Source: Bacteroides coprosuis DSM 18011
GTDB lineage: Bacteria; Bacteroidota; Bacteroidia; Bacteroidales; Bacteroidaceae
Length of the DNA stretch: 64,000 nucleotides
Assembly (NCBI GenBank): GCA_000212915.1
Contig: CM001167.1
Coordinates: forward strand, 922,780-986,779
Direction of reading: 5' to 3'
The translations under genes were made by a program, and so were the position numbers. The notes below the pieces were generated by a model. The model had not been told where the DNA came from, ran no database searches, and was given only the letters and a program-made list of their open reading frames with translations. Positions 1-64,000 of the stretch are shown here, piece after piece (position 1 is the stretch's first letter; every line of letters starts with the position of its first letter).

Positions 1-224
1 TATTTATATCTCTATTTTTATCGGTAGCTGATTTTGCTTATTTTTATGCTTTGAGTTTTGAAGACTCTATGATCTCTATAGTATCTATGGTTCGAAGGGG
101 TAGTGTGATAGTGTCCTTCTTATTTGGTGCTTTAGTTTTTAAAGAGAGAAACTTGAAAAGTAAAGCTATTGATTTAGCTTTTGTTTTAATAGGTATGATA
201 TTCCTATATTGGGGAACAAAATAA
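1..224 (+). CDS. EamA-family (DMT) membrane transporter, C-terminal part
   Basis: The window opens inside this gene; the first complete codon starts at base 3 and the TAA is at 222-224. The 73 visible residues contain two hydrophobic stretches joined by a short basic loop, including LSFEDSMISIVSMVRRGSV and a last helix ending IGMIFLYWGTK. This is the usual ending of EamA/drug-metabolite-family permeases, whose last two helices look like this. The substrate cannot be inferred. Its stop overlaps the start of the next gene (TAATG), so the two are probably co-transcribed. Only the C-terminus is seen, so the family call is moderately firm. Confidence 0.6.
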   Translation, partial: FISLFLSVADFAYFYALSFEDSMISIVSMVRRGSVIVSFLFGALVFKERNLKSKAIDLAFVLIGMIFLYWGTK

Positions 225-856
225 TGAATATGAAAAAAATAAGTTTACTACTATTTATACTTTGTTGTGGACAGTGGGGTATGGCCCAAAATATAAGGTC
301 TCTTTTTTTAGATATGCCCGAAACTTTTACTCCTTTGCTTACTTCTGTAAATAAAGCAGATTTTATAGATTTTATAGATAGTAAGATGAAAGCAAAGATT
401 ATGAATAAGTTTAATAAGACTTCAGAAATGAAAATCTTATCTGACTCTTATATCCTTATTCAAATGAGTGAAAACACAACTTGGCAGATGAAAGTTTTAC
501 CTACTTCAAATTCCTTTGTTATTGCTATTATTAAGACAGTTAAAGGTCCTGCTGCCGATAGTTCCATCTCTTTTTATTCTAGTGATTGGAAAGAACTATC
601 TGTTTCAAGCTTTTATGAACAGCCTTCTATTGCTTCTTTTTTGAAGGATGAGAAAGCTTCTTTTAAACTAAATAACGATTTACAAGCATTAGATATGTCG
701 TTGATTCGCCTAGATTTCAATGCAGATAATAATGAACTAATAGCTTCATTATCAACTATCGATTATCTGAATAAAGAGACACGTGAAAAAGTTGAACCCT
801 ACTTTAATAAAGAACTTGTTTTATCATGGGAGGGTGGTAAGTATTTGATGAAGTAA
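224..856 (+). CDS. DUF3256 family exported protein
   Basis: This is a 210-residue protein with a clear N-terminal signal peptide (MNMKKISLLLFILCC, cleavage likely after GMAQ). The mature part begins with RSLFLDMPETFTPLLTSVNK followed by DFIDSKMKAKI. That arrangement matches the Bacteroidales-restricted DUF3256 family, whose members are about 200 residues long and are exported to the periplasm or envelope. No enzymatic function is known for the family. The ATG at 224 overlaps the upstream stop; an ATG at 230 is an alternative start six bases later. A spurious longer reading frame begins at 209 inside the upstream gene and is not used. Confidence 0.8.
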   Translation: MNMKKISLLLFILCCGQWGMAQNIRSLFLDMPETFTPLLTSVNKADFIDFIDSKMKAKIMNKFNKTSEMKILSDSYILIQMSENTTWQMKVLPTSNSFVIAIIKTVKGPAADSSISFYSSDWKELSVSSFYEQPSIASFLKDEKASFKLNNDLQALDMSLIRLDFNADNNELIASLSTIDYLNKETREKVEPYFNKELVLSWEGGKYLMK

Positions 857-978
857 TTCATTTCCTTTGTTTTATTGTTATCCCTAAAATCAGCAGATCT
901 GTTAATTATGGATTAACATAAATCATGTTTTTTAACTATAAAACTTCTTCAACTGTTCTCTGTTAGGCTAAAACTGAC

Positions 979-986
979 TATCTTTG
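979..986 (+). promoter_or_regulatory. Bacteroidetes -7 box for the lysO pair
   Basis: TATCTTTG fits the Bacteroidetes primary-sigma -7 consensus TAnnTTTG. It ends 18 bases before the ATG at 1005, so the 5' leader is very short. No clear TTTG -33 element is visible at the right distance. Confidence 0.6.
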
Positions 987-1004
987 CATAAAAACTGCAA
1001 GAAT

Positions 1005-1286
1005 ATGTCTAAATTTTCTGTAATTGGCTTTATGGCTTTAGGTGTCTTGATGGGATATCTATTTAGGAATACCAAAATTACTTGGATTCAAAAAGTCATT
1101 ACTTTTTTTATATGGTTACTCCTCTTTTTACTTGGTGTAGATGCAGGTAGTGATGATGATGTAATACAAAGCTTTCCTTTTATAGGGATGGATGCATTGA
1201 TTATAACTGCTGCAGCCGTATTGGGTAGTGTCATTTGTGCTAAGTTATTGTGGAACTATTTGAAAAAATCTAAAAGAGAAGAGTAA
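1005..1286 (+). CDS. LysO-like transporter, N-terminal subunit
   Basis: This is a 93-residue protein with three hydrophobic segments and the pieces GVLMGYLFRN and FLLGVDAGSDDDV. In Escherichia coli LysO (YbjE), a lysine exporter, the equivalent sequence forms the N-terminal part of a single polypeptide. Many Bacteroidales encode the two halves as separate neighbouring genes. The start is the ATG at 1005; an in-frame TTG at 984 falls inside the -7 promoter box and is rejected. The stop overlaps the ATG of the second half (TAATG at 1284-1288), which implies translational coupling and a 1:1 complex. Lysine as substrate is inferred from the family only. Confidence 0.75.
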   Translation: MSKFSVIGFMALGVLMGYLFRNTKITWIQKVITFFIWLLLFLLGVDAGSDDDVIQSFPFIGMDALIITAAAVLGSVICAKLLWNYLKKSKREE

Positions 1287-1888
1287 TGCTAGGAAGTTTA
1301 ATTATTGTAGGATTCTTTGTCCTAGGAGTTATATTGGCTTATTTTGGCTTCATTCCAGAGTTTTTAGCAGGTAGCCATTTTAGTTTTTATGCCTTATGTG
1401 CACTCATGTTTTGTGTAGGATTTAGTATTGGAAATGATACAAAGACATTAAGAAGTTTTAGGAATCTCAATCCTCGTTTATTGCTATTACCTATAATGAC
1501 TATCGTGGGGACACTTGTAGGTACTTTTTTAATCAGTTTTGTATTGCCACATCGTTCCCCTTCTGATTGTATGGCTGTTGGCTCGGGATTTGCTTATTAC
1601 TCGTTATCTAGTATTATTATATCAGATACCAAAGGGGCAGAACTGGGAGTAATCGCTTTGATGTCTAATATCATAAGAGAGCTTTCTGCTTTATTACTAG
1701 CACCATTATTTGTGAAATATTTCGGAAAACTAGCACCTATATCTGTAGGTGGAGCTACATCGATGGATACCACATTACCTATTATTACGAAGTATTCAGG
1801 AAATGAGTTTATTGTTACTTCAATATTCCATGGTATGGTGGTAGATTTTAGTGTGATCTTCTTAGTTACATTATTCTGTTCTTTCTAA
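1286..1888 (+). CDS. LysO-like transporter, C-terminal subunit (DUF340)
   Basis: This 200-residue membrane protein has about six hydrophobic helices. It contains the family-typical stretches GSGFAYYSLSS, LMSNIIRELSALLLAPL and GATSMDTTLPIITKYSG. These correspond to the core of the LysO/DUF340 amino-acid exporter. It is translationally coupled to the small N-terminal subunit upstream. An intrinsic terminator follows at 1912. The role is probably export of lysine or analogues across the inner membrane, but specificity is not visible in the sequence. Confidence 0.8.
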   Translation: MLGSLIIVGFFVLGVILAYFGFIPEFLAGSHFSFYALCALMFCVGFSIGNDTKTLRSFRNLNPRLLLLPIMTIVGTLVGTFLISFVLPHRSPSDCMAVGSGFAYYSLSSIIISDTKGAELGVIALMSNIIRELSALLLAPLFVKYFGKLAPISVGGATSMDTTLPIITKYSGNEFIVTSIFHGMVVDFSVIFLVTLFCSF

Positions 1889-1911
1889 CAAATAAATAAA
1901 ATATAATATTC

Positions 1912-1940
1912 AAGCGATCTTATTTTAGGTCGCTTTTTTT
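1912..1940 (+). terminator. Intrinsic terminator after the lysO pair
   Basis: The stem AAGCGATC pairs with GGTCGCTT across a short AT-rich loop and runs into a T-tract. From here to the insertion sequence at 2252 there is no gene; the stretch holds repeat array R1 (2124-2174) and the left half of a second, split hairpin. Confidence 0.75.
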
Positions 1941-2123
1941 ATGCCTTAGCTAGGAGTGTTGTTTCATATAAACAGCTTGTCAGTTTATAAGTTGAAATTC
2001 TTATAGTTGTATAAAAACGATCCATTTTATCCGCTGAAAGAATCTCTTAGCTAACTTGAGTCGAATAGAAGGTCTTTGTTTCTTTATCACGTTTTATTGT
2101 GCGAGTATTATGTTATTATTCTA

Positions 2124-2174
2124 ACACCGATAAGATAGTGCTTTGACACCGACATGTTATCATCATGTCGGTGT
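2124..2174. repeat. ACACCGACATG array R1 (type I)
   Basis: The array has a degenerate core (ACACCGATAAG) at 2124, a perfect core ACACCGACATG at 2146 (22 bp later) and the inverted core CATGTCGGTGT at 2164-2174. The last two form a 13-bp hairpin (with flanking TG/CA) around a 7-nt loop. The array closely resembles R4 at 42671, including the CTTTG just before the second core. It lies 184 bp past the lysO terminator. Its function is unknown. Confidence 0.85.
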
Positions 2175-2251
2175 CATAATAATTTATGTACTTGTAAACA
2201 TGTAGATTATAACTTTTGTAAGTGCATAAAAAAGGACTGTTTAATTGATTT

Positions 2252-4009
2252 GAGGGCACTGAAAAAGTCTCCGTTTTAGATGGGTACTAACAAAAGAATA
2301 ATCTGGTAAAAGAAAATATACTTTCTTTTGCCAGATTTTCTTTTAAAAGCTCACGGATTGTTTTTGGAACACAAAACAGTCTTTTATTTAGGCTATAATA
2401 GGTTCTATTTACGATAAAAAAGCACTACTCCTTAGTAAATCACATATTCAATTTGAGTATTCGCTTTAAATTCACAACGAAAATAGCCATCGCTCCTTGC
2501 ATTTGCATATTTTTAATGCCATAGGAAGAGGCTCTGCCATATCCGTGTACATTTTTCAGTTCACTATTCTTAGCTTCAACTTTATATCTGTGTTTTGACT
2601 TCTCTCTAAAGTAATCTGATTCCTGAAAAGTCATTTGATCTCTGTGCTCATCAGATTTAATGGTTACAGCATAAGTTTTAGACTTTGCCCCAGGCTTATA
2701 ACAACCATCTTTAAGAGCACAAGTTTTACATTTTTCAATATCAAAAAGGTATGTATAAGTTTGATTTTTACCACTGTTCTTTTTCCCTTGACGTGCTTTT
2801 CTAATAGCTAAGTGACCAGCTGGGCATACGAACATTCCTGCATCCTTATTGTAGTCAAACTTATCTTCTTGCTTCCTATGACCTTGAGTAATCCCTGGAT
2901 TCAATTTGGCAACAACTTTTATACCTTGTTCATTTGCTAATTTTAAATTTTCCTTTCCTGAATATGCGGTATCACCAATAATTGTGTTGACTTGAATTCC
3001 ATTTTGCTTGCTTATCTTTAATAATTCTGGAAGCTGGGGACCATCTCCCTTTTCTGCTGAGGTGATGGTTGCTGCCGTAATAATTCGTTCTTCTGTTATA
3101 GCTATATGAGTTTTGAATCCAAAGAATGAGGAGTCAGAACTTTTATGACCTGTCCGTGCATCAGTATCTTTAGATAACGTATAATGATCTTTTGTGTCTT
3201 CAATTGCTTCTTTTAATAGATTGAGCTTCTCCTTAACCTTGGGCAATGAGCTCAATGCAAGATCTGATCCTATTTCCTTTTCAAGCTTATCACAATAATC
3301 AAGTTCACTTGATAAATCATTGTTTTCATTCTTTGGGGGTAAACTTCCTTGCTTTACTTGATTTACGGAATAAACGACCTTACGAACTTGTTTAGCTCGT
3401 TCTTTAAGAACATCTATTGGTGAGATTGGATTGGAGCGGGAAAGTGTATGGGTAGCGTCTACAATAATGGACTTAGATTGAATAATACCTTTTTCAATAG
3501 CTATGGAAACAGTCTTGCTTATCAATAAATTGAGTAGGTCTGTATCTTTTAAACGAAGCTTCCTAAATTTAGTAAGCGAGCTGGGATTGATAACTTCATC
3601 CTCTGGAGTCATTTCTAGAAAGTATTTAAAGGACATATCATAACCAGAGCGTTCTACTACATCGACATCAGAGATATTATAGATAGTTTTGAGTAGTAAG
3701 TATTTGAACATACGGATGGGACTTTCCGCATTTCTACCATTATTATGGCAATACTTTTCGACTAGCTCATCATATACAAAAGTAAAATCGATTAGCTCAT
3801 TTATTTTACGAAGTAAATTGTCTTTAGGAATTACTAAATCGTACAAATCTGAATATGAGCTTAGCTGAAGTTTTTGTTGTTGTACTAACATATAAGTGCT
3901 TGAATATTACACTTAAAGATACAAAAAAACAGCAGATAACTGGTAATCAAACCAATGTATTTGCTGCTTTTTTAAAGAATTAATTCATAAGGACTTTTTC
4001 AGTGCCCTC
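2252..4009 (-). mobile_element. IS1182-family insertion sequence, complete
   Basis: The element is 1758 bp long, bounded by perfect 18-bp terminal inverted repeats (GAGGGCACTGAAAAAGTC at 2252-2269 and its complement at 3992-4009). An 8-bp target duplication ATTGATTT flanks it at 2244-2251 and 4010-4017. One intact transposase gene lies on the minus strand. Perfect ends, an intact transposase and a clean duplication indicate a recent, probably still active insertion. Confidence 0.93.
2440..3891 (-). CDS. IS1182-family transposase
   Basis: This 483-residue DDE transposase is intact. The N-terminal part (LVIPKDNLLRKINELIDF, then SPIRMFKYLLLKTIYNISD) is the DUF772-like domain seen at the start of IS5/IS1182 transposases. 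A catalytic Asp lies in IIVDATHT and another in IIGDTAYSG; the acidic residue of the C-terminal DDE region follows in KHRYKVEAKNSELKN. A Cys cluster (CPAGH, CKTCALKDGC) forms the zinc-binding insertion typical of this family. It is the only gene of the element and is transcribed toward the GH2 side's left neighbour. Confidence 0.93.
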   Translation of the reverse strand: MLVQQQKLQLSSYSDLYDLVIPKDNLLRKINELIDFTFVYDELVEKYCHNNGRNAESPIRMFKYLLLKTIYNISDVDVVERSGYDMSFKYFLEMTPEDEVINPSSLTKFRKLRLKDTDLLNLLISKTVSIAIEKGIIQSKSIIVDATHTLSRSNPISPIDVLKERAKQVRKVVYSVNQVKQGSLPPKNENNDLSSELDYCDKLEKEIGSDLALSSLPKVKEKLNLLKEAIEDTKDHYTLSKDTDARTGHKSSDSSFFGFKTHIAITEERIITAATITSAEKGDGPQLPELLKISKQNGIQVNTIIGDTAYSGKENLKLANEQGIKVVAKLNPGITQGHRKQEDKFDYNKDAGMFVCPAGHLAIRKARQGKKNSGKNQTYTYLFDIEKCKTCALKDGCYKPGAKSKTYAVTIKSDEHRDQMTFQESDYFREKSKHRYKVEAKNSELKNVHGYGRASSYGIKNMQMQGAMAIFVVNLKRILKLNM

Positions 4010-4053
4010 ATTGATTTTAAACAGTCCTTTTAATGTTAAATAGAATATTGAAT

Positions 4054-7398
<3,345 letters not shown>

Positions 7399-7428
7399 TT
7401 ATTTTAGTTGTCTTTATATTAATACGGT

Positions 7429-7472
7429 AAACGCAGTCTATATACTAATTAATTCATATATAAACTGCGTTT
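7429..7472 (-). terminator. Hairpin between the GH109 and GH2 genes
   Basis: AAACGCAGT (7429-7437) pairs with ACTGCGTTT (7464-7472), with further AT pairing inside. On the minus strand it lies downstream of the GH109 gene and is followed by a short T-run. It is probably a terminator or attenuator that separates the two genes' transcripts. Confidence 0.55.
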
Positions 7473-7499
7473 TATTAATATCTTTTAAGATGTTATTTA

Positions 7500-8912
7500 T
7501 TATTTTGCAAAAGCGTGAGTATAACCTTGAATTTTATTCCAACCACCTCTGGTAAAGTCGGGAACTTCAACTGGAGCCGAGTTGTTTTCAATAGAGATAG
7601 ACGTTAGTTCTCCTAGAGAGCACCATTCTGCTAAATCGTAAACATCCATATCTAGCGGTAGACCATTTCTTAAGCAATAAACTAATCTATAATCCATTAT
7701 GAAATCCATGCCACCATGTCCACCCACTTTCTTTGCTGTTTCTTCTAATTCTTTATGGATAGGGTGTTTGTATTTGTTCATTAATGCTTCTTTTACTTTT
7801 TCTGGTACAAAACCATGTGCATTTAAATCCTCATGATTAGGAGCAACATCGCTATCTACTTGCTCTGGTTCTAATACATAACCTTCAACGGGATATTTAT
7901 TAGCAAATCCTTTTGTTCCAGTTAATTGATACATACGGCTATAGGGGCGAGGTGTCATAACATTGTGCTGAATATGGATTGTTTTCTCTTGCTCAGTACG
8001 GATAAGAGTCAGTGTGTGATCTCCATTTTTAAAATCTGGAGCATCATCGTCTTGAAGTTTTTTTACATTCTTACGACCATTAACTGATTTAGTATCCATA
8101 GCTACTAGGTAGTTCATTTTATCACCACGATGAATATTTAATAATTGGCAAGCTGGGCCCATACCATGAGTAGCATACACATCACCTCTGTGTTTTCTGT
8201 TGTAATCAAGTCTCCAGTTGTTCCAATAGTAAGGCCAGAATTCTTCTAAGTTGTGAATATATGAACCTTCCACATGCAGAATTTCTCCAAATATGCCTTG
8301 TTGAGCCATATTTAAAGTAGTTAGTTCAAAGAAATCGTACACACAGTTTTCAAGTTGCATACAATGTTTTCTTGTTTTTTCTGAAGTGTTTATAAGTGCC
8401 CAAATATCTTCTAAACTCATAGCAGCAGGTACTTCAATAGCAGTGTGTTTACCATGTTCCATAGCATATAGCCCCATTGGTACGTGGTTTACCCAATCTG
8501 TAGCAATATAAACTAGATCAATATCATCTCGTTCACATAGTGCTTTCCAAGAATCTTCTTCACCAGAATATTCTGCTGCTTGTGGTAAGCCTGCCTCTAT
8601 TAGAATTTCTTGGCATTTACTGACACGTTCTGGGCGAATATCGCATAGAGCTACTACTTTTGTACCTGGAATATGTGTAAATCGCTCTACAGCACTAGGT
8701 CCTCTCATACCTAACCCAATAAACCCCACTCTTACAGTGTCTAGTTTAGGAGCCGTTAGTCCCAAAACATCTTCTTGACCTGCTGGTCTTTTAGGAACTT
8801 CCGTTTTTATAGGTGTGAACTTTTTAGTGGCTTGTTTCGTTTCTGAAGAGTTGCAAGCCGCAAAGGAAATAAAAATGGCAACAAGACAAATTGCTTTAAA
8901 ATGTTTTATCAT
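7500..8912 (-). CDS. GH109-like NAD-dependent alpha-N-acetylgalactosaminidase (lipoprotein)
   Basis: This 470-residue protein has a lipoprotein signal with lipobox Cys near residue 20 (ISFAAC). A Gfo/Idh/MocA-type Rossmann fold follows (VGFIGLGMRG, then VALCDIRPERV). The later stretches THGMGPACQLLNIHRGDKM, KKVGGHGGMDFIMDYRL and VPDFTRGGWN are those of the GH109 branch, whose characterised members remove alpha-GalNAc by an NAD-dependent mechanism. It is likely anchored in the envelope and acts on mucin- or blood-group-type glycans together with the GH2 enzyme. A plain oxidoreductase of the same superfamily is the main alternative. Confidence 0.85.
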   Translation of the reverse strand: MIKHFKAICLVAIFISFAACNSSETKQATKKFTPIKTEVPKRPAGQEDVLGLTAPKLDTVRVGFIGLGMRGPSAVERFTHIPGTKVVALCDIRPERVSKCQEILIEAGLPQAAEYSGEEDSWKALCERDDIDLVYIATDWVNHVPMGLYAMEHGKHTAIEVPAAMSLEDIWALINTSEKTRKHCMQLENCVYDFFELTTLNMAQQGIFGEILHVEGSYIHNLEEFWPYYWNNWRLDYNRKHRGDVYATHGMGPACQLLNIHRGDKMNYLVAMDTKSVNGRKNVKKLQDDDAPDFKNGDHTLTLIRTEQEKTIHIQHNVMTPRPYSRMYQLTGTKGFANKYPVEGYVLEPEQVDSDVAPNHEDLNAHGFVPEKVKEALMNKYKHPIHKELEETAKKVGGHGGMDFIMDYRLVYCLRNGLPLDMDVYDLAEWCSLGELTSISIENNSAPVEVPDFTRGGWNKIQGYTHAFAK

Positions 8913-9047
8913 AGCATTATATAATTATAATTATTAATAGACTTCAATGTAGTGTTTATTAATAAAAAAGAGAATAATGAGATAAAGTGTTTTTATAAAT
9001 CTTCTATTCCTTTAAAATGGTTAAATGAATCTTTAATATTACTTACT

Positions 9048-9055
9048 CAAAGATA
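9048..9055 (-). promoter_or_regulatory. -7 box for the GH109 gene
   Basis: The minus strand reads TATCTTTG, a match to TAnnTTTG, 136 bases upstream of the GH109 start. The 294-bp gap 8913-9206 between the divergent GH109 and hpt genes holds only this and the hpt promoter. Confidence 0.5.
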
Positions 9056-9169
9056 AAACATCTTTTTAATTGTTATCTATATTTAATAGATATATTAAAG
9101 AATGTGATACTAGGCTTACTTCTAGGAAATATTTGATGTGTATACTATTTATAACTAGAATAAAAATTG

Positions 9170-9177
9170 TATTTTTG
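9170..9177 (+). promoter_or_regulatory. -7 box for hpt-adk
   Basis: TATTTTTG fits TAnnTTTG and ends 29 bases before the hpt start codon. No -33 TTTG is obvious. Confidence 0.55.
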
Positions 9178-9206
9178 CACCAACTTAAAAAAATACAAAG
9201 CCAGTT

Positions 9207-9743
9207 ATGGATAGGATAAGAGTAAAAGATAAGGAATTTGAAGTATCTATTCCCGAAGAAAAAATAGCTAAAGAAGTTGAAAGGGTTGCTAATGAGATTA
9301 ATACAGAATTAGCAGGTAAAGATCCCTTATTTATTAGCGTTTTAAATGGTGCATTCATGTTTACATCAGATTTAATGAAGCACATCACTATACCATGTCA
9401 AATTTCATTTGTAAAGCTAGCCTCTTATCAAGGTGTTGCATCAACTGGCAAAGTAAAAGAAGTTATTGGGCTTAATGAGGATATTGCAGGTAGAACTATC
9501 GTTATCGTTGAAGATATTGTAGATACAGGTTTAACTATGCAACGTTTACTTGAAACATTAGGTACTCGTAATCCGAAAGAAATTTATATCGCATCGTTGT
9601 TGGTAAAACCAGAAAAGTTGAAAGTGGATTTAGATATTAATTTTATTGCTTTCAATATACCTAATGATTTTATTTTAGGATACGGATTAGATTATGATGG
9701 TTATGCAAGAAACTTGCGTCAAATCTATACAGTTGTAGAATAA
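9207..9743 (+). CDS. hpt: Hypoxanthine phosphoribosyltransferase
   Basis: This 178-residue enzyme transfers the phosphoribosyl group of PRPP to hypoxanthine or guanine in purine salvage in the cytosol. The PRPP-binding loop is VIVEDIVDTGLT (about residues 96-107), preceded by LNGAFMFTSDL, which forms the first PRPP/pyrophosphate loop. The C-terminal FNIPNDFILGYGLDYDGYARN is the base-binding region of this family. The length is standard. The gene stands 28 bp ahead of adk, so salvage and nucleotide interconversion are probably co-expressed, as often in Bacteroidales. Confidence 0.95.
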   Translation: MDRIRVKDKEFEVSIPEEKIAKEVERVANEINTELAGKDPLFISVLNGAFMFTSDLMKHITIPCQISFVKLASYQGVASTGKVKEVIGLNEDIAGRTIVIVEDIVDTGLTMQRLLETLGTRNPKEIYIASLLVKPEKLKVDLDINFIAFNIPNDFILGYGLDYDGYARNLRQIYTVVE

Positions 9744-9771
9744 AACTATAAAACATACATACACATTTATC

Positions 9772-10341
9772 ATGTTAAATATCGTAATTTTTGGTGCTCC
9801 AGGTTCTGGAAAAGGAACACAAAGTGAACGCATCGTAGAGAAGTATGGACTTAACCATATTTCCACTGGAGACGTATTGAGAAATGAAATAAAAAATGAT
9901 ACAGAACTAGGCAAAACTGCAAAGGGATTTATTGATCAGGGTCAGTTAATTCCTGATTCTTTAATGATTGATATCTTAGCCCAAGTTTTTGATAGCTTTA
10001 AAGATAGTAAAGGTGTTATTTTTGATGGATTTCCAAGAACAATTCCTCAAGCAGAAGCATTAAAAGATATGTTAAAGGAACGTGGTCAGAGTATTTCTAC
10101 CATGTTAGAATTAGATGTTCCAGAAAATGAATTGATGGAGCGTTTGATTAAAAGAGGAAAAGACTCTGGTCGTGCTGATGATAATGAAGAAACAATTAAA
10201 AAGCGTTTGAAGGTATATCACTCTCAAACAGCTCCATTGATTGACTGGTATGAAAAAGAAAATTTACATGCTCATATCAATGGCTTAGGTACTATGGATG
10301 AAATATTCAATAGTATCGTAAAAACAATTGATAACTTATAA
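9772..10341 (+). CDS. adk: Adenylate kinase
   Basis: This 189-residue enzyme interconverts ATP + AMP and two ADP. The P-loop is GAPGSGKGT at the N-terminus, followed by the AMP-binding ISTGDVLRNEI and FDGFPRT motifs. The LID is the short form without the zinc-binding Cys cluster, which explains the length below that of long adenylate kinases; GRADDNEETIKKRL closes it. It sits between hpt and obgE. The transcript downstream meets a long hairpin at 10357-10402. Confidence 0.95.
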   Translation: MLNIVIFGAPGSGKGTQSERIVEKYGLNHISTGDVLRNEIKNDTELGKTAKGFIDQGQLIPDSLMIDILAQVFDSFKDSKGVIFDGFPRTIPQAEALKDMLKERGQSISTMLELDVPENELMERLIKRGKDSGRADDNEETIKKRLKVYHSQTAPLIDWYEKENLHAHINGLGTMDEIFNSIVKTIDNL

Positions 10342-10356
10342 TACGAAAGTATATTT

Positions 10357-10402
10357 AGTGCGGCCATATATGTAGAGAAATAGTCTACTATATTGTCGCA
10401 CT
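10357..10402 (+). terminator. Long hairpin between adk and obgE
   Basis: AGTGCG (10357-10362) pairs with CGCACT (10397-10402), and an inner stem pairs ATATATGTAGA with TCTACTATAT around a 7-nt loop. TATTTTT follows immediately, so the hairpin can act as an adk terminator. It may also be an RNA element in its own right. Confidence 0.6.
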
Positions 10403-10410
10403 TATTTTTG
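10403..10410 (+). promoter_or_regulatory. -7 box for obgE overlapping the terminator tail
   Basis: TATTTTTG fits TAnnTTTG and doubles as the T-tract of the preceding hairpin. It lies 22 bases ahead of the obgE start and may restart transcription for the obgE-pgeF-B3/4 group. Confidence 0.45.
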
Positions 10411-10432
10411 ATAACTAATTAAAGTAATAAAT

Positions 10433-11593
10433 ATGGCTGAATCTAACTTTGTTGATTATGTAAAGATCTATTGTCGCTCTGGTAAGGGTGGTAGAGGATC
10501 CACACACATGAGGCGTGAAAAATATGTACCCAAAGGTGGTCCAGATGGTGGTGATGGAGGAAGAGGTGGCCATGTTATATTGCGTGGTAATCGAAATTAC
10601 TGGACATTATTGCACCTAAGATATGAACGTCATGTCTTTGCTGATCATGGAGAATCTGGTGGTGCAAAGAAGTGTTTTGGTAAAGATGGCGCGGATCGTG
10701 TTATTGAAGTACCTTGTGGAACGGTTGTCTTTAATGGCGAAACAGGTGAATATATCTGTGATATAACAGATCATGACCAAGAAGTTATTTTACTTCAAGG
10801 TGGTCGTGGCGGCTTAGGTAATGTGAACTTTAAAACATCTACCAATCAAGCGCCTCGCTATGCTCAGCCTGGAGAGCCTATGCAAGAAATGACAGTTATT
10901 TTAGAGTTGAAATTATTGGCAGATGTGGGTTTAGTTGGCTTTCCTAATGCAGGGAAATCTACATTACTATCTGCTGTATCTGCAGCAAAACCTAAAATTG
11001 CTAATTATCCGTTTACAACCTTAGAGCCGAACTTAGGTATTGTGTCTTATAGAGATAATAAGTCTTTTGTAATGGCAGATATTCCAGGTATTATAGAAGG
11101 TGCTAGTGAAGGAAAGGGCTTGGGACTACGATTCTTACGTCATATAGAACGTAACTCGCTATTACTATTTGTTATTCCAGCAGATACAGAAGATATAAAG
11201 AAAGAGTATGAAATTCTTTTGAATGAGCTAAAGACTTTTAATCCTGAGATGCTCGATAAACAGAGAGTTCTAGCTATAACCAAATCTGATGTTTTGGATG
11301 AAGAGCTTATGGAATTATTAGAGCCTACTTTACCTGAAAACATACCACACTTATTTATTTCTGCTGTTACAAACTATAATATTGCTCAACTAAAAGATAT
11401 TATCTGGGAAGAGTTAAATAAAGAAAGTAACAAAATCGAAATGGTTCATGCTCCATTATCAATAGAGAGTCGTGAAAGCGAAGACGATGATTATGAATTT
11501 GATTATTCGTACGAGGATATAGACGACGAAGAAATTGATGATATGGATGATGTGGACTTTGAGTATGAAGATGAAGAGGATATAGAAGAATAG
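10433..11593 (+). CDS. obgE: Obg-family ribosome-associated GTPase
   Basis: The protein has 386 residues. The glycine-rich OBG fold occupies about residues 1-160 ([25 protein letters not shown]). The G domain follows: G1 in GFPNAGKST, switch I in [13 protein letters not shown]3 in ADIPG, and NKxD-like TKSD. The tail after about residue 345 is strongly acidic (Asp/Glu runs), as in many Bacteroidetes homologues. It assists assembly of the large ribosomal subunit and links it to GTP and (p)ppGpp status. It ends two bases before pgeF. Confidence 0.96.
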
Positions 11594-11595
11594 AA

Positions 11596-12414
11596 ATGTA
11601 TTATCTATCAAAATATAATGAAATGTTGGGGTTTAATTCTTTAAAGGATTACCCCAACATTTTTAATTTTACTACTACTCGTTCTGGTGGAGTGAGTAAG
11701 GGAGATTATGCTTCCCTTAATGGTTCATACTATTCTGGCGATGAACTTCAAAATGTAAAAGAGAACTGGGAAACTATTTTATCTTATACCAGTGAAAAGC
11801 CTAGTTATACAGCAATACCCTATCAAATCCATAGAGATGAAATAAGAATCATAGACCAAAGCTTTTTGTCTTTGCTTCCAGACGCTCAAAAGAATAGTTT
11901 GAATGGAGTAGATGCCTTAATAACCGCAGAGAAGGGAGTGTTAATAACCGTTGCAACGGCTGACTGTGTTCCTATTACTCTTTATGATCCTAGAAAGCAA
12001 GTTGTAGCTGTAGTGCACTCAGGTTGGAGAGGGACAGTTAAGAATATAGTAGGCAAAACGATAAACACGATGAGTTTAGTTTTTGGGTCTTCTGTATCTG
12101 ACATAATTGCTTGTATTGGTCCGAGTATTTCTGTAAAAGCTTTTGAAGTTGGAGATGAAGTAGTTGAACAGTTTGCTCATTCAGGCTTTGATATGGAGTC
12201 TATTGCTCAATTTAATTCTATTTCTCAAAAATATCATATAGATTTGTGGAAAGCCAATAAAAGATTGATGCTTCAGGTAGGAGTAATGTCCAATAAGATT
12301 AGTTGTGCATCTATTTGTACATATACAAGACACAAGGAGTTTTTCTCTGCCCGTAGACTTGGAATTCATTCAGGTCGTATTATAACGGGTATTATGCTAA
12401 AACACGAATTATAA
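11596..12414 (+). CDS. pgeF: PgeF-type purine nucleoside phosphorylase / polyphenol oxidase family
   Basis: This 272-residue protein belongs to the YfiH/laccase-domain family. The conserved metal/active-site pieces are IPYQIHRDEI, TADCVPITLYDP, VVHSGWRGTV and CIGPSISVKAFEV. E. coli PgeF edits muropeptides, and other members have been shown to act on purine nucleosides such as adenosine and inosine. The gene follows obgE by two bases and precedes the B3/4 gene by two bases, so the three are co-translated. The length and motifs are complete. The physiological substrate here is not visible. Confidence 0.88.
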   Translation: MYYLSKYNEMLGFNSLKDYPNIFNFTTTRSGGVSKGDYASLNGSYYSGDELQNVKENWETILSYTSEKPSYTAIPYQIHRDEIRIIDQSFLSLLPDAQKNSLNGVDALITAEKGVLITVATADCVPITLYDPRKQVVAVVHSGWRGTVKNIVGKTINTMSLVFGSSVSDIIACIGPSISVKAFEVGDEVVEQFAHSGFDMESIAQFNSISQKYHIDLWKANKRLMLQVGVMSNKISCASICTYTRHKEFFSARRLGIHSGRIITGIMLKHEL

Positions 12415-12416
12415 TT

Positions 12417-13085
12417 ATGCGATTTAATATAACTGTATCTCAAGAGTTAAAAGAAGTTGCTCCAGAGTTTAAGGGAGCGGCAATAACAGCAAGAGTTTCA
12501 AACACTCCCTATTGTGAATCATTGTGGGATGAAATTAAAGAATTTGGTAATCAACTTAAGAAAACGTTAGAAATTGCAGATATAAAAAAGTTGAAAACAA
12601 TTGATGCTACTCGTACTGTATATAAGAAGTGTAAGAAAGATCCGAATCGTTATCGTCCGGCGGCAGAAGCTCTTCGCCGTAGAATATTAAAAGGGCAGTC
12701 TTTATATCAAATTGATACTCTTGTTGATTTAGTTAATTTGGTTTCTATTGCAACAGGATACTCAATGGGTGGATTTGATGCGGATCATATTGAGGGTAAT
12801 CAGCTCGTATTAGGAGTTGGGAAAAAAGATGAACCATTCGAGGGTATTGGTAGAGGGATATTAAATATTGAGGGTCTTCCTGTATATAGAGACTCAAGAG
12901 GAGGAATAGGAACTCCAACTAGTGATGAAGAACGAACTAAAATGTCTCTTGAAACTCAAAATCTTTTGATTCTCATTAATGGGTACAGTGGTATAGAAGG
13001 ATTACAAGAAGCAGTTGAATACTCTCTAAATCTGCTAGAAAAATATGTGGCTGCAAAAGATGTAGAATATGTTTTTTATTCCTAA
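12417..13085 (+). CDS. Stand-alone B3/4-domain protein
   Basis: This 222-residue protein contains the B3/4 domain otherwise found in the beta subunit of phenylalanyl-tRNA synthetase, where it edits mischarged tRNA. Recognisable pieces are ATRTVYKKCKKDPNRYRPA, LVDLVNLVSIATGYSMGGFD and VYRDSRGGIGTPTSDEERT. Stand-alone forms are widespread and may be trans-editing or solute-binding factors; none has been assigned a definite role that I can name. It lies two bases after pgeF. Confidence 0.82.
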   Translation: MRFNITVSQELKEVAPEFKGAAITARVSNTPYCESLWDEIKEFGNQLKKTLEIADIKKLKTIDATRTVYKKCKKDPNRYRPAAEALRRRILKGQSLYQIDTLVDLVNLVSIATGYSMGGFDADHIEGNQLVLGVGKKDEPFEGIGRGILNIEGLPVYRDSRGGIGTPTSDEERTKMSLETQNLLILINGYSGIEGLQEAVEYSLNLLEKYVAAKDVEYVFYS

Positions 13086-13138
13086 TAAATTCAACTGTTC
13101 ATTCTGAATATTGTTAATCTCAAGAAGGAGAAAAAGTT

Positions 13139-13573
13139 ATGATGTCAACAAAAGAATTAGAAGTAAGATTGAAAGAGCGTAATATACGTCCTACAGCAGT
13201 TCGATTGTTAGTGCTAAGGGAAATGATGTCTATGGAAGAACATCAAGCTTTCAGCTTACTAGACTTGGAAAACAGGCTAGATACTGTTGATAAATCCACA
13301 CTATATCGTACAATAACTCATTTTCATGAAAACTTATTGATTCATAGCATAGATGATGGCTCTGGATCTATTAAATATTCTGTGTGTAGGAGAGGGTGTG
13401 ACTGTTCAGTACCTCAATCTCATGTTCATTTTTCTTGTACAGAATGTAACCGTACCTTCTGTTTAGACAATATAGCCATACCTAAAGTCGGCTTACCTTC
13501 AGGCTTTTCTTATGAGAGTGCTAACTTCGTATTCAAAGGAATTTGTTCTGATTGCTCCAAACGGCATAACTAA
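13139..13573 (+). CDS. Fur-family metal-responsive repressor (Zur-like)
   Basis: This 144-residue regulator has an N-terminal winged helix (TAVRLLVLREMMS, DKSTLYRTITHFHEN) and a C-terminal metal-binding dimerisation domain. It has two structural CxxC pairs (CTEC and CSDC) and a His-rich sensor segment SHVHFSC. The RBS AAGAAGGAG lies just upstream of ATG ATG. It sits directly ahead of a Zn/Cd-type exporter whose promoter carries a perfect 7-1-7 palindrome. This suggests zinc sensing, but the sensed metal is an inference. Confidence 0.85.
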   Translation: MMSTKELEVRLKERNIRPTAVRLLVLREMMSMEEHQAFSLLDLENRLDTVDKSTLYRTITHFHENLLIHSIDDGSGSIKYSVCRRGCDCSVPQSHVHFSCTECNRTFCLDNIAIPKVGLPSGFSYESANFVFKGICSDCSKRHN

Positions 13574-13576
13574 GTT

Positions 13577-13611
13577 TGCAACTTAGTTGCATAAACTATA
13601 TTGTATCTTTG
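13577..13611 (+). promoter_or_regulatory. 7-1-7 Fur-family operator and -7 box for the metal ATPase
   Basis: TGCAACT T AGTTGCA at 13577-13591 is a perfect 15-bp palindrome of the 7-1-7 form used by Fur, Zur and PerR. It occupies the -33 region of the -7 box TATCTTTG at 13604-13611. A second overlapping inverted repeat (AACTAAGT/ACTTAGTT) begins in the fur stop region. The position implies repression by a Fur-family protein, most simply the one encoded just upstream. Confidence 0.7.
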
Positions 13612-13652
13612 ATATATCGATTAATAGAGAATAATATTAAGAAGTAAAAGAT

Positions 13653-15674
13653 ATGTCAAAAGATATAGATACCCACAATTCTGCTTCCTATCAAGGAGCA
13701 GAACCTATTCATAGTCGTAGCTATGCCTTAAATAGTGAAAACGAAAACAAGCAAAATAAAATCTCTTGTTCAGGTTGTTCTCATGAGCATAATCACTCAG
13801 GGGCTTTAGATGTAAAAGAACTTGCTCCTATAATTTTTAGTACAGTATTATTGGTATTAGGGTTGATTCTTGAGCACACTGTTTGGGGAGCATCATTCCC
13901 TTCCTATGTCTATCCTATTTTTTATATTCTAGCTTATATTCCCGTAGCTTTTCCTGTTTTAAGAGAAGCGGTTGAAGCCGTTATTCACGAGAAAGATTTT
14001 TTCAATGAATTCTCTTTGATGGGAATTGCAACTATTGGGGCCTTATCTCTAGGAGAATATCCTGAGGCTGTTGCAGTAATGCTTTTGTATTCTATAGGAG
14101 AGTTATTTCAATCTATGGCTGTTGGTAAAGCTACTAAGAATATAGAATCTCTATTAGATGTACGAGTAGAGGAAGCGAGAAGAATTACACCCACAGGTAT
14201 AGATATAATTCCTTCAGAAGAAGTAAAGATAGGAGATCGGATTCAGTTAAGGGTAGGAGATAAATTACCAGTAGATGGTGTTTTGTTTTCGGATAAAGCT
14301 AGCTTTAATACAGTAGCTCTAACAGGAGAGAGTGTCCCTCAAACCAAAAGAAGGGGCGAGCCTGTTTTAGCTGGTATGATAAACCTAGATGGAGTTATAG
14401 AGATAGAGTCTTCTAAAGTATATAAGGACAGTGCATTGTCCAAGATACTAGAGATGGTACAAGAAGCTACCGAACGTAAAGCAAAAACAGAACTTTTAAT
14501 GCGGAAGTTTGCTCGCTGGTATACTCCTGCTGTTTTTTGGTTAGCCGTAGTGTTAGCCTTCCTTCCTGCTTTATTGGTTAGCGATTATGTGTTTACTGAA
14601 TGGTTATATAGAGCATTGGTCTTTTTGGTAATCTCTTGTCCATGTGCTTTAGTTATCTCTATTCCTTTGGGTTATTTTGGAGGTATTGGAGCTGCTTCCC
14701 GTAAAGGTATCTTGTTTAAAGGAGCCAACTATCTTGATCAGATGTCTCATGTAAATACGGTGGTAGTAGATAAAACAGGAACAATGACAGAAGGTGTGTT
14801 TGAAGTACAAGAAGTGTTTGCAGAAGGAGACCGTCAAAGTTTTCTTGATATAACATCTGCTGTAGAAAGCTTCTCTTCCCATCCCATTGCTCAGGCGATA
14901 CTAGCTTATCATAACGCCAATCAGGCAATCATAGATAGAATTGAAAATATCGAAGAGGTGGCTGGACATGGTGTGAAATGTGAGCTAGACGGAGATATTT
15001 TATTAGTAGGAAATTATAAACTATTAGATAAGTTTGGGGTGTCCTATGATTCTAAGGTGAAAGAGATAGTAGGCACAACTATATTAGTGAGTAAAGGAAA
15101 TCAATACTTAGGAGCTATTCATATTGCTGATAAAATTAAGGAAGATGCAGAAGAAGCTGTTTTATCATTGCATCAAAGTGGTGTAAAAAACATTATTATG
15201 CTGAGTGGAGATAATCCAGCTATTACTCAAGAAGTAGGAGATAAGATTGGTATAGATAAGGCTATTGGAGGGTTACTTCCCCAAGAGAAAGTAGCTTATG
15301 TTGAAGATCTAAAAAAGAATCCTAAAAACGTGATTTGTTTTGTAGGCGACGGAATTAACGACGCACCTTCTTTGGCACTAAGTGATATAGGTATTGCTAT
15401 GGGCGCTATGGGGGCTGATGCAGCCATTGAGGTTGCAGATGTAGTAATTCAAACTGATCAGCCTTCAAAGATAAGTAAGGCTATAAAAATAGCTAAAGCT
15501 ACTCGGAAAATAGTATTCCAAAATATAGCTTTAGCCTTTAGTATTAAACTCTTTGTACTGCTATTGGGAGCACTAGGTATTGCTACTATGTGGGAAGCCG
15601 TTATAGCAGATGTCGGAGTTACTATATTGGCAGTATTGAATGCTGTACGTATTTTATATAAAAAGGATTTCTAA
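13653..15674 (+). CDS. P1B-type heavy-metal ATPase, Zn/Cd class
   Basis: This 673-residue inner-membrane pump is complete. It starts with a short Cys/His-rich tail (SCSGCSHEHNHSG) rather than a folded HMA domain. It then shows the TGES actuator loop (ALTGESVP), the CPC metal site in VISCPCALVIS, the phosphorylation motif DKTGTMTEG and the hinge GDGINDAPSLA. A Lys in the seventh helix (LAFSIKLFVLL) and the Asp-x-Gly of the eighth (ADVGVTILAVLN) are the P1B-2 markers of Zn2+/Cd2+/Pb2+ exporters. It follows the Fur-family gene. Its 3' end overlaps the convergent gene by four bases. Confidence 0.92.
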   Translation: MSKDIDTHNSASYQGAEPIHSRSYALNSENENKQNKISCSGCSHEHNHSGALDVKELAPIIFSTVLLVLGLILEHTVWGASFPSYVYPIFYILAYIPVAFPVLREAVEAVIHEKDFFNEFSLMGIATIGALSLGEYPEAVAVMLLYSIGELFQSMAVGKATKNIESLLDVRVEEARRITPTGIDIIPSEEVKIGDRIQLRVGDKLPVDGVLFSDKASFNTVALTGESVPQTKRRGEPVLAGMINLDGVIEIESSKVYKDSALSKILEMVQEATERKAKTELLMRKFARWYTPAVFWLAVVLAFLPALLVSDYVFTEWLYRALVFLVISCPCALVISIPLGYFGGIGAASRKGILFKGANYLDQMSHVNTVVVDKTGTMTEGVFEVQEVFAEGDRQSFLDITSAVESFSSHPIAQAILAYHNANQAIIDRIENIEEVAGHGVKCELDGDILLVGNYKLLDKFGVSYDSKVKEIVGTTILVSKGNQYLGAIHIADKIKEDAEEAVLSLHQSGVKNIIMLSGDNPAITQEVGDKIGIDKAIGGLLPQEKVAYVEDLKKNPKNVICFVGDGINDAPSLALSDIGIAMGAMGADAAIEVADVVIQTDQPSKISKAIKIAKATRKIVFQNIALAFSIKLFVLLLGALGIATMWEAVIADVGVTILAVLNAVRILYKKDF

Positions 15675-16069
15675 TTTAGAATATCCCAAAAACTACGAGG
15701 TAAGTATACATTATCTAAAGAGGTAGCTTCTCTAAATAGTGGGGCTATCTCTTTGGGTGTAAATCCTGCTATGCCACATCCAATAGGTGTAACAAGAAAT
15801 ATTAATTCTTGGTGCTTTTTTGCAAATTCTATGAAGTCGTTAACGTAGGGTTCTACCGTTTCTATGTCACCTTGCATGGTTGGTATGGCATAAGTTTGAC
15901 CTTGCAGACCTACTCCTTGTCCCCATACTGCTCCCCATTTATTGTGTGCTACGTTGGCTGCACCTCCAACATGTAATCCTGGTAAATTACTACCGAATAC
16001 AAAAACTTCACATTCCTCCAATTCATTAATATATTTTGGAGTAACTCTATTATCAATATCTATTTCCAT
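15671..16069 (-). CDS. A1S_2505-type (macrodomain-like) protein
   Basis: This is a 132-residue protein with CEVFVFGSNLPGLHVGGAA, KWGAVWGQGVGLQGQTYAIP and LVTPIGCGIAGFTPKEIAPLF. These match a small family often labelled A1S_2505 or phage-associated, which resembles macrodomains in its Gly-rich nucleotide-binding loops. A role in ADP-ribose or a related ligand is plausible but unproven. It overlaps the end of the convergent metal ATPase by four bases, leaving no room for a terminator. The 195 bases upstream (16070-16264) show nothing recognisable. Confidence 0.65.
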   Translation of the reverse strand: MEIDIDNRVTPKYINELEECEVFVFGSNLPGLHVGGAANVAHNKWGAVWGQGVGLQGQTYAIPTMQGDIETVEPYVNDFIEFAKKHQELIFLVTPIGCGIAGFTPKEIAPLFREATSLDNVYLPRSFWDILN

Positions 16070-16264
16070 AAGTTAAACGTTGGTTATGTCCTAAATATAA
16101 CAAAAATAAATGACATAATAAAAAAGTATTAAATTCGCTAGTTTTATTCCTCCTTTTTTCGTAAACTAAAAGTTAATTTGTTTTTAAAAGTACGACGTCT
16201 TTGCTAAATATTTTATATAGAATAGGTTAAATACCTAACTGTAGTTAATCATTGAAGCATTTAG

Positions 16265-16296
16265 TTGTATTGAAGGTATAAATGTATATATATTTG
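16265..16296 (+). promoter_or_regulatory. Promoter upstream of the leader ORF and cyclase gene
   Basis: TTG at 16265-16267, a 21-bp spacer and TATATTTG at 16289-16296 fit the Bacteroidetes -33/-7 arrangement well. The expected start site is only a few bases before the short ORF at 16310. Confidence 0.6.
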
Positions 16297-16309
16297 CAAA
16301 TCATTTGTT

Positions 16310-16351
16310 ATGAAAAAATTAATTAAGACATATAATCCTGCCTTTTGGTGA
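16310..16351 (+). CDS. Possible 13-residue leader peptide
   Basis: A short ORF reads MKKLIKTYNPAFW and ends in TGA. It begins almost at the predicted transcription start and is followed by a stem-loop (ATGCTGAG with CTTAGCAT, about 16389-16410) before the cyclase gene at 16447. The Trp as last sense codon recalls leader or arrest peptides that sense aromatic amino acids. The downstream product resembles kynurenine formamidase. No strong RBS is visible. This is a hypothesis, not an established gene. Confidence 0.35.
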   Translation: MKKLIKTYNPAFW

Positions 16352-16446
16352 ATTAATCTGTGTATAAAATAGGTTCAATCAAAGGCTTATGCTGAGTATT
16401 TACTTAGCATGAGTATTATATACAATTATTTTTATAATAAAAACAA

Positions 16447-16998
16447 ATGAAATTACATATAGATTTAGATTCAAGCTATCCAGCATATGAGTGGCTCGAA
16501 AAACAAGCAGATAAAATTGGTGCTAGAGGGCATTTTGGCACACATATAGATTGTTACTCTAAGACTCCGAGTGAAAACAATTACAATTTACCCGTATTTA
16601 TTTTAGATTGTAGAGAAGGTATGCCTACACTCAATGAGGCTAAAAAACTACCCTCTTTGGAAGGACAAGCTCTTTTACTCTATACCGATAATTTGAATCA
16701 AAATGATTACGGTTCTAAGGCTTATTTTAACGATATGGATACTTCTCTAAGTATGGATATTTTAGAAGAAATATTGAAAGCCAATCCACAATTGATATTG
16801 ATAGATTCTTATGGTATTGGAAGACATGGAGAGCATCATCAAAGTTTGGATGTTCGATGTGAGCAGTCTGATTGTTTTGTAATTGAAAATATCCTTGTCA
16901 AACCAGAGATGATTTCAGAGATAAGGCAAATTCAAGTGAGTTTTGACTTAGATTATCCTTCAACAGGAAAACCTTGTGAAGTGACTTATTCTAAATAA
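16447..16998 (+). CDS. Cyclase-family (kynurenine formamidase-like) metal hydrolase
   Basis: The protein has 183 residues and carries the cyclase-family metal motif as GHFGTHIDCYSKT (family pattern HxGTHxDxP). A second conserved region is SYGIGRHGEHHQSLDVRCEQ. Members include KynB, which hydrolyses N-formylkynurenine, and isatin hydrolases. The Pro after the Asp is replaced, so the substrate may differ. It has no signal peptide and is probably cytosolic. It is preceded by a good promoter, a possible leader peptide and a hairpin, and ends at a strong terminator. The exact reaction is not certain. Confidence 0.7.
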   Translation: MKLHIDLDSSYPAYEWLEKQADKIGARGHFGTHIDCYSKTPSENNYNLPVFILDCREGMPTLNEAKKLPSLEGQALLLYTDNLNQNDYGSKAYFNDMDTSLSMDILEEILKANPQLILIDSYGIGRHGEHHQSLDVRCEQSDCFVIENILVKPEMISEIRQIQVSFDLDYPSTGKPCEVTYSK

Positions 16999-17008
16999 TA
17001 GAAATAGT

Positions 17009-17034
17009 AAAGGGGGAAATTTCCCCCTTTTTTA
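17009..17034 (+). terminator. Terminator after the cyclase gene
   Basis: A perfect 22-bp palindrome (AAAGGGGGAAA and its complement, 17009-17030) runs into a T-tract. It lies directly after the cyclase stop codon. Confidence 0.85.
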
Positions 17035-17074
17035 TTTCGTAATAAAGAACAATACCTCAGTGTGAGAACTTGTT

Positions 17075-17536
17075 TTATTCGTTAATTTCATCTTTTTCTA
17101 AAAATTCTAGAGAGTTGACTTTTATTCTATCAAGTAAGAGGAGTAGATAGTCTTGTTCTTCTTTACTTAGCCCTTTCATAGAAATGTTAACAGACTTCAT
17201 CCAGCAGTCATTTAATCTTTCTTCGAGTATTCTCGCTTCCTTAGTAGCGTACACAATAACACTACGTCCATCTTCTTTGCTATGTTCTTTAATAACATAC
17301 CCCAACTTTACTAGCTTATTAATAATCCGAGTGACATTAGCAAAATCTTTATTAGAGTTTTTAACTAACTCGCTAATTGTTTGACCATCGTTTTCCCAAA
17401 TATAGCTGAGTACAATCCATTGATCAGGCGTGATATTAATATTTTGTTTGGATAATATTCTAAAGATTTGCCTTTTCAGCAGGCTGGCAACAACAAAAAT
17501 ATTATACCCGACGTATTCGTCTAATTTAGTTTTCAT
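17075..17536 (-). CDS. MarR-family transcriptional regulator
   Basis: This 153-residue winged-helix protein has the MarR layout. The recognition region is ITPDQWIVLSYIWENDGQT followed by ELVKNSNKDFANVTRIINKL, and the wing is YVIKEHSKEDGRSVIVYAT. The dimerisation helices are at both ends. It is divergent from the DUF169 gene with 58 bp between them, which hold a 17-bp inverted repeat. It probably represses itself and the DUF169 gene in response to a small ligand. The ligand is unknown. Confidence 0.9.
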   Translation of the reverse strand: MKTKLDEYVGYNIFVVASLLKRQIFRILSKQNINITPDQWIVLSYIWENDGQTISELVKNSNKDFANVTRIINKLVKLGYVIKEHSKEDGRSVIVYATKEARILEERLNDCWMKSVNISMKGLSKEEQDYLLLLLDRIKVNSLEFLEKDEINE

Positions 17537-17557
17537 ATTTAATTTTTCTTCGTATCA

Positions 17558-17574
17558 AAGATAATTAATATCTT
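17558..17574. promoter_or_regulatory. Inverted repeat between marR and DUF169 genes
   Basis: AAGATA-ATTAA-TATCTT is a 6-5-6 inverted repeat midway between the two divergent starts. Its position and size suit a MarR-type dimer operator. Confidence 0.5.
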
Positions 17575-17594
17575 AGGATAAGGAGGAATGAGCT

Positions 17595-18305
17595 ATGGAT
17601 ATTAAGAGTTTCATATTAAACTATAAAGAGGCCTTTTCAGAAAGAGCTGAGTTGCCTATTGCTTTTTGGTACTCTGCTGAGGCTATTGCCGAAACGGATA
17701 AAATAAATGGTTGTTTATTTAAAGGACTGAAATTGGTTAGAGATGGAATTCCTATTAGTTTAAATGAAGCGAATATAGGTTGTGGGGGAGGGAAGTTTTA
17801 CACAGGATTTGCCGAGATGAATGATTATATTCCTCAGTTCGTTTCGTTGAAAGAACGATATAAACAGACACCAGAAATGGTATGTAGTTTTATTGACAAA
17901 ATGCAAGTTCCTAAGGCTAAAGGAGCTTATCTTAACTTTGCTCGGTTAGATTTAATTGATTCTTTTGATCTTATTGAAGGATTGTTATTTTTGGTTACTC
18001 CAGATATCTTATCGGGGTTAGCAACTTGGGCATATTTTGATAATAACTCCGATTCAGCAGTGCAATCTTTATTCGGCTCTGGGTGTAGTACAGTTGTAAC
18101 TAGAGCTGTTTTAGAAAATAAGAAGCAAGGACGCTCAACTTTTATCGGTTTCTTTGATCCCTCTGTTAGACCTTATTTTGAGGAAAATATTTTAAGTTTC
18201 GTTATTCCTTTTTCCCGTTTTAAAGAAATGTATCACACCATGCGTCAAAGTTGTCTTTTCGACACTCATGCTTGGAGTAAGATAAGAGATAGGATTCAGA
18301 CATAA
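17595..18305 (+). CDS. DUF169 family protein
   Basis: This 236-residue protein belongs to the DUF169 family. It has ELPIAFWYSAEA near the start, a Cys/Gly-rich EANIGCGGGKFYTGF and a second GSGCSTVVTRAVLENK. The family is widespread in anaerobes and archaea, and no function is established. The conserved Cys-Gly stretches suggest a cofactor or metal site, which is inference. A strong RBS (AAGGAGGA) precedes the start at 17595. It is divergent from a MarR regulator that probably controls it. Confidence 0.82.
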   Translation: MDIKSFILNYKEAFSERAELPIAFWYSAEAIAETDKINGCLFKGLKLVRDGIPISLNEANIGCGGGKFYTGFAEMNDYIPQFVSLKERYKQTPEMVCSFIDKMQVPKAKGAYLNFARLDLIDSFDLIEGLLFLVTPDILSGLATWAYFDNNSDSAVQSLFGSGCSTVVTRAVLENKKQGRSTFIGFFDPSVRPYFEENILSFVIPFSRFKEMYHTMRQSCLFDTHAWSKIRDRIQT

Positions 18306-18327
18306 AAGATGCGTGAATCCTATACAA

Positions 18328-20109
18328 TTATTTTTTGATAGTTTGTGATATTTTCTCAATATTGAGGCTTCTTACCATAGAGTCAAATATCTGAGAATAG
18401 GTGCCTCCCATTTGATAAATTTCTTCATGTGATCCACATTCTGCTATTCGACCTTTATTCATAGAATAAATGGTGTCGGAATCTATGATTTGAGATATGC
18501 TGTGAGAAATTATAATCACAGTGCGGTTTTGCTTAATAGCATCAATACTGTTTTTTATCTGCTCAGTAGCAATAGCATCAAGGCTGGCTGTGGGTTCATC
18601 TAAAAAGATAATAGGTGGATTTTTTAGAAACAATCTGGCTATAGCAATACGTTGTTGCTGCCCTCCTGATAAATTAAGAGCTTTTGTATTATACTTATCC
18701 GGCATCTCCATAATTTGCTCATGAATGTGTGCTTTTTTAGCAGCATCTATCACCTCTTCAAATGGAGCAGTAGGGTTGCCATATCTTATGTTTTCTTCGA
18801 TAGAACCATTGAATATGTGATTCTTTTGTAACACAAGCCCTATATTTTCTCTTAAAAAGTGAGTATCGTAGTCTTGTAATGGAACACCATCTAATAAAAT
18901 TTGTCCTGAACTAGGTTCGTAAAAACGATCTAAAAGATTGACTATCGTCGTCTTTCCTGCTCCTGATAGACCAACTAAAGCTGTAATCTCTTGAGGTTCA
19001 ATTGTTATATTGATATTCTTAAGTGCTTCTGTTCCATTTGGATAAGTAAAGCTAACGTTCTTTATTTCAAATTTACCTTTTAATTTTTCGGGGATATAAC
19101 TACCCGATTGTTCTTTCTGGGAGTCGGCTTCTAATATCTCGAAGTAACTTTCAGAATAGATTAAAGCATCGTGCATCTCTCCATAGATACGATGAAATTG
19201 TCTAATTGGAGCAGCTACATTATTGAAAAGCATGATGTTAAACATGATTGCTCCAATAGTCATTTGCCCATTGATAATGAAATAGGTGGTAATAAGAATA
19301 ATGAGAGTCAGTCCGAGTTGTTCTATGATGTCTTTAGAGGCCTCAAAAAGAGTTCTTATTTTGCGAATACTAATTTGAGCAAAAGTTAGATTATTTTGAA
19401 GCTGAAGTTGCTTTTCTTCCTCTATATCTTCTCTTACAAAAGATTTTATGACTAAGATCGACTCTAAAATAGTGATAATACCATGACTCTTTTCTTCTCT
19501 AAACTTTTTGATGTATTGACGAGATCCTTTCAGTCTTTGCGCTTGCTTTGTGCTTGCATAAAAGTAAATGGGAATAACGCATAGACCGATAACTCCTATG
19601 ATCCAGTTGGAGTAAAACATCATTAACAAGGCAACTAAAGCAGTGGCAAAGAGAGGTAATATATCAATAAAAAAGTTTTGTACAAGTCGGGTTAAGCTAT
19701 CTACCCCTTTATCAATACGAGTTTGCAGTTTGCCTGATTGATTGTCGTCACTAGTAAAGAAGGAGACATTATACGTTAAAATTTTATTGATAATCGTTTG
19801 TGCTAAGTCCTTAGAAATAAAAATTCTTAGCTTTTCGCCATAAAACTTTTGACCAATCTGTATAAATACATGGATTAGCTCTTTGCCAATGAAAGCTGTT
19901 CCTACAAAGAGTAATAGCAAAAATCCGTTGCGTACTGTTTCTTGGTGAGTGATGTAATCGCTTATACCATCTACCGTGTACTTCATAATGAATGCATTGA
20001 CTTGTCCTACGAAAGATCCCAATGCTGTGAAAAATAGTGTGATACCAATAATCCAACGATAAGGTCGGACGTAAGGTTTTAATTTTTTATATAATTGATA
20101 AAAAGTCAT
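18328..20109 (-). CDS. ABC exporter, fused permease-ATPase
   Basis: This 593-residue half-transporter has an N-terminal six-helix ABC exporter domain (about 1-320) and a C-terminal nucleotide-binding domain. The Walker A is GLSGAGKTT, the signature LSGGQQQR, Walker [10 protein letters not shown] and the switch His IISHS. It would work as a homodimer in the inner membrane. Lipid, peptide or drug export cannot be told apart from the sequence. Its ATG overlaps the stop of the broken ribB gene (ATGA), so it is the last gene of the operon that starts at 21327 and carries a Crp/Fnr-type site. Confidence 0.88.
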
Positions 20110-20749
20110 TCTAATTGTGTTATAAGGGAATCTTTGTATTTATTCCTGTAAGTTATTAAATCGGCGATAGATATTATTTTAAAATCATACTTATCAGCAA
20201 ATTTTATTAAATCGGGCATCCTAGACATGGAGCCATCTTCATTTTTTATTTCTATAAGTACACCTATTGGTTTCAGTTTTGCTAATTTCATCAGATCAAC
20301 TACAGCCTCTGTATGTCCTGCTCTTTCCAATACTCCGTTTGCTTTAGCTCTTAAGGGAAAAACATGACCAGGCCTACCAAAGTCTTCGGGCATGGTATCA
20401 TGCTAGGTGAGTGCTAATATAGTTTGAGCCCTATCATAGGCAGATATACCTGTTGTACATCCTCTTTTTTTGTAGTCAATAGAGATGGTAAAGGGTGTTT
20501 CCTGTTCAGATGTATTGCTGTAAGTCATCATAGGCAGTTGCAGCTCTTGACACCTTGTTTTTGTCATAGGAGTACAAATTAATCCTCTGGCTTTTTGTTC
20601 CATGAAATTAACTTTCTCAGTAGTTATCATTTCTGCAGCAATAATTAAATCGCCTTCATTTTCTCTGTTTTTATCATCTACTACGATGAGAAAATTACCT
20701 TTTGTAATTCTTTAATTCCTGTTTCTATGGAGCATATTACTTGTTTCAT
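20106..20749 (-). pseudogene. ribB: Broken 3,4-dihydroxy-2-butanone-4-phosphate synthase
   Basis: Conceptual translation gives an otherwise full-length RibB of about 214 residues, which makes the four-carbon unit of riboflavin. The family motifs [27 protein letters not shown] and RAGHTEA are all present. Two lesions break it. The first is a one-base loss in the A-run of codons 16-17 (about 20699-20703), where one extra A restores frame. The second is an in-frame TAG at 20403-20405 after RAQTILALT. It overlaps the membrane-protein gene upstream and the ABC gene downstream by ATGA junctions. A riboflavin synthesis copy probably exists elsewhere. Sequencing error is possible for the A-run, less so for the TAG. 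Confidence 0.85.
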
Positions 20750-21327
20750 TTTGTTTGTTTTTTATGAATAAGATTTGATATTTTATGATTGAATTGAATT
20801 GCAAGACTCAATAGAGCTATTATTACTATAAGATAAAGTTGCCTTGTTTCTGCTTGTATGGTTAAGAATATTAGAACAGCAATGACCGAAAGAGCAAAAC
20901 TAGCTCTATAAGTCTTCATAAGTAAGTGATAAGCTAGTTTCCGAGTATAAATAAACCGATGTACTTGATGCTTTAAACTGTATAATATTGCACCACTGAG
21001 TGCACCACTTAATGCTCCCATTTCTAAAATTTCATAAGGTTTTGTTGTTAATATAGTACCTATACTTATGCCGCAATAAAGAGTAAAAAGTAATGTAATA
21101 TGGTCTTTTAATTGGTGCATTTGGGTCCCTATAATAGCACAAAGTAGATATAGAGTGATCAGTACAAAAGTGGAATTTATTTGTGGTAACAAAATGGTTT
21201 TTTGAGGGAAAACTAGAGCTATAAATAATATTTGTATCGTATAAAACAGAGTGATAAAGAGCAGTTGAATTAGCTCTTCTTGTTTTAATCTCTTGAGTCT
21301 ATCTATGTGATTTTTAATTTGTTTCAT
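20746..21327 (-). CDS. Integral membrane protein of unknown function
   Basis: I do not recognise this 193-residue protein. It has a short basic N-terminus (KQIKNHIDRLKRLKQEE), then about six hydrophobic segments (near 19-41, 51-69, 77-95, 102-117, 141-157, 163-178), and a basic C-terminal tail. One Gly/Ala-rich helix (MGALSGALSGAILYSL) could pack tightly. It is the first gene of an operon with ribB and the ABC exporter, joined by an ATGA overlap. A Crp/Fnr-type palindrome stands ahead of its promoter. Confidence 0.6.
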   Translation of the reverse strand: MKQIKNHIDRLKRLKQEELIQLLFITLFYTIQILFIALVFPQKTILLPQINSTFVLITLYLLCAIIGTQMHQLKDHITLLFTLYCGISIGTILTTKPYEILEMGALSGALSGAILYSLKHQVHRFIYTRKLAYHLLMKTYRASFALSVIAVLIFLTIQAETRQLYLIVIIALLSLAIQFNHKISNLIHKKQTK

Positions 21328-21348
21328 CTTTCAATTTGTTGGTGATTG

Positions 21349-21392
21349 CAAAATTAGAAGTATGAAAACTCTAAATCATTGACATTTGTCAA
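21349..21392 (-). promoter_or_regulatory. Crp/Fnr-type operator and promoter of the membrane protein-ribB-ABC operon
   Basis: TTGACA-TT-TGTCAA at 21379-21392 has the shape of a Crp/Fnr dimer site (TTGAn6TCAA). On the minus strand the -7 box TAATTTTG lies at 21356-21349. That puts the palindrome centre about 43 bases upstream of the expected start, the class II activator position. The Crp/Fnr gene is immediately upstream, so it is the obvious candidate regulator. Confidence 0.6.
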
Positions 21393-21409
21393 AATAGTAC
21401 TTGATCTAC

Positions 21410-21979
21410 TTATAGCTTTGATTTCAGACGGCTCAATGTTTCTTGTGATATGCTGAGGTAAGAGGCCACAATTTTATTGGATAACCTACGTACAATAACA
21501 GGATTTTGGTTGAGCAGTAATTTGTATCGCTTTAGAGCAGATAACGTAATGAAAGACTCTAGTCGGCTAGTGTTGGTTACATACGCATATTCTAAGTACT
21601 TTCTATAAAATATTTCCCAACAAGGAATAGTTTCTAACAACCTAAAGAAATCTTTTTTGAGAATATAATTGACATCACAATTTTCTAATGCTTGGATGTA
21701 TTCCAAGCTAGGTAAGTCAGTGATGAAGTTGGTTAGAGTAGTAGCGAAATGATTTTCAAAAATGAGGTGTCGGGTAGATTCAATGCCTTCTTTATTGACA
21801 AAGAATATTCTTAAACAGCCTTGTCGCACAAAAAACATCTTTTGATTTTGCTCTTGTTCTGAAAAAATGAGAAATTCATCTTTTTTGAAACGGGCAGATT
21901 TAAATTTACTGAGAATAAGTTGTAACTCATCATCAGTAACCTTTGTCATTTCTTTTATCTTGTTACTTAGAAGGTTCAT
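21410..21979 (-). CDS. Crp/Fnr-family transcriptional regulator
   Basis: This 189-residue regulator has an N-terminal cyclic-nucleotide-binding-like beta-barrel (FKSARFKKDEFLIFSEQEQN, MFFVRQGCLRIFFV) and a short C-terminal helix-turn-helix (NKIVASYLSISQETLSRLKSK). It has no Fnr-type Cys cluster, and the phosphate-binding RxS of true cAMP receptors is not obvious. It lies just ahead of a palindrome and the membrane protein-ribB-ABC operon, its likely target. The ligand is unknown. Confidence 0.85.
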   Translation of the reverse strand: MNLLSNKIKEMTKVTDDELQLILSKFKSARFKKDEFLIFSEQEQNQKMFFVRQGCLRIFFVNKEGIESTRHLIFENHFATTLTNFITDLPSLEYIQALENCDVNYILKKDFFRLLETIPCWEIFYRKYLEYAYVTNTSRLESFITLSALKRYKLLLNQNPVIVRRLSNKIVASYLSISQETLSRLKSKL

Positions 21980-22012
21980 GTATATATTCGGCTAGATGGA
22001 AGATAAAGATAC

Positions 22013-22020
22013 AAAAGTAT
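22013..22020 (-). promoter_or_regulatory. -7 box for the crp/fnr-family gene
   Basis: The minus strand reads TACTTTTG, a match to TAnnTTTG, 33 bases ahead of the start. The gap 21980-22384 has no gene; apart from this it holds repeat array R2 and the DUF4838 terminator. Confidence 0.45.
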
Positions 22021-22162
22021 CCTTTAAGTGAAGAAGCCTATAAGAGGTTTTGCTACTTGTGGTAAGATGAGATTTATAACGTAATATTGAGATGAATATT
22101 TATAAGATACTAAAAGGATGTTTATACATGTATTTTAATAAAAAAAGAGTCATAAAGTTTTA

Positions 22163-22195
22163 ACACCGACATCGTCATGACATGACACCGACATG
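22163..22195. repeat. ACACCGACATG array R2 (type II)
   Basis: Two direct cores start at 22163 (ACACCGACATC) and 22185 (perfect), exactly 22 bp apart. The right flank contains ACCCTGAT, shared with R5. The array lies 140 bp beyond the terminator of the minus-strand DUF4838 gene. Confidence 0.82.
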
Positions 22196-22334
22196 TTAGT
22201 CTTTTTACCCTGATCGAGCGCACTTATAACTAAGTCATGTAAAACCTCTTTCTGAAAATGTATTTTTATTCGAATTCTGTAAAATGAAATTCCTATAAAT
22301 TAGTTTGTTGAATTAAACTCAAGTGGGAGATAGA

Positions 22335-22371
22335 TATAAAAAAAGGACTACCTCATTTAGAGATAGTCCTT
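22335..22371 (-). terminator. Terminator of the DUF4838 gene
   Basis: AAGGACTA (22343-22350) pairs with TAGTCCTT (22364-22371). On the minus strand a run of T follows the stem. It lies 14 bases after the stop codon. Confidence 0.8.
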
Positions 22372-22384
22372 CCGTTTTAGTTTC

Positions 22385-24595
22385 TTAATATACATTGACT
22401 TCATCTATGAAGAACCAAGCAGGATGTCCTACACCGTAGTGCCAAGTAGGGCATAACCCGATAGTGCCTACTTTTATACGGATGTATCTCGCAGTCACTT
22501 TTTGATTGCTACGGATAGGAAAAGTTACAAATTTCACTTCAATATCTTTATCTTCAGGTATCTCTATAGATCCCATTTCTGTGTATTTCTTGTTGTCAAT
22601 TGATGTAGAAACTTGTATGTTTTTAGGTAATAATACCCAAGAACCTAGTTTGTGCAAGAAATCAGTTTCAACCGATTGAATATCCTTTGTTTCTCCAAGG
22701 TCGATAATGAATTCCCCATCTCTACCTTCCCAGCCTACCCAGCCATCATTAAATGTAGCGCCACCGTATAGTCCGTCGGTAAGTGCTACTTTCATTTCAT
22801 CGTAGGGCTTATTGGGTGCATCTACAAATAGGATATCTGCACCTAATGCTAGGCTTTGTTTTGTTGCAGGTAAATTTCTTTCGATATATTGTTTACAATA
22901 GTCTTCAATAAAATTTCTACGCTCATTTAAGCTCACTACACCATATTCTGCTGCTCTATTTCTGAATAGTTCTACTTTTTCGCCTAGATTAGATTTGTCA
23001 AGATCGTTTCTTGTTCTGATGATTTCTAATTCAGAATATTGAAGAGGAAGTCTTTCTTCTCTTACTCGGGCTAAATAGATAGGATCATTTTTCACAGCAT
23101 CTTCAGCTTTGTCAAACAACTGATTATATCTTCTCATCAGCTGATCATTTAACATACCCTCTTTATGTGTAACAGGAGTATCGTAGATCCACAAAGGTAT
23201 CTGACTACCTAGTAAAGCACCTTCTCTTAGTTTGATATAATCATAAATATATGGAGCTGCAGCTTCGCCATAAAAGTCTTTTAAAAATCCCTTCATTATG
23301 GATTCCACATCAGCATTTACATTCCATAAAAGCTTACTTACAATATAGCTTCTCAACTCTGAAAAATCTCCACCTTTTGAGCCTGCAATTTGTGAGAAAT
23401 GTCTTGTCGCACCATTTTTTTTGAAAAGCTTCATATTGGGTTGTAAGATATGGAAGTTAGGGAAGGGCGCTACATAATTATCAAAGTTGATACCATAATC
23501 CCATACGTAGATGTTATTTGTAATTTTAGACCATGCCTCCATCTCTTTTACAAACTCTTGACCAGAAGGATTCTCTGTTAATGTAACCTCTCTATAAGCA
23601 TCAATGTCACATAGCATAATGTTTACATTAGGCAATGGTTTGATGTATTTTGGAGCGGGTACAGAAAAGAGATAGGCTAAGGTAGAAAATTCTTTGTCTG
23701 GATATTTTTGAGCTAACTTATTCAAAAAGTAAATGATAGGACCAGCAGGTGTTCCTTCTTTATCGATGATAGCCTTGCATTTTTCACATTGACAGTAAAT
23801 CTGACTATCATTTTGGCTAACAGAAATGATGTGTTTATCAGGGTTTGCTTTGAATATAGAATCAATACGGTTTACTACGATATCAAATACTTCATCATTA
23901 GTTAAACACCATTGACTAACAGTACCTGGATGTCTTTGACCATTCAAAAAGGCATAATACTCAGGGTGCTCTTCGCCATATTCTGCAGCAGGTAATAGTT
24001 TGTTAAAGGTATGAACCCAGTAGCCAGCAGCAAACTCTTCTTGAGGTTCTTCTAGTCTGTGCCATATTTTATAAATAGGATCAGTATGTGTACTATATGC
24101 TTGAGTTTGTCTGTACTTAAAAGAAGGATTCTCTAGTTGAATAATATTTTCGGGGAAAGAAACATCTGATGATGGAGTAAGGGTATAAGCCTGTTCTTTT
24201 AAATAGCGAATACCTTGATAGTCTTCTAATAGAGAAACTACTCCGTAAAGAGCTCCTTTACCTTGATCACCTATAATCGATAGGTTGTTGGAGTTGGATT
24301 GAATAAGAAAACCATCTTCAGTGATATCTTTAATCAAATCGGAATTCTCAGGAGTTTTTAATCCAATTAAGATGTCTCCTTTTTTAATCTTTGTAGATTC
24401 AGACACGATACTAAGTTCTGTTCCTCATATTTCCTTTAAAAAGTGGTTAAGTAAATTTGAGGCCTCTTGGTTGATGGGCTCAGATTGGTTAATAATAATT
24501 CGTCCTTTCGGTTTTCCTTTTTCAATAACACTAATTTGGGCATTCAAATTAGTAGATAATAATAGAATAGTTAATAGGTAAAAAATCTTTTTCAT
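22385..24595 (-). pseudogene. DUF4838 / GH20-like exported protein broken by a premature stop
   Basis: The full frame from the ATG at 24595 encodes a signal peptide (ending TNLNAQ) and then runs without shift to 22385, about 736 codons, except for a TGA at 24425-24427 (codon 57) inside FLKEI*GTELSIVS. Homologues usually have Ser-Gly there, so a single TCA-to-TGA change explains it. The protein has a GH20-type N-terminal alpha/beta domain, the DUF4838 domain (about 200-450) with YWVHTFNKLLP and CQCEKCKAI, and a C-terminal F5/8 discoidin-like carbohydrate-binding domain. Such proteins occur in glycan utilisation loci. The 673-residue part after the stop lacks a signal peptide. Element A is inserted 105 bp upstream. 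Confidence 0.82.
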
Positions 24596-24730
24596 GTTGA
24601 TTGTGTGTTTTGCCCTCTAAGATAAGTAAATGCTAAGGTTTATAACGAATATGCACTTTAGTAAATTCTCTATTTATTAATTCCTTACCAGCTTTTAAGG
24701 GGTCAGTCCGTATTCTTGGGGATTTAACAA

Positions 24731-25720
24731 TTAGGCGTATAGCATCATCACTCTATACAGATAGAATTTTACATCATCTACTCCTCTGAATGTAGCTCTG
24801 AAAGATTTAAGTTTGGCATTGAAAGATTCAGCTGAAGCATTGGTAAGTCTGTTTTCAAAGAAATTTAATATCCTATCATTGTGATTTTTAAAGGTTTCTA
24901 TTACCGTATTGAACTGAGGGTAATTCCACTGCTCTACCTTATTGAACCACAGTGCAAGCTTTACCCTGGCAACATTTTTATCGTAGTTATGTGAGTATAT
25001 CTGTCCAAGTTGTAAAGTCAAATAATAGAATTGTTTTATGTCGTCAAACTGCTTAAAGAGTATCTCAGCCCTTATTCTTTGGGAGTCTGTCCATTTATCA
25101 GGACTTTTGAATAGTAGATATCTGCTGCGTACAAGAAGCTGTCTTATGGTATCCCCGTTATCAAAACATGGAGGTATATATTTTCTCTTTTCTTTCCTTG
25201 CTCTTTTTATGTTTGAGTTCTCCTGCTCAATAGCTTGCCAGCGGTATTGCACGCGCAGCTCCTGCAATGCATCCTGCATCAACTTTTGTACATGAAACGG
25301 TCTATGATCTGTGTAGCGTAAGGAAAGCATCTCTTGGCTATCTGCCTCATACTTCCGGCCATGTCAAGAGTCACGTTCTTGACCATCCTACGTTTTCCTT
25401 CTGGTAACTTCATCAGATATCTACATACATCGTCAGCCTTTGTTCCCTTTATCATAGCTATAATCGTACCATGCTTACCATGACCAGCCTTACCCGTTAC
25501 AATGGTGTATAACTCTCCGTTGCTTAGGGCTGTTTCGTCAATAGATATGTTCTCACCTAAATTGTCTTTAAAATACATGTACTGATCAGCATGAGAGAGC
25601 TGATTCCAAGAACGATAACCACTTAGATGTTCCTTGTAGTAATCGTTAAGTGTCTTCGACTTCAGATGGCAGAAGTCAGCTACTACTTTTATGCTAACTT
25701 CATGATTGTCAATGTAACTC
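24731..25720 (-). pseudogene. ISAon1-type transposase, catalytic part, frameshifted (copy 1)
   Basis: This is the DDE catalytic portion. The first segment holds ISIDETALSNGELYTIV and KNVTLDMAGSM (catalytic Asp residues) and ends at IIDRFMYKS because one base is missing in what should read IIDRFHVQKLMQDAL. The second segment continues in another frame to NASAESFNAKLKSFRA, which carries the catalytic Glu. Element B has the same region intact (VIDRFHLQKL), so this is a deletion. The missing base is absent from both copies of element A. Expression of the first segment also needs a +1 shift from orfA. Confidence 0.85.
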
Positions 25721-26068
25721 TTTTAAAAAAGAACCAAACTCGGCTGTTATCCTAGTCCCGTCTGCAACCAATTTCCAGTCTCTGCTGTATGTCTTACCAG
25801 TTTGCTTATCCTCCCATCTGCGACGTCTAACTTTCAAGTATACAGTGCGGTCGCGAACAGGAAAATCTGTAACTGTTATTGTTGGATAAAAACCTTTGGA
25901 AACTAGTGGAAGACTTGAATGCTCGTCTGGTATACTATTTTTCTCTTCAAGAGAGAATATATAATAATCACCCATGTCTGAATAGTCGGTAAAATCAAAA
26001 TAGTCAAGCATGCCTTTAGGAAGGAACATGGACAATATATCCTTATAATCGATTGCTTTCTTTTTCAT
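25709..26068 (-). CDS. ISAon1-family transposase N-terminal protein (copy 1)
   Basis: This 119-residue protein is the small orfA of ISAon1-type elements. It carries VTDFPVRDRTVYLKVRRRRW, the basic DNA-binding region, and ends GSFLKELH. The frame ends just after the run C-TTTTTT-AAAA-GA, where the catalytic frame (+1) begins. It is identical to the copy at 59787-60146. Confidence 0.88.
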   Translation of the reverse strand: MKKKAIDYKDILSMFLPKGMLDYFDFTDYSDMGDYYIFSLEEKNSIPDEHSSLPLVSKGFYPTITVTDFPVRDRTVYLKVRRRRWEDKQTGKTYSRDWKLVADGTRITAEFGSFLKELH

Positions 26069-26254
26069 GGATCAAAAGTAATATTTTATAAGGGAAGTAG
26101 AAATGGACTAATTGTTAAATCCCCAACTTTACGGACTGACCCCTTTTAAGCTATCAAAAAGGATAATACTTGCTTTAAAAATTGGTTGTGATAGAGAGAG
26201 GTAAGGAATAAGGGGCAGGAGAGATTAAGTTTTAAAGTGGTAATACTTATAAAC

Positions 26255-26288
26255 AAAAAAGCCTCGAAGAATTCTTCGAGGCTTTTTT
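26255..26288 (-). terminator. Terminator of tRNA-Phe
   Basis: This is a perfect 34-bp palindrome with A6 at the left and T6 at the right and a GC-containing core (GCCTCGAAGA). It abuts the 3' end of the tRNA and works in both directions. The 104 bp between element A and this hairpin show nothing else. Confidence 0.92.
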
Positions 26289-26289
26289 G

Positions 26290-26362
26290 TGGTACCACCT
26301 GGAATCGAACCAGGGACACAAGGATTTTCAGTCCTTTGCTCTACCAACTGAGCTATGGCACC
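26290..26362 (-). tRNA. tRNA-Phe (anticodon GAA)
   Basis: The minus strand folds into a complete 73-nt cloverleaf. It has acceptor stem GGTGCCA/TGGTACC with one G-U pair, D arm GCTC/GAGC, anticodon stem AAGGA/TCCTT with loop CTGAAAA (anticodon GAA), and T arm CCTGG/CCAGG with TTCGATT loop. The CCA end is not encoded; the discriminator A is followed directly by the terminator. Confidence 0.97.
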
Positions 26363-26422
26363 AATTGCTTTGCTTTTGCGATTGCAAATATAGGTAAATA
26401 AATTTGATCTACAAATAAATTT

Positions 26423-26469
26423 AAAAAGAAAGGAGTAGAAAATGTTGACATTTATTTTCTACTCCTTTT
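26423..26469 (-). terminator. Terminator of the thiL operon
   Basis: AAAGGAGTAGAAAA (26429-26442) pairs with TTTTCTACTCCTTT (26455-26468). On the minus strand a T-run follows. It lies 14 bases after the thiL stop. Confidence 0.88.
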
Positions 26470-26482
26470 AATTATAGTATAA

Positions 26483-27520
26483 CTATTTGTTTATTAAAGG
26501 GTTCCATCCTTGTGCTTGGAGCTCTAATTCTTTGCCATCTTTTGTGATTAAAGCGGCACTTAAGTCTTTTTTAGTAATATGACCTAGTAATTTAACTCCA
26601 GGAATAGAACTTATCTTTTCGTGATTAGCTAGAGGCACAGTGAATAACAACTCGTAATCTTCTCCTCCATTAAGAGCAGCTGTCATAGGGCTCATCTGTA
26701 ACTCTTCTGCCATAACTGCTGTTTGATAATCTATAGGAATATTTTCTTCATAGATTCTACAGCCTACTTGGCTTTGGTTGCAAATGTGTAGTAATTCAGA
26801 AGATAATCCGTCTGATATGTCCATCATAGAGGTAGGTATAATTCCAGCTTTATCAAGAGCTTCAATAATATCTTTTCGAGCTTCAGGTTTGAGTTGTCGC
26901 TCTAGGATATATTCTTTACCCGCAAAATCAGGTTGAATATCATCTGCTTTACTTGTTCTAAATACTGCTTTTTCTCTTTCTAGAAGCTGTAAACCCATAT
27001 AAGATGCGCCTAGGTTTCCTGTAACACATACAAGGTCTGTTTCTTTTGCTCCATCGCGGCATACGATTTTATCTTTGTCTACTTCTCCGATACAGGTAAT
27101 GCTAATTGCAAAACCAGTAAGAGATGACGTAGTGTCGCCACCTACAATATCTACTCCATAGTTTTCACAAGCCAATTTGATTCCACTAAAGAATTCATCT
27201 ATATGCTCTATTTCAAAGCGTTTAGAGATTGCAATAGAAACAGTAATCTGCTTAGGAGTACCGTTCATAGCATAGATATCCGAGAAATTGACTACAGCAG
27301 ATTTATATCCCAAATGTCTGAGGGGAGTGTACACTAAATCAAAGTGAACACCTTCCATTAGCATGTCTGTAGTAACTAAAATCCGTTTGTCAGATGGATA
27401 AGAAAGAACAGCAGCATCATCACCCACTCCTTTAATAGAAGATGAGTTAACTAGTTTTATGTCTTCTGTAAGCCTCTTAATCAGTCCAAATTCACCGATA
27501 GTTGATATTTCTGTTCCCAT
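26483..27520 (-). CDS. thiL: Thiamine-monophosphate kinase
   Basis: This 345-residue enzyme phosphorylates thiamine monophosphate to the active cofactor thiamine diphosphate, using ATP in the cytosol. It shows the PurM/ThiL fold: GEFGLIKRLTEDI, VGDDAAVLSYPSDKRILVTT, TDMLMEGVHFD, the Mg-binding VDIVGGDTTSS and MMDISDGLSSEL, and NGGEDYELLFTVP. It is the last gene of a sppA-lpxK-pnp-thiL transcript, eight bases after pnp, and ends at a strong terminator. Confidence 0.95.
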   Translation of the reverse strand: MGTEISTIGEFGLIKRLTEDIKLVNSSSIKGVGDDAAVLSYPSDKRILVTTDMLMEGVHFDLVYTPLRHLGYKSAVVNFSDIYAMNGTPKQITVSIAISKRFEIEHIDEFFSGIKLACENYGVDIVGGDTTSSLTGFAISITCIGEVDKDKIVCRDGAKETDLVCVTGNLGASYMGLQLLEREKAVFRTSKADDIQPDFAGKEYILERQLKPEARKDIIEALDKAGIIPTSMMDISDGLSSELLHICNQSQVGCRIYEENIPIDYQTAVMAEELQMSPMTAALNGGEDYELLFTVPLANHEKISSIPGVKLLGHITKKDLSAALITKDGKELELQAQGWNPLINK

Positions 27521-27527
27521 TCGTTAT

Positions 27528-28334
27528 TTAAGCTCTGTTGATAAGTTCACGCATAATAGCTGTCATTTTTGGCTGAGCAGCATCAGCAGCAATCTGTACT
27601 TCTTCGTGAGAAGCTTCAACGATCTTTCCTTCAACACCTAAGTCTGTAATTACTGAGCAACCAAATACACGGATACCAGCATGGTTTGCTACTATAACTT
27701 CAGGAACAGTTGACATACCTACTGCATCAGCACCCCAGATGTGGAACATTTTGTATTCAGCAGGAGATTCAAATGTAGGTCCTTGTGTACCTAGATAAAT
27801 TCCTTCTTTGACAGTAATCTTCATTTCTTTAGCTATTTCTTTAGCTTGGTTAATAAGACCTTTGTCATAAGCTTGGCTCATATCTGGGAAACGATCGCCA
27901 TATATGTTCTTACCTCTTAGTGGATGTTCTGGGAAGAAATTGATGTGATCTGTAATAATCATTAAGTCGCCAATTTCAAAATTAGGATTCATTCCACCGC
28001 ATGCATTCGATACAAATAGAGTTTTGATACCTAGTTCTTTCATTACTCTTACAGGGAAAGTAACTTCCTTCATAGAGTAGCCCTCATAGTAGTGGAAACG
28101 GCCTTGCATAGCCATAATATCTTTACCACCAAGTTGTCCAAAAATAAGTTTTCCGCTATGACCTTCTACTGTTGAAACAGGGAAATTAGGGATTTCAGTA
28201 TATGAAATTTCATATTTGTTTTCAATCTCATTCACAAGGCTTCCTAAGCCAGTACCTAAAATAATTGCAGTTTCAGGTTTTGTAGTCATCTTGTTTTTAA
28301 GGAAACTAGCAGTTTCTTTTATCTTCTCTAACAT
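27528..28334 (-). CDS. Purine nucleoside phosphorylase (trimeric class)
   Basis: This 268-residue enzyme cleaves purine nucleosides with phosphate to the base and ribose-1-phosphate. Motifs of the trimeric PNP class are AIILGTGLGSL, the phosphate-site VEGHSGKLIFG, MQGRFHYYEGYS, the VSNACGGMNPNF segment and VGMSTVPEVIVANHAG. It probably handles guanosine and inosine. Its start lies 29 bases inside the end of lpxK, so translation is likely coupled. Confidence 0.92.
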   Translation of the reverse strand: MLEKIKETASFLKNKMTTKPETAIILGTGLGSLVNEIENKYEISYTEIPNFPVSTVEGHSGKLIFGQLGGKDIMAMQGRFHYYEGYSMKEVTFPVRVMKELGIKTLFVSNACGGMNPNFEIGDLMIITDHINFFPEHPLRGKNIYGDRFPDMSQAYDKGLINQAKEIAKEMKITVKEGIYLGTQGPTFESPAEYKMFHIWGADAVGMSTVPEVIVANHAGIRVFGCSVITDLGVEGKIVEASHEEVQIAADAAQPKMTAIMRELINRA

Positions 28335-29406
28335 AGTCTAAAATATTTTGATTAAATACTGATTGTTTTTCTTGTAATATTTCTATCTCAATAGGGATAG
28401 CATATATACAATCTTTTATATTTGAGCTGAGATGAGGATTACTTAATAATCTCATCGCATCTTTTTCTGTAGTTATTATGAGCTTATTATCACCTGATAA
28501 TGATGAAAATTTATCTTCAATATCTTTAATATCTCTAGTTGTAAAATCGTGATGATCTTTATAGCTCTGATATGTAATCGTATCGGAATACTTTTTTAAT
28601 TCGTCTTGAAGGTAGATTGGGTTGGCAATACCAGTTAATAATAAAAGACTATCATAGGAGCTAAGACTTTCTAAGTCTATCTTTTGGGCTTTATCTTCCT
28701 TAAATACAGGATATAAATTTCCATACTTAAAGGTAGAAAAGTATAATTTTTGAAAAGGGTATAAATCTAGTCTTTTCCCTATAATATTAAAGTCTATTGG
28801 CTTTATATCGTCTGGGCATTTGGTAACAATAACTATATTTGCTCTTGTTTTGCCAGATATTGGTTCTCTTAGCAAACCAGAGGGTAAAAGTTTGTCATCG
28901 CAGATTAATCGATGATAATCTGTAAGCAATATATTTAAACCCGCTTTTACATACCGATGTTGGAAGGCATCATCTAGCAAAATGGCTTCGACTATTGGAT
29001 CTTTACTCTTTATTAAATGTTCAATACCTCTTCTTCTATCTGCATCAACAGCTATCGTTGCATTTGGGAATTTTTGCTTAATCTGAAAAGGTTCATCTCC
29101 TATGTCTTCAGCAGTGCTTTTGGCAGATGCTAATACAAATCCTTTTGTTTTTCGTTTATAGCCTCTACTCAATACTGCTGTGTTATGTTTTTCAGATAAC
29201 AAAGACAGAATATATTCTGTATGGGGTGTTTTACCTGTTCCACCTACAGTGATGTTGCCAATACATATTATAGGTAGCTTATAGGTTTGCTGTTTTAAAA
29301 TATTCCAGTCGAAGAGTTTATTACGTAGCCTAACACCTATTCCGTATAAAAACGAAATAGGACTAAGCCATTTTTTTATTTGTATGTGATGATTCTGATT
29401 GTTCAT
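28306..29406 (-). CDS. lpxK: Tetraacyldisaccharide 4'-kinase
   Basis: This 366-residue membrane-associated kinase adds the 4'-phosphate to the lipid A disaccharide. The N-terminal hydrophobic helix lies in KKWLSPISFLYGIGVRLRN. The Walker A is CIGNITVGGTGKTP, followed by VLSRGYKRKTKGF, GDEPFQIKQKF and ILLDDAFQHRYV, all typical of LpxK. Its presence confirms an outer membrane with lipid A. It overlaps pnp by 29 bases and follows sppA by 25. Confidence 0.95.
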   Translation of the reverse strand: MNNQNHHIQIKKWLSPISFLYGIGVRLRNKLFDWNILKQQTYKLPIICIGNITVGGTGKTPHTEYILSLLSEKHNTAVLSRGYKRKTKGFVLASAKSTAEDIGDEPFQIKQKFPNATIAVDADRRRGIEHLIKSKDPIVEAILLDDAFQHRYVKAGLNILLTDYHRLICDDKLLPSGLLREPISGKTRANIVIVTKCPDDIKPIDFNIIGKRLDLYPFQKLYFSTFKYGNLYPVFKEDKAQKIDLESLSSYDSLLLLTGIANPIYLQDELKKYSDTITYQSYKDHHDFTTRDIKDIEDKFSSLSGDNKLIITTEKDAMRLLSNPHLSSNIKDCIYAIPIEIEILQEKQSVFNQNILDYVREDKRNC

Positions 29407-29431
29407 CTAAAAGATTATTCTTGTTATATGC

Positions 29432-31207
29432 TTATTGAAAATTTAGAATATAGGGGAGTCTTGCTTGTAAGAAAGAATCTTCTGAAAGACGTTCTATATA
29501 TTCAGCTTGATTAAATAAGTCTTTAAATTTACTGTTTTCTATGTAAGTTTTCACCATATCTTGTGAAGTCATTTGCAGAAGTTGTTCAAAGAAGTCTGGT
29601 TGTGTAGGGTAAGTTCTTACATTATAGGTAGTAAGACCTGCCTTAGAGGCTGCATATTCTAAAGCATCATTTAGTCCTCCTAGTTCATCTATAAGTCCGA
29701 TTTCTTTAGCTTTAGCACCGGTCCATACTCTACCTTCAGCAATTTTGCGAATTTCTTCTTCTGAGATACCTCTACCATCAGCACATCTTTTTATGAATAG
29801 ACCATAGCCTTCTTCAATATAAAACTGTAGTAGTTGTCTTTCATCTGCATTGAAATTTCTGAAGATGCTACCAAAATCTGCATGTTTATTAGTTTTGACT
29901 ACATCAAAGTTGAGTCCTACTTTATTTGCTACTTTTTCAAAGCTAGGAATCATGGCAAAAATACCGATTGATCCTGTTAAGGTAGTAGGTTCTGCTATAA
30001 TATGGTCGGCAGCTGCAGATATATAGTATCCACCCGAAGCTGCATAATCACCCATAGAAACAATTACTGGCTTTTTAGCTTTAAGATCTACTACAGCTTT
30101 CCATATTTGTTCAGAAGCATAAGCACTGCCTCCTGGGGAGTTGACTCTAAGTACAACAGCTTTGATGTTTTCGTTTTCCTCTAATTTCTTTAAATCTTTT
30201 ACAACAGATTCACCAACAATAGCAGAAGCAAACTTGTTACTTGCATCTACAATATCTCCTTCAGCATAATATATAGCGATGTTTCCATCTTTCTTTTTTG
30301 TTTGATCTTTCGGGATGAATACATGTTTCATTTTTTTGAATGAAATGTAATTTGCTTTTTCTCCATTAAGTTTTTCTTTTATAGCATTCTGAACATCATA
30401 GCGGTATGAAAGCTTATCTACCAAATGATTGTTTAAAGCAAACTCTGTGGGCTGAAAAAGTACCATCTTATCAGCATATTCTTGAAGTTTTTCTTGTGAG
30501 ATATTACGAGCAGTAGATACTCCTGATACAATATGTGACCAAATATCATTTAGAAAAACAGAAACTTGTTCTTTGTTGGCTTGGCTCATTTTTGTTTCTG
30601 TATAAGGCTCTACAGCAGATTTATAGGTACCCACTTTAAAAATCTGCATATCTACACCTATGTTTTTTAAAAGAGTAGTATAAAACATAGGTTGTGCAGC
30701 CAATCCTGCCCATAGAAGTCCTCCTTTAGGGTTTAGATGTACCTCATCAGCTACTGAAGCCAAATAATAAAGTCCTTGTGTGTATTGATCTGCGTATGAA
30801 ATAATAAATTTTCCTGATTCTTTAAAATCGATAAGTGCTTTTCGAATTGCTTCGAGTGAGGCAAAAGAAGCACTCAAGTTTTTTGCTTCAATATATATAC
30901 CTTTGATATTAGAATGATTTTTTGCTTTCTTTATTGAACTTAATAGATCATTTAGTCCCACAGAACTTTGACTAGAATTAAGTGGATTTATGTCAAAAAG
31001 ATCAGCTAGAGGGTTTTCTAATGCTCTTTCACTAAGACTCCCTTCTAGTTTTAGCTCAAGAACAGATGATTCTTTTACAATTACGTCTTTGTCTGAAGAC
31101 GAAATAATACTACCTATTACTACAGAAAACAGGAAAAAGAACAGTAAAACTCCAGTAAGGAATAATCCTGTTATTGTGGCTAATGTGTATTTAAGAAAAT
31201 CTTTCAT
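29432..31207 (-). CDS. sppA: Signal peptide peptidase SppA, 67-kDa type
   Basis: This 591-residue protein has one N-terminal membrane helix (YTLATITGLFLTGVLLFFF) and two S49 peptidase repeats. The catalytic Ser is in GDYAASGGYYISAAADHI; the general-base Lys is expected in the first repeat around KVGTYKSAVEPY. The VLRVNSPGGSAYAS motif belongs to the C-terminal repeat. It degrades cleaved signal peptides at the inner membrane. It is the first gene of a four-gene transcript with lpxK, pnp and thiL. Confidence 0.94.
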   Translation of the reverse strand: MKDFLKYTLATITGLFLTGVLLFFFLFSVVIGSIISSSDKDVIVKESSVLELKLEGSLSERALENPLADLFDINPLNSSQSSVGLNDLLSSIKKAKNHSNIKGIYIEAKNLSASFASLEAIRKALIDFKESGKFIISYADQYTQGLYYLASVADEVHLNPKGGLLWAGLAAQPMFYTTLLKNIGVDMQIFKVGTYKSAVEPYTETKMSQANKEQVSVFLNDIWSHIVSGVSTARNISQEKLQEYADKMVLFQPTEFALNNHLVDKLSYRYDVQNAIKEKLNGEKANYISFKKMKHVFIPKDQTKKKDGNIAIYYAEGDIVDASNKFASAIVGESVVKDLKKLEENENIKAVVLRVNSPGGSAYASEQIWKAVVDLKAKKPVIVSMGDYAASGGYYISAAADHIIAEPTTLTGSIGIFAMIPSFEKVANKVGLNFDVVKTNKHADFGSIFRNFNADERQLLQFYIEEGYGLFIKRCADGRGISEEEIRKIAEGRVWTGAKAKEIGLIDELGGLNDALEYAASKAGLTTYNVRTYPTQPDFFEQLLQMTSQDMVKTYIENSKFKDLFNQAEYIERLSEDSFLQARLPYILNFQ

Positions 31208-31242
31208 AGTATATTATTTTGAACAAATATTTTCAATATAAG

Positions 31243-31250
31243 CAAAGATA
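31243..31250 (-). promoter_or_regulatory. -7 box for the sppA operon
   Basis: The minus strand reads TATCTTTG, 35 bases upstream of the sppA start. The gap 31208-31722 has no gene; beyond this promoter it holds repeat array R3 and the lipoprotein terminator. Confidence 0.55.
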
Positions 31251-31540
31251 AAGAAAGGGTATGACTTTTTCTATAAAAAGGAATCGATTTTGTAACAATT
31301 CGCTAGTATATTAATCCTAAAAGCTCAATAGATGTCAGTCATCAATCCTTAATAATTAAGATAAATGATTATTTCATGTTTTTTTGATCCTTTAAGAAGA
31401 TTCCTATTAGATTTGTTTTTTTTGATAGGATTGTTTCATCAACACTTGTTCTTCTAGGAGTTGAATATTATTTTTTATTCAGATAATACTAATGAGTTTT
31501 ATTTGATTTTTAAATTATAGGGATACTAATATGATAAAGA

Positions 31541-31599
31541 CATATCGGTGTCATCGTATCATCATGTCGGTGTCATGATGATACGATGACACCGACATG
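31541..31599. repeat. ACACCGACATG array R3, 59-bp hairpin (type II)
   Basis: Inverted cores start at 31541 (one mismatch) and 31563, exactly 22 bp apart; a forward core lies at 31589-31599. The whole forms an inverted repeat with 24-bp arms (31541-31564 and 31576-31599, one mismatch) around an 11-nt centre that is itself a core. The spacer ATGATACGATG matches that of R5 in 10 of 11 positions. It lies 59 bp past the lipoprotein terminator. Confidence 0.88.
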
Positions 31600-31658
31600 A
31601 TATTCTCATACACCTATGTGTTTACACTGTTTTAGCAGCAAGATTTACTCTAAAATAC

Positions 31659-31697
31659 AAAGAGGATAGCAAGATTCAATATCTTACTATCCTCTTT
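31659..31697 (-). terminator. Terminator of the lipoprotein gene
   Basis: AAGAGGATAG pairs with CTATCCTCTT, with further pairing of AAGAT and ATCTT inside. It lies about 25 bases after the lipoprotein stop codon. Confidence 0.85.
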
Positions 31698-31722
31698 ATT
31701 TATGAATTTTAAATCAATAAAA

Positions 31723-32358
31723 TTATTTAGTAATTTTTTCAAAGCTAAAGTTATATATACCTGATTTTGTTGGCTCAGTTGGAGTCGAATCTTCTTTTGC
31801 TTCTGGTTCGGCAGGAGTGACTTTTTCTGCTTTATAAGATAATTTGAATGTGATTTTTTCAGTATTTTCACTTTTAGCATAAAGACCTAACTCTTCATTA
31901 TCATCTAGTGCAATTTTAATAATCACACCATTTTCCAAAGGTATTTCAATATCTTCAGTGTCAACATCAAATTTAATTTGTTGTTCCTCTTCTAATATTT
32001 CTTTCGTTTCAAAAGAAAAGTTCTTTTCTAAATTACCTATTTCTTCAAGAACAGCATCAGCTTCTTCTGCTGTTTCATATAAACTATATATGATATCTTT
32101 AATTGGGAAATTGTTAAATTTTAGTTCTTTATCTTTTGTAACAACGAGTGTTAGATCTTTAGCTGGTTGTTCAGATTCGTCAGCTCGTGGAGTTAGAACC
32201 GTTACAGATCCGTTATAAGTACCTGGCATACCCATTAATTCTTCAATACCCGGAGCTACTGGATCATCATCGTCATCAGAGCATGATGCAAATCCTACAC
32301 TTAAACAAAGTACAGCTACAGCAAATAGAGTTTTATGAAAATTTTTTAAAGATTTCAT
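31723..32358 (-). CDS. Putative lipoprotein, possibly DUF4840-like
   Basis: This 211-residue protein has a lipoprotein signal with the lipobox Cys in VGFASCSDDDDD; the Asp run after the Cys is typical of Bacteroidales surface lipoproteins. The body is acidic and rich in beta-forming stretches (GTYNGSVTVLTPRADES, LTLVVTKDKELKF, GIYNFSFEKITK), with a low-complexity Thr/Pro/Glu linker near 175-195. DUF4840-type proteins have a comparable layout, but I cannot confirm the family. No function is assigned. It stands alone between two intergenic gaps. Confidence 0.6.
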   Translation of the reverse strand: MKSLKNFHKTLFAVAVLCLSVGFASCSDDDDDPVAPGIEELMGMPGTYNGSVTVLTPRADESEQPAKDLTLVVTKDKELKFNNFPIKDIIYSLYETAEEADAVLEEIGNLEKNFSFETKEILEEEQQIKFDVDTEDIEIPLENGVIIKIALDDNEELGLYAKSENTEKITFKLSYKAEKVTPAEPEAKEDSTPTEPTKSGIYNFSFEKITK

Positions 32359-32650
32359 TTTTGTAATTTTTATGGTTTAAGAAAATTTTTGTGAGCTGAA
32401 TTCAGTTCTGTATTTTAAATCGATTTCAATAGTAAAATGCATTCGGATGATAATTACTGCATCTAAATAAGAAAAAAAATATAAAAAATATAATGTATAA
32501 GTCTGTAATATATCTTGTTTCTATTTTAATACGTTGATTATTAGTTGTATATGTATTGTTGGTATCTTTAAAATAGTTGATGTGAAAAAAGATTAATCAA
32601 TTATTATTCACACTGATGAATAATAATTGACTGTGAGGATCTGGAATAAA
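32359..32650. other. Gene-free stretch upstream of the lipoprotein
   Basis: This AT-rich interval between the lipoprotein start and the GGGtGRT terminator shows no convincing ORF. It probably holds the lipoprotein promoter, but I see no good TAnnTTTG on the minus strand close to the start. Confidence 0.4.
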
Positions 32651-32680
32651 AAAAGGGATATTCCATGGAATATCCCTTTT
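32651..32680 (-). terminator. Terminator of the NifU-like/GGGtGRT pair
   Basis: This is a perfect 30-bp palindrome with A4 at the left and T4 at the right and the core GGGATATTCC. It lies 26 bases beyond the GGGtGRT stop codon. Confidence 0.88.
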
Positions 32681-32705
32681 ACATATCTATATAATGAATA
32701 AATTC

Positions 32706-33701
32706 TTATAAGTGTGTAGCAACGTCTACTGCAACAGCAACAGTACATCCTACCATTGGGTTGTTACCCATACCTAAGAATCCCATCATTTCTACGTGAG
32801 CAGGTACAGAAGAAGAACCAGCAAACTGAGCATCAGAGTGCATACGTCCCATAGTATCTGTCATACCGTATGATGCAGGACCTGCAGCCATGTTGTCTGG
32901 GTGAAGAGTACGGCCAGTACCACCACCAGAAGCTACAGAGAAGTATTTCTTACCTAACTCCATACATTCTTTTTTGTATGTTCCAGCAACAGGGTGTTGG
33001 AAACGAGTTGGGTTAGTTGAGTTACCTGTAATAGAAACGTCAACACCTTCGTGATGCATAATAGCTACACCTTCTCTTACATCGTCAGCACCGAAGCATC
33101 TAACTTTTGCACGAGCGCCGTTAGAGTATGCGATTTCTTTAACTACTGTAAGTTCTGAAGTATAGTAATTAAATTCAGTTTCAACATAAGTGAAGCCATT
33201 AATACGAGAGATGATTTGAGCTGCATCTTTACCAAGACCGTTAAGAATACAACGAAGTGGTTCTTTACGTACTTTGTCTGCTTTTGCAGCAATTTTAATT
33301 GCACCTTCAGCTGCTGCGAATGATTCGTGACCAGCTAAGAATGCAAAACATTTAGTTTCTTCGCGAAGAAGACGAGCTGCTAGGTTACCATGACCGATAC
33401 CTACTTTACGATCTTCTGCAACAGATCCAGGGATACAGAATGCTTGAAGACCAATACCAATAGCTTCAGCAACTTCTGCAGCATCTTTGCAACCTTTTTT
33501 GATTGCTATAGCAGCACCTACTACGTATGCCCATTTAGCATTTTCAAAGCAGATAGGTTGAGTTTCTTCACAAGTTTTGTATGGATCGATACCAATACCA
33601 GCACAAATAGCTTTAGCTTCTTCGATATCTTTAATTCCGTTAGCGTTTAACGCTGCGTTTATTTTTTCGATACGACGATCGTAACTTTCAAATAATGCCA
33701 T
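32706..33701 (-). CDS. GGGtGRT family protein
   Basis: This 331-residue protein belongs to the GGGtGRT family, named from the motif seen here as ASGGGTGRTLHP. Other conserved pieces are GIDPYKTCEETQPICFENAKW, split by two Cys, and NPMVGCTVAVAVDVATHL. The chosen ATG at 33701 has an ideal RBS (AAGGAGG, eight bases upstream); the frame extends upstream without support. It always travels with the NifU-like gene next door, which suggests a joint role in iron-sulfur or cysteine chemistry. Its activity is not known to me. Confidence 0.88.
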   Translation of the reverse strand: MALFESYDRRIEKINAALNANGIKDIEEAKAICAGIGIDPYKTCEETQPICFENAKWAYVVGAAIAIKKGCKDAAEVAEAIGIGLQAFCIPGSVAEDRKVGIGHGNLAARLLREETKCFAFLAGHESFAAAEGAIKIAAKADKVRKEPLRCILNGLGKDAAQIISRINGFTYVETEFNYYTSELTVVKEIAYSNGARAKVRCFGADDVREGVAIMHHEGVDVSITGNSTNPTRFQHPVAGTYKKECMELGKKYFSVASGGGTGRTLHPDNMAAGPASYGMTDTMGRMHSDAQFAGSSSVPAHVEMMGFLGMGNNPMVGCTVAVAVDVATHL

Positions 33702-33723
33702 AATTGTTTTCCTCCTTAATTGA

Positions 33724-34425
33724 TTAGTCTTGACGTGGGTCGATGAATTTAACTGCACCAGTTTCTTCAGTGAAGCGACCGTATGTACCGGTAACTTTTT
33801 TCAAAGCTTCGTTAGCATCTGTGCCTTTTCTAATCTCATCCATGAATTTGCCCATGTGTACAAATTCGTATCCGCAGATTTCATCATTTTCATCTAATGC
33901 GATAGTCTTGATGTAGCCTTCAGCCATTTCAAGGTAACGAGGACCTTTAGCTAATGTACCATATAAAGTACCAACTTGGCTACGTAGACCTTTACCTAAG
34001 TCTTCTAGACCTGCACCAATTGTTAGACCGCCTTCAGAGAATGCTGATTGGGTACGACCATAAACAATTTGTAGGAAAAGTTCACGCATTGCAGTATTGA
34101 TAGCATCACAAACTAAGTCTGTGTTTAATGCTTCAAGAATAGTTTTTCCAGGAAGGATTTCTGAAGCCATAGCTGCAGAGTGAGTCATACCAGAGCAACC
34201 TATTGTTTCAATAAGTGCTTCTTGAATGATTCCCTCTTTAACATTTAATGTAAGTTTACATGCACCTTGTTGAGGAGCACACCAACCCACACCGTGAGTT
34301 AAACCTGAAATGTCAACAATTTCTTTTGATTTTACCCATTTACCTTCTTCAGGAATTGGAGCTGGTCCGTGGTTTGGACCTTGTTTTACAACACACATGT
34401 GTTCCACTTCGTGTGAATAAGTCAT
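33724..34425 (-). CDS. NifU/IscU-like Fe-S scaffold domain protein
   Basis: This 233-residue protein carries IscU-like Cys-containing motifs: VGWCAPQQGACKLTL and IETIGCSGMTHSAAMASEIL, followed by ALNTDLVCDAINTAMREL. In Bacteroidales it is annotated as an iron-sulfur cluster assembly scaffold. It is longer than IscU and has a C-terminal extension with GPRYLEMAEGYIKTIAL. It precedes the GGGtGRT gene by 22 bases in one transcript, which ends at the palindromic terminator at 32651. The scaffold role is inferred from the family. Confidence 0.85.
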   Translation of the reverse strand: MTYSHEVEHMCVVKQGPNHGPAPIPEEGKWVKSKEIVDISGLTHGVGWCAPQQGACKLTLNVKEGIIQEALIETIGCSGMTHSAAMASEILPGKTILEALNTDLVCDAINTAMRELFLQIVYGRTQSAFSEGGLTIGAGLEDLGKGLRSQVGTLYGTLAKGPRYLEMAEGYIKTIALDENDEICGYEFVHMGKFMDEIRKGTDANEALKKVTGTYGRFTEETGAVKFIDPRQD

Positions 34426-34673
34426 AATTAACTCTATTTATAATTATATATTAAAAATATGTAGCCTGTTTTAATATGTCGTTTTGAATGGAACACAAAG
34501 GTAGTTGTTTTATTTTTCAATACAAATTGAGAAAAGATACTTTTTTGAAACGTTAAACCTTCAAGCCTATAAGACTTTAATATTGTAATATAGAGTTGCC
34601 AATTATGGCTTGTTAGCATATTAATTTACACTCTTTTTATTTGAAAATAGGAGACAATGACTTGAAAAACATT

Positions 34674-34681
34674 TATCTTTG
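34674..34681 (+). promoter_or_regulatory. -7 box for the DMP19 gene
   Basis: TATCTTTG fits TAnnTTTG and ends 19 bases ahead of the ATG at 34701. It rules out the longer frame that would start at 34641 inside the promoter. Confidence 0.6.
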
Positions 34682-34700
34682 CTACAAAATAGAAATAAAT

Positions 34701-35204
34701 ATGGTTGAAATAAAAGAGAAGGATATTCAGAAAGCTGCAGCTGAGGGTATGGATAGCTTTTTGAGAATTTTTACGGATAGCTATAAAGCTGCTCTTTTAG
34801 GAGAATTAACCTCTGATAAAATGGGTGCTTTAAATGGAGATCAGCATACCTTATTGGCTTATCATTACTTTTTAGATGAGGTTATGGTTGGAGGATTTTG
34901 TCAGCTGATTCAAAATGGATATGGACCTTATATCTTTGAGAATCCTTTTGCTAAAGCAATGCGTCTTTGGGGATTGAAAGATTTTTCAAAGTTAATATAT
35001 AGGGCTAAAGAAATTTATGACGTTCATAAAGTAGATTTGGTAAAAGAAAGAACTGAAGAAGAATTTATGGCGATGTATGAAGAATATGAAGCTTTTGATG
35101 AAATAGAAGAAACGTTTTTTGAAGAGGAAGAATTAATTACTACACTCATAGCGAGCTATGTAGATGATCATATTGAAGATTTTGCAACTATAGTTAAAGA
35201 ATAG
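34701..35204 (+). CDS. DMP19 family protein
   Basis: This is a 167-residue acidic protein. GALNGDQHTLLAYHYFLDEV, then GGFCQLIQNGYGPYIFENPF and the C-terminal Glu-rich helix match the DMP19/DUF4375 family. The first characterised member, from Neisseria, is a DNA-mimic protein that binds a repressor; whether this one does is unknown. The start at 34701 follows a -7 box at the right distance. It is divergent from the NifU-like gene. Confidence 0.78.
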   Translation: MVEIKEKDIQKAAAEGMDSFLRIFTDSYKAALLGELTSDKMGALNGDQHTLLAYHYFLDEVMVGGFCQLIQNGYGPYIFENPFAKAMRLWGLKDFSKLIYRAKEIYDVHKVDLVKERTEEEFMAMYEEYEAFDEIEETFFEEEELITTLIASYVDDHIEDFATIVKE

Positions 35205-35302
35205 ATGCAGTATTTAAGTTCTCTTATCATTTAATAATTATAGAACCTTGAAAAAGGGGAAGTAAGTATTAAAAATATAATTGAATTTAAATATCGTGTA
35301 TC

Positions 35303-36037
35303 ATGAAAAAAACTAGTATTCTTCTTACTCTAGCACTTAGCTTCTTATTAATATTTACAACGTCTTGCTTTGATTCCAATAGTGGTGGGACAAGTATAGA
35401 TGGGGGTGAATTTATGACAATAGTCAACAATGGCCTTTATGTTGAAGACTTGTTAGGAGATAGCGGTAATAGGTATTCTGCTATTAACTCGGAAGTGCTT
35501 CAATTAAAAAATGAAGCTGGAGAAACAGTTATTCCAGAAAGAGCTATCATTTATTTTTCTTATGTGGATGAAGTGCAAAAGACTAGAAAAACAACTCAAA
35601 TTAAAATTGAGCAATTTCAGTTGATCCCTGTATTGGATTTTAATTTAAAGTCAGATACATTGGATCTAAATGAAGGTGATTTTACTCCTTTTGCAGATGT
35701 AGTAAAACCATGGGGTATTCATAATTATATCACTGTTGGTGTAAGTTTCTACTATGATAATATTAACGCTCCTGTTATGAAGGATTTTTCGTTATTCATT
35801 GAAGAAGCTAAAGATAATACCTTAGATTTGCGTCTTGTAGATACTAGAAAAGAGGTAAATGGAAGTATTGGTTCTAATCAGTTATCTATGAACCTTAGTT
35901 ATCGAGTACCCAGAGAGTATCTTATGACTAAATATCCTGATTTAGACTTGTCAGACTCTATCAGTGTAAAAATTAAAACAAATAAACTTGGCGAAGGAGA
36001 CAAGGATTTGCCAGAGTTTAAGATAAAAATAGATTAA
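35303..36037 (+). CDS. NigD-like lipoprotein
   Basis: This 244-residue lipoprotein has the lipobox Cys in FTTSCFDSNSG (about residue 22). The rest is beta-rich, with VNNGLYVEDLLGDSGNRY, ERAIIYFSYVDEV and the C-terminal MNLSYRVPREYLMTKYPDLD, as in the Bacteroidales NigD family. NigD was first described in a bacteriocin-related locus, but most homologues have no known role. It is followed three bases later by the Yip1-like membrane gene. Confidence 0.82.
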   Translation: MKKTSILLTLALSFLLIFTTSCFDSNSGGTSIDGGEFMTIVNNGLYVEDLLGDSGNRYSAINSEVLQLKNEAGETVIPERAIIYFSYVDEVQKTRKTTQIKIEQFQLIPVLDFNLKSDTLDLNEGDFTPFADVVKPWGIHNYITVGVSFYYDNINAPVMKDFSLFIEEAKDNTLDLRLVDTRKEVNGSIGSNQLSMNLSYRVPREYLMTKYPDLDLSDSISVKIKTNKLGEGDKDLPEFKIKID

Positions 36038-36039
36038 TT

Positions 36040-36615
36040 TTGGACTATAAGAATTTATTTAAACGTATTCTATTATTATTAACCAAACCTATTCAGGCTT
36101 GGAAAGAAATTAAAAGTGAGGGTAAACAAGAGGTGTTGACATCTTTTGTTTACCCTTTGCTTGCTATATCTAGTTTATCCGTATTTCTGGGTAGGCTATT
36201 TAGTAGTGATGCTGAGAAAGCATATGGAGTGTTTCAAGATGCTTTAACTTATTGTTGTACCATCATTATCGCTTTATTTGGTGGAGTATATTTGTCGTGC
36301 TTTATAGTAGAAAAAATACTTTCAAATGCATTCTCTATTGAAGTAGATAGAACGATTAGTTTAAAACTAATTGGTTATAGCTTTGTTTTAATATTTTTAC
36401 AGACTATAATAGTAGGAGTTCTTCCTGAATTAAGGTTGATAGCTTATATGATGCAATTTTATGCCGTGTATATTTTATGGGAGGGAATACCTTTATATAT
36501 CAAGCATAAAGAAGAACTAAGGTTGAAAATCACATTGATCTTTTTCTTTTCAATTTTCTTTGCTCCTATTCTAATCCAATTGGTGTTTGGAAAGTTGATG
36601 AACTTTATGAATTAA
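36040..36615 (+). CDS. Yip1-domain membrane protein
   Basis: This 191-residue protein has about five hydrophobic helices. The N-terminal [19 protein letters not shown] is the typical pre-helix segment of Yip1/DUF1282 proteins. The only plausible start is the TTG at 36040, two bases after the NigD-like stop; no ATG lies nearby. In Bacteroidales this gene often sits just upstream of smpB, as here (16-bp gap). Its function is unknown. Confidence 0.72.
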
Positions 36616-36631
36616 GAATAGAATAAATCGA

Positions 36632-37084
36632 ATGAAACAAAGTAATATAAATATAAAGAACAGGAGAGCTACTTTTGATTATGAAGTACTCGATACATAT
36701 ACCGCAGGGATCGTACTGACTGGAACAGAGATAAAGTCTATTCGTAATGGTAAAGCTAGTCTTGTTGATACTTTCTGTGTTTTTTACGAAGATGAACTGT
36801 GGGTTAAAAATATGCATGTAACTGAATACTTTTATGGTTCATTTAATAACCATCAGGTGCGTAGAGACAGAAAGCTCTTGTTAAATAAGAAAGAGCTTGA
36901 AAAACTGCAACGAGGAACAAAAGAAACTGGTAATACTATCGTGCCACTTCGCCTTTTTATCAATGAAAAAGGATTAGCCAAATTGGTCATTGCATTAGCT
37001 CGTGGTAAAAAGCAATATGATAAACGAGAGTCTTTGAAAGAAAAGGATGCCCGCAGAGAGATAGATAGAATGTTTAAGCAATAG
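36632..37084 (+). CDS. smpB: SsrA-binding protein
   Basis: This 150-residue protein partners tmRNA in rescuing stalled ribosomes. Conserved parts are [51 protein letters not shown] and the basic C-terminal tail with [16 protein letters not shown]. The tail helix that enters the mRNA channel is present. tmRNA itself is not in this window. Confidence 0.96.
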
Positions 37085-37097
37085 AGCACCATAGATT

Positions 37098-38039
37098 ATG
37101 AATCAAATAATTCAGAGACTCAAAAAAAGTGTCATTGATTCTCTTCCAAGATCGTATAAAACATGTGTTTGGTTATTGAAGATTATGTTGCCTATTTCTC
37201 TTGGCGTACGTATTCTTGATTATTATGGATTCATTGAATATCTATCTACCTATTTACATCCATTATTCAATTTAATAGGGCTACCTGGTAGCCTTGCTAT
37301 CATTTTTGTCACTAGTATTTTTGTTCCTCTGTACGGCTCAATTGCTGTGATGGCTTCTTTGAGTATGACACTTCGGGAAGCTACAATTATATCTATCATG
37401 TGCTTAATCGCACATAACCTTTTTGTAGAATGCGCTGTAACCAAGAAAACAGGGTCTTCTTTTTCTTGGATGATGACATTACGTATCTCAATGGCTTTTG
37501 TAGTAGCTTATGTTTTGAATAAAGTACTTCCTGTGAATGATGCACCTTTTTTACTTTCTCAGCATGTAGAAGAGTATTTAAGTTTAACTGATGTTTTTAG
37601 CAGTTGGTTTTATTCATCCATTCAGCTTACTATTATTCTAGTAACAATCGTTACAGCTCTAATGATATTACAGAGAATTTTAATCGAGTTTAATTGGATA
37701 GAAAGAATCAGTAAACCTTTAGTTCCATTGATGCGTATTTTTGGACTATCAGATAATGCACCATTCCTATGGATTGTAGGTAATGTCGTAGGTTTAGCAT
37801 ATGGTGGAGCTGTTATGGTCGAGATGATTGAAGATGGTAAGGTGACAAAAAAAGAAGCTGACATGGTGAATCATCACATGGCAATATCTCATTCTCTTCT
37901 TGAGGATACTGTGTTGTTTGTGGCTTTAGGAATCAATATATGGGTTATAATCATAACAAGAGTGAGCTTCGCTATTATAGTAGTTTGGAGTAAACGATTA
38001 TTTGATATTCTAAGAAAAGGGAAACTGAATAAAAGCTAG
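37098..38039 (+). CDS. Gate/nucleoside-recognition domain membrane protein
   Basis: This 313-residue membrane protein has two repeats of the nucleoside-recognition (Gate) domain. Each repeat holds helices and a re-entrant loop (LIAHNLFVECAVTKKTGSS and MAISHSLLEDTVLFVALGI). Related proteins include spore-maturation SpmA/SpmB and nucleoside carriers; the substrate is unknown. It follows smpB by 13 bases. Its last four bases overlap the convergent mltF-like gene, so no separate terminator exists. Confidence 0.8.
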   Translation: MNQIIQRLKKSVIDSLPRSYKTCVWLLKIMLPISLGVRILDYYGFIEYLSTYLHPLFNLIGLPGSLAIIFVTSIFVPLYGSIAVMASLSMTLREATIISIMCLIAHNLFVECAVTKKTGSSFSWMMTLRISMAFVVAYVLNKVLPVNDAPFLLSQHVEEYLSLTDVFSSWFYSSIQLTIILVTIVTALMILQRILIEFNWIERISKPLVPLMRIFGLSDNAPFLWIVGNVVGLAYGGAVMVEMIEDGKVTKKEADMVNHHMAISHSLLEDTVLFVALGINIWVIIITRVSFAIIVVWSKRLFDILRKGKLNKS

Positions 38040-39433
38040 ATGGGTACTTTCTGTTTGTATATCTCATACCGTGCTGTAATATCTCTAACAAAATTATAAG
38101 TTTCTATTCCACGAAAATATCCATATTTACAAACAGGGTCCGAAAAATATTCTCTATTACTTTTCAATAATATATAGTTTTCTACATTATCAAACCATAC
38201 ATATTTATTTTTCTCATACTTTTCAGCAAGGGCCATAGCGTCGAATACGTGTCCCATACCTGCATTGTACGAAGCTAGAACAAACTTTATTCGCTCGCTT
38301 TTGTCTTTAATTTGTATGAACGACTGTTCTGTGAGTCCAATATATTTTACAGCTCCTTTTATATTTTCATTGACGTCCATTTCTTTCCCTGCCGGTATGC
38401 CCATCGCTCTCGCTGTTCGTGGCATTAATTGCATGAGTCCTACTGCTCCTGCCCATGATACAACAGATTTATTAAAGTTAGATTCAGTATAAGCTAAAGA
38501 AGCTAGTAATCTCCAATCCCAATCTATACTTTGAGCATGAACTTTAAAATATTGATCGTAGGGAGAAATAATGCCTTTTTCTATTGACTGTATAGGTGAG
38601 TGAATGTAACTGTTTTTACTGATTTCAAAATATCTTTTGAGACTCGCTTTGTATTGTGGTGATTGATTGTTGTTTTGATACCAATTGTCTATAGCCTCTT
38701 TGAGCTTAGGTGTGTTCTTATTTATTGCCCAAGATGATTTTTGATCAAAACTTATAGATAACTTTATATTTAAGTTGGGATAATAGGTTTTGTTTAATTG
38801 TGCTATGGAGTTATCTGCAACAGTGTATTCTATCTTGCCTTCTGCAACTTGAGTTATGAGATCTTCCAACGTGATTGAATCTGTATCTATCTTATGAATA
38901 ATTAAACCACCACCTAGCTCTTCATTTAGGTTTAGCAATCTATCATAATATTTACCTGGCTGTACATAAATTTCTTTACCTATAAGTTCTGTAACGTCTT
39001 TGATAGGTTCTTTCCCTTTTATGTTTTGTTGAATTAATACTTGGTGTGTCTGAACCTCTACCCCACAGTATTCAAGACTGTCTTTTAGGCTTTTAGTAAT
39101 AGGTAGGTTGTAGGCAATTAAATCAGCCTCTCCCTTTAAAAGCTTTTCAGTTAATTCCGATTCACTATTTGCAACAAGTACCTTTAGGTTTACTCCAAGG
39201 GAATTTGCAAATTGCTTACTTAACTCATATTGTAATCCCATATTTTGTCCTCGATATTTAAAATAATCGACAGAGCTATACATCGTTAAAATTTTGAGCT
39301 CTCCTTTTTCAATAATATCTGGAAGGTCCAATATCTCTATATCATTCCCCTCGCTAGGTTTGGTTGAGGTTTTGCATGAGGATAAAAAAAATAAGGATAG
39401 TATAATAAAAGATAAGGTATAGGTTAAGCGCAT
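38036..39433 (-). CDS. MltF-like lytic transglycosylase lipoprotein
   Basis: This 465-residue lipoprotein (lipobox Cys in FFLSSCKTS, about residue 20) has an N-terminal periplasmic-binding-protein domain (about 40-270) with LTMYSSVDYFKYRGQNMGLQ in part and GVNLKVLVANSE. A C-terminal soluble lytic transglycosylase domain follows. The catalytic Glu is in LASLAYTESNFN, followed by GAVGLMQLMPRTARAMG and FVLASYNAGMGHV. It cleaves peptidoglycan at the outer membrane to give anhydro-muropeptides. It is 12 bases downstream of udk. Confidence 0.9.
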   Translation of the reverse strand: MRLTYTLSFIILSLFFLSSCKTSTKPSEGNDIEILDLPDIIEKGELKILTMYSSVDYFKYRGQNMGLQYELSKQFANSLGVNLKVLVANSESELTEKLLKGEADLIAYNLPITKSLKDSLEYCGVEVQTHQVLIQQNIKGKEPIKDVTELIGKEIYVQPGKYYDRLLNLNEELGGGLIIHKIDTDSITLEDLITQVAEGKIEYTVADNSIAQLNKTYYPNLNIKLSISFDQKSSWAINKNTPKLKEAIDNWYQNNNQSPQYKASLKRYFEISKNSYIHSPIQSIEKGIISPYDQYFKVHAQSIDWDWRLLASLAYTESNFNKSVVSWAGAVGLMQLMPRTARAMGIPAGKEMDVNENIKGAVKYIGLTEQSFIQIKDKSERIKFVLASYNAGMGHVFDAMALAEKYEKNKYVWFDNVENYILLKSNREYFSDPVCKYGYFRGIETYNFVRDITARYEIYKQKVPI

Positions 39434-39445
39434 ATAGTTTGATTT

Positions 39446-40066
39446 TTACTCTTCAGGCCATGTAAGGTGTTTGGTAATAAACATAGTAAGAATATCTACA
39501 GCTATTTGATTACTTCCTCCTTCAGGAACGATTAAGTCGGCATAGCGTTTACAAGGTTCTATAAATTGTAAGTGCATTGGTTTTAATACTTTAGTATATC
39601 TTTCCATCACTGCCTCAGCTGTTCTACCTCTTTCAATTACATCTCTTTGGATAACACGAATTAATCTTTCGTCAGGGTCTGCATCAACAAAAACTCTTAA
39701 ATCCATCATGTCCCTTAATTTTTTATTACTTAAGGCAAGAATTCCTTCAATAATTACTACATTACGGGGCTCAATATGAATCGTTTCTGCTTGGCGAGTA
39801 CAAGTAAGATAAGAGTAAGTAGGCTGCTCTATGGCTTTACCTTCTTTGAGTATACCAACATGTTTTGCTAAAAGAGACCACTCGAATGCATCAGGATGAT
39901 CAAAGTTTATGTTCTGTCTTTCAGAAACAGGTACATGACTACTATCTTTATAGTATGAATCTAGGGGTAATAGAACAACTTCACCCGCAGGTAAACTCTC
40001 GATTATTTTTCTGACGACAGTTGTTTTACCTGAACCCGTGCCGCCTGCTATTCCTATTATTAACAT
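39446..40066 (-). CDS. udk: Uridine kinase
   Basis: This 206-residue enzyme phosphorylates uridine and cytidine in pyrimidine salvage. The P-loop is GIAGGTGSGKTTV near the N-terminus. The nucleoside site includes LPLDSYYKD, NFDHPDAFEW and IIEGILALSN, followed by RVIQRDVIERGRT. The start is the ATG at 40066; the frame continues upstream through a Cys-rich, unconserved stretch that is not part of the family. It is divergent from the Dabb gene. Confidence 0.94.
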   Translation of the reverse strand: MLIIGIAGGTGSGKTTVVRKIIESLPAGEVVLLPLDSYYKDSSHVPVSERQNINFDHPDAFEWSLLAKHVGILKEGKAIEQPTYSYLTCTRQAETIHIEPRNVVIIEGILALSNKKLRDMMDLRVFVDADPDERLIRVIQRDVIERGRTAEAVMERYTKVLKPMHLQFIEPCKRYADLIVPEGGSNQIAVDILTMFITKHLTWPEE

Positions 40067-40167
40067 TTGATAAGTCTTGTATTTAGAAACAAATAAAGTA
40101 CATTTGTGTTTATTAGAGCAGTTTTCGGGAAACAAATATAATCACATTTAATTAATATATCAACGTT

Positions 40168-40467
40168 ATGGTAAAACACATTGTTTTGTTTAAATTGAAA
40201 GAGGATGCTCCTCTTAATGAAAAAAAAGAAGTAATGAATCAATTCAAAAAAGCCATTGAGGCTCTTCCTGCAAAGATTTCTTTTATTAGAAAGGTGGAGG
40301 TAGGTCTTAATATAAATGGCGATGAGACATGGGATATAGCCCTATATAGTGAATTTGATTCTTTGGAAGATGTAAAAGCCTATGCTGTACATCCTGAGCA
40401 TGTTGCTGCTGCTAAACTGTTAGCAAATTTAAAAGAGAGCAGAGCATGTGTAGACTATGAGATTTAA
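40168..40467 (+). CDS. Dabb (stress-responsive A/B barrel) protein
   Basis: This 99-residue single-domain protein starts MVKHIVLFKLKED and contains EVGLNINGDETWDIALYSEF and the C-terminal AYAVHPEHVAAAKLLANL. These are the marks of dimeric alpha/beta-barrel Dabb proteins. Members include plant stress proteins and small bacterial enzymes; the role here is unknown. It precedes dsbD by 26 bases. Confidence 0.88.
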   Translation: MVKHIVLFKLKEDAPLNEKKEVMNQFKKAIEALPAKISFIRKVEVGLNINGDETWDIALYSEFDSLEDVKAYAVHPEHVAAAKLLANLKESRACVDYEI

Positions 40468-40493
40468 TATTTATTAATCAAATATCTATAATA

Positions 40494-42533
40494 ATGAAAA
40501 AGTTTTTAACCTTAATCCTGTTGTTTACGCTAACCAGCTTTACGTGGGTTAGTGCACAAATGAAAGATCCAGTTCATTTTGAAACTAGTTTTAATAAAAT
40601 CTCCAATACTGAAGGAGAGCTAGTTTTTATAGCTACTATTGATGCTGGATGGCATGTTTACTCTACTGACTTAGGTAGTACTGGTCCTACTGAAGCTGCT
40701 TTTCATTTAGAGAAAAATGCCGGTATAGAATTATTGGGCCAATTAAAAGCCGAAGGTAAAGAAATAGAGCAATTTGATAATGCTTTTCAAGCTGTATTGC
40801 GCTATTATGAGAAATCGGTAAAATTCATTCAAAAAGTAAAAATTACAAATCCAGAATACTATATTGAAGGGTATTTGGAATATGGAGCTTGTGATGATCA
40901 ATCTTGTTTACCACCTTCCCAGGTTGATGTTAAATATGGAAATTTAGAGAAAGCAACTGCAGCACAACCTTCTAATTCAGCTGTAGACAACTCTACTCCA
41001 GCATCTCCAATACAAGAGTCTAGTATTGATAACTCGCAAGATGCAGAGGGTGTAAGTCAAGCTGTACCATCTGCTATTCAAGGCAATTCAGGTAGTATTG
41101 ATTTATGGAAACCTGTAATCAAAGAATTAAATGCATTTAGCGATCATGATAGTGCCAAGGATAGAACTCTCTTTTATATTTTTATTTATGGATTTCTGGG
41201 AGGTCTAATTGCTTTACTAACTCCTTGTGTATGGCCTATTATTCCAATGACTGTTAGTTTCTTTTTAAAGAGAAATAAAGATAAGAAGAAGGGAATTAGA
41301 GATGCTGTTATTTATGGGATATCTATTATTGTTATTTATCTCACATTAGGTCTCGCTATTACTTTGATTTTTGGTCCAAGTGCATTAAATGCGTTATCTA
41401 CTAATGCTGTGTTTAATATTTTATTTTTCTTGATGTTGGTTGTTTTTGCAGCATCCTTCTTTGGTGCTTTTGAACTTCGTTTACCATCCAAGTGGAGTAC
41501 AGCTGTAGATAGTAAAGCCGATCAAACAACAGGCTTATTAAGTATTTTCTTAATGGCTTTTACATTAGCACTAGTTTCTTTCTCTTGTACTGGTCCTATA
41601 ATTGGTCTGTTACTTGTTGAAGTAAGTACTACGGGTAGTGTAGTTGGACCAGCTGTAGGTATGTTTGCCTTTGCTTTGGCATTAGCCTTACCTTTTACTT
41701 TGTTTGCTTTATTCCCTTCTTGGTTAAATACTTTACCAAAGTCGGGAGGGTGGATGAATGTGGTGAAAGTTTCATTAGGTTTTGCGGAGTTAGCTTTAGC
41801 TTTGAAATTCCTATCCGTAGCAGACTTGGCGTATGGCTGGAGAATTTTAGATAGAGAGGTATTTATCGCTCTTTGGATTGTGATATTTGCTTTATTTGGA
41901 ATGTATCTATTGGGTAAATTAAAGTTTGCTCATGATGATGACAACAACAAAGTAGGTGTATCACGATTCTTTATGGCATTAGTACCTTTAGCTTTTTCTG
42001 TTTATATGATACCTGGTTTATGGGGCGCTCCATTGAAGGCTATTAGTGCTTTTGCTCCTCCAATGCATACTCAAGATTTTAATCTGTATGATGGTGGTGT
42101 TGAGGCTAAATTTGATGATTATAATCAAGGAATGGAGTATGCTCGTCAACAAGGTAAACCTGTTATGCTCGACTTTACGGGATATGGTTGTGTAAACTGT
42201 CGTAAAATGGAGTTGGCTGTATGGACTGATCCTACAGTAAATCATTTAATACAAGATGAATATGTTTTGATAACCTTATATGTTGATAATAAAACGAATC
42301 TATCAGAACCAATAGAAGTTGTTGAAAACGGTAAGACTAGAAAATTAAGAACGGTAGGAGATAAGTGGAGTTACTTACAGAGGGTTAAGTTTGGCTCAAA
42401 CTCTCAGCCTTTCTATGTGTTGATTGATAACGATGGCAACCCATTGAATAGCTCTTATGCATATAATGAAGATGTTGATGCTTACGTTAATTTCTTGCAA
42501 GTAGGATTGAAAAACTATAAGAAAAACAAGTAA
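40494..42533 (+). CDS. dsbD: Thiol:disulfide interchange protein DsbD
   Basis: This 679-residue protein has a signal peptide (cleaved near WVSAQ) and three parts. The first is the N-terminal periplasmic DsbD-alpha domain (about 25-150, CDDQSCLPP). The second is a central eight-helix membrane domain (about 220-500) with a Cys pair in LLTPCVWPIIP and VSFSCTGPIIG. The third is a C-terminal thioredoxin domain with CxxC in GYGCVNCRKME. It carries reducing power from cytosolic thioredoxin to periplasmic partners. A low-complexity linker (about 150-205) joins the first two domains. Confidence 0.93.
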   Translation: MKKFLTLILLFTLTSFTWVSAQMKDPVHFETSFNKISNTEGELVFIATIDAGWHVYSTDLGSTGPTEAAFHLEKNAGIELLGQLKAEGKEIEQFDNAFQAVLRYYEKSVKFIQKVKITNPEYYIEGYLEYGACDDQSCLPPSQVDVKYGNLEKATAAQPSNSAVDNSTPASPIQESSIDNSQDAEGVSQAVPSAIQGNSGSIDLWKPVIKELNAFSDHDSAKDRTLFYIFIYGFLGGLIALLTPCVWPIIPMTVSFFLKRNKDKKKGIRDAVIYGISIIVIYLTLGLAITLIFGPSALNALSTNAVFNILFFLMLVVFAASFFGAFELRLPSKWSTAVDSKADQTTGLLSIFLMAFTLALVSFSCTGPIIGLLLVEVSTTGSVVGPAVGMFAFALALALPFTLFALFPSWLNTLPKSGGWMNVVKVSLGFAELALALKFLSVADLAYGWRILDREVFIALWIVIFALFGMYLLGKLKFAHDDDNNKVGVSRFFMALVPLAFSVYMIPGLWGAPLKAISAFAPPMHTQDFNLYDGGVEAKFDDYNQGMEYARQQGKPVMLDFTGYGCVNCRKMELAVWTDPTVNHLIQDEYVLITLYVDNKTNLSEPIEVVENGKTRKLRTVGDKWSYLQRVKFGSNSQPFYVLIDNDGNPLNSSYAYNEDVDAYVNFLQVGLKNYKKNK

Positions 42534-42579
42534 TACTATTTAAGATCTGCTAGCAGATTGATAAATATAGAAGTTAGGA

Positions 42580-42612
42580 AGAGGCTGTATCTTAGGGTGC
42601 AGTCTCTTTTTT
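42580..42612 (+). terminator. Terminator of dsbD
   Basis: AGAGGCTG (42580-42587) pairs with CAGTCTCT (42600-42607) with one G-U pair, then T6. The gap 42534-42965 to the convergent rubrerythrin gene has no gene; it holds this, array R4 and the rubrerythrin terminator. Confidence 0.82.
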
Positions 42613-42670
42613 GTTTTGGCTTAAATAGAATTACCTCTGTAGATTTTGGCGAAGTTATGTTGCTATCATA

Positions 42671-42721
42671 ACACCGACAAGTATATACTTTGACACCGAC
42701 ATGTCATCATCATGTCGGTGT
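42671..42721. repeat. ACACCGACATG array R4 (type I)
   Basis: Direct cores start at 42671 (ACACCGACAAG) and 42693 (perfect), 22 bp apart; an inverted core follows at 42711-42721. The last two make a 13-bp hairpin with a 7-nt loop. It matches R1 over its whole length, including CTTTG before the second core and the 7-nt loop with one change. It lies 59 bp past the dsbD terminator. Confidence 0.88.
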
Positions 42722-42771
42722 CAGAATAAATTTTATTTTCCTAGAAATAGGACTTCATAAGGTGATGAGAA

Positions 42772-42820
42772 ATAAAAAACACAGGGAGAGCTTCTTCAAT
42801 ATGAGGAGTTCTCCCTGTGT
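42772..42820 (-). terminator. Terminator of the perR-rubrerythrin operon
   Basis: ACACAGGGAGA (42779-42789) pairs with TCTCCCTGTGT (42810-42820). Read on the minus strand a T-run follows. It is 146 bases beyond the rubrerythrin stop, so the transcript has a longish 3' tail. Confidence 0.75.
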
Positions 42821-42965
42821 CATTTGGTGTAACTATCTATAAAAAGTATGTTGAGATACTTCTATTTCATTCTCACTAAAAAGGTGAGATATATAGTTAA
42901 TTAAAACGCTAAGCTTTATAAAAAAGGTATTAGGTTAAAATATTAGAGTGAGCTATTGTTTTAAT

Positions 42966-43523
42966 TTATTTTTCGTTACCAAAAAAACGGTTGTAAAGAC
43001 CTTCGAATGCTTTACCATGACGAGCTTCATCTTTACACATTTCGTGTACTGTATCGTGGATAGCATCTAGATTTAATTGTTTTGCACGTGTAGCAATTCT
43101 TTTTTTGTCTGCACAAGCACCTTGTTCTGCATCCATACGTTTTTTAAGATTTGTTTTTGTATCCCAAACAACGTCACCTAGTAGTTCTGCAAACTTAGAA
43201 GCGTGTTCAGCTTCTTCCCAAGCAATACGTTTGTAAGCTTCTGCAATTTCAGGGTATCCTTCACGGTCAGCTTGACGGCTCATAGCGATGTACATACCTA
43301 CTTCAGTACATTCACCCATGAAGTGGCTGTTTAGGTCTTTGATCATTTCTTCATCACAACCTTTTGCTACACCGATAACGTGTTCGTCAGCAAAAGTTAA
43401 TGCGCCTTCTTGTTCTACTACTTCTTCAAATTTGCTAGCAGGTGCTTTACATAATGGACATTTTTCTGGAGCTGTTTCACCTTCGTGGATGTAACCACAA
43501 ACAATACATCTAAATTTTTTCAT
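42966..43523 (-). CDS. Reverse rubrerythrin (peroxide reductase)
   Basis: This 185-residue protein has a rubredoxin domain at the N-terminus ([18 protein letters not shown]) and a four-helix di-iron domain behind it ([43 protein letters not shown]). That is the order of reverse rubrerythrins. They reduce hydrogen peroxide and, in some species, oxygen with electrons from NADH or rubredoxin partners. It is 20 bases downstream of perR in one operon behind a perfect PerR-type box, so it is probably induced by peroxide. Confidence 0.93.
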
Positions 43524-43543
43524 TTTTATTATTTAATTAGTTT

Positions 43544-43966
43544 CTATTTCTTAGTCACATGGTGTGACTTTAAACATGATTTGCAAATACCCTTATAATA
43601 GAAGTGTGTTTCTGTAATCATATTTCCATTGATAAATGAATTATCTTTTAAATTAGGAAGTACATCACTCAAGTCTTCTATCTTTTTACATTCCTTACAG
43701 AAAAAATGTGCATGAGGAGAAGTATCAATGTCAAAGCATGAGTTCTTTTCATCTATTGTCAACATTTTTACAGCATTATGTTCTTCAAAGAGTTTAAGTG
43801 TATTATATACTGTTGTCTTTGAAAGTGTAGGCATGGCAGGGGATAAAGCTGTGAAAATTTCATCAACGCTAGGATGAGTACGATTCTCTATTAAGTACTT
43901 CATGATTGATATGCGTTGCATTGAGGGCTTAATCTCATGTTTTTCTAACCTTTCTAATGCTTCCAT
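43544..43966 (-). CDS. PerR-like Fur-family peroxide regulator
   Basis: This 140-residue Fur-family protein has a winged helix (SMQRISIMKYLIENRTHPSV in part, LSKTTVYNTLKLFEE), a His-rich sensor site (FDIDTSPHAHFFCKECKKIE) and a second CxxC (CKSC). The Asp in FDIDTSPH occupies the position that distinguishes PerR from Fur/Zur. It probably represses its own operon with rubrerythrin through the palindrome at 43981, relieved by metal-catalysed His oxidation. Confidence 0.9.
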   Translation of the reverse strand: MEALERLEKHEIKPSMQRISIMKYLIENRTHPSVDEIFTALSPAMPTLSKTTVYNTLKLFEEHNAVKMLTIDEKNSCFDIDTSPHAHFFCKECKKIEDLSDVLPNLKDNSFINGNMITETHFYYKGICKSCLKSHHVTKK

Positions 43967-43980
43967 AATTGAATTGTTAT

Positions 43981-44003
43981 AAAATTGTAATCATTACAAT
44001 TTT
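43981..44003. promoter_or_regulatory. PerR box upstream of the perR-rubrerythrin operon
   Basis: An 11-1-11 perfect palindrome is centred on C43992. Its inner 15 bases TTGTAAT-C-ATTACAA match the 7-1-7 PerR box pattern (TTATAATnATTATAA) closely. It starts 15 bases ahead of the perR start codon, a position that would block transcription or elongation. nadE is divergent on the other side and might be affected too. Confidence 0.8.
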
Positions 44004-44159
44004 AAATGCATTGCAAATGTAAAAAATAGAATACCTATTAAGCAAATATATCAGAGAAAAAATGACATAATAAAATATCGAAATTAATATTTGATTAAAT
44101 TTGTAGATGACTCTATAAAAATGTAATATTCACGATTGATTTATATAAAGAACAAAAGA

Positions 44160-46082
44160 ATGCCAAATAAAGGATTTATCCGTGTTGCTGCAGCAGTACC
44201 AGAGGTCAAAGTTGCAGATTGTATGTATAATGCTAAAGAGATTATTAATATTATCAACGGTGCTAGTGAGAAAGACGTTTCCTTGATTGTTTTTCCAGAG
44301 TTGGCACTTACTTCAGCTAGTTGTGGGGATTTGTATGGTAGCGATATCCTTTGTAATAGTGCGCAAGATGCTCTTTTATATGTACTAGATGAAACTTATG
44401 AGGCAGAATCTATCAGTATAATAGGTATGCCGTTAAAATATGGCAACTCGATACTAAATGTTGCAGCTGTAGTTCATAAAGGAGCTGTAAGAGCTTTTGT
44501 TCCAAAGGTGGGTCAGTCTGAAAATCGTTTCTTTAGTTCAGTAAAAGGCTGTCTTGATTTAGAGATTAGTTTTAATGATGATCTGATACCTCTTACCAAT
44601 CAATTAAATTTCTCTGGTTTTGATTTTTCTTTTGCTGTTAAATTTGAAAATCAATTGGCAAACTTAAACTCTACCAATACAGATGTGGTGTGCTTCTTGT
44701 CTAATAAACCCGAAATTGTGGGTAGAAATAAACAGTTGAAAGGACTCTTGACAGTGAAGTCTGCTTTAAATAATCAAGCCTATATCTATGCAGCACCGGG
44801 GTTTGGGGAATCAAGCACAGACGATGTGTTTGCAGGAAATGCTTTTGTGGTAGAGTGTGGCTCTGTACTTGCTGAGAGTGACTTATTCCACTTAAAGTCA
44901 TCTTATATTTATAATGATATTGATTTAGCAAAAACATCAGTATTTAGTAGCCAGCTGAATGTGCTGGATGAAGATGAGGGTGAAAACGTCTTTTTCCCTA
45001 TGATGAGTGCTGTTTACGATAGTAATAAAATAGTAAGGCACATAGATCGCTTTCCTTTTTTAGCGCTTGATGAAAATAGAGATATTTACTATAATGAAGC
45101 TTTTAATATTCAAGTATTGGGTTTAGTTAAAAGATTAATTCATATCAATTGTAAGAAAGTTATTCTAGGGATTTCAGGAGGATTAGATTCTACTTTAGCT
45201 CTACTTGTTTGTCTGAGAGCAATGGATAAGATGGGGTTACCTCATGAAAATATATTAGGCATTACTATGCCCGGATTTGGGACATCAGGTCGAACCTATA
45301 AAAATGCTCAAATCCTGATGACAAAGATGGGTATTACATCAAGAGAAATAAGTATAAAAGAAGCTTGTATTCAGCATTTTAAGGATATAAATCATGATAT
45401 TGATGTGCAAGATGTTACTTATGAAAATAGTCAAGCACGTGAACGTACTCAAATATTGATGGACATTGCCAACAAAGAAAATGCTTTAGTTATTGGTACA
45501 GGTGACCTTTCTGAATTAGCTTTAGGATGGGCTACTTATAATGGCGATCACATGTCTATGTATGCAATGAACGCCTCTGTTCCTAAAACATTGGTGCAAG
45601 ACTTAGTCAGATGGGCTGCAGAGAAAGAAACAAATGAAGAGTTAAGTAAAACTCTTTTAGATATTCTAGATACTCCTATTAGTCCAGAATTGAAACCTGC
45701 ATCAGAAGATGATGAAATTAAACAAAAGACAGAAGATTTAGTAGGGCCTTATGAGTTGCATGACTTCTTCTTATACTATACCTTAAAATATCAATATTCA
45801 CCTTTAACTCTATTTTTGAGAGCTGAAATTGCTTTTGGTGATAAGTATAGTTTTGATGAACTTAAACATTGGATGAAGACATTCTTTAGAAGATTTTTCT
45901 CTCAGCAATTTAAGCGCTCTTGTATGCCTGATGGTCCAAATGTAACTGGCTTATCATTAAGTCCAAGAGGTGCTTGGAATATGCCTAGTGATGGTGCTTC
46001 CTCTGCTTGGCTTCGTGCAATAGAAAGTATTGAAAAAGGGGATTATACTAGCGATAGATGTGGTGGATTTGACAAACATTAA
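44160..46082 (+). CDS. nadE: NAD synthetase with a degenerate glutaminase domain
   Basis: The protein has 640 residues. The C-terminal synthetase domain is intact: ATP loop LGISGGLDSTLAL, GTGDLSELALGWATYNGD and MNASVPKTLV. The N-terminal nitrilase-type glutaminase domain keeps its Glu (FPELALTS, Glu47) and Lys (FVPKVGQ, Lys116). The nucleophile region, normally EICEDLW, reads AVKFENQL, with Phe162 where the Cys should be. It may therefore use ammonia directly. The start at 44160 (MPNKGFIRVAAAVP) is the conserved one; a TTG-initiated extension upstream is rejected. Confidence 0.88.
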   Translation: MPNKGFIRVAAAVPEVKVADCMYNAKEIINIINGASEKDVSLIVFPELALTSASCGDLYGSDILCNSAQDALLYVLDETYEAESISIIGMPLKYGNSILNVAAVVHKGAVRAFVPKVGQSENRFFSSVKGCLDLEISFNDDLIPLTNQLNFSGFDFSFAVKFENQLANLNSTNTDVVCFLSNKPEIVGRNKQLKGLLTVKSALNNQAYIYAAPGFGESSTDDVFAGNAFVVECGSVLAESDLFHLKSSYIYNDIDLAKTSVFSSQLNVLDEDEGENVFFPMMSAVYDSNKIVRHIDRFPFLALDENRDIYYNEAFNIQVLGLVKRLIHINCKKVILGISGGLDSTLALLVCLRAMDKMGLPHENILGITMPGFGTSGRTYKNAQILMTKMGITSREISIKEACIQHFKDINHDIDVQDVTYENSQARERTQILMDIANKENALVIGTGDLSELALGWATYNGDHMSMYAMNASVPKTLVQDLVRWAAEKETNEELSKTLLDILDTPISPELKPASEDDEIKQKTEDLVGPYELHDFFLYYTLKYQYSPLTLFLRAEIAFGDKYSFDELKHWMKTFFRRFFSQQFKRSCMPDGPNVTGLSLSPRGAWNMPSDGASSAWLRAIESIEKGDYTSDRCGGFDKH

Positions 46083-46094
46083 AAATAGATTACT

Positions 46095-46122
46095 AAAAAA
46101 GGCAGGATTCCCTGCCTTTTTT
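46095..46122. terminator. Bidirectional terminator between nadE and the thioesterase gene
   Basis: AAAAAAGGCAGG and its complement CCTGCCTTTTTT flank a 4-nt loop. It serves both convergent genes. Confidence 0.9.
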
Positions 46123-46125
46123 GTT

Positions 46126-46596
46126 TTATTCTTCTGTTTCACATTCTGTGAAGTAATATTCTTCTCTAGCTTTTTCTTGTGGTACTGTGAAGTAGGTACA
46201 AAGAGCTTGTGTACACACTTCTCCGATCTCATTGTAAATTTCTGCTTCTATGAATAGTACATGGCGTTTTTCTTGCTTTAATCTAGCTTTTATAGTTATA
46301 TGATCTACTAAAGTGCTGATTGGCTTTAAGTACTTAGTTTCCATTTTAAAGGTAACGCCTGTCGTCTGTTTTTTTCTGATAACTACCCAAGCACAAATTT
46401 CATCTAATAAAACAGCTTGAATTCCACCATGCAGCGTATTTAACCAACCTTGATACTCTGCTCTAGGTTTCCACAAGCTCACAATATCATCGCCATCTTC
46501 AAAGAATTCCATTTTTACTCCTGTTGGATTATTGGGTGCACACCCAAAACAGTTGTATTCTTTTAATCCTTCCCATGGATTTGTTAGTTTTTTCAT
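46126..46596 (-). CDS. PaaI/hotdog-fold thioesterase
   Basis: This 156-residue protein has the hotdog thioesterase pattern GWLNTLHGGIQAVLLDEICAW, in which HGG and the acidic residue of the helix form the active site. It begins KLTNPWEGLKEYNCFGCAPNN, a Cys-containing lead typical of one subgroup. It probably hydrolyses acyl-CoA esters; the substrate is unknown. It is the third gene after mltG and xpt (12-bp gap). Confidence 0.82.
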   Translation of the reverse strand: MKKLTNPWEGLKEYNCFGCAPNNPTGVKMEFFEDGDDIVSLWKPRAEYQGWLNTLHGGIQAVLLDEICAWVVIRKKQTTGVTFKMETKYLKPISTLVDHITIKARLKQEKRHVLFIEAEIYNEIGEVCTQALCTYFTVPQEKAREEYYFTECETEE

Positions 46597-46607
46597 ACGC
46601 TTATTTT

Positions 46608-47174
46608 TTATCTTACTTTAATTTGACAATGTGATAAATCATCAATAATAGCCAATGATTCTACTCTTACACCTCTTTCTTCTAGTTTCTTACGTCCTTC
46701 TTGAAACGATTTTTCAATGATAAAACCCATTCCAACTAAATTTGCTCCAGATTTTTCAATCAAGTCTATAATACCTAAGGCAGCATTACCATACGCTAGG
46801 AAATCGTCAACAAAGAGAACATTGTCATTAGGGGTAAGATAGTCCTTACTTATAATGATGTCATACTCCCTATCTTTAGTGAAAGAGTGAACTTTAGTAG
46901 TAAGAATATTTTCAATGGTTTTTGGAGATTTCTTTTTTGCAAATACTACAGGTAAGTCCATTAGATAACCAGTCATAATTGCTGGAGCAATACCACTAGC
47001 TTCTATAGTCATTATTTTATTAACATTTGTAGCTGCAAATTTTCGTACGAATTCTACGCCAATAGATTTCATTAGAACTGGATCCATTTGGTGATTAATA
47101 AAACTATCCACTTTTAAAATACCACCTTCAAAACATTTACCGTCTTGTAAAATTCTCTTCTTAAGTAAGTCCAT
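46608..47174 (-). CDS. xpt: Xanthine phosphoribosyltransferase
   Basis: This 188-residue enzyme makes XMP from xanthine and PRPP in purine salvage. The N-terminus [21 protein letters not shown] and the segment [11 protein letters not shown] are typical of Xpt. The PRPP loop is [14 protein letters not shown]. The family-specific [11 protein letters not shown] is also present. Its start overlaps the mltG stop by one base. No purine riboswitch is visible upstream, as it lies inside an operon. Confidence 0.92.
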
Positions 47175-48229
47175 TAGTTATCTCCTAATTTATAAATTTT
47201 TCGTTGGTTTAATGCTCTCCAATATTTACGTGCATTAACCATATGATCATTTAAGTTTGTTGCAAAATTATGTTTTCCTGAGAAGTCTTCTTTTGCACAC
47301 ATATATAAATAGTTGTGTTTGCTGTAATTCAATACACTTTCAAGTCCTTGTATAGAGGCAAATCGGATTGGTCCAGGGGGCAATCCCGTATGAATATATG
47401 TATTATAGGGTGAATCTACCTCCAAGTCTTTATTTGTAATACGCTTTATAGCAAAATCTTGTAAGGCAAACTTTATAGTTGGGTCGGCTTGCAAAGGCAT
47501 ACCTCTCTTTAATCTGTTCATGTAAAGACCTGCAACCATTGGTTTCTCGTCATTCGCATTGGTTTCTTCTTCCACAATAGAGGCTAGTGTCGCTACTTCA
47601 ATCGCAGATAACCCTATTTCTTGAGCTAGTTTTGTACGTTCCTCATTCCAAAAACGCAAATGTTCCTTTCCCATTCTTTTGAAGAAATCTTCAACTTCTA
47701 TATTCCAATATACTTCGTATGTATTGGGGATAAAAAGTGCAGGAAGTGTTTCTTTAGTATAGCCAAGACTATCTAGAAACTGAATATCATCGAAATAGTG
47801 TTGTATCTCAAATGATTCTATCATAAGCTGATCTCCTACTTTTTGCGCTAATTGGTCAAGCGTTCTTACGTTGTTGATAACAAGTTTAGTCGGAGTTTGG
47901 TTTCCTCGAAATAGCTTTAAAAAGAGAGAATAACTTGTATCCTGATTGGTTATAGTATATTTTCCCGTGTGTATTTGTTTAGGATACTTTTTGTATGTAC
48001 TGAGTAGTTTAAAGCCATAAGGAATGGGCTTTTGTAAGCTTTCTTGCAGATGAATATATACTGAATCCATATTATCATCTCTATTGATATAGAAAGTAGT
48101 TGATTCAAGTTTGATGTTGATTGGCTTTAAGAACATGAAATAGACCGTGGTAAATAGGGTACATCCAAGCACTAGTAGGATAAGTAGAAGAGATGCAAAT
48201 ACCTTTTTCCTTTTATTTAGAATTGCCAT
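47174..48229 (-). CDS. mltG: Endolytic transglycosylase MltG (YceG-like)
   Basis: This 351-residue protein has an N-terminal membrane anchor ([21 protein letters not shown]) and a LysM-like subdomain (about 55-165). The catalytic YceG domain has the Glu in [38 protein letters not shown] and [20 protein letters not shown] are family hallmarks. It cuts nascent glycan strands and sets peptidoglycan chain length at the inner membrane. It leads the mltG-xpt-thioesterase transcript. Confidence 0.95.
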
Positions 48230-48256
48230 AAGGATTATTTCAAAAAATTATTGTTG

Positions 48257-48264
48257 CAAATATA
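48257..48264 (-). promoter_or_regulatory. -7 box for the mltG operon
   Basis: The minus strand reads TATATTTG, 27 bases upstream of the mltG start. Confidence 0.5.
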
Positions 48265-48661
48265 CTAAGAACTATCTGAATAGCTTGAAGCTTGAGAAAT
48301 TAAAAAACACTTACAGAGGTGCATACATCTCTATAATAATCTTGTGATTATTAAGAATGCTTAAAATCTAGTTTTAAGTAAGCGTAGTAAAGTTTGAATC
48401 TCTATTTTAAATGAATTGAATATAACTCGTTTTTATGAGGGTGTTTTAGGCTTCTCTTGAGTAGTTATCAATAACTAATACCTCCTAGTTAAACTAGCTT
48501 AGGTACAATCAAATCAATTTTGTTTTGAAAAATTAACAAAAAGGTATTGGTAACATTTTAAATAGGGTTGTATTATATTAAAACCAATATTGATTTAAGG
48601 GCAATTTTATTGATAAAATACTTATTAATAAAGGCTCTGTCGTAATCCTTTTAATTTATAT
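48265..48661. other. Gene-free stretch between mltG and the sialidase gene
   Basis: This AT-rich divergent intergenic region shows no ORF, no strong palindrome and no ACACCGACATG core. It must contain the sialidase promoter, but I see no clear TAnnTTTG close to that start. Short direct AT-rich repeats are within chance. Confidence 0.4.
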
Positions 48662-50302
48662 ATGATGAAAAATGCATTGTTCTTTTTCCTTTTTTTATGG
48701 GGCTCTATCCTATGTGATTTTAGCGTACAGGCTAAAGACCTTATAAAAGTTCACGAAACTCAGATTCCTATTCTTATTGAAAGAGTTGATAATGTTTTGT
48801 ATATGCTTCGTGTAGAAGCTGATTCTGCTAAAAAGCTCGATGCCATATCTGTTTGCCTAGATGAGAATGTAGATCTTTCACAAATCGAATCGTTAAAATT
48901 ATATTACTCGGGTACAGAAGCTCTGCAAGATGTGAAATTAAATAGAATGCAACCTGTGGAATATGTTTCTGCTCATGATCGAGGAAATACACTAAAGGCA
49001 AATCCATCATATTCTATTTTAGTAGATAAGCAGCATGTTGATAAAAGGAAAATACTTCTTAAGGCGAATAAAAAGCTTTTCCCTGGTGTTAATTTCTTTT
49101 GGATTAGTGTACAAATGAAAGAGAATGCTTCTGTGTTGACTCAGTTTTCTTCTAAAATAGACTTTATAACATTAGATAAGCAGAATGTAGATTTTGAGAT
49201 GAAATCAAATTCAGCGATAGTACATCGTGTAGGAGTGGGTGTTCGTAAAGCAGGAGATGACTCAGTTGCAGCATATCGTATTCCTGGTTTAGTGACTACT
49301 AATAAAGGTACACTGCTAGGTGTTTATGATGTACGCTATAATAATAGTGTAGATTTGCAAGAACATGTAGATGTAGGCTTAAGTAGAAGTGAAGATGGAG
49401 GACAAACTTGGGAAAAAATGCGTTTACCCCTAGCCTTTAATGAATATGAGGGATTGCCTAAAGCTCAAAATGGTGTGGGAGATCCGTCCATTCTTGTGGA
49501 TACAAAAACAAATACCTCTTGGGTTATTGCTGCTTGGACTCATGGAATGGGCAACCAAAGAGCTTGGTTTAGTTCTCAACAGGGGATGGATATTAATAGA
49601 ACTGCTCAATTGGTTTTGTCTAAGAGTACCGATGATGGTAAAACATGGTCTGAACCGATTAATATAACTCATCAAGTAAAAGATCCTTCTTGGTTCTTTT
49701 TATTACAAGGTCCAGGTAGAGGAATAACTATGGAAGATGGAACTTTGGTTTTTCCTATCCAATATATAGACTCTACTCGTATTCCGAATGCAGGTATTAT
49801 GTATAGTAAAGATGGAGGTAATCATTGGGCTATTCATAATCATGCTCGAACAAATACTACTGAAGCTCAAGTAGTAGAAGTAGAACCAGGTGTTTTGATG
49901 TTAAATATGAGAGATAATAGAGGTGGAAGTAGAGCTGTTTATACAACTACCGATTTAGGTAAAACATGGAAAGAGCATGAGTCCTCTCGTACAGCTTTGC
50001 GTGAACCTGTTTGTATGGCAAGTCTAATAGCTGTAAAGGCCGAAGATAATTGCTTAAACAAAGATCTATTGTTCTTTTCGAATCCTAATACGACTGAAGG
50101 TCGAGATCATATTACTATAAAAATGAGCCTAGATGGAGGCTACACATGGAAAGAATCTAATCAGATTCTGGTAGACGAGGGTCATAGCTGGGGGTATTCT
50201 TGCTTAACTATGATTGATGAGGAAACTGTGGGAATCCTCTATGAAAGCAGTGTGGCTCATATGACTTTTCAAGCAATAAAATTGTCTGATTTCTTAGAAT
50301 AA
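48662..50302 (+). CDS. nanH: GH33 exo-alpha-sialidase
   Basis: This 546-residue exported enzyme has a signal peptide (FFFLFLWGSILCDFSVQA). An N-terminal carbohydrate-binding-like domain (about 25-180) precedes a six-bladed sialidase propeller. The Arg motif is AAYRIPGLVTT. Asp-box repeats are seen as SEDGGQTW, STDDGKTW, SKDGGNHW, TTDLGKTW and SLDGGYTW. The nucleophile Tyr/Glu region lies near VGILYESS. It releases sialic acid from host glycoconjugates, which fits the yhcH gene downstream and the other glycosidases. An ATG three bases later is an equally possible start. Confidence 0.94.
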   Translation: MMKNALFFFLFLWGSILCDFSVQAKDLIKVHETQIPILIERVDNVLYMLRVEADSAKKLDAISVCLDENVDLSQIESLKLYYSGTEALQDVKLNRMQPVEYVSAHDRGNTLKANPSYSILVDKQHVDKRKILLKANKKLFPGVNFFWISVQMKENASVLTQFSSKIDFITLDKQNVDFEMKSNSAIVHRVGVGVRKAGDDSVAAYRIPGLVTTNKGTLLGVYDVRYNNSVDLQEHVDVGLSRSEDGGQTWEKMRLPLAFNEYEGLPKAQNGVGDPSILVDTKTNTSWVIAAWTHGMGNQRAWFSSQQGMDINRTAQLVLSKSTDDGKTWSEPINITHQVKDPSWFFLLQGPGRGITMEDGTLVFPIQYIDSTRIPNAGIMYSKDGGNHWAIHNHARTNTTEAQVVEVEPGVLMLNMRDNRGGSRAVYTTTDLGKTWKEHESSRTALREPVCMASLIAVKAEDNCLNKDLLFFSNPNTTEGRDHITIKMSLDGGYTWKESNQILVDEGHSWGYSCLTMIDEETVGILYESSVAHMTFQAIKLSDFLE

Positions 50303-50370
50303 GAAAGAGTTATTAATCTAGGTATAGCGTTTTGAACGTTTCATTATCTTAATTTGAATTTAAGCAGGAT

Positions 50371-50433
50371 ATGAAAGAAAAGGTATATGCTTTTATTAGT
50401 ACCTTTGACGATGAAAATTTAAAAACAAAGTAA
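50371..50433 (+). CDS. Tiny ORF overlapping the yhcH start
   Basis: A 20-codon ORF (MKEKVYAFISTFDDE...) ends in TAA whose last A is the A of the yhcH ATG (TAATG at 50431-50435). The arrangement is that of translational coupling. It may be a leader that delivers ribosomes to yhcH or a chance frame. The RBS is weak (GCAGGAT). Confidence 0.3.
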   Translation: MKEKVYAFISTFDDENLKTK

Positions 50434-50879
50434 TGATTTTATCAACTTTAGAAAATAGTGCTCGCATTGAGAGCTTACATCCTCTTTTTAAAATTGCATT
50501 CAATTATATAAAAACTCAAGATCTGTTAAATACTGATTTAGGAAGAATTGAGCTGGATGGAGATAATCTATTTATCAATAACTCAGAAGTAGATGGGCTT
50601 CGAAAGGAAGATCAAATTTTAGAAGTTCATCAAAAGTATATTGATATTCATGTCCTTTTAAGTGGTGAGGAAACAGTGGGGTGGTTGCCTACATCAGAAC
50701 TTCAGACTCTAAAGACCTCGTATCAAGACGATAAAGATTATGCTTTTTATAGTGACAAACCTGCTACATATGTGACAATGCGACCTGGTGATTTTTTAAT
50801 TGTTTATCCAGAAGATGCTCATGCCCCCATTATTAGCAGTGGAAAAATAAGAAAAGCAATAGTAAAAGTAAAGTTGTAA
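50433..50879 (+). CDS. YhcH/YjgK/YiaL family protein
   Basis: This 148-residue cupin-like protein has LHPLFKIAFNYIKTQD near the start, then EVHQKYIDIHVLLSGEETVGW and DFLIVYPEDAHAPII, where the His/Glu cluster forms a metal site. E. coli YhcH sits in the nan operon, and family members are linked to sialic-acid catabolism, possibly as anomerase or isomerase. Its place right behind the sialidase supports such a role. Confidence 0.88.
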   Translation: MILSTLENSARIESLHPLFKIAFNYIKTQDLLNTDLGRIELDGDNLFINNSEVDGLRKEDQILEVHQKYIDIHVLLSGEETVGWLPTSELQTLKTSYQDDKDYAFYSDKPATYVTMRPGDFLIVYPEDAHAPIISSGKIRKAIVKVKL

Positions 50880-50899
50880 AATAGAGTATATACATACTT

Positions 50900-50941
50900 A
50901 ATAGCCTAGAAGAAAATAGATTGCTTCTAGGCTATTTTTTG
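50900..50941 (+). terminator. Terminator after yhcH
   Basis: AATAGCCTAGAAG (50900-50912) pairs fully with CTTCTAGGCTATT (50924-50936), followed by T-run. Confidence 0.92.
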
Positions 50942-51016
50942 TTTTATAGATTGTTGATAATTACTAAAAGTTAAAAGTTTATTCTTACTCCGATGACTTA
51001 TTCCTAATATAAGTTG

Positions 51017-51024
51017 TACTTTTG
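51017..51024 (+). promoter_or_regulatory. -7 box for ruvX-def
   Basis: TACTTTTG fits TAnnTTTG and ends ten bases before the ruvX ATG, so the message is nearly leaderless. Confidence 0.5.
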
Positions 51025-51033
51025 TAGCCAATT

Positions 51034-51453
51034 ATGGGAAGAATTTTAGCAATAGACTACGGACGTAAAAGAACAGGTATCGCTGTAACAGACCCTATGC
51101 AGATTATAGCGAATGGCTTAACCACAGTTCGTACACACGATTTGATGGATTTTCTAACAGATTATACTCAAAAGGAAAGTGTGGAGAAAATTATAATAGG
51201 ATTGCCTAAACAGATGGATAATACTCCATCTGAAAGCATGAAATATATTGAACCGTTTGTGCGCAATTTCCAAAAGAAGTTCCCCGACATGCCTCTTGAG
51301 TATGTTGACGAGAGATTTACCTCCGTTATTGCACAACGTACTATAATTGAAGCTGGTTTAAAAAAGAAAGATCGTCAAAACAAAGCTTTAGTAGATGAAG
51401 TTAGTGCTACTATAATTCTTCAAACTTATTTGGAAAATAAACGTTTATTTTAA
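51034..51453 (+). CDS. ruvX: RuvX/YqgF nuclease
   Basis: This 139-residue RNase H-fold protein has the first acidic site in LAIDYGRKRTGIAVTDP, IIIGLPKQMDNTPSE in the middle and the second acidic site in YVDERFTSVIA. It ends with DEVSATIILQTYL, carrying the third Asp/Glu. Homologues process the 5' end of 16S rRNA and have been described as Holliday-junction resolvases. It precedes def by 22 bases. Confidence 0.93.
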   Translation: MGRILAIDYGRKRTGIAVTDPMQIIANGLTTVRTHDLMDFLTDYTQKESVEKIIIGLPKQMDNTPSESMKYIEPFVRNFQKKFPDMPLEYVDERFTSVIAQRTIIEAGLKKKDRQNKALVDEVSATIILQTYLENKRLF

Positions 51454-51475
51454 AAGTAATTAGAAAGTTAGATAT

Positions 51476-52036
51476 ATGATATTACCAATTTATGTATATG
51501 GTCAGCCTGTATTAAGAGAGGTTGCAAAAGATATTACACCCGAATACCCTAATTTAAAGGAGCTGATTCAAAATATGTTTGAAACAATGGAACATGCCGA
51601 TGGTATTGGCCTTGCTGCTCCACAAATTGGCTTATCTATTCGTTTGGTTGTAATGGATCTAGATGTGTTATCCGAAGATTTTCCTGAATTAAAAGGATTT
51701 CGCAAGGTCTTTATTAACCCTTATATTGAGGAAGTGGATGGGGATGATATAACTATGGGTGAGGGTTGTTTAAGTTTACCAGGTATTGGAGAAGATGTAA
51801 CACGCCCTGATGTTGTTTACGTTACTTATCAAGATGAGAATTTTGAAAAACATACAGAAAAAGTAGAAGGCTATTTAGCTAGAGTGATGCAGCATGAGTT
51901 TGATCATTTGGACGGAATTATGTTTATTGATCATATCTCTCCACTCAGAAAGCAAATGATTCGTAGCAAACTGAACAAAATGGTTAAAGGAACTGCTCGA
52001 ACTCACTACAAAATCAAAAGTGTAAAAGCGAAATAA
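51476..52036 (+). CDS. def: Peptide deformylase
   Basis: This 186-residue metalloenzyme removes the formyl group from nascent proteins. All three motifs are present: [18 protein letters not shown] (Cys ligand) and QHEFDHLDG (HExxH metal site). The length is normal. It follows ruvX, an order common in Bacteroidales, and ends at a strong terminator. Confidence 0.96.
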
Positions 52037-52040
52037 GTAG

Positions 52041-52069
52041 AAAGCCTATCTCGATGATAGGCTTTTTTT
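52041..52069 (+). terminator. Terminator after def
   Basis: AAAGCCTATC (52041-52050) pairs with GATAGGCTTT (52056-52065), then a T-run. Beyond it, the 427 bases to the TPR gene hold array R5 and, from 52212 on, nothing else that I recognise except a weak -7 box TACATTTG at 52454-52461. Confidence 0.9.
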
Positions 52070-52153
52070 ATATAAATCAAGTTCTATTCTGCTATCTAGA
52101 TAAAAAAGGACTATAACTTATGCCTTAAACTTCATCATTAGTATGAATTTATA

Positions 52154-52208
52154 ACACCGACATGAGGACAGCTTAACACCGACATGATGATACTATGACA
52201 CCGACATG
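52154..52208. repeat. ACACCGACATG array R5, three direct units (type II)
   Basis: Three perfect cores start at 52154, 52176 and 52198, exactly 22 bp apart, all in the same direction. The second spacer ATGATACTATG matches R3. The right flank (ATTCTCATA, ACCCTGAT) is shared in part with R3 and R2. The array lies 85 bp past the def terminator. Confidence 0.9.
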
Positions 52209-52496
52209 TCATTCTCATAACCCTGATGATTTCTTCTTAAACCTAGAACTAAACACGCATGATTTCTGTGTTTCTATGCAAGTAGAGCCTTTTTTTGTGT
52301 ATAAAAGACATGAGGTAGAAAGTGAAAGATTTTGCGACTAGTGAAATGAGCATTTTATGAGATAATTAAGTTCTTTCACTACAATGAACAAAAAATAATA
52401 TAATTGTATTAAAGCTTTGTGATAATCATTCCTCAATAGATAGCAAGATTTATTACATTTGTTGTTAATCCTTTTATCAAGTAGTAAACTGTTATT

Positions 52497-54470
52497 ATGA
52501 AAAGAAAGTTTTTGACCATATTACTCTTACTGCCAACATTACTATTTGGCCAAATCAATACCGATAGGGTAATGATTATAGGTCGTAATGCGTTATATTT
52601 TGAAGACTATATTCTCTCTATACAATACTTTAATCAAGTAATTAATGCAAAACCCTATTTGCATTTACCTTATTTCTTTCGTTCCCTCGCTAAATTAAAT
52701 CTAGATGATTTCAAAGGAGCTGAAGATGATTGCTCTAAAGTGTTGATGAGAAATCCTTTTTTTGTAGCAGGGTATCAAGTCCGAGGTCTTGCTCGTGTTC
52801 AACAAGGTAAATATAAAGAAGCCATTGAAGACTATTATGAAGCTTTAAAATATGATCCTGAAGATGTGCCTGTTTGGAATAACTTAGCACTTTGTTATAT
52901 AAACGAAGAAAATTATGAAAAAGCGAAAGAATCCTTACAAGAACTAAGTCGTATTTCTCCTAAATATACACCAGCTTATTTAATGAAAGGAGATGTAGCA
53001 TTAAGAGAGAAAGACACAGTGTCAGCAATGGGGTATTTAGACGAAGCTATTGCTCTTGATAAATATGACGCTAATACGTGGGGCGCTAGAGCGATGCTCT
53101 ACTTGATGCAAGAAAAATATCCTGAAGCAGAAAAAGATTTAGATGAGGCTACTTATCTGAGTGGACAAGATCCTATGCATTATATTAATAGAGCTTTAGC
53201 TCGCTTTCATCAAAATAATTTGAGAGGAGCAATGAGTGATTATGATTTAGCCCTAGATATTGATCCTCAAAATTTTATAGGTCATTATAATAGAGGGCTA
53301 CTTCGTGCTAGAGTGGGAGATTATAATAGAGCCTTAGAAGACTTTGATTTTGTACTAAATATAGACCCAGATAACCTTATGGCTACATTTAATAGAGGGT
53401 TATTGCGTTCTCGAACAGGTGATTTCTCTGGTGCTGAAGCAGATTATACTAAGGTAATCGATGTTTATCCCGCGTTCTATGCCGGTTATCACTATAGAGC
53501 TGAAGCACGTAAGATGCTAGGTGATGCAAAAGGTTATGAACAAGATGAGTTAACAATGCTGAAAATGCAGATGGAAAAACCAACAGCTGGTCAAAATCAA
53601 AAATCCAAGAGTGATGAAACGCGTAAGCGTTCTGATAAAAATATGGAGAACTACAAAAAACTAGTAGTCGCTGATAAGGATGATATCAGTAGAAATTATA
53701 AGAGCGAATATCGAGGTAGAATTCAAAATAAGAAAGTTCAAGTTAAATCTGAACCCTATTTCACTTTATCTTATTATGAAAAATCAAATGAAGTAAGACA
53801 GATTATTCACTATCATAAGTTTATGGATGAACTGAATAATAAACACATCTTACCTTATCCTTTAGTAATAACGAATAGAGAGAAGCCTCTGTCACAAGAG
53901 GAAGCTGACAAACATTTTGCCTTGGTTGATGTTCATACAGCAGGTATGGCTAAGCAGCCTAATAGTGTAGAATATCGTTTTGCTAGAGGATTAGATTTCT
54001 TTTTGGTGCAAGATATTGATAATGCTATTGATGATTTCAGTGCTGCGATTCAAATAGATAAGACTTTTTATCCAGCTTATTTTATGCGCTCATTAGCTAA
54101 AATTAAGCAATTGGATTATGAAAGAGCAGAAAGTGGGCAAGATATAAGTAAAGACAAATCAACAGTTATTGATTATGAATTAGTACTCAATGATCTATCT
54201 ACGGTTATAAAACTGGCACCCGATTTTGTTTATGCTTATTACAATAGAGCTCATTTGTACTTTGAGCTAAAAGACTTCCCAGCTGCATTAAGTGATTATA
54301 CTGAAGCTATCAAAATTAACCCAGAATTTGCTGAAGCTTATTTTAATAGAGGTATTATTCATATCTTCTTAGGAAATAATAAAGATGGCGTTTCCGATCT
54401 AAGTAAAGCAGGAGAATTAGGAATTGCTGCTTCTTATAACATAATCAAGCGGTTTAGAGATGCTAAATAG
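52497..54470 (+). CDS. Exported TPR-repeat protein
   Basis: This 657-residue protein has a signal peptide (KFLTILLLLPTLLFGQ) and about ten TPR units in two blocks (about 20-350 and 480-650). Recurrent elements are YFRSLAKLNLDDFKGAEDD, YNRGLLRARVGDYNRALED and FNRGLLRSRTGDFSGAEAD. A lower-complexity basic linker (about 355-450) separates the blocks. It probably scaffolds protein interactions in the periplasm; the partner is unknown. It stands alone between def and thrS. Confidence 0.88.
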   Translation: MKRKFLTILLLLPTLLFGQINTDRVMIIGRNALYFEDYILSIQYFNQVINAKPYLHLPYFFRSLAKLNLDDFKGAEDDCSKVLMRNPFFVAGYQVRGLARVQQGKYKEAIEDYYEALKYDPEDVPVWNNLALCYINEENYEKAKESLQELSRISPKYTPAYLMKGDVALREKDTVSAMGYLDEAIALDKYDANTWGARAMLYLMQEKYPEAEKDLDEATYLSGQDPMHYINRALARFHQNNLRGAMSDYDLALDIDPQNFIGHYNRGLLRARVGDYNRALEDFDFVLNIDPDNLMATFNRGLLRSRTGDFSGAEADYTKVIDVYPAFYAGYHYRAEARKMLGDAKGYEQDELTMLKMQMEKPTAGQNQKSKSDETRKRSDKNMENYKKLVVADKDDISRNYKSEYRGRIQNKKVQVKSEPYFTLSYYEKSNEVRQIIHYHKFMDELNNKHILPYPLVITNREKPLSQEEADKHFALVDVHTAGMAKQPNSVEYRFARGLDFFLVQDIDNAIDDFSAAIQIDKTFYPAYFMRSLAKIKQLDYERAESGQDISKDKSTVIDYELVLNDLSTVIKLAPDFVYAYYNRAHLYFELKDFPAALSDYTEAIKINPEFAEAYFNRGIIHIFLGNNKDGVSDLSKAGELGIAASYNIIKRFRDAK

Positions 54471-54492
54471 TGCTTTTTTTGTAAAAAAGCAC
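54470..54492 (+). terminator. Hairpin after the TPR gene
   Basis: GTGCTTTTTT (54470-54479) pairs with AAAAAAGCAC (54483-54492), starting at the last base of the stop codon. No T-tract follows, so termination is uncertain. Confidence 0.5.
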
Positions 54493-54557
54493 CGTTATTA
54501 GAATAGAATTAATTAATTTTGTCGACTATATATTATAGTAACAGGTAATAAAATAAT

Positions 54558-56501
54558 ATGATGATTAAGATTACATTCCCCGATGACTCTATTCGTGAAT
54601 ATGAAAAGGGTGTAACTGGTCTGCAGATAGCAGAAAGTATCAGTCCTCGTTTGGCCAAAGAAGTGCTAGCATGTGGAGTGAATGGAGAAACGTATGACTT
54701 AACTCGTCCAATTGAAGAAGACGCAAAAGTTGTACTTTACAAATGGGAAGATGAAGAAGGAAAGCATGCTTTTTGGCATACAAGTGCTCACCTTCTAGCT
54801 GAAGCTTTACAAGCTTTATACCCCGGTATACAATTTGGAATAGGTCCTGCAATCGAACAAGGATTCTATTATGACGTAGATCCAGGAACGGCAACGATCA
54901 AAGAATCAGATTTACCTACCATTGAAGCTAAAATGCAAGAATTTGCTTCAATGAAAGAACCTTTAGTTCGTAAAAGTATCTCAAAAGCAGATGCTCTAAA
55001 ATATTTCGCAGATAGGGATGAAACTTATAAATGTGAACTTATTAGCGAACTAGAAGATGGTCATATTACAACCTACACACAAGGTGGTTTTACTGACTTA
55101 TGTAGAGGTCCTCACTTGCCTTCTACCGCACCCATCAAAGCTATAAAGTTAACAACCGTAGCAGGTGCATATTGGAGAGGTCAAGAGGATAAGAAGATGT
55201 TAACTCGTATTTACGGTATCACATTCCCTAAGAAGAAACTTCTTACAGAATACCTAGAAATGATGGAAGAGGCTAAAAAGCGTGATCATCGTAAGATAGG
55301 TAAAGAAATGGAACTGTTTATGTTCTCTGAAACTGTAGGTAAGGGTCTGCCTATGTGGTTACCAAAAGGTACTGCTCTACGTTTACGTCTAGAAGACTTC
55401 CTAAAGAAAATCCAAAAAGAATTTGGTTACGAACAAGTAATCACTCCACATATCGGTAATAAATTACTTTACGTTACTTCTGGTCACTATGCAAAATATG
55501 GTAAGGATTCATTCCAACCTATTCATACTCCAGAAGAAGGTGAAGAGTATTTATTGAAACCAATGAACTGCCCTCATCACTGTGAGATTTATAAATGGAC
55601 TCCTCGTTCATACAGAGAACTTCCATTACGTCTTGCTGAATTTGGTACAGTATATCGTTACGAGCAAAGTGGAGAATTACATGGTCTAACTCGTGTTCGT
55701 GGATTTACCCAAGATGATGCTCACATTTTCTGTCGTCCAGATCAAGTGAAAGAAGAATTCTTGAGTGTAATGGATATCATCTTCATTATTTTTAAAGCTC
55801 TTAACTTTGAAAACTTTGAGGCACAAATCTCTCTAAGAGATCCTGTCAATCGCGAAAAGTATATTGGTAGCGATGAAAACTGGGAAAAAGCTGAAAATGC
55901 AATTGTTGAGGCTTGTAAAGAAAAAGGTCTTAAGGCGAAAATTGAATATGGTGAAGCTGCATTCTATGGTCCTAAATTAGACTTTATGGTTCGTGATGCA
56001 CTAGGTCGTAAATGGCAATTGGGTACTATTCAGGTAGATTACAACTTGCCAGAAAGATTCAATCTAGAATATACTGGTGCTGATAACTTAAAGCATAGAC
56101 CAGTTATGATTCACCGTGCTCCATTTGGATCTATGGAACGATTTGTAGCTGTTCTTATAGAGCATACTGCAGGTAAATTCCCATTGTGGCTAACTCCAGA
56201 TCAGGTTGCTATTCTTCCTATTAGTGAACGTTTCAATGACTACGCACACGAAGTGAAAAAATATCTTGATAAAAATGATATTCGCGCAAGTGTAGATGAT
56301 AGAAACGAAAAAATTGGTAGAAAGATTCGTGATAATGAAGTGAAACGTATTCCTTACATGCTTATTGTAGGTGAGAAAGAAGCTGAAAATCGTGAAGTTT
56401 CTGTACGTAAGCAGGGCGAAGGAGATCAGGGTGTTATCAAGCTTGAAGATTTTGCTAAAAAATTGAACGAAGAAGTTCAAAATATGATAAATAAGTGGTA
56501 A
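54558..56501 (+). CDS. thrS: Threonyl-tRNA synthetase
   Basis: This 647-residue class II synthetase is complete. It has an N-terminal TGS domain (about 1-62), the editing domain with [11 protein letters not shown] and the matching [15 protein letters not shown], and a catalytic core with motif 2 [20 protein letters not shown] and motif 3 [11 protein letters not shown]. The zinc site Cys is in [10 protein letters not shown]. The C-terminal anticodon-binding domain starts near [11 protein letters not shown]. It is followed by infC, rpmI and rplT, a classic arrangement. ATG ATG leaves the start uncertain by one codon. Confidence 0.97.
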
Positions 56502-56559
56502 CTTTGCAAACGAATAGAAAGCATAACATTAAAACAATGTTCTAAAGTAAGCTTTCTAT
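56499..56559 (+). promoter_or_regulatory. Internal promoter and 5' hairpin ahead of infC
   Basis: TAACTTTG at 56499-56506 fits TAnnTTTG and overlaps the thrS stop. The expected start site falls at the foot of a two-part hairpin: ATAGAAAGC (56514-56522) pairs with GCTTTCTAT (56551-56559), with AACATT/AATGTT nested inside. A hairpin at the very 5' end of the infC-rpmI-rplT message suggests a ribosomal-protein or IF-3 leader control element. Confidence 0.55.
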
Positions 56560-56578
56560 AGAAAATAGAATTAATAAT

Positions 56579-57148
56579 TTGGGCATAATAAACAAGAAAC
56601 AGAACAGAGGCAGACGTTTTTATATGAAGAAAGATAGTTTAAAAGATCAATATCGAATTAATGGGCAAATTCGTGTTAGAGAAGTTCGTGTCGTTGGAGA
56701 CGATATCGAGCCCCAAGTCTATCCGATAGATCAGGCTTTAAAAATGGCAGAAGACCGCGGTTTGGATCTTGTGGAGATTTCCCCAAAAGCTAAACCTCCT
56801 GTTTGTCGAATTACCGATTTTTCTAAGTTTATTTATCAACTTAAGAAAAGACAAAAAGAACAAAAGGCAAAACAAGCTAAAGTTAATGTTAAAGAAATCC
56901 GTTTTGGTCCACAAACTGATGATCACGACTACAACTTTAAATTAAAACATGCTATCAGCTTTTTAGAAGATGGCGATAAGGTGAAAGCTTTCGTATTCTT
57001 CAGAGGTCGTTCAATTGTTTTTAAAGAACAAGGAGAAGTTTTATTACTTCGTTTTGCAAATGATTTAGAAGAATATGCTAAAGTAGACCAACTTCCTGTA
57101 TTAGAAGGTAAGCGTATGATTCTTCTTCTATCACCAAAGAAAAAATAA
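56579..57148 (+). CDS. infC: Translation initiation factor IF-3
   Basis: This protein of up to 189 residues has the IF-3 N-domain ([39 protein letters not shown]), the linker helix ([20 protein letters not shown]) and the C-domain ([13 protein letters not shown]). The start is unclear. A TTG at 56579 adds a basic segment ([11 protein letters not shown]) before the ATG at 56624. infC genes often use a rare start codon for autoregulation, and the extension looks coding, so TTG is kept as the longer option. It heads the infC-rpmI-rplT operon. Confidence 0.92.
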
Positions 57149-57175
57149 GCAATTAGCTATATAAAAAAACTATGC

Positions 57176-57198
57176 GTAACGCAGGTATAGTGCGTTAC
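57176..57198 (+). promoter_or_regulatory. Hairpin between infC and rpmI
   Basis: GTAACGCA (57176-57183) pairs perfectly with TGCGTTAC (57191-57198) around a 7-nt loop, with no T-tract after it. It is more likely a translational control or processing site than a terminator. Control by L20 is known for this operon in other bacteria. Confidence 0.5.
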
Positions 57199-57233
57199 CA
57201 TGTTTTATTAATAATTTTAAAATCAAACAACAA

Positions 57234-57431
57234 ATGCCAAAGATGAAAACTAATTCCGGTGCAAAAAAGAGATTTACTCTTACCGGAACAGGGAAAATCA
57301 AAAGAAAGCATGCTTATCATAGTCACATCTTGACTAAGAAAAGTAAAAAGCGCAAAGAGAGATTAGTTAAGACTGGTTTGGTTCATCCTAATGATGAAAA
57401 ACAAATTTTAGAACTTTTAGCTTTAAAATAA
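57234..57431 (+). CDS. rpmI: Ribosomal protein bL35
   Basis: This 65-residue basic protein starts [20 protein letters not shown] and contains [19 protein letters not shown], the standard bL35 sequence. It lies between infC and rplT as in most bacteria. Confidence 0.97.
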
Positions 57432-57523
57432 GTAACAAAATCTCAATTTAATTACTAACCGAGTGTTTAGCAAAAAAGTCCGAAAAATAGTTGCGGCGCT
57501 AACATTCAAAAGATTAATAAACT

Positions 57524-57871
57524 ATGCCAAGATCAGTAAATCATGTTGCTTCTAGAGCAAGAAGAAAGAGAGTCCTTAAGCAAACCAAAGGTTACTTTGG
57601 AGCTAGAAAAAATGTGTGGACAGTAGCAAAAAATGCATGGGAAAAAGGTTTAACTTATGCATACCGTGACCGTAAGAGCAAAAAGAGAAACTTCCGTGCT
57701 CTTTGGATTCAACGTATCAACGCTGCTGCACGTTTAGAAGGAATGACTTACTCAAGATTAATGGGTGGTCTAAAGAAAGCTGGTATTGAAATTAACCGTA
57801 AAGTCCTTGCTGACTTAGCAGTTAATCATCCAGAAGCTTTCAAAGCAATCGTAGCGAAGGCTAAAGCTTAA
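57524..57871 (+). CDS. rplT: Ribosomal protein bL20
   Basis: This 115-residue basic protein starts [20 protein letters not shown] and includes [20 protein letters not shown] in the part that binds 23S rRNA. In other bacteria L20 also represses its own operon through an RNA fold upstream of rpmI. It ends the infC-rpmI-rplT operon, followed by a terminator. Confidence 0.97.
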
Positions 57872-57895
57872 ATTTTAAGCAATAGATAAAATAAT

Positions 57896-57930
57896 AAAGG
57901 CGTTCTAATCAATTAGTTCGCCTTTGTTTT
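57896..57930 (+). terminator. Terminator of the infC-rpmI-rplT operon
   Basis: AAAGGCG (57896-57902) pairs with CGCCTTT (57919-57925), with CTAAT/ATTAG pairing in the loop, then a T-run. Confidence 0.85.
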
Positions 57931-57974
57931 TATCAAAATATTCTAAGGGGATACGAACAAAATGGATTTATCCC

Positions 57975-58005
57975 TTGTTTATATAGTAGAAAGCAGTTAT
58001 ATTTG
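57975..58005 (+). promoter_or_regulatory. Promoter of the structured RNA
   Basis: TTG at 57975-57977, a 20-bp spacer and TATATTTG at 57998-58005 fit the Bacteroidetes -33/-7 pattern very well. Transcription should start near 58012. Confidence 0.7.
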
Positions 58006-58011
58006 CTGTAT

Positions 58012-58251
58012 AACAAAGATAGTTATTGGCCGCATTGATCGACTGGGTAACTCATCAAGTAATTAAGAAAACCGAGACACGCTTCCGTATTTAATGGCGG
58101 GCCACAACCTTCGGGTATTCGTATTACGGATCAGTGGATTACAAAGAGTTCGGGGCACTCAAATCATGTCAATCGGAGTTTCATCGCATCAATCAGTGCG
58201 GCTTCCCATAATAGAAAAAGGAGATACAAATGTATCTCCTTTCTGTTTTTT
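58012..58251 (+). ncRNA. ssrS: Rod-shaped structured RNA, probable 6S RNA (Bacteroidales type)
   Basis: A GC-richer island with no sustained ORF lies between a good promoter and a strong terminator. GCCGCATTGAT (58029-58039) pairs with ATCAGTGCGGC (58192-58202) as an 11-bp closing stem with one G-U. AACTC (58049-58053) pairs with GAGTT (58176-58180). TCCGTA (58084-58089) pairs with TACGGA (58125-58130). ACC-TTCG-GGT (58107-58116) is a UUCG tetraloop hairpin near the tip. The long rod of about 180 nt with internal loops is the shape of 6S RNA, which binds the housekeeping RNA polymerase. The identity is inferred from shape; another Bacteroidales ncRNA is possible. Confidence 0.6.
58217..58251 (+). 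terminator. Terminator of the structured RNA
   Basis: AAAGGAGATACA (58217-58228) pairs with TGTATCTCCTTT (58231-58242) around a 2-nt centre, then CTGTTTTTT. Confidence 0.92.
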
Positions 58252-58356
58252 ATGCTATTAGCTGTTTTTTAAGGGTCAGTCCGTAAAGTTGGGGATCACC
58301 TGCAAAAGCAGGGGGGGAACATCAAAAAGATTATCTTTGTAGAAAAAACAAAAGCT

Positions 58357-58743
58357 ATGCAAGATTCTCAAATGTTACTCGAAGTAGTTCGCTTAATTTT
58401 ACCAGAAGAGTTCCTTACTTATTTCAAGATTACCAAAGTGACTAAAGTAAAAGATGTTATTACCATTTTTATGGATGAGTTTGACTCTTTACCAGCTGAT
58501 CGTAAAGGTCATAAAGTAGAATCAAAAGGCTTTCTAGACCCCATAACTATCCAAGACTTTCCCGTTCGTTTTAAGAAGGTTACTCTCAAAGTACGTCGTC
58601 GTAAGTGGTATGATTCTACAACGAAAGAATACTTGACTAACAAATATGACTTACTAGCAAAAGGAACGCATTACTCGAAGGAGTTTGCGGCTTTTTTAAA
58701 AGAATTACCTAGAGACATACCCCGTATCGGCCCGCTCTCTTGA
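58357..58743 (+). CDS. ISAon1-family transposase N-terminal protein (element B)
   Basis: This 128-residue protein corresponds to orfA of ISAon1-type elements. It has ITIQDFPVRFKKVTLKVRRR, which aligns with the basic region of the element A protein, and FAAFLKELPRDIP near the end. The run C-TTTTTT-AAAA-GA at 58691-58703 is where the catalytic frame (+1) opens, as in element A. Confidence 0.88.
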   Translation: MQDSQMLLEVVRLILPEEFLTYFKITKVTKVKDVITIFMDEFDSLPADRKGHKVESKGFLDPITIQDFPVRFKKVTLKVRRRKWYDSTTKEYLTNKYDLLAKGTHYSKEFAAFLKELPRDIPRIGPLS

Positions 58744-58795
58744 GCCTATTTGCCATATTAATGGAGATTCTTTAGAGCGACATTATAAAGAGCAC

Positions 58796-59692
58796 TTGAG
58801 TTCATATAAGAATTGGCAAATGAAAGATCATGCTATAGAGTGGCTTTTGTTTCCAGAGAACATTTCTCCACGGCTCTGTATCGATGAAACCTCTATGACC
58901 AATGGAGACTTATATACTATATTAAGTAATCCCAATAATAAAGGGAAACAGGGCACCATAGTCGCTATTATTGCTGGTGTTCAATCAGATAAAATTATCC
59001 AGGTATTAATGAAGATGCCTGAGAGTTTAAGACAGCAAGTCAAGGAGATCACATTAGATATGGCTAATAGTATGAATAAAATAGCTCGAGTGTGTTTTCC
59101 TAAAGCCTGTCGAGTAATTGACCGATTCCATCTGCAGAAATTAGCCAATGAAGCGGTGCAAGAGGTACGAGTAAAACACAGATGGGAAGCCATAGAAGAA
59201 GAAAATCAAGCGATTAAACAAGCTAAATGGGAAGGTAAGACCTATAAACCTCTAACTTTTAGTAATGGAGACACAAAGAAACAATTACTAGCAAGAGGAC
59301 GATATCTTCTTTTTAAATCTGCAGACAAATGGTCTGATAAGCAAAAAGAAAGAGCTAAGATTCTTTTCGCACAATACCCTTCATTAAAAGAAGCCTATAG
59401 CCTATCACAAGGGCTTCGCTCTATTTTTAATCGTAAAACAATTAAAGATGCAGCAAGACTTTCTCTTGCCAAATGGTATAATAGAGTAGAGCAAACTGCT
59501 TTTCAATCCTTTAAGAGTATTGCAGGAACCATCTATTCACATTATGATGAAATATTAAACTTCTTCAACAATCGATCAACAAATGCTTTTGCAGAGAGTT
59601 TTAACGCTAAACTAAAAGCCTTTAGGACTCAACTAAGAGGGGTTACAGATATTAGTTTCTTTCTATTTAGGGTTACTAAATTATTTGCTTAA
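58796..59692 (+). CDS. ISAon1-family transposase, catalytic protein (element B)
   Basis: This is a 298-residue DDE transposase of the ISL3-like type. Catalytic residues lie in RLCIDETSMTNGDLYTIL (Asp), KEITLDMANSM (Asp) and NAFAESFNAKLKAF (Glu). VCFPKACRVIDRFHLQKL is intact. The frame is coding upstream of the TTG used here, back to about 58703 (YPVSARSLEPICHINGD), and lacks an ATG. The native product is therefore probably a fusion with orfA made by frameshifting or transcript slippage at 58691-58703. Confidence 0.88.
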   Translation: MSSYKNWQMKDHAIEWLLFPENISPRLCIDETSMTNGDLYTILSNPNNKGKQGTIVAIIAGVQSDKIIQVLMKMPESLRQQVKEITLDMANSMNKIARVCFPKACRVIDRFHLQKLANEAVQEVRVKHRWEAIEEENQAIKQAKWEGKTYKPLTFSNGDTKKQLLARGRYLLFKSADKWSDKQKERAKILFAQYPSLKEAYSLSQGLRSIFNRKTIKDAARLSLAKWYNRVEQTAFQSFKSIAGTIYSHYDEILNFFNNRSTNAFAESFNAKLKAFRTQLRGVTDISFFLFRVTKLFA

Positions 59693-59786
59693 TAAGTTAT
59701 CCCCCCTAGTTTTGCAGGTGATCCAAAGTTGGGGATTTAACAATTAGTCCATTTCTACTTCCCTTATAAAATATTACTTTTGATCC

Positions 59787-60146
59787 ATGAAAAAGAAAGC
59801 AATCGATTATAAGGATATATTGTCCATGTTCCTTCCTAAAGGCATGCTTGACTATTTTGATTTTACCGACTATTCAGACATGGGTGATTATTATATATTC
59901 TCTCTTGAAGAGAAAAATAGTATACCAGACGAGCATTCAAGTCTTCCACTAGTTTCCAAAGGTTTTTATCCAACAATAACAGTTACAGATTTTCCTGTTC
60001 GCGACCGCACTGTATACTTGAAAGTTAGACGTCGCAGATGGGAGGATAAGCAAACTGGTAAGACATACAGCAGAGACTGGAAATTGGTTGCAGACGGGAC
60101 TAGGATAACAGCCGAGTTTGGTTCTTTTTTAAAAGAGTTACATTGA
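59787..60146 (+). CDS. ISAon1-family transposase N-terminal protein (element A copy 2)
   Basis: This 119-residue protein is identical to that of copy 1 at 25709-26068. The slippery run C-TTTTTT-AAAA-GA is at 60124-60136. Element B lies upstream, between this gene and the left end of element A, so the native promoter region may be changed. Confidence 0.88.
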   Translation: MKKKAIDYKDILSMFLPKGMLDYFDFTDYSDMGDYYIFSLEEKNSIPDEHSSLPLVSKGFYPTITVTDFPVRDRTVYLKVRRRRWEDKQTGKTYSRDWKLVADGTRITAEFGSFLKELH

Positions 60147-61124
60147 CAATCATGAAGTTAGCATAAAAGTAGTAGCTGACTTCTGCCATCTGAAGTCGAA
60201 GACACTTAACGATTACTACAAGGAACATCTAAGTGGTTATCGTTCTTGGAATCAGCTCTCTCATGCTGATCAGTACATGTATTTTAAAGACAATTTAGGT
60301 GAGAACATATCTATTGACGAAACAGCCCTAAGCAACGGAGAGTTATACACCATTGTAACGGGTAAGGCTGGTCATGGTAAGCATGGTACGATTATAGCTA
60401 TGATAAAGGGAACAAAGGCTGACGATGTATGTAGATATCTGATGAAGTTACCAGAAGGAAAACGTAGGATGGTCAAGAACGTGACTCTTGACATGGCCGG
60501 AAGTATGAGGCAGATAGCCAAGAGATGCTTTCCTTACGCTACACAGATCATAGACCGTTTCATGTACAAAAGTTGATGCAGGATGCATTGCAGGAGCTGC
60601 GCGTGCAATACCGCTGGCAAGCTATTGAGCAGGAGAACTCAAACATAAAAAGAGCAAGGAAAGAAAAGAGAAAATATATACCTCCATGTTTTGATAACGG
60701 GGATACCATAAGACAGCTTCTTGTACGCAGCAGATATCTACTATTCAAAAGTCCTGATAAATGGACAGACTCCCAAAGAATAAGGGCTGAGATACTCTTT
60801 AAGCAGTTTGACGACATAAAACAATTCTATTATTTGACTTTACAACTTGGACAGATATACTCACATAACTACGATAAAAATGTTGCCAGGGTAAAGCTTG
60901 CACTGTGGTTCAATAAGGTAGAGCAGTGGAATTACCCTCAGTTCAATACGGTAATAGAAACCTTTAAAAATCACAATGATAGGATATTAAATTTCTTTGA
61001 AAACAGACTTACCAATGCTTCAGCTGAATCTTTCAATGCCAAACTTAAATCTTTCAGAGCTACATTCAGAGGAGTAGATGATGTAAAATTCTATCTGTAT
61101 AGAGTGATGATGCTATACGCCTAA
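60135..61124 (+). pseudogene. ISAon1-type transposase, catalytic part, frameshifted (element A copy 2)
   Basis: It has the same two-frame structure as copy 1. The first segment (ISIDETALSNGELYTIV to IIDRFMYKS) ends at 60576, and the rest runs in another frame to 61124 with NASAESFNAKLKSFRA. A single missing base at about 60561 (CGTTTCATG for expected CGTTTCCATG) explains the break. The identical lesion in both copies means the element spread or was copied after it was damaged, or the shift is tolerated. Confidence 0.85.
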
Positions 61125-61159
61125 TTGTTAAATCCCCAAGAATACGGACTGACCCTTTT

Positions 61160-61924
61160 TTAATCAAAAACTTCTTGATCTTCGTTTATCACCATTCCCT
61201 TATACTCCTCGACTAGTCCCGATTCCACAATAGAATAAGCTTCGTTTAGAGCGCTTTTAATATCTTTAGGCGTTTGACCTTGATGGGGGATGGGTTTGTG
61301 TATGGTGAGTGACATTCTATGCCATTTCGGGAGTAAGCCTGTCCTAGGTAGTACATTAAAAGACCCATTGATGGTGAGAGGTACAATATCTAACTTTAAA
61401 TCGCTAGCAAGTTGAAAAGCTCCTCTTTTAAAGTATCCCATGTGCCCAGTAAATGTACGTGCTCCTTCAGGGAACACAACAAGAGACACTCCATGTACTA
61501 GTATTTCTCCAGCTTCAGCGATGGTTCTTTTTATCTTTTTAGGTCCTGAACGATCTACAAAGATGTGTCCAGCACTTTCACAAGCTTTACCTACTAATGG
61601 AATATGGCGAAGACTCTTTTTCATCATCCATCTAAAGTTTCTATGAATGTAGCCATAGATAAGAAATATATCGAATGCCCCTTGATGATTGGCTACAAAG
61701 ACGTATGATCTATTTTTATCTAGATTTTCTCTTCCTGTCACTTTTACAGGAAGAAGTAATATGCTACATATAAATTTAGCCCAATACTTCCCAGGAATAT
61801 AGCCCCAATACTTTGCGTTGCCTACTACTGAGCCAAAAGTAGTAGTTAAAGCTGTAATAATTGTAGCTAAGAGTAATAATGGTATCGCAATTAAAATCAC
61901 ATAGCAGATATATATTATACGCAT
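61160..61924 (-). CDS. plsC: 1-acyl-sn-glycerol-3-phosphate acyltransferase
   Basis: This 254-residue membrane enzyme makes phosphatidic acid. It has an N-terminal membrane helix (YICYVILIAIPLLLLATII), the HX4D catalytic motif in VANHQGAFDIF, and the substrate motif VVFPEGARTFTG. The start is the ATG at 61924; the upstream extension is not conserved. Its stop codon lies within the 8-bp target duplication of element A, which therefore abuts the gene and has removed the native downstream region by 2.9 kb. Confidence 0.92.
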   Translation of the reverse strand: MRIIYICYVILIAIPLLLLATIITALTTTFGSVVGNAKYWGYIPGKYWAKFICSILLLPVKVTGRENLDKNRSYVFVANHQGAFDIFLIYGYIHRNFRWMMKKSLRHIPLVGKACESAGHIFVDRSGPKKIKRTIAEAGEILVHGVSLVVFPEGARTFTGHMGYFKRGAFQLASDLKLDIVPLTINGSFNVLPRTGLLPKWHRMSLTIHKPIPHQGQTPKDIKSALNEAYSIVESGLVEEYKGMVINEDQEVFD

Positions 61925-62013
61925 ATTATATAGGTTTGTTGTTATAACAAATGTAAATAAAAAAATATTGTTTTGTACCAATTAATATGTAACTTTAAAG
62001 AAACAATGCTCCT

Positions 62014-63255
62014 ATGATATCTATATTACACACGGCAGACTGGCACTTAGGTCAGACATTCTTTAGCTATGATCGGGTTAAAGAACATACTCATTTTTTA
62101 GACTGGTTGAAGCAAACTATTTTAAAAGAAGATATTGATGTACTCCTTATCTCTGGAGATATATTTGATGTGTCGAATCCTTCTGCCCAAGCTCAAAATC
62201 AATTCTATAGATTTATTCAAGAGATAACAACTTTGAAAAATAATATTCAGATTGTTGTGACTGCTGGAAATCATGATTCAGCTTCTCGATTAGAAGCACC
62301 TTTACCTTTAGTACAAGATAAAAACACTTTCATAAAAGGTCTTGTACCTAAAGTAAATTCGGAAATTGATTATGATCAGTTGATTATACCTTTATATAAC
62401 CAACAAAAAGAAATTGAGGGTTTCTGTCTTGCTGTTCCTTTTCTTCGTCAGGGTGATTACCCTAAGGTCGATTCGGAAAATCCTCATGCAGCAGGTATAC
62501 AAGAGCTTTACATGCAACTAATACAAAGAGTGAATGAGAAAAGGAGAGAAGATCAATCTGTAGTGGCAATGGGGCATTTGCAAGCGATTGGGTCGGATAT
62601 AGCTAAGAATGATTATAGTGAAAAGTTAATAATAGGGGGATTGGAATCTGTATCTCCTAACTTATTTAAAGATATCAATTATACAGCTCTTGGACATATA
62701 CACAAAGCACAGAAGTTAGCAGGATGTGAGCATATTAGATATTCAGGAAGTCCGCTACCTATGTCTTTTGCTGAAAAATATTACAAGCATGGTGTTGTTA
62801 AAGTAGTCCTCGATAAAGGGAAAACAGTCTCAATTGACAAGATAGAATACTCTCCTTTGGTAAAGCTGATCAGTATTCCTGATAAAGGGGCGGCGCTACC
62901 TCAAGACGTGCTAGATAGTTTAAGTAATTTGCCTATAGCGAGAGATGGTGATGATACATCTCTATATCCTTATCTTGAAGTGAGAGTTTTGTTAGAAGAA
63001 CCCGAACCGATGCTAGTTCAAAAGATAAGTGTAGCTCTTGAAGATAAAGCTGTACGTCTTACTCGCATACCCAATGAATACCGTACTAAGAATGTTATAA
63101 CACAAGAATATGATTCTTTAGATGGATTGCAGTCACTTGAACCTATAGATCTTGCTAAAAAAGTTTTTTTAGATACTTATAAGGTAGATATGTCTGATTC
63201 GTTATTAGAATTATTCCAAGAAGTGTACTATAAAATAGAGGAAGAAGAAAAATGA
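62014..63255 (+). CDS. sbcD: Nuclease SbcCD subunit D
   Basis: This 413-residue Mre11-type phosphoesterase forms the nuclease of SbcCD, which cuts DNA hairpins and protein-blocked ends. Metal-binding motifs are HTADWHLGQTFF, LLISGDIFD, TAGNHDSASR, VAMGHLQAIG and ALGHIHKAQ. The C-terminal capping domain follows from about residue 300. The ATG of sbcC overlaps its stop (ATGA). Confidence 0.95.
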   Translation: MISILHTADWHLGQTFFSYDRVKEHTHFLDWLKQTILKEDIDVLLISGDIFDVSNPSAQAQNQFYRFIQEITTLKNNIQIVVTAGNHDSASRLEAPLPLVQDKNTFIKGLVPKVNSEIDYDQLIIPLYNQQKEIEGFCLAVPFLRQGDYPKVDSENPHAAGIQELYMQLIQRVNEKRREDQSVVAMGHLQAIGSDIAKNDYSEKLIIGGLESVSPNLFKDINYTALGHIHKAQKLAGCEHIRYSGSPLPMSFAEKYYKHGVVKVVLDKGKTVSIDKIEYSPLVKLISIPDKGAALPQDVLDSLSNLPIARDGDDTSLYPYLEVRVLLEEPEPMLVQKISVALEDKAVRLTRIPNEYRTKNVITQEYDSLDGLQSLEPIDLAKKVFLDTYKVDMSDSLLELFQEVYYKIEEEEK

Positions 63256-64000
63256 AAATAACTCGAATTGAATTGTGTAATTTAGCCTCGATTGAGAGTG
63301 AAGCTGTTATCGATTTTGAAAAAGAACCTCTATTGTCCGCAGGAATCTTTGCTATTTCTGGACCAACGGGTTCAGGTAAATCTACCATCTTAGATGCTCT
63401 ATGTTTAGCTCTCTATGATAAGATTCCTAGATTTGAGATATCTGCAGGAACAACCAAAGTGAGTGATGGGGGTGATTCTGAAATTAGTCAAAATGATGTG
63501 AGGAATATCTTACGAAGAGGGATGGCAAATGGTTATGCTGAAGTAGACTTTATCGGTATTAATGAAATTAGATATCGATCAAGGTGGACAGTGAAGCGTT
63601 CTTATAATAAACCAGATGGTAAATTACAAGCACAAACTCTTGTTGTTTATGATTTAACTAATGGTGTAGAACTACAAGGCACTAAAACAGAATTGCTGCA
63701 GAAGTTATCGCAAGCAATAGGTTTGAGTTATGAACAGTTTACAAGAACGGTTTTATTAGCTCAGAATGATTTTGCCACATTCTTAAAATCAAATGAAAAA
63801 GATAAAGCCGAGCTACTAGAGAAACTTACCGGTACAGAAATTTATTCTAAAATATCTCAATTAATTTATGCTCGAAATAAGGAAGAGCAAGGTCTTATCA
63901 AGAAAATTGAGACACAGATGGAAGTAGTACAAATACTGCCACCAGAAAAAGTAGAGAGCATTCAAACTAGATATGAGGGAGTAAAGCAGGAATCTGTTAA
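63252..64000 (+). CDS. sbcC: Nuclease SbcCD subunit C, N-terminal part
   Basis: About 249 residues are visible before the window ends. The Rad50-type ATPase head has its Walker A in ISGPTGSGKSTILDAL, and the following LGLSYEQFTRTVLLAQNDFA, given here in part as VLLAQNDFATFLKS, is the Q-loop region. The beginning of the coiled coil (EEQGLIKKIETQMEVVQ) is reached near 63900. It tethers DNA ends and gates the SbcD nuclease. It is translationally coupled to sbcD. Confidence 0.95.
   Translation, partial: MKITRIELCNLASIESEAVIDFEKEPLLSAGIFAISGPTGSGKSTILDALCLALYDKIPRFEISAGTTKVSDGGDSEISQNDVRNILRRGMANGYAEVDFIGINEIRYRSRWTVKRSYNKPDGKLQAQTLVVYDLTNGVELQGTKTELLQKLSQAIGLSYEQFTRTVLLAQNDFATFLKSNEKDKAELLEKLTGTEIYSKISQLIYARNKEEQGLIKKIETQMEVVQILPPEKVESIQTRYEGVKQESV

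Follow-up and report, generated by a model that had tools for sequence, protein, structure and literature searches.

6S RNA is a small RNA presumed to tie up RNA polymerase as growth slows, and the classical 6S RNA is built of a closing stem, a central bubble and a terminal arm. The closest described systems in Bacteroidota are two motifs published in the same paper in 2010, which assigns no function to the motif Bacteroidales-1 in its list and has 6S-Flavo among the RNAs that are given the function of validated classes (PMC2864571). In Bacteroides thetaiotaomicron 6S RNA and two classes of product RNAs (pRNAs) were detected by dRNA-seq, and the same study gives the Bacteroidetes promoter consensus as TAnnTTTG at -7 and TTTG at -33 (PMC7366714); in Flavobacterium psychrophilum 6S RNA is among the known RNAs detected (PMC9723704). 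The 6S RNA of B. thetaiotaomicron (PMC7366714) is presumably the RNA that Rfam holds as RF01693, since Bacteroides ihuae alone of 14 control genomes matches RF01693, and it does not match RF00013, the classical 6S model.

The window analysed here is a stretch of 64,000 nt from Bacteroides coprosuis DSM 18011 (contig CM001167.1, positions 922,780 to 986,779), and it contains a forward-strand match to RF01693, described in Rfam as "Bacteroidales-1, 6S-Bacteroidales RNA suggested", with 142.9 bits and an E-value of 5.3e-24 (Table 1). The match is full-length (model positions 1–179), its score is over twice the curated cut-off of 60 bits, and it is the one strong match in the B. coprosuis genome. 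Our own covariance model R1, which was made from 112 Bacteroidales sequences only, scores 160.4 bits at 58024–58214, the window being one of these 112 sequences, and its next best place in the genome has an E-value of 3.77. An earlier note, made from the letters of the sequence, had read the segment as a probable 6S RNA gene and proposed a covariance search with the 6S and Bacteroidales-1 models; the latter matches, but RF00013 gives no match in the window at E ≤ 1 in a search of 451 nt, and RF01685 (6S-Flavo) has no direct match to the window at E ≤ 1 either. With a probability of roughly 0.93 we regard the segment as the one gene in this genome that encodes the Bacteroidales 6S RNA, which would sequester the σABfr holoenzyme until this is freed by pRNA synthesis. 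The earlier reading is thus borne out by the Rfam score, by compensatory changes in the closing stem and the terminal arm, and by homology to 6S-Flavo; the identity as 6S RNA follows from the architecture and this homology, together with the 6S RNA and product RNAs published for B. thetaiotaomicron (PMC7366714). The gene is an ordinary, well preserved member of an already catalogued RNA family.

Table 1. Features of the 6S RNA locus and of the adjoining insertion elements, in window coordinates.
Feature	Position	Strand	Basis or details
Terminator-like hairpin 3' of rplT, between rplT and the 6S gene	57885–57934	+	predicted fold
Promoter, Bacteroidetes σABfr type (-33/-7)	57975–58005	+	TTG 57975–57977, N20, TATATTTG 57998–58005
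Inferred primary transcript, ~240 nt	58010–58251	+	start from -7 box, end from T tract
6S RNA gene (Rfam RF01693, Bacteroidales-1)	58028–58209	+	covariance match
Closing stem P1, 5' strand	58028–58039	+	pairs with 58192–58203
Helix P2, 5' strand GUAACUC	58047–58053	+	pairs with 58176–58182, one U-U mismatch
Central bubble, 5' strand	58054–58080	+	unpaired in named structure
Terminal arm with forked tip	58081–58156	+	Rfam model, covariation, constrained fold
UUCG-capped tip hairpin	58107–58116	+	constrained fold
Second tip hairpin	58117–58131	+	constrained fold
Central bubble, 3' strand ACUCAAAUC...UCG	58157–58175	+	highly conserved (most rows chosen by this motif)
Helix P2, 3' strand GAGUUUC	58176–58182	+	pairs with 58047–58053
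Closing stem P1, 3' strand	58192–58203	+	pairs with 58028–58039
Intrinsic terminator of the 6S gene	58217–58251	+	11-bp stem 58217–58242, then U-rich tail CTGTTTTTT
Outer element	58273–61155		target duplications TTTTTTAA 58265–58272 and 61156–61163
Inner element	58293–59724		target duplications AAAGTTGG; inserted in left end of outer element

The genes infC, rpmI and rplT (Pfam PF05198/PF00707, PF01632 and PF00453 respectively) are located upstream, with rplT ending at 57871, and the long hairpin that follows rplT has a folding energy of -20.1 kcal/mol and carries GUUUUU within its 3' arm. The 6S segment is richer in GC than its surroundings, as had been noted, with 0.45 in 58020–58199 against 0.29 in 57840–58019 and 0.31 in 58320–58499. 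It has a promoter and a terminator of its own as judged by sequence motifs only, and both had been claimed in the earlier note as good and strong respectively. The promoter is of the Bacteroidetes type, and a scan for E. coli-type promoters lists none at this site. A TAnnTTTG box precedes the stem by at most about 60 nt in 115 of 155 distinct homologues, against 124 of 3100 (4%) letter-shuffled upstream segments, and 114 of the 155 show TTG-N17-23-TAnnTTTG upstream of the 6S RNA. By simple counts, a U tract directly follows the closing stem in 59 of the 155 homologues, and in 57 of the other 96 the T tract belongs to a hairpin of its own, as in the window. The promoter boxes are kept in the same-genus sequences L012 and L013, and a terminator hairpin occupies the corresponding place, its letters differing in part; L012 lies wholly within L116, a Bacteroides propionicifaciens record. 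The claim that no reading frame fits the segment must be modified in so far as a small ORF of 55 aa exists at 58094–58261, but its frame is broken by insertions or deletions of 1 and 2 nt relative to two same-genus sequences and the ORF was rejected.

Downstream are two elements that carry ISL3-type transposases (PF01610) and are nested one in the other, the outer one adjoining the 6S terminator. Together with the target duplications they occupy 58265–61163, and the transposase matches of the outer element are split over two ORFs. From the end of the T tract there are 13 nt to the target duplication and 21 nt to the element itself, where the earlier note has one element inserted about 15 bp past the terminator; there are two, one within the other. 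The inner element has 12 full-length copies in the 2.99-Mb genome, including that of the window, which are 92–100% identical and suggest a recent spread. The right target duplication of the outer element holds the stop codon of a minus-strand acyltransferase ORF (61160–61981), so that the insertion took place at the end of this gene and left its reading frame complete. In L012 the acyltransferase gene (74% identical, 224 residues) is found close after the 6S terminator with no insertion between. The 6S gene is untouched by the insertion.

Homologues for the structural comparison were gathered with the RF01693 model (the best 30 of the 42 places in relatives, and 27 further of the 106 order-wide places) and by searching named genome contigs for a core motif (at least 118 places). 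The motif was borne by 159 sequences, of which 13 had flanks that were too short and 8 were identical to others; after their removal 17 were added with a relaxed motif, giving the 155 distinct homologues with full flanks. Alignment A1 contains 112 of these, all below 90% identity. The exact core motif is present in 138 of the 155, and conservation inside it is therefore partly a product of selection, but the closing stem and the terminal arm are outside the motif.

The structure that we name has 33 pairs, made up of the closing stem P1, the inner helix P2 and the terminal arm, and 93.8% of its cells are paired in the 112 sequences. Changes on both sides occur in 24 of the 33 pairs, against a shuffle mean of 16.0 with 0 of 500 shuffles reaching 24, and when the structure is slid by 1–3 columns only 39–50% of the cells are paired and 13–17 pairs show both-side changes. 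P1, claimed in the earlier note as an 11-bp stem, has 12 pairs including two G-U, and all ten counted pairs have changed on both sides in relatives; at one of them 62 sequences have G-C and 40 have A-U. The compensatory changes that the note had proposed to look for are thus present, and the 6S architecture of closing stem, central bubble and terminal arm is evolutionarily supported. RNAalifold on the 112 sequences gives 32 pairs, 22 of them with at least one compensatory change, and chooses P1, the terminal arm and two local hairpins of 3 pairs each in the bubble. P2 (GAAACUC/GAGUUUC) is absent from this choice. It is paired in 97.4% of the cells and nearly invariant, and its 3' half is within the collecting motif; for these reasons P2 is unproven on the Bacteroidales set, and its main support comes from RNAalifold on 29 loci chosen by RF01685.

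The 5' strand of the bubble is in part paired locally by RNAalifold on the Bacteroidales set (3 pairs). A small extra helix across the bubble, CGAGACA/UGUC..UCG, is weakly supported; 94.3% of its cells pair against a shuffle mean of 93.1%, the columns hardly vary, and it has 3 pairs with both-side changes, a number reached by 4 of 500 shuffles. The internal helices described earlier are represented by the terminal arm, which covaries. The UUCG-capped tip also exists, but it is one of two side-by-side hairpins, which are likewise drawn in the Rfam model of RF01693; the long rod shape that had suggested a 6S RNA is therefore inexact as a single rod, the tip being forked, while the 6S reading built on it is supported. 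The minimum-energy fold of the single sequence (-46.0 kcal/mol) is 1.7 kcal/mol better than the consensus fold (-44.3 kcal/mol) and misses the terminal arm.

The homology of the RF01693 RNA to an accepted 6S family is found by way of 6S-Flavo. In the phylum search RF01693 weakly matches three genomes that do not belong to the order, and at these three places RF01685 scores 96.8 bits (L033), 49.3 bits (L031) and 49.8 bits (L032); in the latter two, from genomes G072 and G155, both models score at one place and both are below both cut-offs. R1 finds all 30 examined loci chosen by RF01685 (L034–L063) at the same place. They are the best 30 of 36 RF01685 places; 12 of the 30 are over the cut-off of RF01685 itself and one, L042, is the same place as L033. 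The E-values are from 3.1e-10 to 0.02, with 28 of the 30 at 2.5e-5 or lower (R1 E-values being rough), and the next best R1 place among 102,816 bases has an E-value of 0.55. A de novo consensus of 29 of these loci (L060 left out), from an alignment made without reference to the named Bacteroidales structure, has the same order of P1, P2, bubble and arm, and RNAalifold predicts both P1 and P2; at two outer pairs of P2 both partners have changed, in 3 sequences at one pair and in 4 at the other. Because a model built from Bacteroidales sequences alone recovers all 30 of the examined loci, RF01693 and RF01685 look like one family. RF00013 matches E. coli ssrS, to which R1 has no match; as RF00013 and the window are also unmatched, homology to classical 6S RNA is without sequence support and the link is one of plan only.

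With strict filters, one match to RF01693 per matching genome is found in 42 of 61 genomes of relatives (B. coprosuis included), 41 of them above the cut-off. Of the 393 genomes searched in the order 106 have a match, which exceeds the cut-off in 76. It was not found in the remaining 19 and 287 genomes respectively, an absence that proves little because of the stricter filters, as is also the case in the phylum, where RF01693 matches 6, RF01685 36 and R1 28 of 296 genomes under strict filters. R1 recovers 22 of the 36 RF01685-positive genomes. Three candidate 6S RNAs in genomes G136, G171 and G254 (L247, L243 and L246), all of one Bacteroidota family, are found by R1 with 34–42 bits, and neither Rfam model matches there under the filters used.

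A chance fold in intergenic DNA, with no gene at all, would be compatible with the modest energy z-score of -2.5 for 58012–58251 (2 of 200 shuffles are as good) taken alone. The segment is more than chance by that score and above all by the Rfam match, and the E-value of 5.3e-24 and the compensatory changes in 24 of 33 pairs refute this reading, whose probability is practically negligible. The position about 157 nt downstream of rplT might instead indicate a 3' UTR or cis-acting element of that gene, such as a site for ribosomal protein autoregulation, and rplT lies upstream, in the same orientation and no more than 1,500 nt away, in 57 of the 140 homologues that have at least 900 nt of upstream DNA. 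This makes the linkage common but not general, since rplT was not found there in the other 83. The RNA is also preceded by a promoter motif of its own, which most homologues retain, and rplT has its own terminator-like hairpin; the cis-element was rejected on the missing rplT and the promoter motif, and is very improbable.

Somewhat less remote, though still unlikely, is a conserved structured RNA that has the shape of 6S RNA and another function, for instance a small RNA that acts by base pairing with mRNAs or through a different protein partner. The canonical RF00013 has no match in the window, and Bacteroidales-1 was left unassigned by its discoverers in the 2010 list (PMC2864571), both of which would suit such an RNA. 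Against it stand the homology to 6S-Flavo, which the same paper credits with the function of a validated class (PMC2864571), and the 6S RNA with pRNAs known in B. thetaiotaomicron (PMC7366714). The genome, which is 99.95% complete, moreover has no match to RF00013 in a search where five of the 14 control genomes matched, nor to RF01685 in a search where 0 control genomes matched, a model that does match in the phylum search. The Bacteroidales 6S RNA remains the preferred reading.

By analogy with 6S RNA, the gene should be transcribed in B. coprosuis and its RNA should bind RNA polymerase. The RNA of about 180–240 nt would accumulate as growth slows and, by imitating the melted DNA of a housekeeping promoter, would occupy the σABfr RNA polymerase, so that the holoenzyme would be kept away from ordinary promoters. 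With nucleotides available again, the polymerase would copy one strand of the bubble into short product RNAs, which would open the structure and free the enzyme. The 5' strand of the bubble is the likely template region for the pRNA, with a putative start within 58054–58066.

ACUC is present at the stem edge of both bubble strands (5' AACUC at 58049–58053 and 3' ACUC at 58157–58160), and both copies can pair with the same GAGU(U) at 58176–58180. Once pRNA synthesis covered the 5' copy, GAGU would be released and fold into a hairpin with the 3' copy instead, which would change the bubble and eject the polymerase. Each of the two states is predicted once by RNAalifold, the 3' hairpin from the Bacteroidales alignment and the 5' pairing from the Flavo alignment. 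When the 5' strand is kept unpaired, the free fold has -30.5 kcal/mol and does not contain the 3' ACUC/GAGU hairpin, and forcing this hairpin with the 5' strand held gives -25.6 kcal/mol (the held stretches differ by 4 nt); for the whole RNA the forced hairpin has -43.1 kcal/mol against -44.3 kcal/mol for the P2 state, a cost of 1.2 kcal/mol. The calculated energies are thus against the 3' hairpin and the release switch is speculative. That RF01693 and RF01685 form one Bacteroidota-wide 6S family for σABfr promoters, with such an ACUC/GAGU switch built in, is a tentative proposal that we consider rather doubtful as a whole.

B. coprosuis thus carries a presumed polymerase-sequestering 6S RNA, catalogued as Bacteroidales-1. 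What is added here is small, namely a structure of the full-length RNA that includes a supported closing stem and links two separately catalogued families, and a further 6S search model for a phylum with housekeeping promoters unlike those of E. coli.

Compared with known systems, the window shares with RF01693 the conserved bubble strands, the arm and the two tip hairpins, whereas the closing stem and the GAAACUC/GAGUUUC helix, both named and counted here, are unpaired in the structure given by Rfam. With RF00013 and ssrS it has the same general plan in common, but there is no covariance match either way and the tip in the window is forked. In 6S-Flavo the closing stem, the AAACUC/GAGUUU helix, the bubble and the terminal arm follow one another as they do in the window. 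The Flavo closing stem, in contrast, runs straight into a U tract and may double as terminator, whereas the window has a separate terminator and divides the two jobs between two hairpins.
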